Shown here one piece after another: positions 1-64,000 of a stretch of DNA of 64,000 nucleotides (the first letter of the stretch is position 1; each line of letters begins with the position of its first letter). Where the stretch lies: the NCBI GenBank assembly GCA_921293015.1, contig OV121086.1:26770254-26834253 (forward strand), in the 5' to 3' direction. The position numbers and the translations under genes are program-made. The notes below the pieces were generated by a model. That model had not been told where the DNA came from and ran no database searches. It was given only the letters and a program-made list of their open reading frames with translations. The stretch is from Phorcus lineatus. Its lineage: Eukaryota > Mollusca > Gastropoda > Trochida > Trochidae.

Positions 1-85
1 TCCGAGTGTGGTACCCACAGCTACCTTGATTTCTTCCTGCTTGCAGCGACACCTATCGGCTGATTTCCCATTACAATCAATGAAA
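1..85 (-). promoter_or_regulatory. Conserved putative 5' non-coding exon and donor, copy 0
   Basis: On the minus strand the block reads into AGGAAGAAATCAAG|GTAGC, a good splice donor with the exon ending at 25 and GT at 24-23. The same block recurs upstream of all the TRIM copies, whose RING exons begin right after an acceptor and so need an upstream exon. Here the partner gene would lie beyond the left edge. The exon role is inferred; what is seen is the conservation and the donor. Confidence 0.4.
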
Positions 86-1368
86 TCTACGAAATTATAA
101 ACTTTTTTTGCTATCATTTTCTTGTAAAATTTCTTGAAAAGTTTTACTCATATTGTCATGATCTTGAATCTCAATTGAATTTTTTAAACAATTCGGAATT
201 TTAATGTTCAATTCTATGACCTTGTGTCATCATTATAACTAATATATTTATTTCTTAAACACTTATCTGAAATTTGAAAAACATATAATTGTCAAATGGT
301 TATAACTTCATTCAAAAAGACAATTTTCTAAATTATGGGACTTTAGGTATCACCGAGGAAATAAGCCATTTAAGTGTTAAAAGGACATTTTACGAACGCT
401 TCTATCCGCTTTCCCATGAAAGAAAACAGTATATCTTATAAGGATAGGGGCACAGTGAGGTTAAACCGCCCACCTATAAATGGTCTAACCAACACACTCT
501 TGTTCTCAAGCTTTCAACGTAACCTCACCCTAGCCTGGAACATACCCAATTAAGTCTACATTAGGACTGATCTAAAATGAGCCAAGTTTCTTGGGCTCCT
601 TTCATTTATCGAATCAAACATTATTTATTTCACTTTGTGGTGTGACATTTCAATAACTACTCTACGGATGGTTGCAATATTTCGTCACGAGCTTCAGAAA
701 CGACCGTTTTCGAGTTTTTGTCATGCTTATTCAACGAACTTTTTGTTGTTGGTTGGTAATATAGCGAATCTGTTGCTGGGCGAGGAGATTTTACGAAACT
801 TCAATAGGTTGCTTTACGACAACTCGTAGAAAAAGAATATCCTTCGCTTAAGGAATTCAAACACACCTTAACTCATATTTGCTGATAGCGTCCTGTCTGA
901 CGTTTCATCTTTAAGCTTAAATTACAAATTCACTTAAAATCCTTTTTAAAATATGGATTTTGAAATGATATGCTGTTCAATATCTTAAATTGCATAACAA
1001 AATTTAAATTGCAATAACGTATATTTTATAAGATTTGTTTTGCATTTGAAATTTTATATTTTAATCACACATTAAGATTTTGAATTTGGTTCAAACCTTA
1101 TTCGTTATTTTCGTTTTTAATTCAATCATCGGTTTACAGTTGCACATTGTGCACACGGCACACATTGGATTGAATGAGAGGAACTAATTTGGAAATCCAG
1201 TTATCGAATCCCAAAATTGCATGTGGATCGGGTAAAATTATGAAACAACCACAAAAGGTAACATATGGGTTAAAAACTTTCTGCATGTCACATCAATAAT
1301 TCCGAGTTCAGAAGTCAGTATGCACGGGATCCATTGTTTACATCATTGTATATTTCTCATAGGTCTGG
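1..1368. other. Upstream flank of an off-window TRIM copy
   Basis: No convincing gene is seen here. The stretch is a diverged copy of the sequence found upstream of TRIM copies B, C and D. The block near 1-110 matches those near 25676, 35331 and 55326. The tract near 239-290 matches 25863, 35573 and 55560-55580 plus 56179 onward. The part near 940-1010 resembles 38635-38690, and that near 1260-1380 resembles 18184-18310. Because the array runs on the minus strand, this is most simply the 5' region of another TRIM gene whose coding part lies left of the window. The short open frame at 635-829 has no recognisable domain and is not called. Confidence 0.6.
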
Positions 1369-2085
1369 TCGAGTATATTTTATCGAAATTCAATTATTTT
1401 CCATACAGTAACTTCTTGACACGAAACGGCCTTCCCTTAACGCCACAATTCAGCCATACGTATCAACTAGTTACTTTAAGTAAATAAAACCTGTAACTGT
1501 AAATGAAATATACACGAAGTGAAAGCATAGATCTACAGTATAAAGCTTGTATGAATAAATGAAATACAATCTAATCTTAAATCAGATTGATGACAGTCGT
1601 ATGCAAGAAAGTACGTGAACTATTTTATTGGGACTGCTTGAATACAAAACCGTATGAATTTGGTGACTTGCAATATAATCCAGAGACCGAAATCGGCAAC
1701 ACCCTACTCCTTGATGTACATGTTGATCCTTTCTCTCCCAAAAAATTTTTCTTCTAATTCAAAGAATGTTTTTAAAAAGGTTGCTGTCATTTGGTATTCA
1801 ACAAAACAACCTTGTTCACATCAAAAGATAACACAAATGCATAAAAGAAAAGTATATCTGTTTCAGTGAGCATTTTACACATAAGAACTCAAGAATAATT
1901 ACTTTGTCCATTTACGATTAAACATTCTTTAATTTAGATAATTATTTCTGATTTCAATGACTCGGCAATCCAAATGTAAAGATTACTGTTTAAAAATTAA
2001 GTGATTGAACTAACAGTTTCGAAAACTAAAGACTATCCAATTCCGTATATAAAAATATCTGACTGTTTACTTAAACATTTTCATT
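1369..2085. repeat. Unit repeat: 3' flank of TRIM gene A
   Basis: This block recurs downstream of gene B (19733-20459) and gene D (48178-49393). It begins with the shared phrase TCGAGTATATTTTA and includes a stretch around 1500-1740 (GAAAGCATAGATCTACAGTA and neighbours) that is almost identical near 19860-20165. It forms the left part of each duplicated unit and is interrupted in gene A by the LINE at 2086. The open frame at 1654-1869 within it has no known domain. Confidence 0.65.
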
Positions 2086-3291
2086 AGTAGGTAGATTTCA
2101 ACCCTAACAAAACAGAATCTATAATTTTTTCAAGAAAGAAAACAGTTACATTAATGCCAGATCTGGTTATGAATGGTGAACAAATTAAAGCTGTTGATAG
2201 TCATAAACATTTGGGATTGACCCTGCAAAGTGATGGCCTTTGGAAAACACATATAAATGATACTATTTCTAAGGTTAGCCCTATGATTAATTGCCTGAGA
2301 AGTCTCAAATATCGCCTTCATAGAAAAACTTTACAGACTTTATACAGCTCATTCATTTTACCTATATTTGATTATTGTGATTATATTTGGAATAATTGTA
2401 CGCAAAGTCAAGAACTGTTATTAGAGAAACTGCACTTAGATGCTCTTAGAACCATATGTGGATCCGTTAGAGGAGTCACCCATTCAAAAATTTATCTTGA
2501 AACTGGTTTTACGTCTCTAAGCGAACGTCGCAGAACTCATAAAATGTGTGTTTTTCATAAAATGTTCTATAACAAAACTCCAAAATATTTATCTGATTTA
2601 ATTCCATTTAACATATCCTCCGCATCAATGTATGAATCAAGATCATCTAACACGCTTCAAGTTCCTCTTTGTCGTACAGAATCATATAAAAGATCATTTT
2701 TACCATCTTCTGTGTTGGAATGGAATATGTTAGATAATGAAACTAGAAACGTAGATTCCGTTGCTTCGTTTAAAAAACACTTTGACCGAAATATCTCATG
2801 TAATGTACATCATGTCTTCAGAAATACTGGAACAAGAACCAACCAAATTATCCACTGTAAATTAAGACTTGGCTGCAGCAATCTAAACGCACATAAATTT
2901 GATCGTTTTTTACAAAATATGTCAACTTGCACTTGCGGTCATCATTATGAAGATGTCATTCATTATTTATTTATCTGTCCAAATTACACGAAAATTCGGT
3001 CAAAGTGTTTTTTCTACGTCAATGGTTATGATGTTCAAACCATATTATTTGGCAACTACTCTTTATCTGATGATATCAACCTAAACATTTTAGAATCTGT
3101 TCATGACTATTTTACCCTTACAAACCGCTTTTCTAGTTAAATATTTTACTGTTTTTGTTTAAATGTGTTTTGTCTATGATGATGAATGAACTTTATGCTG
3201 TATATATATTTTTTGTATGGGAGAGGTATTCAGATAGGCTGTATAGCCTGTTTACCAATCCCTTTCTTTTGAAATAAATATTGTTTAAACC
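2086..3291 (+). mobile_element. 5'-truncated Jockey/CR1-like LINE
   Basis: The insertion is flanked by the 12-bp direct repeat AACATTTTCATT at 2074-2085 and 3292-3303, and the D copy near 48955 shows the matching empty site. It carries the C-terminal part of a reverse transcriptase on the plus strand, a short 3' UTR and an AATAAA-containing 3' end without a long poly-A. It lies in the 3' flank of gene A, antisense to that gene. The 5' truncation and target duplication fit target-primed reverse transcription. The family is placed from the style of the C-terminal region only. Confidence 0.85.
2094..3140 (+). CDS. LINE reverse transcriptase C-terminal fragment
   Basis: The frame is open from the 5' truncation point at about 2094; the first ATG is at 2154. 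It starts in the RT palm/thumb region with FNPNKTESIIFS, followed by HKHLGLTL and the thumb phrase LHRKTLQTLYSSFILPIFDY, which are typical of Jockey/CR1-superfamily elements. Near the C-terminus a Cys-x-Cys...His...Cys cluster (CTCGHHYEDVIHYLFIC) matches the zinc-finger-like tail of many LINE ORF2 proteins. The N-terminal endonuclease and the catalytic FADD box are missing, so it cannot mobilise itself. The frame is uninterrupted over roughly 345 codons, suggesting a fairly recent insertion. It is not a host gene. Confidence 0.85.
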   Translation, partial: DFNPNKTESIIFSRKKTVTLMPDLVMNGEQIKAVDSHKHLGLTLQSDGLWKTHINDTISKVSPMINCLRSLKYRLHRKTLQTLYSSFILPIFDYCDYIWNNCTQSQELLLEKLHLDALRTICGSVRGVTHSKIYLETGFTSLSERRRTHKMCVFHKMFYNKTPKYLSDLIPFNISSASMYESRSSNTLQVPLCRTESYKRSFLPSSVLEWNMLDNETRNVDSVASFKKHFDRNISCNVHHVFRNTGTRTNQIIHCKLRLGCSNLNAHKFDRFLQNMSTCTCGHHYEDVIHYLFICPNYTKIRSKCFFYVNGYDVQTILFGNYSLSDDINLNILESVHDYFTLTNRFSS

Positions 3292-3487
3292 AACATTTTC
3301 ATTTTTTCCATTAGGTGGTTTATTATGTTAGTAAGTGTAGTTACTCGTCTTCTTTTTAAATGTTTTTCTTTATGTTGGAACTGTGTTTCATATCGTATAG
3401 GATTTCAATTGAAATTTCTTTCTCAAAGATTGAACTGGCTCTGGCCGTTTCAACTATCCGTTCAAAACTCGGATCAACAGTTGATTA

Positions 3488-5571
3488 TTATATGCATTGA
3501 AATATCTTGACAAGTTCTTTGTTATTTTCCGTAACATACAGTTTGTTCCCGTGTATACGTAGTCCCTGTGGACTATCAATCCCATCTCGTTCAGTCAGCA
3601 GATCTCTCACATACTCCCCTCTCTCAGTCAGCTGAACGATCTTGTTGCCCAAGTAATCCGCCACGATAACAGAACCAGTGTCTGTAGTTGTTACACCACC
3701 AGCTGTATAACACCAATTTTCTGTCAGCTTGTGTGTGTAGAGAACCTCCCCATGTTGTGTTACACAGTACACAGACTCTGACCCTTCATCTGCCACTACA
3801 ATATGACCTTGACGTGTTGTACACATGTACCATGGACTCTGTATCAGCTGCTGACCAGTGCTGGGTGTGATCACAGATCTCAGGACTCTCCCTGACAGAT
3901 CCAGGACGTCAATACTTGGAGGATCTCTACAACCTGCAGCCAGAGTCGTGTCACTGAGAGCGGTCAGACATGAGTACTTCTTCTTTGTTTTGATTGTGGT
4001 AATACGGACGCGGTCAGGAGTCAGCTTGATTAGTTCTATACTGTTGTGTGAGAAGTATGATACAGCTACTCTGTCATGGCTAATCTTTGTTATTGCATTA
4101 GGACGTGTATCAAGTTGTAATGGTGTGCAGTAAGACTTACCACCTTCAGTGTAGCAGGACTTGATGCTTTTATTGTTATAGTCTGTAACAACCAGTATCT
4201 TTGTACCACCAATAGTCAAAATCTCGATGTCATTGATATCTGGTGTCTTTGTATCATCCTTTGACTTTGTACTGACTGTAGACTGGAGTTGAGGCGTACA
4301 CTGAAGGCTAGACCATGTGACTGTAGATAGATGTGTAGTTGTATCCTTGATATTAGATCTATCTTCCATAAGTTTCAAATGACCAAGTTGTAAAGTCCTG
4401 TCAAGTTGATCAACATCCAACTGTTTCTCAAACTTTACCTTCATCGTTCTGTCTTCTTGTATATTCTGTCTATGCATCTCTGCAGTTATCTCCCCTGACT
4501 GACACAGCGTGTACATTTCATATAGATCCATAGGACTGTTTGATTGCAGGACTTGTTTGATGAACTCTGTGTACTGTTGATAAGTTTGCATCTCAATTTC
4601 TCCAGATTTTATCTGACCTCTCATTTCTCCAGTCTGCTTTTCAGTGAGCGTATCCAGTTCATCCAAGAGTTTCTTCTCCTTTCTTCTGATCAAATCCACG
4701 GCCTGCTGACTGACTCTTCTGATCTCTGATTGCAGAGAAGATTTGTGTTGTGTGATTTCCTCCACTTCTGATCTCTTACTCTTAAGAGTGTCTCCAGTTT
4801 GTTGTCTATGCAACTCTATATCATCATAGTTCTGCTTCAGTACTTGTTTCATTTCAGGAATCATTGAGTCGAGGGTGACAACAGAGTGACATTTCCTGTG
4901 GTAAACGATACAGCATTTTTGGCAAACAGCTTTCTGACAATCTCTGCAACAAAACTCAACTAAACAGTTGTGCTCCTTACAAGTGACTTTGCGTTTCTTG
5001 ACTTGTGGAGTTGATCCCAAAGGTTTGATCACATGATCAGTTTTACGAGGAGCTGTTGTGTGGACCTTAGCACACGCTTTGCAGAACTTGATGTCACAAT
5101 CTTCGCAAACTGATGTGGCCTGTGTTGCCTTCCCCAGATGCTCACAGGTGAAACAACAGTCTTCAACAGGATCTGAAAGACACAAGAATTATTTGTAAAC
5201 ATGAACTTGGAACAACTGATGATTTAGAGTGTAAAATTAATTTCTCTAGGTCATAACTTTTATAAATTTGAAATACATGAACGTCCTTGAGACACGAATG
5301 AATCCAAAAGACCTTGTATGAGGAAACTTGGCTTGAACTGATCACACCACTGATCCACTGGTTCTTGGGGTCGAGGAACTTTCGTCATCTGACAGCAGTT
5401 TGGACACAGGATGGATTTTGCCGTAATGGCGTCTCTCCGAGTTTTTGTATATTTGGTCAGACATTCCCTACAGAAGGTATGGTAACAGCCAAGTGTACAA
5501 GGGTCTTTGAAGGTCTCTGTGCAGATGTTACAGGACAGGAAATGTTCGTTCAGTTTGGTAAGAGCGTCCAT
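3488..5571 (-). CDS. TRIM-type RING E3 ligase, copy A (two coding exons)
   Basis: Exon 1 is 5571-5277, exon 2 is 5172-3488, and the 104-bp intron has GT at 5276-5275 and AG at 5174-5173. The joined frame gives 659 residues. A C3HC4 RING is seen at residues 14-59 (C14, C17, C29, H31, C34, C37, C56, C59). B-box 1 lies at about 105-145, B-box 2 at about 163-194 (CxxH...CxxC...CxxC...HxxxH), and a charged coiled coil at about 200-320. A Ser/Thr-rich linker at about 370-400 holds one full 18-residue unit plus a partial one. An NHL-like beta-propeller follows at about 405-659 (GHIVVAD, GSVIVADYLGNKIVQLTERG). The family acts as cytosolic E3 ubiquitin ligases; substrate and immune role are unknown here. 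The last exon-1 base is T where B and D have G, making the junction residue Tyr instead of Asp. ATG 5571 follows TTTCAG directly, so an upstream non-coding exon is expected. A minus-strand AATAAA lies at 3324-3319. This copy looks intact. Confidence 0.92.
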
Positions 5572-8500
5572 CTGAAAGAAGAGATAAAACCATTAATTAA
5601 ATTTTTTTTAAATTGCCTGCCTTGAAAAATCGCTAGGTGAAATCCTTGCTTGAATAGAAATGCATATAAGGTACATGTATGTAGGGGACCATTTTTATGA
5701 ACTTTCCAAAGATGATGTTTTTCTTATAAAATTTTAAAGCTTGTGTACACATATGCCCTAACATCGCATAATAGAAAACAAAATATTATTTCAGATTTCA
5801 GAATTTTATTTTTATATTCATAATGAAAGAAACATTCCTTTTTATCATTCTTATTTAATTGACAAAATAACAACAATGATATTTTGATTACATCAATGTT
5901 TTTTCACGGTTATACCACATTATTTCCATATTCAGGTTGTCTTTATAATCGCTTGTCTTTTGTATCACTGTAATGTTAAAGCTTCTTCAGAGTGTGCGGC
6001 TTGGATTTCATTTTGATTAAAATGAATACTAACATCACAAAAATGTGTGTGTATTATTTCAAATTATACTATTTATTTTTCATTTATAGTCATAAAAGAT
6101 ATTGTGCAAACAAAAATCAGTATTTTCAGTATATTTTACATGTTTTGTACATCAGTAAAGGCGCTTAATGTTGTAATATTTTGGAAACCTTTTCGGTGGC
6201 ATTTGTACTTTTACCTTCTTGATAAATAAAAACGTTGTTTTTATAAACCTGATGTACTGATTCCTGTTAACCTAATGTTAATCACCATCATGAGCTAGAT
6301 AACCACAACTGATTGTTCATACTTTAAAACAAAGGCAGGGGCTACAGTGAGGTTAAACCCATGGATTATATATGACACATTTCTTCCCCCAATTGTCTCA
6401 CTGGAGTTGGGATTATATGTACGAATACATGTATTTTATCTTGATTTCTCAATGTAAATAATCACAAATGCACAGATATATTTCGATCGCCATTCCGATT
6501 ATTGTACAGATTCACTAAGTCATGATCAGATATATACTATTTATGCTGCATCAATTCATGATTTGACACTCAATATTTCGAATGACAAGATTTCTCTATC
6601 AAAATGCGTTAGAATGGGACATGGTTTTTTCAAATATCTTTTTAGTCAAGTGATTCTCAAAAACAATCATTTGAAGAAGAAAAACCTAGTTCGGGCCCTT
6701 TCTTATCGAATCAAACTTCTGTTCATGACTATGCCATTATGTTATCATACATAACCCCAAAAAAGCAGGAGTGAAAATATTTCTTGACTGAACGGGCTAA
6801 ACTGTTTTACTATGAGTTCCTGACACGGTTTAGCCAAGTCAAATGGTTACCTTCCTTTGTAACATTATCTAAGCTACGTGTATCAAGTTTCTTGTCAATC
6901 TGAGAATACGTGATAAGAAACAGTTGTGTTAATTAGATTAACGTAACATTACATGTATGTTGATGGGTCATCTACTAGCGAGTTCTTTGTGATCTCTTGG
7001 TGTACATTGTATAGTGTCTTCAGAAACATGAAATTGAGGCATGCATTAATTATGCTAATATTCCCCAAAAGATAAAGTACGAATATATATGTGCTAAATG
7101 CAACGCTATAACAAAAGTCAAAAAATGTTTATTGTACATAAGGCATCCGGCCAATACATAAGAAGGAAAAGAAATACATGTAGCAACATGCGTCCTGTTG
7201 ACAGCGGTATTTAAGGGTTAACAATTTGTTTAATGAGAAGGTCTCTTTTAGCTAATGCATGCTTTATATATAAAGACAACTGTACCATAATGTCTTCATT
7301 ACTAGTTTGTAACAAAAATATAAATGCATGACTTGGTTGTTTTCTAGATAATGCTGTGGTATATATTTCTGTGGTAAATCCATATACGCGAGGATAATGT
7401 GTAAAATTAATTTCATTTTCAATACCTCGTTAGCATAAAGGACAATATCCAATTTGTTTTTCGATAGAAGTTTTCCTTCCTTCATATATCATTAAACTTA
7501 ACAAACCCAAACAATATTTACAAACATTCTTTTTATAATATTCGTATTATTGATAAAAATGTTAACAGTTGCAGTAACGTTCTAAAGGACATGTAATATT
7601 CATATCGTGCGTGAGCTTGAATCTAAAGTCGAATTCCAAACTTGACTTAACTTATCTTTTATTCTAAGACAAAACTCATAAATAAATCCATTTACATTCC
7701 CAATGGTTCATACAACCATATGAACCCAAAACCGTAAGAAAATAATCTCGGCTGATTGTACACTTTAGGAGTTTGATGAATCAATTCAGAATCTGTTTTG
7801 ATATTCATTTTCCATTTTTCTATGATTTCTACTCATAATGTCATAATCTTGAATTATTATTAGGAATAATCATAGTAAGCAGATAACCTAGAGAAATATT
7901 TTAAACTTAACTATCTATTTTTTCTGTTTTTGAACACGAAGCATGTATTTGCAAATTTTAAACATTTTGTTCAAAGAAACACAAAGGTGTGAATTGGTAG
8001 AAACCCTTGCAATATTTTCTCAATGTTATCTGATCGTTGGTTATCTGTTGTTATCTTGTGGTTTTGTGGAATCAATAAAAAAAATGTGTTTGGCTTGTGT
8101 ATCGTTAAAATTATAAAACACTTTACAGTGCAAATTTACACATCTTATAACGTTGTTATCATGTTAACAAAATATGTTGTCTAAGGCTTTGTGGATATGC
8201 AATATTCTTACACAGTTTTCCCTACCAATACAACCAATCGAATGAGAGCTCAGATTAGCTCTTCTTCTAAGTTAGCATTGTACGTATATAAAACAATCTG
8301 TGATACTATCCCATCAATAAATTAGTATGACAACCCTTTTGTTTTGTATTTGTGTATACTTAAAAACAAAATATATTTATTCAAAAAATATTTGATAGTG
8401 AGCTTTATAAAACTCAAATTGGATTTAGCTTTTCCGGTGAGAAAAATGAAGCTTTTTCATTGTAGATATTAACCCTGTAACAAAATATACTGGAAACATC

Positions 8501-9756
8501 ATACAAAAACAATGGACAGCGGAATTTAGTTCTGAGAACCGGATTCCTACTATTCATATTTACTCATAACCAAGCATCAAGTATGTAGTCTAATGAAAAA
8601 AGTCTAAGACGTCTATTTGCTTTTTAAAGTGTTTCAAAATAGTCTAAAGACATAAAAACACACTGTACAGCGCCGTGCTTTTGAGAATCTCGCTCTGCAG
8701 TAATAACTTGAGCCAAAGATACTTTCAAGTCAAAAGTATGGTTTAGCTTGTATCGTACACGGAAATATTCAACAAGACCGGAGCTTCAGTTCTCCTAAAC
8801 TAGAAGTACAAAATAATTCTGTCAACAAGATCAGAGTAAACACTGAAAAATAACAAAATAATGAAAAATAATGTAATGGAAATAATTAGCGGCAACTGTT
8901 TCTCCAAATAAAATATCACATAAATAATTTTGGAAACAATATCAACAAACAAATCTTAATCTATAAAAACAAACTGTAATACAATAATCCTCCATACTAA
9001 GGTAAATTTAAGTTTTAATAAAATGATAAAAAAAAATTTCATAAACTTTTGAAATAACTCAAATTTGTAATCATCACTTAAATAAAGCTGATGTGTCTCT
9101 CTCTATATATATAATCTTCATTTGATCTTGAACTAAAACACATCGATACAGATGCGACACACCCTCAATAGGTAACAGAGGTCATATACAAAGTGGTATT
9201 TTTATCTATCTTTACAGAAGGATAAAGCTTAGATAGATGAAATGTGTGACTGTAACATTTCCCTAAGTGGGATTTAATTGTTATGATCCATTTTAATAAC
9301 GATAAACTGTACAGCCTGAAAATGTACAGAGCCTTTGGGTATACTTTAAGGATTGCCATGCATAACTAAAGAAATAAAACAGCAGTAAAATGTTTTGTAT
9401 TTATACCGTTTTGCTGTAAGTTTGGAACACGATGCACCTAATCAGGTACAGGGTACAGAATAGGCCACCACACTTGTGATATATTGTTATTGAGGCTAGA
9501 TGTCGTATCATATATATCGTATCGTATATATATGGGACGTATATAGAACTAGTTGAGATAAATAGATAACGTGTGTTACATTACACTGATGTGTTATCTA
9601 CTATACAGTGCGCGGAGGTATTAAGATGTTCTGCTATCTTTTACAATGTCGTCTTCACGAAATAGCATTTAAATTCTATGTTATTTGATTTATTTTGTGT
9701 ATGACCCTATAGCCCGTAATCTGGCGTTAAATTTTGTAATTCAGGGAAATAGAGGA
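5572..9756. other. Upstream region of gene A, no coding gene seen
   Basis: The first 30 bases hold the polypyrimidine tract and CAG acceptor that precede the RING exon ATG on the minus strand. A conserved block at about 6780-7060 is shared with 25238-25450, 34880-35110 and 54903-55120, so it belongs to the duplicated unit and could include regulatory sequence. The remainder is AT-rich with no recognisable element. Comparison with the other units suggests that the conserved upstream block stops near 7100 and resumes near 13870, so much of what lies between was gained in this unit. The short open frames have no known domains. Confidence 0.6.
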
Positions 9757-12700
9757 CATATCGATGGTTTAGAGGCAAAACGAGATATCTCCAGATTTCA
9801 TGTTTTTGAGAAATCAAGGTTTAAAGTTTACAGAGCTATGATAAATCAGGTTCATAATATATGGTCGATTAAATTATATCACTAACACATTTTCAATATA
9901 ACCTATTAGAAAAGACTTCAAACAACCCAAATACACTGTTAATTATTTCATTAATTAGTAAAACAAAGATATCTTGTTTTGCTTCCATCGCTTTTCGGTG
10001 GCAAAAAGAGATATCTCAAGATAGATCGTGTAACAACCACCTTTTTATTTGTGGCAAAACAAGATATCTCAGAGTTGTACTTTTTTGCCTCCATACTCAT
10101 TTAGCTACCGAGTGGTATATTTAAGTTAAAAAACAAGATATATCAAGATGTTCTCTATTTTCGCATTGTAAATGTGGAAATCTAATTTTAAAAAGGTACA
10201 TCTAGGTCTAATGAGAATTGAAAATTAACTTACATTGAATCAAATCAATTCAAATGTCAAGAATCACATACTCAATATCAAAACCTAGCATAGCTGAGCC
10301 ACTTTGGTTTATTTTACAATATCTGTTTGGTGTCAGGCCATACGTCTGAGGTTGACTATTACTGTATTACTCATGGTAAAATTTTGGTATAACAAATGGT
10401 ATACATAATGTTAACAATGTCTTTTGCTGGAAATCATGGTTTATCTTGATTAAACAGCTCACGTTTTGAGGACCCTAAGAACAGTTTAAATTTTAAGTTT
10501 TATCTTCTTAATATACCCAAAGTAATTGTACGCACTATATTCAGTGCATGAAGTATTTGAAGGTGACCGTTTGGGTCTATATCTGATAAGCCGGTTTCAT
10601 CAAATATAATATTTATATCACAGGATTGTCATCTGACATAGAACTCTCAGATTATACAGCTTGAATAGATGAATTTCGTTTGTTTGGTTTGGGAGTAGTA
10701 TTCACCTGATGATGGTCTTTATAAAATTCAATTTCATACATAAATTGTTCCTTCTTACCCAATTTTATCATCCACATTTTGTGACTGCAATTCAAACTAC
10801 CTTCATGTTAATATACTTCTCATTATATTTTAGACTTTCTTAAAGCAATGTAGATATCCAGCCATTCAGTCTTGTTTCAGCATTTTCTACAATCAAGTTC
10901 AGCGTTCCTCCGATGTCTTCTTCAGTCGTCGATTTCTTATTTTCGGTTAACGATTTTCATATCTAATAAGATTTAAACATGTGTTATTCAGGAAAGAAAG
11001 AGATGAGGCACAAGTTGTTAAAATTAGGCAATCGTTTTCTTAGTTTTTACTAAATGAAAGATACCTAACAACATGATATAACATTGAAAGTTATAATACA
11101 ACATAATAGAATCATACAGAAATGTTAGCAGATATGTGACATACTGGGAGTCTACCATTTTTCACGTCTCTCTCCAGACAATCGTACTTTATCTCATTTA
11201 CATGGTATCTTAGCACGAGTATGATGAATATTTACCTCCCTATACCTGAAGAAAAATATTAGCCATTCTGTTGATTGTAAATTTTACTTCTCTAATGGGA
11301 AATTATTCGATAACAATGTGGTTGAAGGGAAAGAAAACATACGTGAGTGTTTCTATATGAGGGAATTGAAAAATTATCTTATTCCTTAGATCATAAAGTG
11401 TTGAATTTTCTTATTTTTCAACATTTTGCAAACTTAAACACCGTTTTGATAAGACGACATTGTTTATATCCAGCCTTTGAATTTTTATGTGCGACTTCAG
11501 GTGGATACAATCCAGTGTTTCTGAATGACATTGTATATACAGCTTTTGAAAGTTATTTTTAATATTCTGCACAATACAATCCAATGTTTCTTTGACCACA
11601 TTTTCAGTTTCCGGCAATCTTCTTTTGTTTTGTTTTTTGCACATTTCAATCCAATGTTTATTAGAAAGACCCGGTACTTATCTGTGAGATACTGTTTTCA
11701 ATTTTCAAAACTCTGCACTTTCGATCCAGTATTTATTAAATAACTGACTGTTTAACATTACTTTTAACATTTTGCAGGATAATAATCCAGTGTTTCTCAG
11801 AAGAAAACATCTTTAACATCTGACTCTTAAATATATTATTTTGATATTTCTGCACATAACAATTTCATTGTTTCTTCAAACATCATCTGCATGATATTAT
11901 TAATACATTTGTAATTGAAAAACATGCTTTTCTCTATATTCTGCAAGAGACAATACAGTGATTGACAACATGATCAACTGTTCACTGCTAGGTTTAACAT
12001 GAAAATGGAATTCAAATTCATATTACGAAGGTCTTTCCGATTTTATAAGGACAGAATCTAACTCACACTGTCTAAAACTCTTGTTTAATACCATTAAAGC
12101 TGAATCATTTATAACATTATTGCTAAGGGCTTATTTTAACATAATCATGTAACTTTGATTTATTATACTAAATTATTTTAGTGGTTAAAGGTTACAAATC
12201 TGAAGATTTTAAACATCTCTGTCATACTGTAGAAGTAGGTCGTATTTTCTAAAGAATATTGAAATATGTTTTACTATGTCTCTCATAACCCCATTATGGG
12301 TGGCTCGGTACGTTTTACCTTTTATTCTACTTTGGTGTAATTATATCCATGTTTTAAAGGTATCGAGGTGAGACTTTAATAAAATATCTATTTGTCTGTC
12401 TGTTTGTATACCAAATTGATATGCTGATTAATCAGTTAGTGGTGCATGTCCAATAATCATATGGTTAACCAAAACTATTACGGGAGTACAAGTTGAGAGA
12501 TATTCTAGACCTTATATTGTTCCAAATGATACCTGTAAGACTTTTGGAAAGTTATAAAAAAATGATCAACCTTCATTGACACAAATATCCTTTAAACTTT
12601 GAACCCAGGAGGCCAAGAAATGTTTATTCTTATTTCCTATACTGATCGCTAGATCATCATCTGGTAGCATTGATAAGACGGCATAACTGGGTCATCCCTC

Positions 12701-13237
12701 CCATGTTTGACAACAGGATATATCGCTAAATCACATTAACACACTGACACATTACGAGATGTACCAGATACAGTGAAAATTCCCGTGTCCTAAGTCATGA
12801 CACATGTTCAGCAGAAGGAGCTATGTCCAGATGTCTCTTAGAAATACAAATTATTTATAAAGAACCTCGAAAACAAAACAGTATACCTCAAGCTGTCTCA
12901 TTTTCCTATGTGTTTTATACAGTTCTATAAACCTATTCACTTGGAGGCAAAACAGAACATCTCGAGATGTCTTCTTCTGCCCCTCAAAATTGAATGGTTT
13001 ACGGCAATTTACAATATTTGAAAAGAGATATTTCAAAATGTTTCATTCTGCACCTCAGCAATTATGGCAATAGGAGATGTACTATATCATTTATTCATTG
13101 TAACTTTTTTATTAATTAACTTTTCTACAAGATATTTATACAACATATGCATTACGACGAGGCGAAAACGATAATGTAAAAAATGAAAAATCGCAAATTT
13201 TGGAGATATCTCGTTTTGCCTCTAAACCATCGATATG
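9757..13237. mobile_element. Candidate non-autonomous DNA element with 37-bp inverted ends
   Basis: A 37-bp sequence starting CATATCGATGGTTTAGAGGC at 9757-9793 is repeated perfectly in inverse orientation at 13201-13237. Related sub-terminal motifs (GGCAAAAC plus GAGATATCTC-like palindromes) occur near 9996, 10051 and 10120 on the left and near 12944 and 13020 on the right, as in several DNA transposon families. No transposase frame is visible inside, so if real it is non-autonomous. No clear target duplication is seen beyond a possible TA. The neighbouring units lack this stretch. The family is not assigned. Confidence 0.55.
11480..11970. repeat. Degenerate ~70-bp tandem repeat
   Basis: A motif like CAATCCAGTGTTTCT recurs near 11508, 11578, 11648, 11722, 11788 and 11862, with a weaker copy near 11954, so the spacing is about 70 bp. 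Copies are strongly diverged and preceded by TCTGCAC-like text. The array lies inside the inverted-end element at 9757-13237. The open frames here on both strands (11347-11743) are by-products of the AT-rich repeat and have no known domain. Confidence 0.55.
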
Positions 13238-14418
13238 CATTTACTAATCTTTCTATCGATGTTATGGTTAGTTAATATTCTTAATAGTTGATTTGCAATC
13301 AATGAATGAAAGTTGATATGACTGAAGATACTTAAGGATACAAAAAAGAGATGATTGTGCACAAAATGGAATTATTGGTTGTTGAATCTGAACTAGGATT
13401 GTGTGTAACTTTTGAATATATTCTAAAGTGACAGAGAGTATGTTTAATGATTTTCATGTCACTTAAATAAGATTCAAAGTACCAAATATCCTGAGTTAAG
13501 TTCAAATCGCCTCTCTAACATAACATCTTTATCTCTAAAATGCCCATATCATGGGTTTTTTTCATGTTTTCAATGGTAATCGGAAAACAGCCTCGACCTC
13601 TTAACACGACTTCAACCTAGTTATTGTCCTTCTTCTTAACTTATCAGCATTAGGATTCTGATTTTCAGAAACAACCACTACCTCCCGAAAACAATCCACC
13701 ACCATTTATAAAGTTTGACATATTTATCTCCATCAACAACTGCCACTTTACCTGAGAATCAAGGATGATATATGTTTCAAGTAGATGGGTTATTTACCAT
13801 CAGTATTTTATGACTCAACTATCATTTAAAGTTAATTGTTTTTATGAACTATTAAATTGAAGTGTCGTCATATTTGCCTAAAGAGACAGCAAGAAGATAG
13901 AAACCAAACTTATTGATTTAGACTCAAGACAGCATCGTCCTGAAACGCCTGCTCATAGCACGTGTTATATAAAGACGTATCAACGAATTCCTATATAAAT
14001 TAGTTCTCATATTCAAATAGTCAAAGTGTAACACCCCAACCTACCTTGATAATTTCCTGCTTTTTTCAATGGAATCCTATATACTACTAGATCAGTCAAT
14101 TACCGTCTCCTTCAACCCATATTTGTACTCTGATATCTGCCTCCTTGTAGATACCTATCGGCTTTATCTATACTACAGGGTTTCGAATTAATGAACTTAG
14201 AGCCTGTTTTTCTAATCGTGCTCATCTTTAATTCTGTCCTTTATTTTACTCATTTCTGTCCTGGTAATGTTTTTCAAAAGGGAAGTAAATTTAAGAAATA
14301 ATCTAAAGATAATCCAGTTAAATATTTACAGGTTAACTATTTTCAAACATAAAATACATGTATGAAGTTTAATTTCTTATGTTAGAAACAATAAGGTAGC
14401 TCCACTGATACCATGCGT
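13238..14418. other. Resumed upstream block of gene A
   Basis: No gene is seen. From about 13870 the sequence again resembles the unit block upstream of B, C and D, including the donor-like block at 14025-14090. The stretch 13238-13870 shows nothing recognisable. The region ends at the target duplication of the next LINE. Confidence 0.5.
14025..14090 (-). promoter_or_regulatory. Conserved putative 5' non-coding exon and donor, gene A copy
   Basis: On the minus strand it reads GCAGGAAATTATCAAG|GTAGG, with the exon ending at 14045 and GT at 14044-14043. The downstream text GTTGGGGTGTTACAC matches the B, C and D copies. It lies about 8.5 kb upstream of the gene A RING exon, compared with 1.3-2.1 kb in B, C and D, because other sequence has accumulated between them. 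The sequence upstream of the donor diverges after about 20 bases, so exon function is less sure here. Confidence 0.35.
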
Positions 14419-15226
14419 AAGTTTAGAACGAGTTCATTTATATGCATGCAAAAGATTTCTTGTAGTACTATGATTTATGGAGAATTGGGTACATATCCCT
14501 TATTTATATATTCCTCTACTAGAGCCTTAAAATACTGGTTAAAAATACAAAAAATGACATGTCATAGATTACCAAAAATGTGTTATGAAATGATGAAACT
14601 GTACGACGAAAATGGGAAACGAAATTGGGTGGCGGACATAAGAGAATTGCTGAACAAAACGGGATGGTTATGTATGGAACGATGATAATATTCAATTCAA
14701 TTCAATCCAATTTATTTCATCATTTACCCAAAGATTGAAAGATATGTATGTATGTTTTTTTACAATAATGGAAATCTGATGTTTTGAAAACTACTTATTA
14801 AAAGTTAATGTAAAATTTATTCGAGTAGCCCTATCCCGATTTCGTTGCTCATCCCATGAATTATACGTTGAAACTGGTAGATATTCAGGTGTGCCAAGAG
14901 AAAATAGAATATGTCAACTTTGTAACAGAAATAATATAGAAAATGAATTACATTTCCTATACTTATATGCCCTGTCTATACGGATCTACGAAAAAAGTAT
15001 CTCAAATCATATTACTATAGAAATCCAAGTGAACGAAATTCAATTTCATTGTTAACAGCTAATAACACATTACTATTACAGAATTTGGCGATGTACATGT
15101 ATTTTGCAATGGCGCTAAGAAGAAAGATTGTATTAGAAAATAACTGATATGTGACTTATTACTCATGAGACACGTAATGTACTACAGGCCTGTGGCCTCT
15201 TCAGTACTGAATAAAGATTGATTGAT
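14419..15226 (+). mobile_element. 5'-truncated LINE with GATTGATTGA tail
   Basis: The target duplication TGATACCATGCGT is at 14406-14418 and 15227-15239, and the 3' end is AATAAAGATTGATTGATTGA. The body encodes, in more than one frame, the C-terminal part of a LINE ORF2. The phrases are IYGELGTYPLFI, LKYWLKIQ, NWVADIRELLNKTG, then ALSRFRCSSHEL, RYSGVPRENRICQLC and IENELHFLYLCP. The same family is seen at 16670-17200 and 26540-27600. The frame breaks after about 90 codons (14685) and again later. The clear target repeat puts the boundaries at near-base accuracy. Confidence 0.85.
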
Positions 15227-15239
15227 TGATACCATGCGT

Positions 15240-16669
15240 GTTGCAATTGTAATTTTCTTTCTGCATGATTTCAATTGATTGTTTAACACTTGCTGCTCGA
15301 TTCGATTTTAACAAGAGTTCTATTTGATGTAACAAGTTATTGCTTTGAACGGTTTAAACTACCATTTTAGCATTTTACTAAGATATGACACCCTATGAGA
15401 ACTCAAATTCATTTTGACGGTTATACCCAAAAAAAACCTACAGCCCATTAACCCTACACCCCAGTTCCCCTACAGCTTGTTAAAACAACACAGACAGTTA
15501 CGTATCTGGATGATTCAGTCCCATAAGACAGAATTCCCAAAAGACAGAATCAATCACAACATTAATTAACTGAGCAATGCTGACCACCCCTCATTAATCA
15601 ATGGACTGTTCTAGTATCGACATAATTTTAATTAGACTAATATTTAGTCTATGAAATATTTACTGTACCTTCATCCATTATATTTTCTTTCGGGCTCCTA
15701 AATTGTGTTTGCAGTCAAATCTAGACTTGCTGAATTAGGACATATACTGTATTAAATGCTTCTAATTATACAAAGTCATGAAGCAAGACTAGTTCGAATG
15801 AATGACAAACTACCTTGTTTTGAGAAAAAAAGGAGATACATTGGTAACAGTTTGGACAATTAAGGTTGACAAATTAAATGCATACTTACTTGCTGTTGTC
15901 TTTATTTCTACAAAATTTGCTGAATCTCTTTATTTCATATCCTATCACTTTTTTACATTAATGAAACATCAACTGCACAGTTAACATAAATGATCTCTTA
16001 TTATAAGCATCATTTGATTATATATTTTATTATCTTAATTTATACAGATTTTGTGAACATATAGTCTATGACCTTCACCTCTGGACAGTGTAAATCTGTC
16101 CAGATTTTGACCCGAAAGCAGATTTTATCAAAACTTTCCAGATGACAAGTATAATTGTTTTCTTCCTAAAATAACCTTTTTAAAACAAGTAATTTACAAA
16201 AAATCTTAATTGGGCAGAAAATGCTACCAATTTTGAAAATAACCCATATATGTGTTAATAAAATGGTGCTTTATGTTATAAAGTTTATTTATATGTTATT
16301 ATCATCCATCGAGTGAAAAAAACCAACTGTTGCATCTTAATGGTGTCTTTATTTATTTGGGCCGTTTCAATATTTTCAAAGGCACAAGATTATTCAACCA
16401 TGAAAAGTGTTGTTTTAAGCGTTCTGTCTTTTGAGAATTCTGTCTTATGGGACAATACCATCTGGATTAATGGACTCACCCTAACAGGTGATTAAGAGTA
16501 GAAGTGGTAGTGTGGAGCGGCTTTCTCAGAGAGACATGATTGTGACATTTTGATTGACAACATTGAATATGACCGAACATATGAAAATAAAGGAATTAAT
16601 TTTAATTTGAAATAGTTTAATTTAAACATAAAATATGGAATATGTTTCAATTTAATAAACTCAACTATC
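15240..16669. other. AT-rich spacer, nothing recognised
   Basis: I see no gene, repeat array or element end in this stretch. Two 60-codon open frames (15802-15984 and 16313-16495) have no recognisable domain and are at the length expected by chance in AT-rich DNA. Confidence 0.5.
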
Positions 16670-17200
16670 AATTGTCTCTGTGTTCAGTCTGTGTTTTGGT
16701 TTTCGTCCTAATCTTAGCACAGTTGATGCTATATGTGCCCGCCATTCATTGATTAGTCGTACTCTAAATAGTAGTAAGCGATTGTATTCTGCATTTGTGG
16801 ATTTTAAACGTGCTTTTGATTCAATTGATAGGTGTAAATTATGGTATGAATAGGCCAAATTGGGTGTCAGAGGGAAGTTATTATTGGTTATTCATTCTTA
16901 TATCTTGTGTGAGGATTGGTGGTTTTGATAGTCAGTGTTTTAGAAATAAACTTAGTCTAATGCAGGGGGAGGTCTTGTCGAGCGTTTGGAACTCGAGGTA
17001 AATATTGTTACTAACATATGTTATATATGATTTACTATTCACATTATCAAATTATTTTTATTGACTTGAATCTATAATTGATTTTCAAGAGGGGGAGGGG
17101 GGAAGAGTCCGGACTTTGGGGACATAATAAGGGATTAAACATTGAAAGATTACAATTGGATTATTGTAAAAGGCTCTTAGGTGTTAAAAAAATCAACATG
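16670..17200 (+). mobile_element. Decayed LINE reverse transcriptase fragment
   Basis: Plus-strand translation in changing frames gives RT palm phrases: FGFRPNLSTVDAI, then SAFVDFKRAFDSIDRCKLW (the DF...AFD box), AKLGVRGKLL, and further on NKLSLMQGEVLS. Around 17103-17190 the thumb phrase WGHNKGLNIERLQLDYCKRL follows. It is the same family as the copy at 14419-15226, which covers the part that would come next. Several stops and frame changes, with no visible ends, mark it as old. The boundaries are approximate. Confidence 0.75.
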
Positions 17201-17656
17201 TAAACACGGCGAAACCCCGACAGTTCATGAAGGCAGGCATTCAATAACACGGCGTTAGGGCTAGGCTGGTGATGGTTTGAAACAGAGACGGAAGAAATAT
17301 TACACCAAATTCATCAAAATTAAAACTGCACTCACCTCATAACTTTATTCAAAACATTAATGCCTTAATACCGACTTAGATAATTAAAATACTGCAGAAA
17401 TCATTCAGAACGCTGACGCTGACGCTGGTCGAGAAATAATAACGTGGACTGAAAAGAGTGAGCTCCCTTGAAAGCATTTGGAAATTGTCGGTAATTTCCG
17501 AGGCTTACTTCAAGTAACGTTATTCGAGATTCTCAAGTACCCCATCTCTGTATGAATGTCAGTCCGTGGAAATCGTGCACTGGCATCCATGACACCGCAC
17601 AATCGAGCTAACGCGAAAGAATATAGTTCAAATAGAAATCGTTGTAATGGTAGAAT
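17201..17656. other. Spacer, nothing recognised
   Basis: No gene or repeat is recognised. A short run of repeated GCTGACGCTGAC-like text lies near 17410. The open frame 17510-17692 overlaps the foldback arm and has no known domain. Confidence 0.4.
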
Positions 17657-17823
17657 GGAGATAAACATAATGTGTTTGGAAATCAGAGGCATATAACGGA
17701 ATTATAATAGCTCTAAATTATCAATCTAAAGCCTCAAGCTACGCGTTCGACTTTAATTTAAGTATAGAGCTATTATAATTCCGTTATATGCCTCTGATTT
17801 CCAAACACAGTATGTTTATCTCC
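17657..17823. repeat. Near-perfect 59-bp foldback (hairpin)
   Basis: The left arm 17657-17715 begins GGAGATAAACATAATG, and the right arm 17765-17823 is its inverse complement with one mismatch. About 49 bp lie between them. A single strand could form a 59-bp stem. It may be a very short MITE or the remnant of a foldback transposon. No target duplication was found at the outer ends. Confidence 0.85.
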
Positions 17824-19039
17824 TTAATATAAACAAGTTCGCAACCTCCACGTCCGAGGTAGTTTATCACAGGAAAATGAATAATATGTTTTTGTGTTGG
17901 CGTTTTCATGTATGTACGCACATGATCTTATATAAGTTTATTTGTTTGTAGATATCGAATATATGAATGAATACATTTCTCTTCAATAATTGATCCTTCT
18001 TAACTATTTAATATCTGATCATAATCATAAAAAATGTTTGCATATTCAAAATCATCCAATTTTCAACTATTTTCTTGTCAAAGTATCGGTTGGTTAAAGA
18101 TGTGATATAAGACAAGTAAATAAGGTAACATTTAGGTTACAGAGTAAAATATCACAAAACACAACTGTGTTAAATAAGCAGTTTTATCAATGGAACAGTC
18201 AATCCAATCACGAAATCACGTGTTGCGCGTGATAAGTTCAAAGTTCAGAAGAAAGTATGAACGGCACCGTCATGTTTACAAAGATGTACATTCTCGCTTT
18301 TTCACGGACTTCACGTTTTTGACACGTGGTGATATGGACATAATAATGATGAAGTTAACTTTGCCCGTAAGCCTGTGATTTTTATAGGTTGACTCATCTG
18401 TAGACAACAAAGGGCGATAATGGCTCGAAACACTGACATACATCAATGGTTACATAATTTCTTCGTTTAACACCACAATTGTCACCGTTACTGAATATTT
18501 TCAGCAAAACAATATTGATTTTTATACCTACAATGTAAATTACCATTGTCCTTTTACGGTACAACATCATTAGCGTTGAAAAGGTTATTCTAACAAAAGC
18601 TTCGACATTGTGTAGTAAATTCCTAAAATCACTACATGTTTATAGACGACTTTACCATTGGTTCAATAACGCAGCGAGGTACGAACGATTAGTTTCGGAC
18701 TGATTTCAATGAGATTGCGATTGGTTGGGATTACTTAAAAAATAATAAGCACTTTATCTTCTTTACCATTTTGATTTACATCACAATCTTTTTATATGAT
18801 TGCAACTATCAATGTACAATATTAGTTCGTCACTTGGTAACCGTATAATTATGATGTATATGGCGATTTGAATTGTAATTACTAATTACAATATTTTCTA
18901 AAAATATAAAGACACCAGCTCTCATTTGGCTTTCTGCAATTTATTTATTTTTTATTTTATGGTCACAAGGTCACAATTTCAGTTGTATGATCATCAAATC
19001 TATCTATCATAACCCCAATCAGCTAAGGACTCAACAGTT
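17824..19039. other. Distal part of the duplicated unit, no gene seen
   Basis: Parts of this stretch are shared with other units. The tract near 18184-18310 resembles 1260-1380, and CACTGACATACAT...GGTTACAT near 18433 matches a tract near 38850. This suggests that the unit duplicated with the TRIM genes reaches at least this far upstream of gene A. The open frame 18190-18378 has no recognisable domain. Confidence 0.5.
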
Positions 19040-19650
19040 TTGGATTTTTAGGGCTTTGGCTTCTGAAGACAAAGATAAAAAGAGATGTGTAAGGTATTGC
19101 CCTTGTGACCTCTGATACCTTACACCCACTTTAATAAGTAAATCTATAATTAGGACCCTCATCAGCCAAGCACTAAATTTTAGATTGTTTTGTATTTGGC
19201 TTCTGGAGAAGAAGATAGAAATACATTTCTGAAGGTGTGGCCCATGTGATCCCTAACACTTTGACCCCACTTTAATAAGGAAATATATAATTAGAAACCC
19301 ATTAGATAAGGAGTTTGGACCGAGGTGAAACCTTTTTAGGTCTTGTGCTTCTAGAGAATATAATGGAAAAGGTTTGTATGGCGTGGCCCCTGCGACCCTT
19401 ACTAGGGGTCTACGCATTTTGCTCCTTGAGAAGAAAATTAAAATCGATTTTAAGGGCGTTGCCCCTTTATCCCTTATTTGGGGTCACAGGGTCAGAAAAC
19501 CTATGAATAAAATTACCGTAAGTCTAAACATAAAGTTTCGTCTTTTCCAGGACTTTTGCTTTTGGAGAAGAAGATGAAATTTGGTTTTAAGACCTTTGTC
19601 CATGTGGCCTTTATTAGGGATATCACCAAAACCTATGAAATAGAATCCCC
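19040..19650. repeat. Degenerate ~140-bp tandem repeat
   Basis: The phrase TTCTGGAGAAGAAGAT or a variant recurs near 19061, 19201, 19349, 19423 and 19560. Each is followed by text like GTTGCCCCTGTGACCC and a short AATAAAAT-like tract. Four intervals are 74 to 148 bp, so one unit is shortened. Three overlapping short open frames here (19315-19577) are repeat by-products. Confidence 0.65.
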
Positions 19651-19732
19651 ACTACCTAAAATGTTGTATTGATAATGTTTAATCACCAAGCGCTTGACAA
19701 TTTTAACAAGCTTGGTGATACAAATCTAGGGC

Positions 19733-20459
19733 CGGTCGAGTATATTTTACGAAACTTCAATGAGTTTCTTACAATTTTTTCTTGAAACGGAAAAAACCCG
19801 CCAATTCAGTATTCGTATCAACTACCTTAAGTTAACAAAACCTGTAATTGTAAATGAAATATACACGAAGTGAAAGCATAGATCTACAGTATAAAGCTTT
19901 ATGAATAAATGAAATGTTTATCAAATACAACGCCGCTAATGGCTGAAATATTGTCCAAGCGGCGTTAAACAATAACTCACTCACCTATCAAATACAATTT
20001 TAAATCAGATTGGTAACAGCCGTATGTAAGAAAGTACGTGAACTATTTTAATGAGACTGCTTGAATACAAAACCGTGTGAATGTTGGTGACGTGCAACAC
20101 AATATAGAGACCGAAAACGGCAACAACCTACCTCTCCATGTATATGTTGTTCTTTTTTCTCCCTAAAAAATTTCATGCTAGCGAATTCACAAAAGGTTTA
20201 AAAAAAGACTGCTCTCATTTCTTATTAATAAACCCAACCTTCTCCATATTAAAAGTTAAGAAATAAAGACATTAGAAAAAAAAATATGTTTCAGTGAGCA
20301 CTTTACACTCAAGAACTATAAGATAATTACTACAAACATTCATGATCAAACATTCTTCAATTTGGATTTTTTTTCTGAATTTTAATTGAAATTTGATTAT
20401 CATAGTTAGAACTGGCTCTGACCGTTTCAACTGACCATTCAATACTCGGATCAACAGTT
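19733..20459. repeat. Unit repeat: 3' flank of TRIM gene B
   Basis: It is homologous to the gene A flank (1369-2085) and the gene D flank (48178-49393), including GAAAGCATAGATCTACAGTA near 19870 and the terminal phrase ACTCGGATCAACAGTT at 20444-20459. It carries a short SINE-like insertion (19931-19985) and is cut from its gene by the LINE at 20460. Confidence 0.7.
19931..19985 (+). mobile_element. Truncated SINE 3' tail
   Basis: A 55-bp insert sits between direct repeats TATCAAATACAA (19919-19930 and 19986-19997). The other units lack it. It contains ATGGCTGAAATATTG and GGCGTTAAACAATAACTCAC, text I recognise from the 3' part of SINEs that are widespread in molluscs. The tRNA-related head is missing, so this is a 5'-truncated copy. 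The exact SINE family name is not claimed. Confidence 0.7.
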
Positions 20460-22135
20460 TTTTTTTTTCCTTTTTTATTCCATTTCAAGCATCTTGTACA
20501 TTAAATATTTGTATATATGCGGTGGCAGTAAACATCTTTGTACATGGATTAAAAAAAATACATTGAAGTTCATACAGTAGTCATAATGCATTCTTTTTGA
20601 GTTACAAGAGTGTAATTTGTTAAATGGACATAGTTTTGCTGGATTTTATGAGTGCTTCATAGTTGTGTCAGAGTCATTGCCATATTTGGCCATTTTCTAG
20701 TAAATTGATAATATCTGTCATTTTTAATTGCAATAAATTTTTCTATCTTGAAACATCCTTAAGTAGTGAAAGAAATGCTTCATAAGATATATCTTGTTGT
20801 TTTAGGCTTGATATATAAATATATCTTTTAGCAAGTAGTAAAACATGGTTTATGAATGGTTTGTTTAAGAATTCTCCAAACATGACAATAAATTTAGACA
20901 GTTTCAGATTTGTTTGTAGATTGTTGTTCAAGAATGTTTCAATTTTATGCCAAAGGTTCTGAACAAGATAACAGTCAAAATAAACATGTGATATATCTTC
21001 TGGAGCAGTCTTACAAAAAGAACAAGTATCATCATCAACTAAGTTCATTTTCATTAATTCTTTCTTAGTGTACACAATTCTGTTGATAAATCTGTATTGA
21101 AAGTCTAACAATTTGCAGTCTTTTGTGGATTTTCTGTAATAACTAAATACATCTTTCCAATCAATCTAATGCAAAAATACATTATTCCAGTATTCTAATG
21201 ACTTTGGCAAGGAATCATCCTTAATTAATTCATCATAATATTTCCTTGAGTCTTCATCCATAGTAAACATTTGTTTATTTCTATTTGTGGCAAGTGGGGG
21301 AATTTTTTGTCTTGAATTCCTTATTTGAAACCTCCAGCTAGTTGGAATATTGAATATTAACCGTTGATAATCTAAGAAGGTTCCCTTAATTTAGTATCTT
21401 TCTATGAAATCTTCAAAACTTTGAAAGCCATTTTCATCACAAATATCTATGATACTTTGAATTCCCAGATTAAACCAGTTTTTGATAATGTAAGATGACT
21501 TAAAGAGATGATTATACCAAAGCGGTTGAGAAAGAAGCTGGTCAATATCTTTTTCATCAAAAGTAATTTTTTGTAGTAAATCCTCCATGCAGATAAAGCA
21601 TCTTTCCAGAAAGGATTATCATGTTCAGATAAAGAATCAACTCCATTGCAACCAAGTTTGAAGAGATGTTTTAAAGGAAAAATGTTTGAAGACATTGATT
21701 TATTAAGATATTTTTATTAATGAAGATAGCTTGAGAGCATTAATAAAGCAATTAATATTGATCATTCTTAGGCCACCCTCTTGATAGTCTCTACTTATAG
21801 TTGATCTCTTGATTTTGTCATTTTTGTTATTCCACAAAAATCTGTAGATTATCTTGTTTAATTCATCAATAAATGTTTTTGGCGGATTTGGTAGAGCAGA
21901 GAAGATATGAACTAAGGTTGATATAGCCAAAGTTTTAATAACTGTAATTTTCCCAATAAGTGTTAAATTTCTTCTGCGCCAATTTGCAAGTAATCTGTTA
22001 ATATGTTCTAAGCGTTTTCTTGTATTAATCACCCATAGATCACTTAATGAAGCATTCAATGTGATTCCTAAAATTTCAAAGTTTCCTTGATGCCAGTCAA
22101 GCTTAAGGTCACTTACTAAGGTAATGTTACTTTCA
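20460..22135 (-). mobile_element. 5'-truncated Tx1/L1-like LINE in the gene B 3' UTR
   Basis: The insert is flanked by GATCAACAGTT at 20449-20459 and 22136-22146; gene A (near 3470-3485) shows the uninterrupted site. It has a poly-T run at the left (the 3' poly-A on the minus strand) preceded by AATAAA. Minus-strand frames at 22059-21703, 21695-21391 and 21111-20743 encode the RT thumb (NWRRRNLTLIGKITVIKTLA, ALPNPPKTFIDELN, EGGLRMI) and a zinc-finger tail (CSFCKTAPEDISHVYFDC). Frames are broken several times. It has the same orientation as gene B and begins only about 16 bp past its stop codon. Confidence 0.88.
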
Positions 22136-22151
22136 GATCAACAGTTGATTA

Positions 22152-24448
22152 TTATCTGCATTGAAATATCTTGACATGTTCTTTGTTGTATTCTGTAACA
22201 CACAGTTTGTTCCCATGTACACGTATTCCCTGTGGACTATCAATCCCATCTTCTTCAGTCAGGATATCTCTCACATACTCTCCTCTCTCAGTCAGCTGGA
22301 CGATCTCGTTGCCTAAGTAATCCGCCAATATAACAGAACCAGTGTCTGTAGTTGTTACACCACCACCTGTATAACACCAATTTTCTGTCAGCTTGTATGT
22401 GTAGAGAACCTCCCCCTGTTGTGTTGCAAAGTAGACAGAATCTGACCCTCCATCTGACACTACAATGTGACCCTGACGTGTTGTACACATGTACCATGGA
22501 CCCTGTATCAGCTGCTGATCAATGCCAGGCGTGATCACAGACCTGACGACTCTCCCAGTCAGATCAAGGACGTCAATACTGGGAGGATCTATACAACCTG
22601 CAGCCAGAGTCGTGTCACTGAGAGCGGTCAAACCTCTGTACATCTTCTTTGTTTTGATTGTGGTGATATGGATTGGCTCAGGTGTAAGTTTGATTAGTTC
22701 TATACTGTTTTGTGACAAGTGTGATACAGCTACTCTGTCCTGGCTGATCTTTGTTATTGCGTGGGGACTTACATCAAGTTGTAATGATGCGCAGTAAGAC
22801 TTACCACCTTCAGTGTAGCAGGACTTGATGCTATTATTGTCATTGTCTGTAACAACCAGTATCTCTGAACCACCAATAGTCATAATCTCAATGTCAGTTA
22901 TATTTGATGTCTGTGTATCGTCCTTTGACTTTGTACTGACTGTAGACTGGAGTTGAGGTGTACACTGAAGGTTAGACCATGTGTCAGTACTAACTGTAGA
23001 CTGGGATTGAGGGGTACACTGAAGGCTAGACCATGTGTCAGTACTGACTGTAGACTGCAGTTGAGGTGTACACTGAAGGTTAGACCATGTGTTAGTACTA
23101 ACTGTAGACTGGAGTTGAGGTGTACCCTGAAGGTTAGACCATGTGTCAGTACTGACTGTAGATACACGTTTAGTCGTAGCCATGGTATTTTCCACAAATG
23201 ACAAATGACCAAGTAGTAAAGTCCTGTCAAGTTGATCCACATCTAGTTGTTTTTCAAACTCAACTTTCTTCGTTCTCTCTCTTTGTTTGTCTTTTCTCTG
23301 TATCTCAGCAGTTATCTCCCCTGACTGACACAGCGTGTACATTTCATACAGATCCATGGGACTGTTAGATTGCAGGACTTGTTTGATGAATTCAGTATAC
23401 TGTTGATATGTTTGCAGGTCAATTTCTCCAGATTTTATCTGAGCTCTCAGTTCTCCAGTCTGCTTCTCAGTGAGCGTATCCAGTTCATCCAGGAGTTTCT
23501 TCTCCTTTTTTCTGATCAGATCCACGGCCTGCTGACTGACTCTTCTAATTTCTGACTGCAGAGACGATTTGTGTTGTGTGATTTCCTCCACTTCTGATCT
23601 CCTACTCTTCAAAGTGTTCCCTGTTTGTTGTCGATGCAACTCTATATCATCATAGTTCTGCTGCAGTATTTGTTTCATTTCAGGAATCATTGAGTCTAGG
23701 GTGACAACAGAGTGACATTTCCTGTGGTAGACGATACAACATTTGTGGCAAACAGCCTTCTGACAATCTCTGCAAAAAAACTCAACCAAACAGTTTTGCT
23801 CCTTGCACATGACTTTGCGTTTCTTGATTTGTGGAGTTGATCCATCTCCAAGAGGTGAAATCTTGGCTTGTGGAGGTGATCCAGCTCGCAGAGATGAGAT
23901 CACGTGATCCCTTCCATTTGGCGCTGCCACATGTATTTTAGCACAGGCTTCACAGAACTTGATGTCGCAATCTTCACAAATTGAGTTGGCCTGTGTTGTT
24001 TTGCTGATGTGCTGACATGAGAAACAAATGTCTTCAATAGAGTCTGAAAGAATAAATGTAATTGAAAATAAGAATTGCTTTTTTCTTTGAAACCTTTAAA
24101 TAACATTTGACGATATGGATTGGTTAATAAATTTCATTAAGGTGGAGATGAATTACCTGAACTCGAATGAATGAACGAATCAAGAAGACCTTGTATGAGG
24201 AAACTTGGCTTGAATTGTCCACACCACTGATCCACTGGTTCTTGAGGTCGAGGAACTTTCGTCATTTCACAGCAGTTTGGACACAGGATTGATTTGGCAT
24301 TGATGGCTTCTTTCCGAGTTTTTGTATATTTGGTTAGACATAATCTACAGAAGGTATGGTAGCAGCCAAGTGTACAAGGGTCTTTGAAGGTCTCTGTGCA
24401 GATGATACAGGACAGGAAATGTTCGTTCAATTTGGTTAGAGCTTCCAT
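22152..24448 (-). CDS. TRIM-type RING E3 ligase, copy B (two coding exons)
   Basis: Exon 1 is 24448-24157 and exon 2 is 24043-22152. The 113-bp intron has GT at 24156-24155 and AG at 24045-24044. The joined frame is intact and gives 727 residues. Order: RING (C3HC4) at 14-59, B-box 1 (CFSC...CEDC...CEAC), a longer Lys/Pro/Gly spacer, B-box 2 (CKEQ...CRDC...CHKC...HRKCH), coiled coil, a linker with four 18-residue Ser/Thr-rich units, and the NHL-like propeller. In B-box 2, Gln replaces the usual second-position His (CKEQ instead of CKEH), so one zinc ligand may be lost or shifted. ATG 24448 follows a pyrimidine-rich acceptor-like tract, CAG appearing as TTTCAG before ATG. The native 3' UTR has been displaced by a LINE inserted just after the stop. 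Role by family: ubiquitin ligase; substrate unknown. Confidence 0.92.
22933..23162 (-). repeat. Coding minisatellite, 4 x 54 bp, in gene B
   Basis: Four near-identical 54-bp units lie in the linker between coiled coil and propeller and are translated on the minus strand as STVSTDTWSNLQCTPQLQ variants. The period keeps the reading frame. The units differ by a few substitutions (for example TNTW for TDTW and QGTP for QCTP). Genes A and D carry about one unit at the same point. Confidence 0.9.
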
Positions 24449-26539
24449 CTGAAATAAGAAATAAAAGAATAGCTGCAGTATAAAAATTTGATGAAATTAT
24501 ATAATATTGTAGTGGAAAAATTAATAACCTCAAAACATCATCTGATTATTTGATACAACCAAATGATATAGAAGTACATAAAGTCAGTTTGCAATTATCA
24601 TTAAATATATGAAAAAACATATTTTCACACTTGTATACATTCTTCTTGTTTCAATGTAGTGTATCTTTCCTTAATGGACCAACATATCGCAATCATTACA
24701 ATAAAGAAGTTGACTAGCATTAATGGAGCTGGCCCCCTTCAAACCTTAGTTTGTAAAATACCAGTAAAAGAGGCGCATGTACATTCATCCTTTTTAAAAC
24801 TTTCACTACCAGGATAAAATATTTTAACTGCAAACTAGGCAGGCATGTAAAAAAAAGTGTTATTAAAAAAAATGTAAATAAATCATAAACTTTTTAGAGA
24901 GACATCTATGGAAACATTTAGTGAAAACGAAGTGTTTAATCGTGGACGATCGATTTTGGTTCCTATCTACTGATTGGTGGGGTCTGTTGTAATGTCATTT
25001 TATCAATACCCTTATACATATTATTTCATATCATTAATATCAAATCACACGCATTAACACTATTTGAAAAGAAAAGGTTTATCTTTGGAAATTGAATACG
25101 GGTCAGTTATAATTTTTCTTATAAACTAAAATATTCAGCAATCGTATGCATTTGAAAAGGAAACGAAACCACATCAGGTTCTTGCTTAGTTAATCAAATT
25201 TCCTTTAATGACTTTTGAAGTTAGCAAACATTTGCAGTTAAACCTAAACTGCTTCGCTATGAGTTTCTGACACGTCTGTCAAGTCAAAAGGTGCAGTACA
25301 GGTTGCCTCCCTTTGTTACATATTATCTAAGCTAAATGTATCTTCAATCTAAGAAGACAGGAATATAAATAGTTGTGTTGAGAGATAAACGTTTGTAACA
25401 TAATGATGGGTTATCTACTAGCGAGTTCTTTATGATACTGTCATCTATTTATATTTAGTGTAAAGTGTCTTCAGGAAAAATATAGATGAGGTTTACATTT
25501 GTTGTGGGTTATCTACCTAAAGAGAAAGTAAGAAAATATTTGGGATAAATATATTGCTAGCAGTGAAACATATCAATAAAACTGAGACAACAGTCTCTTG
25601 ATCTACCTATTAATAGTTTGTGTATGTTAAAGTTATCAATGAATTCTTATATATTTTCTATGTCATATACTGACTCCGAGTGTAATAACCCGACCTACCT
25701 AGATTACTTCCTACTTGCAGCGACACCTATCAGCTGATTTCTGAAATTATAAACCTTTTTTGCTATCATTTTATTTTTATTTTTCTTGAGAAAATTTACT
25801 CATATTGTCATGTATTATGTTTAATTCTTTGACCTTGTGTCATCATTATAACCAATCTGTTTATTTCTTAAACAATTAACTCAAATTTGAAAAAAACATA
25901 TTTTCCAATGTTTATAACTTCAGAGAAAAAATTTTTCTAAAAATAAATGACTTCAGTTATCACTGAAGAAATAAGCCATTCAAGTGTTAAAAGAACATTT
26001 AACCAACGCTTCCATCCGTTTTCCAATGAAAGACAATTTTAACAGTATAAATTGTTAAAATAAAATGTAAATGTTGAGTTTCGACGGGATTTAATCCGTT
26101 CAATTGTCCGTGAAAGTGTTAAAATTGATCTGATATAACAGTATAGTTTACTGAACGTGATTTGTTGGTGATTATGTCTTAATTCATAATTTATTGTGAC
26201 TGAATAATAACGGTACGTCATCGCGAGGAGTTTGATACGTCGGAAAATGATATACTATATGTATTTCATCTTCAGTTACATTATATAAATAACATTTAGT
26301 ATCAGAATTGTCATACATGTAGTCACAAAACCTTGTATAATTTATTGTCTTCAAAGACAGTTGTCACGGCTTCTGGAAGATAATTCATGTTATATATATA
26401 CATTTCAGAAGAAAATTCTTTTTATTGTGGAATAAAATTGCAGCGATACTTATCTATGAGTTCTGCGTTCCAGTCTTGTTTTGCACAATCAAAAAACATG
26501 TTCAAACCCGTAAGAGAGTAACAGCTGCTCAATCTTTGA
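24449..26539. other. Upstream region of gene B, no coding gene seen
   Basis: Includes the acceptor tract before the RING exon and the conserved unit block at about 25238-25450 shared with the other copies. The putative non-coding exon is at 25676-25745. Beyond it the sequence follows the unit pattern to about 26180 (GTGATTTGTTGGTGATTATGT is also found near 36055 and 58260). No open frame here has a recognisable domain. Confidence 0.6.
25676..25745 (-). promoter_or_regulatory. Conserved putative 5' non-coding exon and donor, gene B copy
   Basis: Minus strand: GTCGCTGCAAGTAGGAAG followed by TAATCTAG|GTAGG, with the exon ending at 25699 and GT at 25698-25697. It lies 1.25 kb upstream of the gene B RING exon. 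The G after the shared AGGAAG...C stretch differs slightly from the other copies (TCTAG instead of TCAAG), but the GT is kept. Confidence 0.42.
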
Positions 26540-27600
26540 CGCCTAGTTAGTACGTTTTCTATAACAAATTTGCTTTAAGATAAGTTTCGATTGGTGTGGT
26601 ACCTAAATGACGGAAATGAAGTATGAAATATTCTAAATATGCGTGGCCCAAAAATGTGCAACCTTTTAAAACGTATGTATGAAAATGTAAAAGCATGTGT
26701 CAGAAATAATTACATTTTATCAGAATACTTTGAGATACAAATTGTTGTTAGACAGGGTTGTGTATGAACTCCTTTCTTATTTCCCTTCTTTATAAATGAG
26801 TTAGCCAGCCAGATCGAAAATAATTGTTCACATGGCATACAGTTACATCCAGATGTTTTCCGACTGTTTCTTTTACTTTTTGCTGATGATATCGTCTTGA
26901 TATCAAGTACTGTGATTGGTTTACAAAAGCAAATATATGAACCTGAGAATTTTCGTAAACACTCAAAATTAACAGTAAATCTAGAGAAAAAAAGGTTTTT
27001 GTTTGATCGAAATGGACATAAAAATTGGGTGTCAGATGTAAAGAAATTATTGTTCTCAACTGGTTTTGGAAATATTTGGCTCAACCAGGTAAATTGAATC
27101 TATCCCGAATCCGTAAAATCATTTACTCAAAGACTTAAAGATATGTATTTTCAAAACTGGCAAGAAAAAATATTAACTTCAAGCAAATGCGACACTTACG
27201 TCATGTTTAAAAGCAATATCGGTACCGAATACTATACCTACTAGTATCTTGTTTGAATGTTGAAAAGTATAGAATCAGCCTTGCACGTTTTAGATGTTCC
27301 TCGCATGAACTCGTTATTAAGAAAGGTAGATATCTAAATATAAGGAGAGAACATAGATTCTGTCAATTATGCCAGTCAAATGATATTGAAAATGAATACC
27401 ATTTTTTACTTGTATGTCCTATTTACATTCGAAACAAATACAATCAAAGAAAAATACTATGTACATCCAAATATGTTAAAATTCTCCAAACTTTTTAACA
27501 GTTTAAATAATGAAGAAATTGAAAACCTATCCATGAATGTATTTTAGGCATCTGTATACAGAAACCGAATTGATTTTTAAATGTGAAATATGTATCAACA
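26540..27600 (+). mobile_element. Decayed LINE reverse transcriptase fragment
   Basis: Plus-strand translation across changing frames gives VVRQGCV, FINELASQIENNCSHGIQL and LLLFADDIVLISSTVIGLQ, so the FADD catalytic box is present. NWVSDVKKLL, SFTQRLKDMYFQNWQEKI, ARFRCSSHELVIKKGRY and HRFCQLCQSNDIENEYHFLL follow. It is the same family as 14419-15226. The jump from the palm straight to NWVSDV shows an internal deletion, and other breaks are present. The ends are approximate and no target duplication was found. Confidence 0.8.
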
Positions 27601-27793
27601 AATGTAAATGTAATGTACTGAATAAGATAAAGGATTTGACATACAAAGGATACCTCGTACATTCTCCATATACAGCGACATTTATTAACATTCAATAAGT
27701 ATTTACAGAAAGATCAGTGAACGATTTTAAGTTCACTAATTTATTTATATCCTACGGAAGCACCCTAGTGCCACAGTGAAATTTTTTTTATCT

Positions 27794-27914
27794 CCTAATT
27801 AGGAGATATTAACGCCTAATTAGGAAATAAGTAACCCCTATTTAGGACTTAGTTATCACCTAATTAGGACATAACCAAATCCTACTTAGGACATAGCTAT
27901 TTCCTAATTAGTTG
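27794..27914. repeat. 22-bp minisatellite with palindromic CCTAATTAGG
   Basis: Six units start at 27794, 27815, 27837, 27859, 27881 and 27903, so the spacing is 21, 22, 22, 22 and 22 bp. Three have the full palindrome CCTAATTAGG, two have one central change (CCTATTTAGG, CCTACTTAGG) and the last ends in T. The rest of each unit is poorly conserved, so the palindrome is the constant part. Confidence 0.9.
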
Positions 27915-28504
27915 ATATACACATATTTTTCGCCAATTTCTTCAACCCGAATTAAGTCGAGAAATCGAACTATTAGAAAAGATTGAGTTTATCATTTTCA
28001 CGCACAAAGCCGGTTCTCATTTGTTATTCAACAAAAAAACTTGTTTCATGTTAAACTGTATAAACATGTATTTTATCTGTTTTATTAAGTACTTTGCACT
28101 GGAGGGGATAAGGTGAGGAGAAGCTAGATAAATTAATGAATATGAATCTTTTTGCTTACAAGTAGATTCAATTGAAATAATTATATATAACATGTTTAGA
28201 CTTGACAACCCAAATGTTAAGATAATTGTCATCAGACATACTATTGGTCAAGAAACAATACTTTCTCATGAATTATTTCAATACTATCCACCTCATCATG
28301 TAAAAGTATCAAACATATTTTCATTCATGATATCAGTTTTAAATCTTACATCCTGCAGTTTCGTTTCATTTGGCTTTATAAAAATAATTCAAACTGTTAT
28401 ATCAAATCGTTAACACGTTTCAACTTAATGGTGTAAAGACTATGGTATTACAATACTCAATTGAAAAATTGAGACAGTTTATAAGTGATCATTCTAAATC
28501 ACAG

Positions 28505-29396
28505 CTGATGAGTGTTTTGAAATATCTTGACATGTACACTGTCCCGTTCAGTAAGACACAGTTTGTTCCCACGGACAAACAATCCCATCTCGTTCAGTCA
28601 GCAGATCTCTCACATACTCCCCTCTCTCAGTCAGCTGGACGATCTTGTTGCCATGGTAATCAACCACGATAACAGAACCAGTGTCTGTAGTTGTTAAACC
28701 ACTAGTTGTATATAAAGCAGACCTCCTGTCAGCTTGTATGTGTAGAGAACCTCCCCCTGCTGTGTTACACAGTAGACAGAACCTGACACTCCATCTGCCG
28801 CTACAATGTGACCCTGACGTGTTGTACACATGCACAATGGTATCTCTAGCAGCTGCTGACTAGTTGTTTGGTGTGATCACAGATCTCAGGACTTTCCCCG
28901 ACAGATCCAAGACGTCAGTACTAGGAGGATCTTCACAACCTGCAGCCAGAGCCGTTTTTACTCCTTCTTTGATTTGATTGTTGAAACTCGGACTGGGTCA
29001 GGAGTCACTTTGATTAGTTCAATACTGTTGCGCGACCAGTATGATACAGCTACTCTGTCCTTGCTAATCTTTTTTATTGCATGTGTATCAAGTTGTAATG
29101 ATGTGCAGTAAGACTTACCCTGACTGACACAACGTCTACATATCATACAGATCCATGGGACTGTTTGATTGCAGGACTTGTCTGATGAACTCTGTGTACT
29201 GTTGATATATTTATAGGTCAGTTTCTCCAGATTTTATCTGACCTAGGTCTCCAGTCTGCTTCTCAGTGAGCGTATCCAGTTCATCCAGGAGTTTCTTCTA
29301 CTTTCTTCTGATCAGATCCACGGCCTGCTGACTGACTCGTCTGATCTCTGACTGCATAGAATATTTGTGTTGGTGTTGTGTGATTTCCTCCACAAA
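28505..29396 (-). pseudogene. TRIM pseudogene E (partial, internally deleted)
   Basis: The minus strand carries pieces of the TRIM long exon. A coiled-coil part lies at about 29396-29120 (related to the DELDTLTEKQTG and QSNSPMDLY regions), and a propeller part at about 29117-28520 (GKSYCTSLQL, KDRVAVSYWSRNSIELIK, GSVIVVDYHGNKIVQLTERG). Near 29117 the sequence jumps from coiled coil to propeller, so the linker and repeat array are gone. The RING exon, both B-boxes and the start are absent, and the propeller frame shifts more than once. It ends near 29396 in unrelated sequence. It looks like a broken tandem copy, not a retrocopy: no poly-A is seen. Confidence 0.85.
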
Positions 29397-30001
29397 AATT
29401 AAGGTTATGTCAATTTCATTTTGTGTTTTGAAAAAAACCCTCTTACCTTTAATTCTGTGTACCAGATTCGAAAGTTGACTTAATAGTGTTATGTCAACAA
29501 ATTCAAGTCAAGGATTATAGTGTTCTCTGTTATGGAAAACCTGGCTTTTCAATTTTTGTATTTTAAATTGAGGCACACAAATTATGTCAGCTACACATTT
29601 CTTAACCCTGCCAGCAAATTGTTTCATTCTTATTTGATTTGGCAAAATGGACTGATCGGCTCCTTGATAACCCTTCTAGAACCCTTCCAGACTTGAAGCT
29701 GTCCTTAGAATTTCTAGACTTTTAAAGTTTTCTATAAGGGGTAAAAAGAAACATGGTTTGATACAAAGATTTCGAAATCAAGAGAAAGGCTATTTTGCAA
29801 TAGTGGAAGGAGCTGCTGGCACGTAATAATACATTATCATTGTTCACCTAAAGTCCAAAACTTCCCCCTTCACTCCTCTGTATTTCAGTGGTGCCAGATC
29901 GGCATTGAATCGTGATCATTATGAGGTTGAACACTGATCGATAATGCTGATAAGCGCTCTTTTGGATAGGGCTGGAAAACTAGCTCCGTGCAAGAACTTG
30001 T
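29397..30001. other. Spacer between pseudogene E and gene C
   Basis: No gene is recognised. The stretch does not resemble the 3' flanks of A, B or D, which fits the altered C-terminus of gene C and suggests that a rearrangement joined new sequence here. Confidence 0.45.
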
Positions 30002-33000
30002 CTATAAACAGTATTCTGTAAGATACAGTTTGTTGCCTTGTACACGAACTCCCTGCGGACTAACAATCCCATCTCGTTTTGTCAGCAGATCTCGGACATA
30101 CTCCCCTCTCTCAGTCAGCTGGACGATCTTGTTGCCATAGTAATCAGCCACGATAACAGAATCAGTGTCTGTAGTTGTTACACCACCTGTCCAATACCTT
30201 CCTGTCAGCTTGTATGTGTAGAGAACCTCCCCCTGTTGTGTTACACAGTAGACAGAACCTGACACTGCATCTACCACTACAATGTGACCCTGACGTGTTG
30301 TACACATGAACCATGGTCTCTGTATCAGCTGCTGACCATTGCTGGGTGTGATCACAGATCTCAGTACTCTCCCTGACAGATCCAGGACGTCGATACTGGG
30401 AGGGTCTTTACAACCTGCAGCCAGAGATGTTTCACTGAGAGCTGCCAGACAGATGTACTCCTTCTTTGTTTTGACTGTGGTAATACGGACTGGGTCAGGA
30501 GTAAGTTTGATTAGTTCAATACTGTTGTGTGAGATGTATGATACAGCTACTCTGTCCTGGCTAATCTTTGTTATTGTATGGGGTTTGTAATCAAATTGTA
30601 ATGATGTGCAGTACGGTGTACCACCTTTGGTGTACCAGGACTTGATGCTTTTATTTCTATAGTCAGTAACAACAAGTGTCTCTGTACGACCAATAGTCAA
30701 AATCTCAATATCATTAATATCTGGTGTCTGTCTGTCATCCTTTGATTTGGTACTAACTGTAGACTGGAGTTTAGGAGTATACTTAAGGTTAGACCACGTG
30801 TCAGTACTGACTGTAGAAGTACTAACTGTAGACTGGAGTTGAGGAGTACAATGAAGGCTAGACCATGTGTCAGTACTGACTGTAGAAGTACTAACTGTAG
30901 ACTGGAGTTGAGGAGTACACTGAAGGTTAGGCCATGTGTCAGTGCTGACTGTAGACTGGAGTTGAGGAGTACACTGAAGGTTAGGCCATGTGTCAGTGCT
31001 GACTGTAGACTGGAGTTGAGGAGTACACTGAAGGTTAGACCATGTGTCAGTACCGACTGTAGACTGGAGTTGAGGAGTACACTGAAGGTTAGGCCATGTG
31101 TCAGTGCTGACTGTAGACTGGAGTTGAGGAGTACACTGAAGGTTAGACCATGTGTCAGTACCGACTGTAGACTGGAGTTGAGGAGTACACTGAAGGTTAG
31201 GCCATGTGTCAGTGCTGACTGTAGACTGGAGTTTAGGAGTACACTTAAGGTTAGACCATGTGTCAGTGCTGACTGTAGACTGGAGTTTAGGAGTACACTG
31301 AAGGTTAGGCCATGTGTCAGTGCTGACTGTAGACTGGAGTTCAGGAGTACACTGAAGGTTAGACAATGTGTCAGTACTGATTGTAGACTGGGGTTGAGGA
31401 GTACACTTAAGGTTAGGCCATGTGTCAGTGCTGACTGTAGACTGGAGTTTAGGAGTACACTGAAGGTTAGGCCATGTGTCCGTGCTGACTGTAGACTGGA
31501 GTTTAGGAGTACACTTAAGGTTAGGCCATGTGTCAGTGCTGACTGTAGACTGGAGTTTAGGAGTACACTTAAGGTTAGGCCATGTGTCAGTGCTGACTGT
31601 AGACTGGAGTTTAGGAGTACACTTAAGGTTAGGCCATGTGTCAGTGCTGACTGTAGACTGGAGTTTAGGAGTACACTGAAGGTTAGGCCATGTGTCAGTG
31701 CTGACTGTAGACTGGAGTTTAGGAGTACACTGAAGGTTAGGCCATGTGTCAGTGCTGACTGTAGACTGGAGTTGAGGAGTACACTGAAGGTTAGACCATG
31801 TGTCAGTACCGACTGTAGACTGGAGTTGAGGAGTACACTGAAGGTTAGGCCATGTGTCAGTGCTGACTGTAGACTGGAGTTCAGGAGTACACTGAAGGTT
31901 AGACAATGTGTCAGTACTGATTGTAGACTGGGGTTGAGGAGTACACTTAAGGTTAGACCATGTGTCAATTCTGATTGTCGATAGAGGTACAATGGTATCC
32001 TTGATACATGATATGTTTTCCACAATCTTCAGATGACCAATTTGTAAAGTTCTATCAAGTTTATTCATATCCAGCTGTTTCACAAACTCAATCTTCTTGG
32101 TTCTCTCTCCTTGTTTGTCTTTTCTCTGTATCTCAGCAGTTATCTCCCCTGACTGACACAGCGTGTACATATCATATAGATCCATGGGACTGTTTGATTG
32201 CAAGACTTGTTTGATGAACTCTGTGTACTGTTGATATGTTTGCAGGTCAATTTCTCCAGATTTTATCTGGCCTCTCAGTTCTCCAGTCTGCTTCTCAGTG
32301 AGCGTATCCAGTTCATCCAGGAGTTTCTTCTCCTTCCTTCTGATCAGATCCATGGCCTGCTGACTGACTCGTCTGATCTCTGACTGCAGAGAAGATTTGT
32401 GTTGTGTGATTTCCTCCACTTCTGATCTTCTTCTCTTCAAAGTGTTCCCTGTTTGTTGTCGATACAACTCTATATCATCACAGTTCTGCTGCAGTACTTG
32501 TTTCATTTCAGGAATCATTGAGTCGAGGGTGACAACAGAGTGACATTTCCTGTGGTAGACGATACAACATTTGTGGCAAACAGCTTTCTGACAATCTCTG
32601 CAACAGAACTCAACCACAGAGTTGTTCTCCTTACACGTGACTTTGCGTTTCTTGGGTGGTGGAGTTGATCCATCTCCAAGAGGGGAGATCACGTGACCCC
32701 TTCCATTTGGCGCTGCCACATGTATTTTAACACAGGCTTCACAGAACTTGATGTCGCAATCTTCACAAATTGAGTTGGCCTGTGTTGTCCTGTTGATACG
32801 CTGACATGAGAAACACATGTCTTCAATAGGGTCTGAAAGAGTAACATATTTGAAAATAAGAATTGTTTTATTCATGGAAACCTTAAAATAACATTAAACG
32901 ATATGGATTTTATAATAACGTTCATAGAGGTTGATGAAGTACCTGAACTCGAATGAATGAACGAATCAAGAAGTCCTTGTATGATGAAACTCGGCTTGAG

Positions 33001-33234
33001 CTGCTCACACCACTGATCCACTCGTTCTTGAGGTCGAGGAACTTTAGTCATCTGACAGCAGTTTGGACACAGGATGGATTTTGCAGTAATGGCGTCTCTT
33101 CGAGATTTTGTATATTTGGTAAGACATTGTCTACAGAAGGTATGGTAGCAGCCAAGAGTACAAGGGTCTTTGAAGGTCTCTTTGCAGGTGTTACAGGACA
33201 GGAAATGTTCATTCAGTTTATTAAGAGCGTCCAT
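30002..33234 (-). CDS. TRIM-type RING E3 ligase, copy C with expanded linker
   Basis: Exon 1 is 33234-32943 and exon 2 is 32832-30002. The 110-bp intron has GT at 32942-32941 and AG at 32834-32833. The joined frame gives 1040 residues against 659 in copy A. RING at 14-59 has all C3HC4 ligands (C14, C17, C29, H31, C34, C37, C56, C59). B-box 1 is complete. In B-box 2 the usual second-position His is replaced (CKENNS), so that finger is altered. The coiled coil is followed by 22 Ser/Thr/Trp-rich 18-residue units and then the NHL-like propeller. The protein ends NKLYLTEYCL, without the final VKIFQ strand found in A, B and D, so its last propeller blade is altered. ATG 33234 sits directly after TTTCAG. 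An upstream in-frame ATG at 33360 is not used in this model because it lies in the likely 5' intron. Confidence 0.9.
30750..31982 (-). repeat. Coding minisatellite, 22 units of 54 bp, in gene C
   Basis: Twenty-two units encode STVSTDTWPNLQCTPKLQ variants. Two units at the propeller end carry an extra 15 bp (a repeated STVST). Units 1-3 and 11-13 share the same rare variants (CTPQPQ, then STISTDTLSNLQCTPELQ), implying that a block of about ten units was duplicated. Because 54 is divisible by three, other frames stay open too, which explains the long antisense frame at 30839-31984 and the sense-strand one at 30697-32025. I do not regard those as genes. Confidence 0.92.
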
Positions 33235-36200
33235 CTGAAAGAAGAAATAAAACGAGTACCGTAAATTCTGAAATATTTGCCTGCCTGGAAATATCGCCGG
33301 GTGGAAGCCCTCACTTGATATATAATCGCCCGTCTTGAATAAATGCCGGGTTAAATTCATAATTCTAATTTGAGAATATATTTCATTCTAAATAGTCCCT
33401 GCAACCATTTTTATTAATTTCGATCCCAATATTCGCAATCGAAAATTTCAAACGATTTTCTTAGAAAATTTTAAAGATTGTATACACTTTTGATTATTCA
33501 AAAATAGATAATATAAGCCCTGAATAACTGCCTTTGATACTTTGCTGGTAAAATCTGTGTTTGAAATTGATAGTATTTTCAAGGATCTAGTTTGATGTTA
33601 GATGTTAAAACTATCGCTGCAGTCATAGGGACGTATGTTGTCAATATCGACAGTCTCAAAAACACCTATCACCAATCACTATAAACACATTAAAGTGATG
33701 TAACGGGATTAATATCCCCTGTATCTTGGAAAAATATTTTAATAATTTCAACAAATTTCACTCCACATTGCGCAATTAGCAAAACTGACGGCTTCTGTTC
33801 TGTTATTATTATTTTTTAAGTCAAAATATTGCAAACTTCTGGTAGAAAAGCAACTATGAAGCTCATTTCGGCCCAATAGCAAAATACCTTAAATTCATGT
33901 TTAGAATTTGCCTCTGAAAATCACTTTAGATTCGAATTGTAGACTACCATCTCAGGTTTCGGGCCAGAATGTATATCCCGACTGACATTATAAAAATGAT
34001 GTGTGATAAAATGATTGATGTCGGCGTTGTCATTAGCACTGTGTGTAGCATATATGTTAAACTAAAGAAGTTATATGTCCATTTGTTCACTTTCGTCACA
34101 TCAAGTAGTTAAATGCCCTATAAAGAAAAATTAATAATCATTTTGTGCATAAAACCATACATATAAACTGCCGGGTCTCAAATTACTAGTTTAGAAAATG
34201 TCAATACAAACTATAAACAAAAGAGTTTTATCCAGAATTATCAATTCATTCTTGTTGAAAAAGTGGAGTTGAAGTTACATCGAGTAAAATGACACTAAGA
34301 AAAATTAGATAGACATCTATAAATACCTTGTAAATCAATAGATTTTAGTTCTATTTTATTTACTAAGCATTAATTTGATAAGTTACATTTTATTCTTTTT
34401 AGTTTGATATTACAAAGTAACCCATAGTCTTTTCTTCTTTTATTGTCAAAATGATATCAATGCTATAAAAATAGTTTTTTCACTAAAAGTATCAAAACAA
34501 TCACTTGACTTTTGTAGCACCCAGTTTTAAAGCTTCATAATTTGAGGCTTGAATTTTATACCCCCTCCCAATTTACTTCCTGGATTTTGATATTCTTGTA
34601 TATGTACTTCCATCGTGATAATGATCAATGTACATATTCACTATGTCAGAGAACTACAATACATTCTGCAACAAACCTTGATTTGACACTTAATATTTCT
34701 TAAAAATCGAGTTTGAATGAAAAACATCATGGTTTTTATTTGTTTTTTTATGCTAATCAATCTCAACAACAATCATTTTAAAACCAAATAAAAACCCAGA
34801 CCAGGCCCTTTCTACGAAAATCAAGTTCTGTTCGTGACAATGTGATCATGTACTCATATATTAATTTCCGTAACTGATCCGGCCTAAACTGCTTTGATAT
34901 GAGTTTCTGACAGTCTAAGCAAAGTCAATGGGTATAGTATAGGTTACTTCCCCTAGTAACATATTATCTTAGCTATAGGTGTCAATTAAGTTCAAGTCAA
35001 TCTAAAAATACGTTGTTGTTAAAAAGTTGCGTTAATAAGATTAACTTTTGTAGAATTATATTTCTGGATCATCTACTAGCGAATTCTATATGATACTCTG
35101 CCATTTCCAAGTGTACAGTGTCTTCAGGAAATAATAAATTGTGACGTGTTAAGCTTATCGTTACCGTATAAGAGAAAGTAAGAATATATATTGGCTAAAT
35201 GCCAGCAATCAATTGCAAACTTAACGAATTAAACTGAGACACCACTGACCAGAGCTATCTGTTGATAAGTTGTGTATGTAAAAGTTATCAAATAATTTCT
35301 ATATACTTCTCTTAGTCAAATACTGACTCCGAGTGTAACACCCCAATCCTACCTTGATAACTTCCTGCTTGCAGCGACACCTCTCGGCTTATTTCACATT
35401 ACAACCAATGAAATGAATGAAATTATTATCTGGGTTTTTTCTATCATTTTCTTTTATATTTTCTTGAGAATTTTTTCTCATTTTATCATGATCGTGAATT
35501 TCGAATGTGTAGACGTTTCATAAATAATATTATGTTGTTTAATTCTTTGACCTAATGTCATTGTTATAACTAATCTCTTTGTTTCTTAAACACTTATCTC
35601 AAATTTAAAAAGAATGAAATTCTCCAATGTGTATACTTTCATTCAAGTAAATATGTAGAAAGATCTTTTCTTTTACAAATTAAAGGATTTCTGGTATCAC
35701 TTAAGTAATAAATACTCAAGTGTAAATGAGTATTTTACGAACGCTTCAATCAGTTTTCCAATTAAAGAAAACAGTGTGGTTTGTGTCACAATAATTTGTA
35801 ATTGTTAAGTATCGACGGGAATTCATCTATTCGATTGTCGTTTAAGTTTTCAAATTGATCTGAAATGCCAATTTAATTTGCTATCTTTGGCAAATAGGCC
35901 AACCCAATGCCTTCTCTTAGGAACCATCATTTTATAATTTGTTTACATCTTTGAGAGGCATTTTATAGTTGTCAAGACGAATGAGAAGGAGTTTATACAT
36001 TTTGAACATCTTTATTGTAAGATTGCGACGTTTCAGGCAAATCATACTGGACGTGATTTGTTGGTGATTATGTATTTTATATAATTATACTATTGGATAA
36101 ATATATATATACAAATGTACATTGAGAGTTCATACATTTGAAAAGGTACACAGTAGGGCGTTTCTATACATGGGAATTGGATGGTAGTTACAGTAAATAT

Positions 36201-38000
36201 GGATGCCAGATGGACAAAGTGAGAGAGTTTATATATTGAAAATATTGGGTTTTAAATAGTCTCCAATAATTTTATTGTTGTAAGAGCTACATTAATGTTT
36301 TGAAAGAGTCTGAACAGTCCAGTGTACAACCTACTTTAAACAATGGAGCCTTCAAACTATAAACTCAAAGATGTTACATCCTCGATACTTACCACATTAC
36401 GGGTTTTTGCTTTGACCTAAACCTGCTTCATGTCTGTTTATTGAATAAGGAGCATTTCATACAGTCCTCATTCCGCAAATCTAGATTTGACTGAATACAA
36501 AATGAAATAGAAAGTGTTGAGAAATAAAATAACAATAATGAAGGAACTGTTTATTAAACATGAGCCTCTTATACAGTTACATGACGAAAATTAGTGGAAT
36601 CCATTTTCCAGATTCCTTCCGGATCCCTGCACATTTGGTATAGTGGGAGTCCTCAGTCATGAGCAAATCTAGATTTGACTGAATACAGAATGCAATAGAC
36701 AGCCTAGAGATATAAAAATATATAAGTGAAAGAACGGTGATTATTTGAAAATTTCGTCGACTTAATCTTATCATTGCCTTTATAGTAAATGACCAATTCA
36801 AATTAAATAAGATATGCATAATCCCATTACCACAATTGAAAAGTTATAACAAATATGACAATAACATTCTCTTTACAATAACATAATGTAAAAATATATA
36901 TCTATCTACAAATACTGTACATTCATAATAAATTATATGAAAAATTAAAAACCATATCAAGAAATGGATCTGTACTACGTACTATGAACAATTTTTAACG
37001 ATATATTATTAGAATTAATTAAATTGTGATAGCATTTGAATTGACGAGATCTATTCTCATCAAAAAACTGCTCCCTAGAATGTTTATCTTCTTTGATCTT
37101 GTGAACTATAAGGAACATTAAACGTCGGTATAACTACAATAGTGTATGTGTTATTTTGTTACTATGCGGCTCACGTCGTTACCGGGACTATTGTCTAACC
37201 AGGATGGAGTAATCACTCATTGGACCAAATTGGTGGACTACAGTGATAAAGACTCTTAGCCCGTCTTGTGTGTTATGTCACTTTAACTTCACCCTCCTGT
37301 AATGTTAGTCTAGTTTAGGTCGAGACTGTGACATCCCAAGTCTTTTTTCATAAAAAAAAAGCCAGGAAGATGTTCACCTATGAATAGTTTTTCTTGTTCA
37401 TAATCATTAAACTTTAATTCGCCCTAGTCGGAAACGTACCAATGTGAGTCCAGATTAGGACTGATCAACAAAGGTCCAATTTTCTTGATCTCTTTCCAAT
37501 ATGAAATCAAATAATGATCTTCTAGAACATCATTTTTGTCATAGACTGAATTTCAGTGTGTACGACTCCTAGGGGATCCAGAGATTTATCTAAGAGGCAG
37601 TCTTCTTAATAAAAATATGTACTCGAATATTTTTTATGAATTTAGCGCGAAAATAAAATGTTAAAAAGATATTTTGGGAAAACTCATTTTGAAAAATATC
37701 AACTTTGCATAAGTACAAGTGTTACCAATATTTAACCAACACGTAGACACATCCGCATAGCGTTGTAACTGAGCGATACAACCATAATTAAAAACATAAG
37801 AGTCTCATTGCAAATTATCACGGATGATGGATACATGGATATGTGATAAAAATTAAGACAATTTAACTTGATGATTGATAGACTGGTATTAATCCAGTTT
37901 TAAAGCTCCACAATTTGGTGATTAGAAAGTATTTGACAGCTATATTTAGGTAGGCCTACCTACAAAGACTTGACATGGTGGGAGATGGGAGATAACTCTT
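33235..38000. other. Upstream region of gene C, no coding gene seen
   Basis: Starts with the acceptor tract of the RING exon. It contains the conserved unit block at about 34880-35110 and the putative non-coding exon at 35331-35415. Beyond it, the tract at 37560-37985 is closely matched by 59720-60183 upstream of gene D. A direct repeat of about 60 bp (AAATCTAGATTTGACTGAAT and neighbours) occurs at 36478 and 36664. None of the short open frames has a known domain. Confidence 0.6.
35331..35415 (-). promoter_or_regulatory. Conserved putative 5' non-coding exon and donor, gene C copy
   Basis: Minus strand: GTCGCTGCAAGCAGGAAG followed by TTATCAAG|GTAGG, with the exon ending at 35353 and GT at 35352-35351. 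It lies 2.1 kb upstream of the RING exon. A minus-strand CATTGGTTGT (CCAAT-box type) lies just upstream, as in copy D, so transcription may begin nearby. This is inferred from conservation only. Confidence 0.42.
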
Positions 38001-40450
38001 GTGTGCCTTCATGCTGATGGGATTTTGTAATGACGGGGAGAAAAATGGAATTCTTCGATCTAATCAAATATCATGAAATTAGAGTTTAAGTTTTAAAACT
38101 TAGATATTGATAAAGTTATGATTTAACTTATTTGTCATTTCTATTTACATAACGATTTGAGGTAAGATAACAACTTATGTTATCAGTTCATTAGTTTCTT
38201 GCTCTGGTTACTGTTATGTATTTACTATTATGAACTGTTCACTAACAGTGTGACCACAGACATATATCAATTAATCTTTTTATTTCTTTTTGACAAAGGT
38301 ATTGAATTATTTTCGCCTGAATAAATTATTTCGTTTTATTGTATACTTTTCGTTTTATTGTAAGTTTGTATTGTTAATTGTTAGGTGTGTTTAATATAAA
38401 TGATAAGGTCATGAGATATACATTTCCAACTAAAAGTAACTTACACTATATGCAAAATAACCAAACAATGTGTAAAGTTCAGAAAGATTGATCTGTAGGA
38501 GGAGTTAATTTCACAAGACAGATACGGACGGACAGTCAAATTTACTGATAGATAACTGTTTTTAACTTCGCTATTAACGGCATTGTAATGAGTAAAAGTT
38601 ACAAAATCGCTTAAAACACTTTTAATAATTTGGCTTTTTAAATAACATGCAGTTCAATATCTGAAATTGCATTACAATATTTCAATTTTCCAAAACGGAG
38701 TGATATTGACAAGATAGCGATGTAGTTACATGTAACTGTACCAGTCACCCTGTACATTTCACAGTCGGACGTTACCTCACCTGTACTGTAAACAATCGAT
38801 AGTGATATAACAATTGATAGATGTATGTTAATCACCTAGCTCTTAACACTGACATACATAAATGGTTGCATCATTTCTTCAATTTTATCCCCATTAATGA
38901 ATAGTTATATAAGTATTATCCTGTCATTGTCATTTAAAACATAATATCTGAATAAAAAATGACAAAAACTGACACAACAGAATATGAAAGTGTGGAGGCC
39001 TAACAGTAGATGAAACAAACCGAACAAAAAGAATACAATTGCAGTTTCAATGTTTTGTTGAGGTTTCGAAAGTTCACGGACTGGCATGAAATGAAATGTA
39101 CACGCTATTGTCGACATCACCTCACATTTAAATGTGAAATCAAATGTGAGTGCTCTACATGGCGGAGAAAGAATGTTTTAAGTTGAAAATTGTGAAACTT
39201 TAAATTGTAGATATACGATATTAAAACTAAACCCGTCTTGATAAGATATTTCAATGATGAAAAAATAACTTGTACAATTATGAGTGTTTTTCATAAGTTT
39301 ACAATAATAATGAGAAATAAGATAACATTATCCTTTGAATAATAATACGACAACATGATATAACAAACACGTTTATCCACAACAATCATTGTTTTAACCA
39401 CTTTTACTTACATCAACTAATATTTAATCATAAGGGAAACATAAAAAATCAATATATACAGGCCCAAACGAATATTGAGACCATCTTTCGATCATTTGTT
39501 TATTCTAAAGTACAGAGTCCATCATTTAGCAACAACACCTACAAATATCTATCTACTAATCAACCACACAAAATATAAAACATTGTTAAATAGCTACCTT
39601 TGAAGCAATTATTTTGTTGACACGTTGTTGTGACGTGACACATGTAGGTGTCATTCATTGCCACCGGAACTACTTTCCAACCGGGATGGAATAGTTACTA
39701 GTTCGACCTCATAGGTGGACGATAGTAAAGCCTGGCTCAGAATTAGCAGAACTTAGTGGACTAGGTCAGTCGTGTTCCTAACGGTTAAGATTAGTCCTTT
39801 GCTTATGGACCTCTTATGATTTACATGACATTTGATAAATATTAAAAAAGTACGATGTACAACCGATATGATTTTCATAGCTATACACCATATAGTTACA
39901 AATAACAATGTACATCATAAGTTCGTTGCTTTGGTAATCTTGTATAATTTACTTATTTTCATTATCTAAATCATGTTCGTTTAGTGGTATGATCGAAACA
40001 TATCTTAAAATAATTAATGAAGGGGTTACAAGATACATTTTTCAGTCGAAGTTACTACCCCTGAGAGTATCTTTTTTATCATAGTATACGCATTTTCAAA
40101 TTCAATTGCATTAATTGGATATTCCCATTGCATCATGTATGTTTTATTTATATTCTATAAAAGTATCTTTGAATACAAAAACTAATAATCTATTTATATT
40201 TAGAAGCTATCATTAACATTCTGACAAGTGATTAAGCAAATAGAAGTGAATAACAAGACTCAAAGACATTTTCATGGAATATACATATACGTCGGAAATA
40301 TGTTTTTTCATTTGAACATCTGTACAACTCAAAAACATGTATTTTTTTTAAAAGCCGGTTTTTTATTATGAAATTGTGAAATGTATACTTTTATAAACAC
40401 AATCAAAACAACGTCAGATACAAGAATGTCTTCCACACTTGTGAATATAA
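38001..40450. other. Distal part of unit C, no gene seen
   Basis: AT-rich sequence without recognisable genes. A tract near 38635-38690 resembles 940-1010, and CACTGACATACAT near 38850 matches 18433, so the duplicated unit extends here. Two open frames on the minus strand (38638-38835 and 38905-39120) have no recognised domain. Confidence 0.5.
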
Positions 40451-40620
40451 TTCAAAAAATAATTCTAAAAAGTTTTAATTCTCTTTTACTGATGATAAAA
40501 AAAGTATTGACAATCTAGCTTGATGATACGACCGGTTGACTATATTTTACGAAACTTCAATGAGTTTCCAATAATTCCTTTTAACAAAACAGCTTGCCCT
40601 AAAAGCCACCGTCATACTTA
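40451..40620. repeat. Left part of a 193-bp target duplication
   Basis: These 170 bp are repeated at 48177-48346 with one visible base difference (ACAGC against CCGC). With 41274-41296 they form the left copy of the duplication flanking the LINE at 41297-48176. The left copy is split by the LTR-like element at 40621-41268. Confidence 0.85.
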
Positions 40621-41268
40621 TGTCATCGTGTAAACAAACGTCCTAAATTCCTCCAAATTTTATATTTCATATCGATTAGAAATTCTTTCATAAATAGCAT
40701 TTTCTTGTGAACCGATTCGACCGATATCGCCTTAGGCATCTTCAACAAGCCAACGGTCAGTGATTACGTCACCTTATATATTCGGCCTTTCAATCGCTCA
40801 TAACATTCATTAAGCTGTTACCACAATCAGCTCCCTTTGTTCAACATCCAGCATGTGGCATGCAAAACCAGTTGCGTAGCAATATGTTGGGTGTTGTTAT
40901 ATAACACCTATGTGCTTAAATACGTAGAGCGATTCTCTCTCTTCAGACTCCCGTTAGATTTCCATTAGACTCAACACAGGTCGCCAGACTGGCTGTCGGA
41001 CCTGCCTGTGCACCTTTCCTGTAAGCCACTATGTAGCTCTGCCTTTGTACACCCCAGCCTGGACACAGTTTGGAGTTGAGTCTCCACGACAGAGTTTGGG
41101 GAATAACTCTGTCGTGTACTCCAAATTGTGACTGTACCACCGGCTCGGGGATGACCTTTATAACATGATCCATCAACGCCAAATAAAAGAAATGGTCGAC
41201 CAACAAACAACAGTCTCCAGTCTTCTTCTTGAATTCATCTTCCCTTGCCTCCGAGGTTCCACTTTCAA
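40621..41268. mobile_element. Solo LTR-like fossil
   Basis: A 648-bp insertion starting TGTC lies between 5-bp direct repeats ACTTA (40616-40620 and 41269-41273), inside one copy of a target duplication whose other copy is uninterrupted. It has an AATAAA near 41187 and a long inverted-repeat hairpin near 41068-41127, but no coding region. Size, 5-bp duplication and TG start fit a solo LTR, perhaps Gypsy-like. The right end does not show a clean CA, so the class is tentative. It is younger than the LINE insertion it sits beside. Confidence 0.5.
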
Positions 41269-41382
41269 ACTTATAACCAGTTGCTTTAATTAAGTTTTTT
41301 TTTTTTTTTTTATCTTTTTTCTTGACATCAATGTAAACTATGAAACAATTGAGGTAAACAAGTTAAAGCATATCTATTCATT

Positions 41383-44300
41383 TCAAATAAACAAGTTGTG
41401 GCAAGACGACCAAAATGAGACAAACTTATCGTATTTGCATTGTGTGTAGACATTTGCTTTGTGTAGTTGATAATTATAATTTAATTTTGGTTTTAAGCCT
41501 GCTAGAGTCGGTAGAATGCTTGCTCGTTTTCTAGCATATATGTATTCCTTAGTTAGGATAAAAAGGAAGTTTAGAACATCATTTCTTCTTTCACTGAATC
41601 CAAAAAGAATTGTCTCTGCCTTTAGGTTCAAATGGGTGTCTGTTTCATTTTCGATCCATTTTAGTAGATCTTGCCACAGCGTTTTTACAAATTTACATTC
41701 ATAAAAAAGATGGATAATTGATTCTGCTTCAACATTGCAGAATGTACATTGTGGTGATTCAATAAGGTTATATCTATGTAAATCTTTATTTGTTGTGAGG
41801 ATTCTATGGAGAATTCGATACTGGAACCATCTATGTTTTGCACTATAACATGCTCGAATAAGTATAAAATTAAATGTTTTCCATAGATTCAAACTAAAAT
41901 CTATATTCAATTCCTTTTCCCACTTACTTTGATAAGCTAGTTTTTTATTTGAAATATCGCTATGTAAAAGGTTATAAAACATGCTACATCCTTTCTCAGC
42001 CTTAAATAGTATTTCTAAATTAGGCGGCATGAAAGGCAAATCTGTCTGCTTACTGATATTGGTCGAGTTCTGTTTTATAAATGATTTCAAAGAGGATATC
42101 AGACCAGCATATTCAAGAAAATTTGTTTTAACCCCATATCGTTCTACAAAGTCGTTATAGGACAGAAATGTGTCATTATCTGCTAGGAAATCATTTACAA
42201 ATTTGATATGTGATTGCATATAATGGTCATATATAACAGGTTTGTTTCCTATCCTGATGTTGTCATTTGCCCATATGTACTGGCTACTGAGATTGATATT
42301 ATCATATTTACAGTTTTCTTGTAATTCAGACCAAGCGTGAAATACGTCTTTCCAGAATGGACTAATGAGTGTAGGGATGTATTGTGTCTTTAGATAAGAT
42401 GGTCCCATTTCTACTGGGTTAAGTTGGCTTACTGGGTGTGACGTAAACAAAAGGTTACTTAATCTAGAATCCTGTACAAATAGTCGTCTAATCCATGATA
42501 TTTTCTGGGCTTTAATTGTTTCTAGTACTGTTGGAACTTTTAACCCGCCTTCTTTATGAGATTTTGTTAACAGATTTCGTTTAATTTTGTCGGGTTTGCC
42601 TCTCCATATAAAGGAAAAACATTTTCTTTGAAAGTTCACAATTGTATCGAATTTTGGGTTTGCTAGTGATGCGAATAAATGGTTAAGTGATGGTAGTATC
42701 AGACTTTTTAAGACTGTTATTCTTCCTAATGGCGTAAGGTCTCTGAGAGACCACATTGTCATTGCTTTTTTAAACTTAACTTTGTAATTTCTCTCTACCA
42801 TTTCTGCTTTGTTGTGTTGAAACAGTATACCTAATAAAACAAAGGGTTTTTGTGTCCAATCTAAGTTAAACTCTCTGCAATATTGCACACTTGAAAACTG
42901 CTTTGAACCTATCCAGACAACTTTAGTTTTGTCTATGTTTATTTTAAGTCCAGAAAAGGATGCATATAATTCAAGTACATGTAAAGTTTCTTTAAACGAG
43001 CTTTCAGATCCATCTAGAATTATAGTTGTATCATCTGCAAATTGTGTCAATAAATATTCTAAGTCAACCATTTTGATTCCTTTTATTTTTTCATTATTTC
43101 TTAACATGTGGGCCAGGATTTCGGCAACAATTAGGAAGATATATGGAGAAAGAGGATCACCCTGCCTACATCCACGTGTAATTTTGAAAAATTCTGATGG
43201 AAATCCGTTTACAAGAACACGAGAATTTATATCATTGTAGAAAGTTTTTAACCAAAGTTTGATAGATGGTCCGAAATTAAAAAAATCGAAACATTTCTCG
43301 ATAAAAGGCCACTCTACAGAATCAAATGCTTTTTCGAAATCTATCAATATCAAAAGTCCAGGTTTATTCATGTAGTCTGTGTAGTCCATGATATCGTTAA
43401 CCAGTCTTGTACACTCACCAACATATCTTCCTTTCATAAATCCCTTTTGATTATCACTTATCAATTTTGGAAGAATTTTTTTAATTTGAGCTGATATTAC
43501 TGCTGAAGCTATTTTATATGAAATATTTAGTAAAGAAATCGGTCTAAAGTTTTTCAGAAGTTCTTTTGGTTTATCTTTTTTCGGGATACATGTAATGAGA
43601 CCTTGTTTTTGACTTACAGATAATTCACCTGATCTATAAGCTGTATTCAATGAATTGATAAGATATTTATTTATGTCTTTCCAAAAGAACTTATAAAATT
43701 CAGCTGTGAAACCTGAGGGGCCAGGGCTTTTTTCGTTTTTCATATTTTTTAATGCTGAAAGGACTTCCTCGTATTGCAATTCACCTTCAAGAGAATATGC
43801 GTCATTGTCAGATAGTCTTGGTATTTTCTTATCTTTGAATAAGTCCTCTAGGTTAACATCTACGACAGGTTTACTGGTATACAATTTTTGAAAATATGTC
43901 TTTGTATGGTTGATAATGTCTTTTGTTTCGCTTATTTGTCCGTCGTCTGTTTCTAGTTTTGTTATTGCTTTGTTAAAAAAATTCTGTTTTTCAAGAGATA
44001 AGAAATATTTTGTTGGTTTTTCTCCTTTTTCATACCATTTTGCCTTAGACCTAAGTAAAATCTCCTCTGTTTTGTATTTATTCAATTCAAGTTGCTGGTC
44101 TTTTAGTATATTTATTTCTTCTAACAATTTGATTTTGTTTTTTTCATTGTCAGTGGTATCTAAATTTTCTTCCAGGGTTTCAAGAGTTTTATTGTATTCA
44201 TTTTCTAGTTTTAATCTTTCTCTTTCTTTATGAGATGAATATTTTATGGTAAAACCTCGAATATTGCACAATATTACTTCAAAGAATAATTGTTCATCTA

Positions 44301-44655
44301 TCTTTAACACTTTGTCTCCATCAGCATCTAGGGAATGATACTGTTCTGCAGTCTCATTGATGATACTTTTTATTTTCTGTACATATTCGGGATCATGTAG
44401 TAAGCTATTGTTGAATTTCCAGAACCCTTTTCCCTTTTCAAGGGATGTGAATTCGATATGCAAAGATATAATCGAATGATCCGATCTATAACCAGGTTCT
44501 ATCTTCAAACTAATAATAGATTTCTCCATGTTTCTGCTTACGAGAAAAAAGTCTAATCTAGCTTGTTTTAAAGGTTTTGGTTTTCTCCAGGTGTATCGTT
44601 TAACATCAAGATTGGTTTCTCGCCAAGGATCATACAGATTGAGTTCATCTATCAT
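41383..44655 (-). CDS. LINE ORF2, main part (endonuclease end, RT, zinc finger)
   Basis: This 1090-residue frame begins in the C-terminal third of the endonuclease (DPWRETNLDVKRYTW, then YRSDHSIISLHI with the catalytic SDH). It continues through a Lys/Glu-rich spacer to the RT. Palm motifs are intact: LLILIDFEKAFDSVEW, TRGCRQGDPLSPYIF and FADDTTII at about residue 537. The thumb shows DLTPLGRITVLKSLILPSLN, and the tail has a zinc-finger motif CTFCNVEAESIIHLFYEC at about 967-985, ending WSSCHNLFI. Such ORF2 proteins nick target DNA and reverse-transcribe their own RNA. The full ORF2 would continue from the frame at 45170-44652. Confidence 0.92.
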   Translation of the reverse strand: MIDELNLYDPWRETNLDVKRYTWRKPKPLKQARLDFFLVSRNMEKSIISLKIEPGYRSDHSIISLHIEFTSLEKGKGFWKFNNSLLHDPEYVQKIKSIINETAEQYHSLDADGDKVLKIDEQLFFEVILCNIRGFTIKYSSHKERERLKLENEYNKTLETLEENLDTTDNEKNKIKLLEEINILKDQQLELNKYKTEEILLRSKAKWYEKGEKPTKYFLSLEKQNFFNKAITKLETDDGQISETKDIINHTKTYFQKLYTSKPVVDVNLEDLFKDKKIPRLSDNDAYSLEGELQYEEVLSALKNMKNEKSPGPSGFTAEFYKFFWKDINKYLINSLNTAYRSGELSVSQKQGLITCIPKKDKPKELLKNFRPISLLNISYKIASAVISAQIKKILPKLISDNQKGFMKGRYVGECTRLVNDIMDYTDYMNKPGLLILIDFEKAFDSVEWPFIEKCFDFFNFGPSIKLWLKTFYNDINSRVLVNGFPSEFFKITRGCRQGDPLSPYIFLIVAEILAHMLRNNEKIKGIKMVDLEYLLTQFADDTTIILDGSESSFKETLHVLELYASFSGLKINIDKTKVVWIGSKQFSSVQYCREFNLDWTQKPFVLLGILFQHNKAEMVERNYKVKFKKAMTMWSLRDLTPLGRITVLKSLILPSLNHLFASLANPKFDTIVNFQRKCFSFIWRGKPDKIKRNLLTKSHKEGGLKVPTVLETIKAQKISWIRRLFVQDSRLSNLLFTSHPVSQLNPVEMGPSYLKTQYIPTLISPFWKDVFHAWSELQENCKYDNINLSSQYIWANDNIRIGNKPVIYDHYMQSHIKFVNDFLADNDTFLSYNDFVERYGVKTNFLEYAGLISSLKSFIKQNSTNISKQTDLPFMPPNLEILFKAEKGCSMFYNLLHSDISNKKLAYQSKWEKELNIDFSLNLWKTFNFILIRACYSAKHRWFQYRILHRILTTNKDLHRYNLIESPQCTFCNVEAESIIHLFYECKFVKTLWQDLLKWIENETDTHLNLKAETILFGFSERRNDVLNFLFILTKEYIYARKRASILPTLAGLKPKLNYNYQLHKANVYTQCKYDKFVSFWSSCHNLFI

Positions 44656-45170
44656 GTCAAAACTGCATCTTTTGATTTAGGATTATTTATGTGTAAATAG
44701 TTGAAAGTATCTTTTGATTGATCTTGAACTAGGTTGAAGTCACCGCATATGATGTTAGTTTCAGTTTCTAGACTCAGTATCTTATTTTTAATTTGTAGAT
44801 AAAAGTCAGGCGTGTCTACATTTGGGCCATAGACGTTGGTTAAACTAATTATCTCTTTCTCAGTTTTTATCTTAAGTATCAAAAAGTTACCGTTTTCAGT
44901 GTCTTTTATTTCTCTAAGAACCTCGAATTCAAAATTGTCTTGAAATAAGATAGCTACACCTCTTGCTTGGCTTGTATAAGAACTAAAACGGGTCTCAGAG
45001 GAGCCCCATTCTAATTTAATCTTTTGTTCAATATTTTCAGTAAAGTGCGTATCCTGTATACAATAAATACTAGCTTTGCGTTTTTTCATATTTTCAAACA
45101 CATCTATTCTCTTTTTTGGATTATTTAAACCTTGGCAATTTGCAGAGATTATGTCAAGTTTATGTGCCAT
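44652..45170 (-). CDS. LINE ORF2, N-terminal endonuclease part
   Basis: Starts MAHKLDIISANCQGLNNPKK, the usual opening of the AP-type endonuclease (N, then IQDTHF carrying the catalytic Glu-position as Asp, then NVYGPN and CGDFNLV). It stops at 44652 inside the domain, where the frame at 44655 takes over, so one frame change separates the two parts. IQDTH in place of the usual IQETH is a conservative change at a metal-binding residue. ATG 45170 is chosen because the domain begins there. Confidence 0.88.
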   Translation of the reverse strand: MAHKLDIISANCQGLNNPKKRIDVFENMKKRKASIYCIQDTHFTENIEQKIKLEWGSSETRFSSYTSQARGVAILFQDNFEFEVLREIKDTENGNFLILKIKTEKEIISLTNVYGPNVDTPDFYLQIKNKILSLETETNIICGDFNLVQDQSKDTFNYLHINNPKSKDAVLT

Positions 45171-45640
45171 GTATAATTATGTTCTTAAAAATAACAAGTA
45201 GTAATAATGTGGTAAAAATACGCTGCCCCATGTTAAGTGTGCCAAAGAAACATATTTTGAGAAATGAAAGTGATCCTACAATAGTTAACAACACAACAAC
45301 AAAAAAGAAGAAAAATGACACTTTGACATCCGTCATTGTGACGCGAAGAGATGGTAATATTTTACCCTCCCACAGGGCTATACCATAATATTTGAAAATA
45401 AAACAAATTATCCTGCCAGAATGTTTGAGTAAATGATACCTCTGGTACTATCCATATAGCAAATTGAGATCTCATCTCAGTTTGTGATATACATATTAAT
45501 TGTAACAGTGTAATTGGTAAGTGTTTTTAGAAGTAAGATCGAAAACATTCACTTTATACTCGTGTTGGTATAAAAATCCAAAAAGCAAACTGCACATAAA
45601 GTAATGCATAGAACCTCAGGATGTGTGAATAACAAAACGC

Positions 45641-46500
45641 GTGTAATTCCTACTCGTTACAGGAACCACGTGTTAAGATTGAATACAAAGTAATAGTAGA
45701 ACATCTGTGAAATAGAGCCACTGGGTCCATGAAAGGCTAAAAGTTGTAATTTCTGCTCGTTACAAGGACCACGTGTTAAGATTTAATACAAAGTAGTAGT
45801 AGAACATCTGTGAAATAGAGCCACTGGGTCCATGAAAGGCTAAAAGTTGTACTTTCTGCTCGTTACAAGGACCACGTGTTAAGATTTAATACAAAGTAGT
45901 AGTAGAACATCTGTGAAATAGAGCCACTGGGTCCATGAAAGGCTAAAAGTTGTAATTTCTGCTCGTTACAAGGACCACGTGTTAAGATTTAATACAAAGT
46001 AGTAGTAGAACATCTGTGAAATAGAGCCACTGGGTCCATGAAAGGCTAAAAGTTGTACTTTCTGCTCGTTACAAGGACCACGTGTTAAGATTTAATACAA
46101 AGTAGTAGTAGAACATCTGTGAAATAGAGCCACTGGGTCCATGAAAGGCTAAAAGTTGTACTTTCTGCTCGTTACAAGGACCACGTGTTAAGATTTAATA
46201 CAAAGTAGTAGTAGAACATCTGTGAAATAGAGCCACTGGGTCCATGAAAGGCTAAAAGTTGTACTTTCTGCTCGTTACAAGGACCACGTGTTAAGATTTA
46301 ATACAAAGTAGTAGTAGAACATCTGTGAAATAGAGCCACTGGGTCCATGAAAGGCTAAAAGTTGTACTTTCTGCTCGTTACAAGGACCACGTGTTAAGAT
46401 TTAATACAAAGTAGTAGTAGAACATCTGTGAAATAGAGCCGCTGGGTCCATGAAAGGCTAAAAGTTGTACTTTCTGCTCGTTACAGGAACCACGTGTTAA
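45641..46500. repeat. 103-bp tandem repeat between LINE ORF1 and ORF2
   Basis: CACGTG boxes recur every 103 bp; the CCACGTG start points are 45666, 45769, 45872, 45975, 46078, 46181, 46284, 46387 and 46490. Eight full units are nearly identical, with edge units more diverged. Each has the palindrome CACGTG (a bHLH E-box), AATAGAGCCACTGGGTCCAT and CTGCTCGTTACA. More diverged copies seem present near 46560 and 46975. The open frame 46378-46569 is a by-product. Confidence 0.93.
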
Positions 46501-47158
46501 GACTGCATACACATTTATAGAACCATAGGCTCCGTGAACATTTAAGCATTTGTAATTCACTTGTAGCACTACACGTGTTTTTTCATGTTCACTGATAACC
46601 TAGTGGTTTTGAGGACTGTTTTAGTTTTTACGAGATTGTACAATGTCAAAAAAGTTTGGTCAAATAGCATAACGAGTGTTTCACAAATCGGGTCTCATTA
46701 GTAATTTAAAACTTAGAGACGATAATTGACACTTTGAAAACCAATTGATATCAAACACTCATGTCAAAAGAAGAACTTATATAACTAATATTCTTTTTGT
46801 TCTATGGATATTTTTTCAATACACAGAACACATGATTCTAAAAGCATTTCCGATGTATACTCACAGTTAGTGTCCATATGAAAATCCAAGTGACAGTTCA
46901 CATAAAGTAATCCAAAGAATCACAGGATCCGTGAAAGGTAATCCAGCAAACATTTGACACTCACTGCTCAGTAGCAAACCACGTGTTGCGAGTGCACGTG
47001 CTTTACATGCACACCGATGTGCTAGTGGTTTAATGACTAGTTTTAATGGCAAATGTTTTATAACAAAATATATATATATATTTGCAAGTGAGATGCATCA
47101 AGATTACAAAGATGCACTTACATTTTAGATAAATAAGATTTTAAATAAATGATGTTTG

Positions 47159-47944
47159 TCATTCAGAAACTAAAACTGAAAGGTTGTAATTTTCATCCTG
47201 TCTTATGATCATAAAAGGATAAGATGTATTTGTTATCCTTTGAGATACAGAAATGTTACAATTTATGTTTTCATTGTTATTCATATTTCTTCCATTGGGA
47301 AGATCTTGAGTGCGGTTCTTTCGTCTCGATGACGACTTCTGTCCCCACGACTCTGACTCGTGTCCAGACGTTCTGGGTCTTTCGAATATCGGTGGCCTGT
47401 CTGCTAAGGATTGCACGGCGTTTCTTGAGCAAGGCGGGTAGGTCGGTTTGGATGCTGAAGCGTCCGGTTTGTTCACGTAGGATCTTCCGTGCTCGTTGTG
47501 TTGCCTTTGATATTCGCTTTTCGGAAGCCTGTGTACGGTTTTGATTAGCATTTGATCAACTCTCGCCTGACTGAACTTGAGTTTATCTATAAGAAAGTCT
47601 TTCAAAGATTTTTCTGCGTTTTCATCTGGACATTCAGATAGACCATAGAACAGAAGATTTGCCTTTCTGTCATGAATATCTTTTAGTACACACTGGCGTT
47701 CCAGGTTACTGTGTGCTAGTTTGACGGCGGCCAATTCCGTACGAAGTGTCTTCAACTCTTCATCATGAACTGATACATCGTGTTCGACACTTGTAACCTT
47801 AGTTTTCAGATCGCTAATTTCTAGTTTGACTTCACCAATAGAATTTATCAGTTCAGATTTCACTCCTAGGATAAGTTCACTTAGTCTTTTCTCGGATGAT
47901 TTGACTATTTCCTCCGTATTTGCTGTACTAGCACGAGTAGTCAT
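47159..47944 (-). CDS. LINE ORF1 (RNA-binding chaperone), frame-broken
   Basis: The frame opens with MTTRASTANTEEIV and a long coiled coil (about residues 15-95), followed by an RRM-like start RKANLLFYGLSECPDENAEK and VDQMLIKTVHRLPKS, typical of L1/Tx1 ORF1 proteins that coat the element RNA. After about residue 148 the frame is no longer ORF1-like. A different minus-strand frame then gives KATQRARKILREQTGRFSIQ and LPALLKKRRAILSRQ and stops at 47277, which is the expected C-terminal domain. So there is a frame change near 47510, and part of the RRM may be missing. Functional ORF1 is unlikely from this copy. Confidence 0.8.
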   Translation of the reverse strand: MTTRASTANTEEIVKSSEKRLSELILGVKSELINSIGEVKLEISDLKTKVTSVEHDVSVHDEELKTLRTELAAVKLAHSNLERQCVLKDIHDRKANLLFYGLSECPDENAEKSLKDFLIDKLKFSQARVDQMLIKTVHRLPKSEYQRQHNEHGRSYVNKPDASASKPTYPPCSRNAVQSLADRPPIFERPRTSGHESESWGQKSSSRRKNRTQDLPNGRNMNNNENINCNISVSQRITNTSYPFMIIRQDENYNLSVLVSE

Positions 47945-48176
47945 TTTTGTAGATTTAATATTTCAATTTGTTGCTTTATGTATAAGTCAAATAATATCTT
48001 ATAAATGTCTCTAGAATTGTATTGTAAGCTTTTTTGTCTTCGTAAAAAGATATTAAACAGTCATACAGCAGGATTGCTTACGATAGCCTGTGGGGTGGCG
48101 GAGCGCGTTTTAGCGTGGCCTTTCTCTTCCCATGTACAACCGGAAGTCTTCTCTTCCCATGTACAACCGGAAGTCT
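47945..48176 (-). promoter_or_regulatory. LINE 5' UTR with doubled ETS-like site
   Basis: The 5' end of the LINE has a 27-bp sequence repeated exactly twice (48124-48150 and 48151-48177), each holding ACCGGAAGT on the plus strand, the core ETS-factor motif. The element starts within a few bases of this repeat, where an internal promoter would be expected. GCGGAGCGCG-rich text near 48090 adds a local GC peak. The promoter role is inferred. Confidence 0.5.
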
Positions 48177-49393
48177 TTCAAAAAATAATTCTAAAAAGTT
48201 TTAATTCTCTTTTACTGATGATAAAAAAAGTATTGACAATCTAGCTTGATGATACGACCGGTTGACTATATTTTACGAAACTTCAATGAGTTTCCAATAA
48301 TTCCTTTTAACAAAACCGCTTGCCCTAAAAGCCACCGTCATACTTATAACCAGTTGCTTTAATTAAGTTAATAACACCAGTAAATGTCAATTAAATATAT
48401 ACGTATTAAACGCATAGAAATACATGTTAAAGCTTGAATGAATAAATGGAAGGTTGTTTCATATACAATCCAAGTCTAAATCAGATTGATAACAGATGTA
48501 TGTAACGAAGAACTTGAACTATTTTAATGAGACTTCTTGAAAAGAAAACCTTGTGAATGATGGTGGTGTGTAACAAAATCTAGAGACCGAAAACGGCAAC
48601 AATCTACTTCTTGGTGTACATGTGATTCCCTTCTCTCCCAAATGAATATCCTGTTGGTGAATTTTTAGAAAGTATAAGATAGAATACTATCATTTGTTAT
48701 TCAACAAAACACTTTTTAACATTTAAAGTTAGTAGATGCAAAGGAAAGAAAAATATATGTCTTTCAGTGAGCACTTATTGGTAGTATCAGGTAGTAAAAT
48801 GAAATAGCAACTATGGACAATCATACTTAAGCTTTCTTTAATTTACATAATCATGACTCGGCAACCCATTTGTGAAGATAAGTGCTTAAAAATCAACTGA
48901 TTTAAAAAATAAGACTATCTAACTCCACACATAAAGATATCTTAAAGTTAATTTAATATTTTCATTTATTCATTACGTAACCTATTGATTTTTAGAACAT
49001 ATTTATTTTTATAATTTAAAAAAAAGATGATTTTTAGTAACTATTTTTTTTACAAATTGTTGAGAGTTTCAAATTGAATTTCCTTATCGTAGAAGAAACT
49101 GGCCATTCGGGTGACGGTTGCAACTGACTGTTCAAAACTCGGATTCACATGTACATTACAAAATGATATAACTTTAGGAATGCGCAACACTATGGAGACC
49201 AACAAAGGCAACTCCCTACCTCTTGTAGCGTTTTAAGATAATTTTATATTCAAGTTGCTTTTTCAAATCATTCAAAATTCCAATTGACACTGTTAGGTTT
49301 CATTGTCATAAATGTCAATATTCCAAACATAAACAGCTTTTAGGCAGTGACCGTTGCAACTGTCCGTTCAAAACTCGGAGAAACAGTTGACAA
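48177..49393. repeat. Unit repeat: 3' flank of TRIM gene D
   Basis: The first 193 bp are the right copy of the LINE target duplication. The rest matches the gene A and B flanks (GAGACCGAAAACGGCAACAA near 48590). It shows the uninterrupted site of the LINE seen at 2086 in the A flank. No gene is seen. A second, partial repeat of the flank (GACCGTTGCAACTG...AAAACTCGG) occurs at 49110 and 49345. Confidence 0.7.
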
Positions 49394-51133
49394 TTATATA
49401 TTTTGAAATATCTTAACATGTCCACTGTCCTCTTCAGTGACATATAGTTTGTTCCCGTGTACACGTATTCCCTGTGGACTCACAATCCCATCTTGTTTAG
49501 TCAGCAGATCTCTCACATACTCCCCTCTCTCAGTCAGCTGGACGATCTTGTTGCCATAGTAATCACCCACGATTACAGAACCAGTGTCTGTCGTTGTTAT
49601 ACCACCTGATGTACAAAACAAACCTTCTGTCAATTTGTATGTGTAAAGAACCTCCCCCTGTTGTATTACGCAGTAGACAGAACCTGACCATCCCTCTACC
49701 ACTACAATGTGACCCTGACGTGTTGTACACATGTGCCATGGTCTCTGTATCAGCTGCTGATCAATGCTGGGTGTGATCACAGACCTGACGATTCTCCCTG
49801 ACAGATCCAGGACGTCAATACTGGAAGGATCTTCACAAGTTGCAGCCAGAGTCGTGTCACTGAGAGCTGCCAGACATATGTACTCCTTCTTTGTTTTGAC
49901 TGTGGTAATACGCACTGGGTCAGGAGTAAGTTTGATTAGTTCTATACTGTTGTGTGACCAAGTGTGATACAGCTACTCTGTCCTGGCTAATCTTTGTTAT
50001 TGTATGGGGTTTGGAATCAAGTTGTAATGATGTGCAGTAAGACTTACCACCTTCAGTGTAGCAGGACTTGATGCTGTTATTGTTATGGTCTGTAACAACC
50101 AGTGTCTCTGTACCTCCAACAGTCAAAATCTCAATGTCCTCGATATCTGGTGTCTTTGTATCATCCTTTGACTTGGTACTGACTGTAGACTGGAGTTGAG
50201 GTGTACCCTGAAGGCTAGACCATGTGTCAGTACTGACTGTAGATACACGTTTAGTTGTATCCTTGATACATGATCTGTTTTCCACAACCTTCAAATAACC
50301 AAGTTGTAAGGTCCTGTCAAGTTGATCCACATCCAGCTGTTTATAAAACTCAACTTTCTTCCTTCTGTCTCCTTGTTTGTCTTTTTTCTGTATTTCAGCA
50401 GTTATCTCCCCTGACTGACACAGCGTGTACATATCATACAGATCCATGGGACTGTTTGATTGCAGGACTTGTTTGATGAACTCTGTGTACTGTTGATATG
50501 TTTGCAGTTCAATTTCTCCAGATTTTATCTGAGCTCTCAGATCTCCAGTCTGCTTTTCAGTGAGCGTATCCAGTTTATCAAGAAGTTTCTTTTCCTTTCT
50601 TCTGATCAGATCCACGGCCTGCTGACTGACTCTTCTGATCTCTGACTGCAGAGAAGATTTGTGTTGTGTGATTTCCTCCACTTCTGATCTCTTAATATCC
50701 AACTTGTCTCCAGTTTGTTGTCGATGCAACTCTATATCATCATAGTTCTTCTGCAGTACTTGTTTCATTTCAGGAATCATTGCGTCGAGGGTGACAACAG
50801 AGTGACATTTCCTGTGGTAAACGATACAGCAGTTTTGGCAAACAGCTTCCTGACAATCTTTGCAACAAAACTCAACTAAACAGTTGTGCTCCTTACACGC
50901 GACTTTGCATTTCTTTAGTTGTTGAGTTGATCCCAAAGGTTTTATCACGTTATCAGTTTTGCGAGGAGCTGTTGTGTGGACTTTAGCACAAGCTTTGCAG
51001 AACTTGATGTCACAATCTTTGCAAACTGATGTGGCCTGTGTTGTCTTCCCCGGATGCTCACCTGAGAAACATACGTCTACAACAGGACCTGAAAGACACA
51101 AGCATTATTTGTAAACATGAACTTGGAACAACT

Positions 51134-52988
51134 TATTTTTGTTTTCTACAAGCGTTTGTTTCAGGTAAGAACCTGTCTAAATCTTTTTTTTTATTATTAT
51201 TTTTTTTTTCCAATAAATAATCAATTCATTTTCAGAAAGACATAACATAATCAACAATACGATTAGATGGATAATATACTAATTCAACCAAATTATTGAG
51301 TCATAGTATAAATTATATGAAGAGAGGAGATAGACGGAGCTACAAATGAAGAGAGGGAGAGGGAGTGGGAGATTTGTAAGAGTTTGTATCAAATAATACA
51401 TCGTATCAAATAATACATCGTATCAAATAATACATCGTATCAAATAATACATCGGTTTGGTTTGAGTCAAACTACAGATGCAATGAGGCCCATTTTTTAG
51501 TAAATTCATTTTATCTTCAGAAATGAATTGTTTAATGTTATGATAATGTTTTATTTGATAGAATAACTGAAGAAATATGGGAGATGTGTGGGTATATTGA
51601 CACTTTTGTACGTAACGTTTTGTAATCATAAAAATATGATTTTCAAGAATATTCAACTTTGGATCGCCAAGGAGAAAATTATTACAGTTAAGGATTAATT
51701 TTCTAGAAGTTTTTCTTTCATACAAGGTTATGAGCTCCTGTATCAGAATTTGAACCTTTGACATAGAAAAAATAAATGTTCAAGTGTTTCATTTTCAGAT
51801 TGGCAAAAGGTACAGATTTTATCCTCTGTAAATCCTATTTTGAAGAGAAATGATTTTGTAGATATGATCCGATAGGTGAATTTATATTGGAAGTTTCTTG
51901 TCCTTGTCAATCACACAATTCCGTATTGTATAGTAACAAAGCATTCAGAAAGGTCATTTTCTGACATTTGAACTCCTAGTTTTGAGTTCAATTTTGAGGT
52001 AAGATTTTGAAGAGAACAAATACCCCCAAATGTGCCAATAGATTTGTAAAGAAATTTACAATCTGGCGATGAAATAATGTCCTTAAGAATCTGACAGTTT
52101 ATATCATAATTGGCCCTGTTAACAGGGTTATCCTTTGAAAGCTTTATCCATGATTTTGGTAAAAAAATTACCAATTTGAAATAAGAGATGAACTTATCAT
52201 TTAATTGAAAGTCATTTGACATGAAATTCTTTTAAATGTCCATAGTCAGTCATTAGATCTCGAATATATTTTTTCCACATTGAGATCATTTAACATATGT
52301 CCTCATAGGGAACGTAACTCATTTACGGGATATTCTAAATTCGACTATGTTCTTAATCTCAAAAGTATGCAGGTTATTATAAATAGCTAGGACATCCTTC
52401 CAGAAGTCATTATTGACATGTTTAATTATCTTTTTTAATTGATGTTTTGGAAAATTAAGGATATCGATATTTTCATGATTTATCATTGAACGCCTGGCTT
52501 AATGTTGCCAGAGGCCATCTTTGTTTGACATTCGTTTTATCCATTTCAATTTCATGTATTTACAAAAAGCTTCAACGTCAACCATGCCAAGCCCTCCTTC
52601 TGAGTAATCATTCAACAACATTCTTCTTTTTATTTTATCTCGTTCCCCATTCCAAATGAACTTAAATAAGATTGCGTTTAGCATATTTTTCTTGCTTTTT
52701 CAACTTGTTTGTCAAGGTTCGTGGAAAGGATTTCTTTTTAAGTCAGTCGAGAACATTATCCCTAGAATTTTGAAGGGTTATTTTGACCATTGGAGAGGTA
52801 TATGGGGACATTGTTGTTCATTTGAATTCTTTTTAACAGATCCAGATAGCCTTAGTCTTATCACAATTATTCTTTAAATCGGATGCAAATGCGAAATCTT
52901 GTAGGGTACCAATAAGAACTGAAAGGCCCTCTTGTGGTCCTTTTAAAGTGAAATTGGCATCATCAGCGTATTGAAAAGTTAAATAACT
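51134..52988 (-). mobile_element. 5'-truncated L1/Tx1-like LINE in the gene D intron
   Basis: Flanked by GAACAACT (51126-51133 and 52989-52996); gene A shows the empty intron at about 5210. The minus strand opens in the RT palm at FQYADDANF, then the thumb (FKFIWNGERDKIKRRMLLND, EGGLGMV) and a zinc-finger tail (CTFCQSENETLEHL). Frames are broken several times. A 17-bp repeat TATCAAATAATACATCG occurs four times at 51387-51454 in its 3' UTR. An A-rich tail lies at about 51184-51210, followed by about 50 bp that look unrelated to the element before the target repeat. Confidence 0.85.
51387..51454. repeat. 17-bp tandem repeat, four units
   Basis: TATCAAATAATACATCG is repeated four times without change, just past the end of the last coding frame of the intronic LINE, so it belongs to the LINE 3' UTR or arose in it after insertion. 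Confidence 0.95.
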
Positions 52989-53349
52989 GAACAACTGATG
53001 ATTTAGAGTGTAAATTAATTTCTCTAAGTCATAACTTTTATAAATTTGAAATACCTGAACTTCCTTGAGACCCGAATGTATCCAGAAGTCCTTGTATGAG
53101 GAAACTCGGCTTGAACTGATCACACCACTGATCCACTGGTTCTTGAGGTCGAGGAACTTTCGTCATCTGACAGCAGTTTGGACACAGGATTGATTTGGCA
53201 GTGATGGCGTCTTTTCGAGTTTTTGTATATTTGGTCAGACATTCCCTACAGAAGGTATGGTAGCAGCCAAGAGTACAAGGGTCTTTGAAGATCTCTGTGC
53301 AGATGTTACAGGACAGGGAATGTTCGTTCAATTTGGTTAGAGCGTCCAT

Positions 53350-55577
53350 CTGTAAGAAAAAATAAAACAATTACCTAAATTCTTAAATTGCCTGCCTTGA
53401 AAATCATTAGGTGAAATCCCTCGCTGAAATAAATTATCGCCCGCCGTGCGATTTACGTTCATGTTTAAACTCTCGCTGCAGTCTCAAGGAACTGTATTGT
53501 CGAAATCAAGTCTCGAAAACTGCTGGTTTCGATAATCAATCACCTATCACATGTTAACTAAAGGGGTTAACCTCCTGTCTCTTTGAAACATATTTACAAA
53601 ATGTTATCTTCACATACTTCTGTACAAATTTCAAAACATTTCCCTCTATATTGCGCCACTAGCAAAGCGTACAGCTACTTTTCTTTCCATTATTTCCTAA
53701 AGTTGAAATATTGCAAATTTTTGGTCGCTAAGCCTATGACACATGTGCTATCTCGGACCCATAAATATCCTCCTTAAATTCATGTTTAGAAATTGACTCT
53801 GATAATCAGTTTAGATTCGAATGGAAGACTACCATCTCAGGTTTCATGCTAGAATTTATATATCCTGACAGACATTTGAAAATAAAATGTTTGATATCGG
53901 TGTTCTTATCAGCACTACGTGTCGCATATATATTAAACCAATGACGTTTATTGTCCATTGAATGTGTTCTCTTTCTTCAAATCAAATAGGAAAACGCCTA
54001 ACAAAGAAATGAATCTTATTATAATGTTTAATCAGCCATTATAATTAGCTGCTGGGTGCCATATTACTATTTTAGCCATTGATTATAAAAACTATGCACA
54101 AATGTACTTTTAACCAGAAATATCAAATTATTCTTGTTTTACATTTATTAATAACTTCTAAAACACTAAAGAAAAATTAAAGAGAGCATCTATGAATTGC
54201 TTTGTAAATCAATTAATTTAGTTGTTTTTTTTTAAAGCCATTAATTTGGTTAGTAACATTTTATTCATTTTGTTTCACATCCATAAAGTAACGCATAGGT
54301 CTTTTTCATAATATTCTCGAATATTTGTCTAAAAGTATTAACATTGTAAAACAACTTTTTTTTAACCATTTACCAATGTATTTCGAAATGTATCTTGTGT
54401 CACTGTCTTTAATAATATCTGAATTTAGTCACTAAAAGTATCAAAACAATCGCTTCACTATTGTAGCACACAGTTTTAAAGCTTCTTCAGAGTTTGAGGG
54501 TTGGATTTTGTATGGTAGTAAATCGATATAAACACCACACAATGGGAGATTTAATGTGTGTCATTGATTTATTTACGATGTCTTTTAACTCAAGGTTCTT
54601 ACTGCAATTTTGGTATTGTTAATTATATAATGTATTTTGATAACGATCATTGTACATATATATTCACTCTGTCAGAGATCTACAAGTCATGCTGCACCAA
54701 ACCATGATTTGACAAATAATACTTCGAACAACAAGATATAACTATAAAAAATGGGTTTGAAAGAGAAATGTTTTGGGTCATTTGAAAACCAAATATACCC
54801 AGCTTAGACCCTTCTTATGAAATGAAACTTGTGTTCATGACTATGTAAATATGTAAACATACAAAACATACAAAGTAGAAATGAAATATTTTTGTTACTG
54901 AACCGGCCTTACCTGTTTTCTGACAGGCTTAGAAAAGTGAAAGGGTATAGTATAGGGTACCTCCCTTTGAAACAAATTATGTAAGCTTTACATGTATGTA
55001 TCAAGTTTCACGTCAATTTAAAACACGTTGTTGAATAGTATTGTTAAATTGATTAACGTTTGTAGAATTATGTTTTCTTATCATCTAGCGACTTCTTCAT
55101 TATAATCTTCCATCTCTTAGCGTAAAGTATCTTCGTGAAATATTATTGAATTGAGGCGTGTACAGCTTAGAAAGTAGGAATATATTTAAGCTAAATACAA
55201 CACGATGAATCAAATTTAACGAATCAAACTGAGGCAACAGTGTCCTGAGCTACCTGTTGAAAGTTTGTGTATGTATAAGTTATCAATGAATTCCTACATG
55301 TATATACGTCTCTCAGTCAAATACTGACTTCGAGTGTAACTACCCCGACCTACCTTGATAACTTCCTGAAGCGACATCTCTCTGTTTATTTTACATTCCA
55401 ACCAATGAAATCTATGAAATTATAAACTGGTTTTTGCTATCGCTTTCTTTTAAATTTTCTTACGAAATTTATTCATATTGACATGATCGTGAAGTTTTAA
55501 TATGTAGATGATTTAGAAATAATTTTTTTAAATTCTTTGACCTATTGTCATCGTTATTACCAATTTTGTTTATTTCT
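53350..55577. other. Upstream region of gene D, no coding gene seen
   Basis: Begins with the acceptor tract of the RING exon, then follows gene C upstream sequence closely (for example TTTAGATTCGAAT...AGACTACCATCTCAGGTTTC at 53811 and 33928). It carries the conserved unit block at about 54903-55120 and the putative non-coding exon at 55326-55412. It ends at the MITE insertion. Confidence 0.6.
55326..55412 (-). promoter_or_regulatory. Conserved putative 5' non-coding exon and donor, gene D copy
   Basis: Minus strand: CTTCAGGAAGTTATCAAG|GTAGG, with the exon ending at 55354 and GT at 55353-55352. It lies 2.0 kb upstream of the gene D RING exon. A seven-base CTGCAAG-type segment present in C is missing here. 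The CATTGGTTGG (CCAAT-type) box upstream is kept. Confidence 0.42.
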
Positions 55578-55581
55578 TTAA

Positions 55582-56178
55582 GGCACTAGTGCACGCCAAT
55601 ATTTCATAAACAAACGAATGCACAGAAACTGCATCTCTCGATATAACTCATGATCACCACTAAAGTAATCTACCTCGTAAGTTATTTAACAAATATTTAC
55701 ATATTCAGGTAGTAAAATTGATTTTTAAAGACCGAAAGTATTTAACGCAACGTAACTTTAAATCCTCATGAACTACTATATCGGAAATATTAAGATTTTT
55801 CTTATAACCAAAAATGCGGAAACGGCAGTCGCTTTGTTCCATCTAATAGCAATGCTAATGCTGTGTTATTAAATCGGTTTATTAACAACATTGCTTTCAT
55901 AAAGCATAATTCATTCTTTGTTCTCAGTTCAGAGTTTAGGTAAATTCAACAGCTGCACATAATACTAGTTCAGCCGCGTTCAACTGTCCATAATTTATCC
56001 GTTTTGTGCACAGCTAGCCATAGATTTTAAATCTGTCCAATCTGTCATTGTTGATTGCAGGTCAACTGTAAAGAATTTCAAGTATACATTTTCATCGATA
56101 GAAAGCTTAAATGAATGCATAAGTCCTCTTTAACCTTAACATAGCCAATTTAAACCGTAAAACCGTGCACCAGTGCCT
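55582..56178. mobile_element. TTAA-flanked MITE (piggyBac-like)
   Basis: About 597 bp with inverted ends GGCACTAGTGCACG (left) and CGTGCACCAGTGCC (right), 13 of 14 matching, flanked by TTAA at 55578-55581 and 56179-56182. The same place in the other units reads TTTCTTAAACACTT or similar (near 255, 25870 and 35588), which are empty sites. TTAA duplication is the hallmark of piggyBac-type transposases. No transposase frame is inside. Confidence 0.8.
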
Positions 56179-56182
56179 TTAA

Positions 56183-59100
56183 ACACTTTTCTCAAGTTAA
56201 AATCAAACGTATTTTACAATCTTTATATCTTCATTCAAAGAGACAATTCTTACAAAAACGTTGAATGTTTTCTCAAATTAAAGATTTTCTGGTAACTCTG
56301 AGGTAAGAAGCCACTCAAGTGTAATTTGATATTATACGAACTCTTCCATCAGATTTCCATTTAAAGAAAACAGTATGCTTGATGTAACAATGAAATGCAA
56401 CTGTTGAGTCTCGACAAGAGTTCATCCGTTCAATTGTCGTTTAAAGAGGAGACGTAACGCATAATTGTGATTATTACAAATTATTATCTGTAGTCGCTTC
56501 ACTTATAAGAATCAATAGAGCCAAAAAATGAGAAAATATACGCTTTAATTCGACTACTAGGAGACCTTTTATACCCCTGTTTTGGATAACCGCCTAATGA
56601 GCCTGGCGAACGCTTTGACAAAATCACCGAAGCATGACTCGAAGCCACGCCCAGTGTGTGACGTGCTAGTTGTCAGCTGAAAGTCCAGCCCTTTGATTTT
56701 CTCTGTATTTTTAAGCTAATTCAACAGCAAAATGGAGGCAATAGCATGACCGAAAGAATTCCAAAATACGATATGTAACTGCTTCATGATATCAACTTTA
56801 CCTCTTAGTCGTCAAATCCATTTTGATTGGACTGTGACAATCCTTGGACGCGGTTTTCGTTTGTGGGTTTATATAAAAAAGGTTAAGAACTTGGTCGGTG
56901 AGAGATCCATTACTATGGGATATCACGTAGTGTTACAACATTTATTATCGATATGAAGTTCTAAATTGTCTTGGAAAAAATGAAGGTTTTTGTAATAAAC
57001 GGGAGAGAATGTAAAAACCTGTTTAATGTTTACATTAGAAAAATCATTTTGTTTCACTTCACTTTATGACAACTTAGTACTTAGTGGATTCGTTTGTATT
57101 TAACTAACGTATATTATATTGTTAGCTAGTATAACATCTCACACCGTGTTGCAATATCTCTGTCTTCGAATTGACAATCAATGACATGAAAACATACCTG
57201 GCGCCAGCGTTAGAAACATCCTATGTAATCCTAAAGAATGTTGGTACCCGTTATTCACGATGTACTTGTTAAAATGTGTGTCATCGTCTTTAGAAGTACA
57301 TGAGCCAAATCTCCTTCTCTTAATTTATTGGTTGAATATATATTCTACAAGTTCATTGGTTCAAAATGACTGGACGCCGTGACAATAAACTAAGTAGCAG
57401 TCGAATGCCAAGATTACGCCATTATGACAGGACATATATTCCGCTTGGTGGATCCAAGGCGTTAAAATTCAAAAGAGACAATTAAATCAAGAACTGAAAT
57501 TGAATGCGATAGGATTATATAACGGCCACCTGTGTGTCATAAAAAATAAGACTATTTGAATCACTCTGATTGTTGTGACAACATTTGGCAGACGTCGTAA
57601 TTCATGTACACATGCTATGGGATAGTGCGCATAGCATCATATTAAAACACTGTCTTTCGCTTGGAACAATACAAATAATTAAAGATATATTTAACATCAA
57701 TTCATCGGAGGTTTGAGCTGCTTGGATGACTTTAGATATGTTTAAACAGTTGTTTAGAATGTGAGATTTCCTGTTGTTTTTTCATTAAGGAGGTTATACT
57801 TCTGCCAACTAGCACGTCACGCGGCAGGACACGCGGCTTGATACGCCTCAGTGACCACGGGCCTGTTCAGTTCTGTTCACTGGTGCTAATTAGCTGGTGA
57901 TTGGAAAAAGTCGTATTAAAGTTGTTTATAGGCCGATTTCGAAAATTTACACTCAAGTTACTGGCAAATTAGAATACGTATTTTATGAATCACGAAAGTT
58001 CCATGGGTCATTTCAGTCGATCTTTAAAGTTTTAACATTTATCATGACGACGATGTATTTTGTAATGTTTAGCAGATAGGTCTACATATTGCCTTCTCTT
58101 AGACTCATCGTTCTATAATTGTTTTACATCTTTGAGAAGCAATTACAAGTTGTCAAGATGAATGAGAAAGAGTTTTATGGATTTTAAACTTCTTTATTGC
58201 AAGAGTGCGACGTTTCGGTGTATCTGCTAACACTGTTATCAGGGGAATGATACTGGACGTGATTTGTTAGTGATTATGTACATCACGTAATTATATTATT
58301 GGATATTTATACATGAAAGTATGTTTATACAATTAAAATATATGATGTCCTTGGTTATGTTTGGCAAACATGTTAAATCATTGCTTTCTTTTGAATAACA
58401 TAATTTTGTAAGAGACGTATAGGAGTTGTCAAGATGAAGGAAAAAGAGTATTTATGGATTTTAGACTTCTTTATTGCAGGCGTGCGACGTTTAGGTGAAG
58501 ATGCTAACAATCTTTATCAGGCAAATGATACTAGACGTGATTTGTTGGTTATAATATATTTCATGATAACACATAAATGGATATTTTACATGAGTAGAGA
58601 ATTAATTTATAGTTTTGAAAATGTTCATATTCTGAGAGGTAATGAGGTCATACAATGGAATATTATGTATATATTATGTTGATGTACAATGGGATTGGAT
58701 GGTAGAAACAGTGAATATGAAAGTAAGATAGACAAAGTGAGAAATTCTATGCAATAGAAAAGAAAAGGTTTATGTACATGATAATTGTTCTATATGTTTT
58801 CCTTCTAAAAAGCTCACAAGCTTTCAACTGAACGTTTAGCACTTTTGTTTTACCTTATCTGAGTGTTGATAATTTGTTCTGATAGGTGTTCTGGATTCAA
58901 CAGGAAAATCGTTTCTTTCACTTCACTTTCATGACAACTTAGTACTTTATAAGTGGATTATTGGTTGGTAGTTAACTAACATATATTATTTTCTAATATA
59001 ACACCGTGTGGCAATGTCTCTGTCTTTGAATTTAACGATCAATGATATAGTAACATACATGTACCTGGCGCCAGCGTTAGAAAGATCCTATATAATCCTA

Positions 59101-60183
59101 AAGAATGTTGGTACCCGTTACTCACGATCTACCTTTTCAAATGAGTGTCATCGTCGGTAGAAGTGCAAGAGCCAAATCTCCTTCTCTTAATTTATTGATT
59201 GAATATATATTCTACAAGTTCATTGATTCACAATGATTGGACGTCTTGACAATAAACTAAGTAGCAGTCGAATGCCAAGAGTTCCGCCATTATGACAGGA
59301 AATATATTCCGCTTAGCGGGTCCAAGGCGTGAAAATACAATAGGTTTAATTAGAGACAATCAAATTGAGAACTGAAATTGAATGCGATGGGATTACATAA
59401 TGGCCACCTGTTTGTCATAAAATATAAGACTAGTTAAACCAGTCTTATTGCGAGAAGGTAATCAATTATACTCTGATCTTTGCAAGTGATGAGGAGTTTA
59501 TACTGGCGCCAACTATCACTTAACGCGGCAGGACACGCTTCAGTGACCACGGATCAGTTCAGTTCTGTTCGTACTGGTGCTAATTAGCTGGTGTTTCGAA
59601 AACACCGTATTAAAGTTGTTTATCGGCCGATTTCGAAAATTTAAATTCAAGTCACTGGCAAATTGGAATACATTTTAACGATTCACGAAAGTTGCCATGG
59701 GTCATTTCAGTCGACCTTTAACCTAACAACGAATAAGGAACTCTTAGATGATCAAGAGATTTGTTTAAGAGTCAGTCTTACAGTAAAGTTTAATTCAAGA
59801 AAATATGCATATGTACTCAATTTTTTTTTTATGAATTTGCATCGAATAATGAAATGCTAAAAAGATATTTTGGGAAAACTCATTTTGAAAAATATCAACT
59901 TTGAATAAGTGTTACCAACATTTAACCAACACGTAGACACAGCCGAAAAGCCTTATAACTTAGGGATTGGCGCAAATACAACCATAATTAAAAACATAAG
60001 AGTCTCATTGCAAATTATCACGAATGAAATATTGCTTCTGACCTGGAAATAGATATTTGACAAAACATTATACAATTTAATTGGATGACTGACAGACTGG
60101 TTTTAATCCATTTTTAAAGCTTCACAATTTGGTGAATAGAAAATATATGACAACTATTTTTATGTAGGCCTACCTACAAAGAC
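56183..60183. other. Upstream region of unit D with internal duplication, no gene seen
   Basis: Follows the unit pattern to about 56460, then contains a stretch absent from unit C up to about 58080. A direct repeat of roughly 0.9 kb is present as 57000-57980 and 58900-59720 (for example TGGCGCCAGCGTTAGAAA, CAAATCTCCTTCTCTTAATT, TGCTAATTAGCTGGTG). From 59720 to 60183 it matches 37560-37985. Open frames at 57897-58079, 58434-58682 and 59663-59860 have no recognised domain. Confidence 0.55.
58195..58260 (-). ncRNA. Hammerhead-like motif (candidate)
   Basis: The minus strand reads CCTGATAACAGTGTTAGCAG then ATACACCGAAACGTCGC. The order CTGATAA, a short stem (GTGT...ACAC) and GAAAC resembles the catalytic core of small hammerhead ribozymes found in Penelope-like elements, but the usual CTGATGA has an A. 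A diverged copy is at 58483-58525 and an internally deleted one at 36021-36050. Activity is doubtful. Confidence 0.3.
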
Positions 60184-60328
60184 TTTTTATTTTTTATTAT
60201 TTCACTGTTTTTGGTACAAAGTCAACATAAGGAGATCAATCGAATTGTTGAAACATGGAATTGTAATACTAATATTCCAAATATACAGTTATAATCATAG
60301 CGTCAACAATGTAGATAAAACGTCGACA

Positions 60329-60718
60329 TCAACTAAACAACGTATGACAAGAAGACCAAAATGTGGCAAAAGGTGTTACACTACAAGTTATCTTTGAATT
60401 GTATTTATCTAAGGTGTATGCAGATTCAATGTCATGTTTAATGTGTGCCATGTTTGGGCGTCTGTTTGCTAGTCTTGATTTAAAAATGTTGTACTTTGTG
60501 AGAATGATGATACGATTGACTACGTCATTTCTTCTCTCTCGGTATCCAAATAGTATTTTCGACTTATCAAAGTGAAGAAGGGTGCCAGTTTTAAGTTGAA
60601 TCCATTTAATAACATTGCTCCAAATTTCTTTTATTATATTGCAGTCATAAAACATGTGCGTTATAGTTTCCACTTCGTTTTTACAAAAAGTACAGACATT
60701 GGTGTCAATCAATTTCAT
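60329..60718 (-). CDS. LINE ORF2 C-terminal zinc-finger fragment
   Basis: The frame opens within MKLIDTNVCTFCKNEVETIT and ends FWSSCHTLFS, matching the end of the other LINE ORF2 (WSSCHNLFI). The Cys-x2-Cys...His...Cys zinc finger (CTFCKNEVETITHMFYDC) and ILFGYRERRND align with it. An intermediate part is at 61381-60938 (MNFLSKCEQHIKENI to TSK). It is separated from both by frame changes, so ORF2 of this copy is broken at two or more points past the RT. Confidence 0.85.
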   Translation of the reverse strand: MKLIDTNVCTFCKNEVETITHMFYDCNIIKEIWSNVIKWIQLKTGTLLHFDKSKILFGYRERRNDVVNRIIILTKYNIFKSRLANRRPNMAHIKHDIESAYTLDKYNSKITCSVTPFATFWSSCHTLFS

Positions 60719-61445
60719 TTTTGATAACAGTTGATTTGTTGATATGCATCTGTGGATAATACTATACTGAAACCATTGATGTTTTACATTAACAAGTGCC
60801 CTGAAAGGTATCTTATGAATATAATTCCAGTCAATGTCCGATATTTGTTCGTTAAAATCGATATTCCATTTCTTCCTGTATTTGTTGTTTGTATTTTGAT
60901 TTTCGGTTGTTTGTAGTGTATCGTAAAATATTCTGCATCATTTGCTTGTTTTCACTAGATCTTGTAAAAAATAAGGAATGCAGGGCATGCAGGTTTTTCT
61001 GAGTATAGTGTTATTCGTTATTTTACAATAGCGTTTTATAGTTTTATAGATCCCGGCATATTCTAAAAAGTTTGTTTTGCAGTTGTACAATTTATTAAAT
61101 TGTTCATAAGTTAGTATGTTTCCTTTGTCATCTACCAACTCGTTTATTAAATAAACTCCCGCCTTTACATAGTGTGTGTAGCATATTGGCTTATTGCCTA
61201 TTCTAAGGTTATCATTATGCCAGATAGGCTGTGTGAGCACATCATTTTGCTCCTTAATGCATTGTCCTTTACTACTGATGTATTGTCCCCATGCTAATAA
61301 CACATCCATCCAAAAATCATTTGTTCGCTTTGTCAGTATGTTTTCTTTGATATGTTGTTCACATTTTGAAAGAAAATTCATATCATTTGTGTTGATGTTA
61401 TGGTAAAATAATTTGCTAAGTTTCGAATCTTTCTTGAATAACCTG

Positions 61446-64000
61446 TTAATCCATGTAATCTTTTGCGATTTGATCGTTTGGTACCCTTAATCCTCCATCT
61501 TCAATTGATTTGCTAAGAATTTTTCGACTTACTTTATCGGGTTTATTTTGCCAAATAAATTTGAAAAACTCAGTATTTAATTGTTTCATAAAGGTTTTGT
61601 TTGGATTAGGGAGAGCTGAGAATAAATGATTTAATTTTGGTAGTATCAGATTTTTTAATACTGTATTTCTACCTATAGGTGTAAGGGCTCTTGCTGACCA
61701 TTTCTTCATTGTAAGCCGTACTTCCTTAAGTTTGTCTTTGTAGTTTCTTCCCACCATTTCTGCCAAATTATGCGTGAAGATAATGCCAAGGAGAGTAAAT
61801 TCAGTTTCATTCCAATTTAATTTCCATTTTCTACACAATATTTCTTTTGCATTTTTCAAAGATCCTATTTTTATAACTTGAGTTTTATTTGTATTGATTT
61901 TTAACCCAGAGAATGATGTATATTGTCGTAAGGTTTGCAACGTATTCCGAAGACATTCTTCAGTGCCATCTGATATCAATGTGGTGTCATCTGCAAATTG
62001 AGACACAAGATATTCTGTGTTTCCGATGGTAATACCTTTTATCTTTGGATTGATCCTTAGCATATTTGCAAGTATTTCTGCACATAATAGAAAAATGTAG
62101 GGGGATAAGGGGTCTCCCTGTCTACAACCTCTAGTTAAGCTAAAGTAGTCTGTGGCAAATCCGTTCACCAATACGCTTGATTTAATATTTTTATGGAATG
62201 TATGTAACCAGTGTTTCAAAGATTTTCCAAAATTGAAAAAGTCCAGTACTTTTGAAATAAAGTCCCATTCAACAGAATCAAAAGCCTTTTCAAAATCAAT
62301 TAAAAGAAGCACTCCTGGTAATTCCATACAGTCTGTATAGTCCATGATGTCGTATATTAGGCGTGTACATTCCCCTATATATCTGTTTGGCACAAAACCC
62401 TTTTGATCTTCATTGATGATATCATGTAGCATTGGTTTTATTCTATTAGCGATCGCTGCTGATGCAAGTTTATAAGAAACATTTAGCAAGGTTATTGGCC
62501 TCCAATTTTTTAAGTGTTCTTTTGATTTGCCTGGTTTAGGAAAGCAAGTAATTAATCCCTGCTTTTGGCTAGTAGAAAGTTCGCCTCTTAAATACCCCGA
62601 ATTAAGTGATTTAATGAGATACTTATTTAAGTCATTCCAGAAAAATTTATAAAACTCTGCTGTATATCCAGATGGTCCAGGACTTTTACCGTTTTTCATA
62701 TTTTTCAAAGCTTTTAACACTTCATCATATGATAAATCACCTTCCATTTGTTCTTTTTGTTTATCCTCTAACTTTGGTATATCGTGGTTTTTAAATATTT
62801 CCTCTAAGTCGGCATCATCTGAGCCTTGTTTAGTATATAATTTTGCATAAAAATGTTTTGCTTCCTTAATCAAATCGTCTGTTTTTGTAAGAGTTTCGCC
62901 GTTGTCATTTTCTAATTTGATTATAGCCTTCTTGAGGAAATTACGTTTCTCTAGTGATAAGAAATATTTGGTTGGTTTTTCCCCCTTTTCATTCCATTCA
63001 ACTTTTGATCGGAGCAATATGCCTTCAGTTTTGGCCGATTCGATTTCGTCAAGTTTTTCATTTTCTATTTTTAATTTAGATTGAATATCCTCCTTTACCG
63101 ACAATTCTTTAGCTGAGTCAAGTTCAATCGAGAATTGTTCTATTGCGCTAGTTATTTCTTTTTCATTCTTGCCTCTTTCCCGTTTTTTCTCTGAAGAATA
63201 TTTTATTGTTTGCCCTCTTATCATAAGTAATATCGTTTCGAAAAGAAGTTGATCATCAATACTGTATATTGGATTGCCCTCGCAGTCTGTTCCATTTTTA
63301 TATTGATGAATGGTTGCATTTATAGTTTCTTTAATTTTTTCAACATAAATTTTATCTCTAAGTAGCGAATTATTAAATTTCCAGTAACCTCTACCTTTTT
63401 CTACATCATTTAAGTCAAGAGTGAGCCAAATCGTCGAGTGATCTGATTTAAAAGCTGGATCAATACCAGTTTCCAAAATCGATTTTTCTAAGTTCTTCGA
63501 AAGTAAAAAGAAATTTAACCTTGCCTGTTTCACAGGATTAGGTTGTCGCCATGTATATCGTTTAGATGTTTCATTGGCTAATCTCCATGGATCTATTAGG
63601 CTATATTCTTCAATAAGTTCAATGACTTTTTCTCTTGCATTTGGACTATTAACATGCTTATAGTTAAAAGTGTCAATCTCCGGATTTTGGACTAAATTCC
63701 AAACTCCACATATGTTGTAGTAGTCGGAGTCAAGTGATTCAATGATATTAATAATGCTGTCAAAAAATAACGGATCATCATTTCTCGGCCCGTCTAGGGT
63801 TGCTAAAGTGAATGTTTTATCAGTTAATTTCAATTTTAATATTAAATAATTGCCATTGTCTTCGTCTCTAATTTCCTTTATGAGTTCGAAATCAAAACCC
63901 TTATTGAAGAGAATAGCTACTCCCCGTGAGCTACTTTTATACGAGCTGAAGCAACATTTAGGAGATCCCCCTTCTTCCCTAATTTTGGATTCTAGTTCTG
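61446..64000 (-). CDS. LINE ORF2, endonuclease and RT part (partial)
   Basis: The frame is open from the window edge (ELESKIREEGG, then SSSRGVAILFNKGFDFELIK) to 61446. The endonuclease has lost key residues: the GDFN box reads GVWN and the YGP box reads DGP; SDHSTIW keeps its SDH. The RT looks intact in sequence: LLIDFEKAFDSVEW, TRGCRQGDPLSPYIF and SQFADDTTLIS, followed by the thumb (LTPIGRNTVLKNLILPKLN, ALPNPNKTFMKQLN). The frame stops after GGLRVPND; a neighbouring frame continues with IKSQKITWINR, so a frame change lies near 61470. It is not expected to be active because of the endonuclease changes. Confidence 0.9.
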   Translation of the reverse strand, partial: ELESKIREEGGSPKCCFSSYKSSSRGVAILFNKGFDFELIKEIRDEDNGNYLILKLKLTDKTFTLATLDGPRNDDPLFFDSIINIIESLDSDYYNICGVWNLVQNPEIDTFNYKHVNSPNAREKVIELIEEYSLIDPWRLANETSKRYTWRQPNPVKQARLNFFLLSKNLEKSILETGIDPAFKSDHSTIWLTLDLNDVEKGRGYWKFNNSLLRDKIYVEKIKETINATIHQYKNGTDCEGNPIYSIDDQLLFETILLMIRGQTIKYSSEKKRERGKNEKEITSAIEQFSIELDSAKELSVKEDIQSKLKIENEKLDEIESAKTEGILLRSKVEWNEKGEKPTKYFLSLEKRNFLKKAIIKLENDNGETLTKTDDLIKEAKHFYAKLYTKQGSDDADLEEIFKNHDIPKLEDKQKEQMEGDLSYDEVLKALKNMKNGKSPGPSGYTAEFYKFFWNDLNKYLIKSLNSGYLRGELSTSQKQGLITCFPKPGKSKEHLKNWRPITLLNVSYKLASAAIANRIKPMLHDIINEDQKGFVPNRYIGECTRLIYDIMDYTDCMELPGVLLLIDFEKAFDSVEWDFISKVLDFFNFGKSLKHWLHTFHKNIKSSVLVNGFATDYFSLTRGCRQGDPLSPYIFLLCAEILANMLRINPKIKGITIGNTEYLVSQFADDTTLISDGTEECLRNTLQTLRQYTSFSGLKINTNKTQVIKIGSLKNAKEILCRKWKLNWNETEFTLLGIIFTHNLAEMVGRNYKDKLKEVRLTMKKWSARALTPIGRNTVLKNLILPKLNHLFSALPNPNKTFMKQLNTEFFKFIWQNKPDKVSRKILSKSIEDGGLRVPNDQIAKDYMD

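Follow-up and report, generated by a model that had tools for sequence, protein, structure and literature searches.

How does one gene of a family come to carry 22 copies of a short linker unit that its paralogues carry once or a few times, and what might such an array do? The question is posed by gene C, which lies with its paralogues A, B and D in the window, the whole 64,000-nucleotide stretch of DNA analysed here.

Gene C is read from the reverse strand, as are the other gene features of the window given below. Its first predicted coding exon (32943..33234), with the donor sequence TCAG/GTACTT, encodes a C3HC4 RING finger. The second (30002..32832), behind the acceptor CTTTCAG/AC, encodes the B-box, coiled coil, array and NHL propeller. 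Joined at these GT and AG signals, the exons give an open reading frame of 1040 amino acids with no inner stop. Pfam matched the RING (zf-C3HC4, 3e-7, 30.6 bits against a cut-off of 21), the B-box (PF00643, 2.9e-5, 24.6 bits against a cut-off of 24.1) and the NHL (7.4e-6); the B-box fell below the cut-off in A, B and D. No filamin domain was matched at E 0.1 in six proteins. A coiled-coil helix is predicted, at low confidence, at 32261..32515 (residues 121-205 of the 957-residue frame). The matching long helix in the gene A model covers residues 109-193 (pLDDT ~45-68). The coiled coil is assigned from the model and from sequence matches, with no coil predictor; gene A matched the RBCC chain of TIF1-beta (7-215, 2.2e-8) and the TRIM3 chain (62-268, 1.4e-5).

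The NHL propeller of C (30002..30712) is without its final strand. The protein ends in KLYLTEYCL, whereas the paralogues run ~10 residues further, to VKIFQ (for example, NKEHVKIFQC). In the gene A model, these last ~10 codons correspond to the final strand (558-564). After 24 bp, the 3' flank of C is unlike that of the relatives compared. By its domains, C is a gene for a TRIM-NHL type E3 ligase without filamin; the incomplete propeller is a reservation and ligase activity is predicted. The original prediction had named the RING, coiled coil and propeller and had placed the repeats in the linker between the last two. These assignments hold. Two details of its layout changed: the RING sits in an exon of its own, and the propeller, described as mostly kept, is not whole.

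The array occupies 30749..31966 and consists of 22 head-to-tail, in-frame copies of the 18-residue unit DTWPNLQCTPQLQSTVST. Twenty units are of 54 bp and two are of 69 bp, each of the latter having 15 extra bp that double STVST. Tandem Repeats Finder scored the array at 1883 for 30887-31978. It encodes 406 residues, of which 36% are Ser or Thr, 20 are Trp and 21 are Cys, with a net charge of -8. Hence, the nearly 400 added Ser/Thr/Trp-rich residues that had been predicted are present in the sequence. So are the predicted copy numbers of 22 in C, four in B and one in each of A and D. The array also lies where it was expected (30750-31982), except that the latter position is 16 bp beyond the last 54-bp unit. 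When the first 54 bp of the units are compared, there are 13 distinct types in irregular order, the pair c-d occurs three times, and units differ on average at 3.6 of 54 bases.

Single units are found in gene A (4268..4318, 9 bp short at the upstream edge) and gene D (50175..50228). The frame of D (49394-51101) changes inside the propeller. Gene B has four units (22932..23147; Tandem Repeats Finder score 397 for 22933-23162). Across the clade with the 54-bp unit there is one copy in each of L057, A, L059, D and L060, two in L058, which is a close relative outside the window, four in B and 22 in C. Just downstream of C, 28572-29393 is the relic of a further paralogue, with coiled-coil and propeller fragments in shifted frames. 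The L060 locus (G000:C11:26188500-26195200) has two separate frames ~2.5 kb apart with an 11-bp tandem array in between.

The 54-bp unit is confined to this clade. We searched the 958-Mb assembly (74 contigs) with a 108-bp, two-unit DNA query and obtained 18 matches genome-wide, all in the eight genes of the clade, on contig C11. A degenerate unit pattern, allowing up to 2 mismatches, gave 32 matches, all in seven of the eight genes; the reversed control gave 0. A protein query gave 62 matches at E 10, and the 15 at E <=1e-3 were all in the eight clade genes. The unit is absent from 16 further relatives fetched (L061-L076), where the linker runs uninterrupted as approximately SNLxDTPKLLSTVST-KSKDD. 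Spread as a mobile element or genome-wide repeat was considered and is not supported: the 54-bp unit is in eight genes only, and a 39-bp unit described below is in two at E 1e-3, with a third (L090) too diverged for that search. One scan of viral contigs gave no relative of gene A. In a control run of Tandem Repeats Finder on 20 loci (90,320 bases) there were 20 rows. Only two of these were inside frames of >=300 amino acids: in L058, the 54-bp array, and in L057, a 24-bp unit repeated 2.0 times. Minisatellites outside long coding frames were seen at L061:571-963 (42 bp x 9.4, just upstream of the RING exon) and L075:171-1182 (73 bp x 13.9). In the window, a 103-bp unit is repeated 8.4 times, with copies 98% alike, at 45642-46502; we take the adjoining frames to resemble LINE reverse transcriptase.

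The family is very large. Each of three genome searches gave at least 150 matches, in overlapping lists, and frames longer than 620 amino acids made up 5, 7 and 0 of the 150 matches listed. The notion that all long frames are arrays was rejected. Among the matches listed are eight distinct frames of this length, and only B, C and L077 have arrays. In L078 and L079, on another contig (G000:C16), the linker has been enlarged by duplication of the linker, together with part of the propeller in L078. L085 and L086 (G000:C25) have another architecture; their propellers match the family, but the part fetched has a long Lys/Arg-rich region ahead of the propeller, where a coiled coil is usual. L087 shows no array in the part fetched. 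Frame length overlooks arrays that are ended by a stop, and L088 was found only via its array. An expansion of E3 ligase genes has been reported in clams, in passages that do not name TRIM genes (PMC11592408).

What the unit encodes is suggested by the structural models. In the best AlphaFold2 model of gene A, the propeller has 24 strands, and the first of them, at 298-305, is the unit tail PQLQSTVS. We grouped the strands as 1 + 5x4 + 3, which would be a complete six-bladed NHL propeller. The model was built from five aligned sequences and has a mean pLDDT of 60.8; ten-residue blocks from 301 onward average 57-91, and block 291-300 averages 59. The best PDB match is the TRIM2 NHL domain (TM 0.81 on target, 16% identity), and the nearest solved structures to the model are the NHL domains of TRIM2 and TRIM3 (TM 0.77-0.81 on target, 15-17% identity). 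In the Mei-P26 NHL domain, according to the passages available from PMC9070667, the first N-terminal strand complements the sixth sheet in a velcro-like closure. For human TRIM NHL domains, the corresponding passages of PMC9634614 place both ends of the chain in the sixth sheet. Since PQLQSTVS is the predicted first propeller strand, and this strand seals the ring in solved TRIM-NHL propellers, we infer that each unit comprises a short spacer and a copy of the predicted closing strand.

The model of C itself is poorer (mean pLDDT 51.0, pTM 0.36). The last propeller strand is missing and blade 6 is of low confidence, with a pLDDT <50 at 932-957. Across most of the array one beta strand is drawn per unit, at a pLDDT of ~70-78. 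This beta-solenoid signature comes from a program with a reported false-positive class: AlphaFold2 is described, in the excerpt available of PMC11795689, as inventing beta-solenoids for repeats.

How could the first unit have arisen? Upstream of the array in C lies an ancestral linker segment, 'unit 0' (ENISCIKDTIVPLSTIRI, 31967..32020), which by position and by homology to array-less paralogues is the site of the likely seed. When the unit consensus was compared with the whole exon in seven of the 16 array-less relatives, its best 54-bp match was in every case the linker segment, scoring higher than each of 200 base shuffles. The tail, being the old strand, contributes much of this match. The 24-bp unit head matches the seed head at 9-14 of 24 bases in 14 array-less genes tested. 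The head match is distinctive in seven C15-group genes, where only 1-9 upstream-exon windows are as good, and in L071 (3 of 432 windows). It is not distinctive in the other six (48-127 windows as good). Within the clade, L058 matches at 13 of 24 bases (best of 867 windows); D and L060 match at 10, C at 9 and B at 5, none of them distinctively. Taken together, the comparisons make it likely, though not proven, that the ancestral linker segment (SNLxDTPKLLSTVST) was duplicated to give the first 54-bp unit. In gene D, exact arms of 14 bp lie 54 bp apart; the arms of L060, which likewise has one copy, are just 4 bp. Where 9 bp have been lost, in three genes, the arms are of 10 bp with a spacing of 45 bp and there is still one copy; these three genes form one clade.

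The relationships among the multi-copy genes are less simple. Of the two L058 units, the last most resembles the last unit of C (3 differences, compared with 5 to 9 for other C units) and the first most resembles the first unit of B (2 differences, compared with 3 to 8 for C units). In the B-box 2/coiled coil, C reaches its lowest dS with L058 (0.167). The propeller values are a dS of 0.207 and a dN of 0.146 for C and L058, and 0.215 and 0.104 for C and L057. A coiled-coil DNA tree of 34 rows does not resolve B, C, D and L058 and does not recover C and L058 as sisters. Hence, we dropped L058 as the sister of C; the kinship comes from the last unit and 5' half only, and the propellers point elsewhere. 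This leaves the odds of our main reading the same, because that reading needs only the rise to 22 seen in C alone. One clade for B, C and L058 alone was not rejected (p 0.31) and is not resolved by the tree, so the 54-bp clade may have gained its multi-copy states in more than one event. The genes of the clade are close relatives, perhaps mosaic, and the rise to 22 copies would be mostly particular to C.

A second array, with a 39-bp (13-residue) unit, is found at the same linker site in three genes ~10.5 Mb away. In L090 there are five copies, and the strand can still be recognised clearly in them (PQLLSKVST, SKLLSRVST and the like). L077 has 19 copies (18.6 by Tandem Repeats Finder) in an open 805-residue frame that continues through a full-length propeller. 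Its neighbour L088 has 23 copies (22.6 by Tandem Repeats Finder) and is broken shortly past the array. The two long arrays are Thr/Pro-rich, GTTVPTLRPAPN. PKLLSTVST is matched at 7 (L077) and 8 (L088) of 9 positions by the copy adjoining the propeller, and at 0-4 by the remaining 18 and 22 copies. Edge copies that escape homogenisation would look alike without selection. In the coiled-coil tree, the 39-bp genes fall in another clade (100/99), with array-less groups in between. A single clade for the six multi-copy genes was rejected (AU p 7e-6), in a test for which the group was defined by its arrays and which was run after the tree had been seen. The fewest changes of the multi-copy state on the tree were 4, counted on 27 of the 34 rows; the neighbours L091-L096 and L103, several of whose fetched pieces stop within the linker, were left out. 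Judged from these sequences, the same linker segment was amplified separately, with a 39-bp unit, in another branch of the family.

From the open-framed array of C, its confinement to one clade, the separately arisen second array and the loss of the strand motif from the inner copies of L077 and L088, we draw an explanation to which we give somewhat better than even chances. It is that a coding minisatellite has arisen repeatedly at a domain junction that tolerates it; the added copies most likely lengthen a flexible tether, with the propeller closed by the last copy. An in-frame duplication of the ancestral linker segment would have given the first 54-bp unit. Near-identical arms 54 bp apart would then have allowed copy number to rise by slippage or unequal exchange. 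Such growth would be tolerated if the last copy still supplied the closing strand and each added unit kept the frame. In C the final strand-motif copy, PKLQSTVS (30752..30775), adjoins the propeller and is by homology the copy that would close it. The propeller would need just one adjacent closing strand, and surplus copies could become tether. The inner copies would make a long, flexible, Ser/Thr/Gln/Pro-rich tether, ~388 residues longer in C than in one-copy paralogues, and may widen the reach between the coiled-coil dimer and the propeller. The original prediction had offered a 'variable spacer' as one possible role; this is compatible with the evidence and is the reading we prefer. The prediction did not include the closing-strand copy in each unit, the second array of another period, the absence of clear constraint within the array or the loss of the last strand of C, with its hint of decay. 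That changes in the array do not differ from neutral, as given below, also fits the tether reading. Several points count against it, including the mixed kinship of C and L058 and the small alignment behind the gene A model described above. The unit head matches the seed at only 9-14 of 24 bases in array-less genes and at 9 in C. AlphaFold2 draws a strand per unit in the C array, not disorder. Finally, C is without its last strand, so its propeller may not close.

A serious rival, which we hold to be possible rather than probable, is decay of the gene. On this view C lost its C-terminal propeller strand, and its coding minisatellite reached 22 copies by drift, in the absence of opposing selection. 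The truncation of C and its unrelated 3' flank are as expected on this account. The array has 11 nonsynonymous and 6 synonymous distinct changes (a ratio of 0.54 per site), which does not depart from the neutral expectation (a nonsynonymous fraction of 0.737, p 0.41); with 17 changes there is little power, and weak constraint is possible. We rejected the open array frame as proof of coding: two coding-strand frames and one opposite-strand frame are open, and 17 random changes would spare the array a stop with a probability of 0.41. Among six genes compared, C has the largest number of unique propeller changes (28 nonsynonymous to 15 synonymous, a ratio of 0.59); elsewhere the ratio is 0.45-0.59, apart from 2.37 in L058 (15 nonsynonymous to 2 synonymous). 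Two genes of its clade, D and L060, already have broken frames, as does the array gene L088 past its array. Conversely, C keeps an open frame of 1040 amino acids through both exons, with GT and AG signals, and L077 carries 19 copies together with a full-length propeller frame. The unique changes of C in the B-box 2/coiled coil are also at odds with decay. These number 12 nonsynonymous to 8 synonymous, a ratio of 0.37, which is inside the 0.10-0.62 of the other five unbroken-frame genes and below the 0.98 of broken D (16 to 4), although broken L060 has 0.16 (2 to 3). Thus, the coiled coil of C looks constrained like that of its relatives, and clear constraint within the array was not detected with so few changes.

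The other role suggested by the original prediction was a multivalent binding or modification platform, in which the STDTW..CTP units would serve as docking or phosphorylation sites. The abundance of Trp, Cys, Ser and Thr in the 406 residues is consistent with this, and TP is present in all 22 units. However, Trp is gone from 2 of the 22 units and Cys from 1, and the synonymous excess is not significant. Furthermore, the long Thr/Pro-rich 39-bp arrays are without the STDTW..CTP motif of the C units. We consider a platform unlikely.

More unlikely still is that the inner copies are spare closing strands, which would close the propeller too, or complement a neighbour in trans, and so replace the last strand that C has lost. 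The strand motif is retained at 5-8 of 9 positions in all 22 C units, and of the six genes in the clade whose exon 2 frame is unbroken, C alone lacks its own last strand. Against this stand the inner copies of L077 and L088, which lost the motif, and the poorly modelled blade 6 of C. A bolder form of the idea treats the junction before the NHL propeller as an evolvable hot spot. Spare strands would let propellers reclose on other copies or swap between family members, giving E3 receptors switchable in length and partner, with C using array strands for its lost last strand. We give this whole proposal only a slim chance. It is highly improbable that the copy number of C is an assembly artefact: tandem arrays are hard to assemble, and the number was read from one assembly, but the 13 unit types in irregular order, the 1.2-kb size, the 74-contig assembly and the similar arrays in other genes all argue otherwise.

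The series of 0, 1, 2, 4, 5, 19, 22 and 23 copies offers natural material on how the length of a tether from coiled-coil dimer to recognition domain bears on E3 ligase action. One junction, amplified separately with two periods from the same seed, a predicted propeller seal, would show the birth of a coding minisatellite from a folded domain. Pairwise dN/dS within the clade is higher in the propeller (0.44-0.88) than in the B-box 2/coiled coil (0.14-0.36). Because the propellers of this large family change faster than the coiled coils, the array could add another dimension to the diversity of recognition.

In known coding minisatellites, such as those of mucin or spidroin type, the protein repeats vary in length. 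The array of C is alike in its in-frame, head-to-tail units and in a copy number that differs between paralogues, here within one assembly. It is, however, a coding minisatellite of an unusual kind: the unit is a piece of a folded domain's own predicted closure element, and such arrays arose at least twice at one junction of one family. A literature search gave no publication on tandem linker repeats in TRIM-NHL genes, judged by title or start of abstract, which is not proof of absence.

Members of the TRIM2/3/71 subgroup carry filamin between the coiled coil and NHL; the six proteins searched here differ in giving no such match. The wider set of TRIM-NHL E3 ligases (TRIM2, TRIM3, TRIM71, Brat, Mei-P26 and Thin), as far as the passages available from PMC9070667 and PMC9634614 describe them, are like the present genes in having a RING, B-box, coiled coil and six-bladed NHL propeller, predicted in our case, and in the placing of the first strand, also predicted here, in blade 6. 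The present genes differ in their linker, with its tandem closing strand and spacer, and in belonging to a very large family with many tandem copies. A last parallel is with nascent propellers that arise by blade amplification, as set out in the portion available of PMC6805158. In both cases a propeller element has been amplified; here, the strand and spacer would have been amplified outside the ring, rather than a whole blade.
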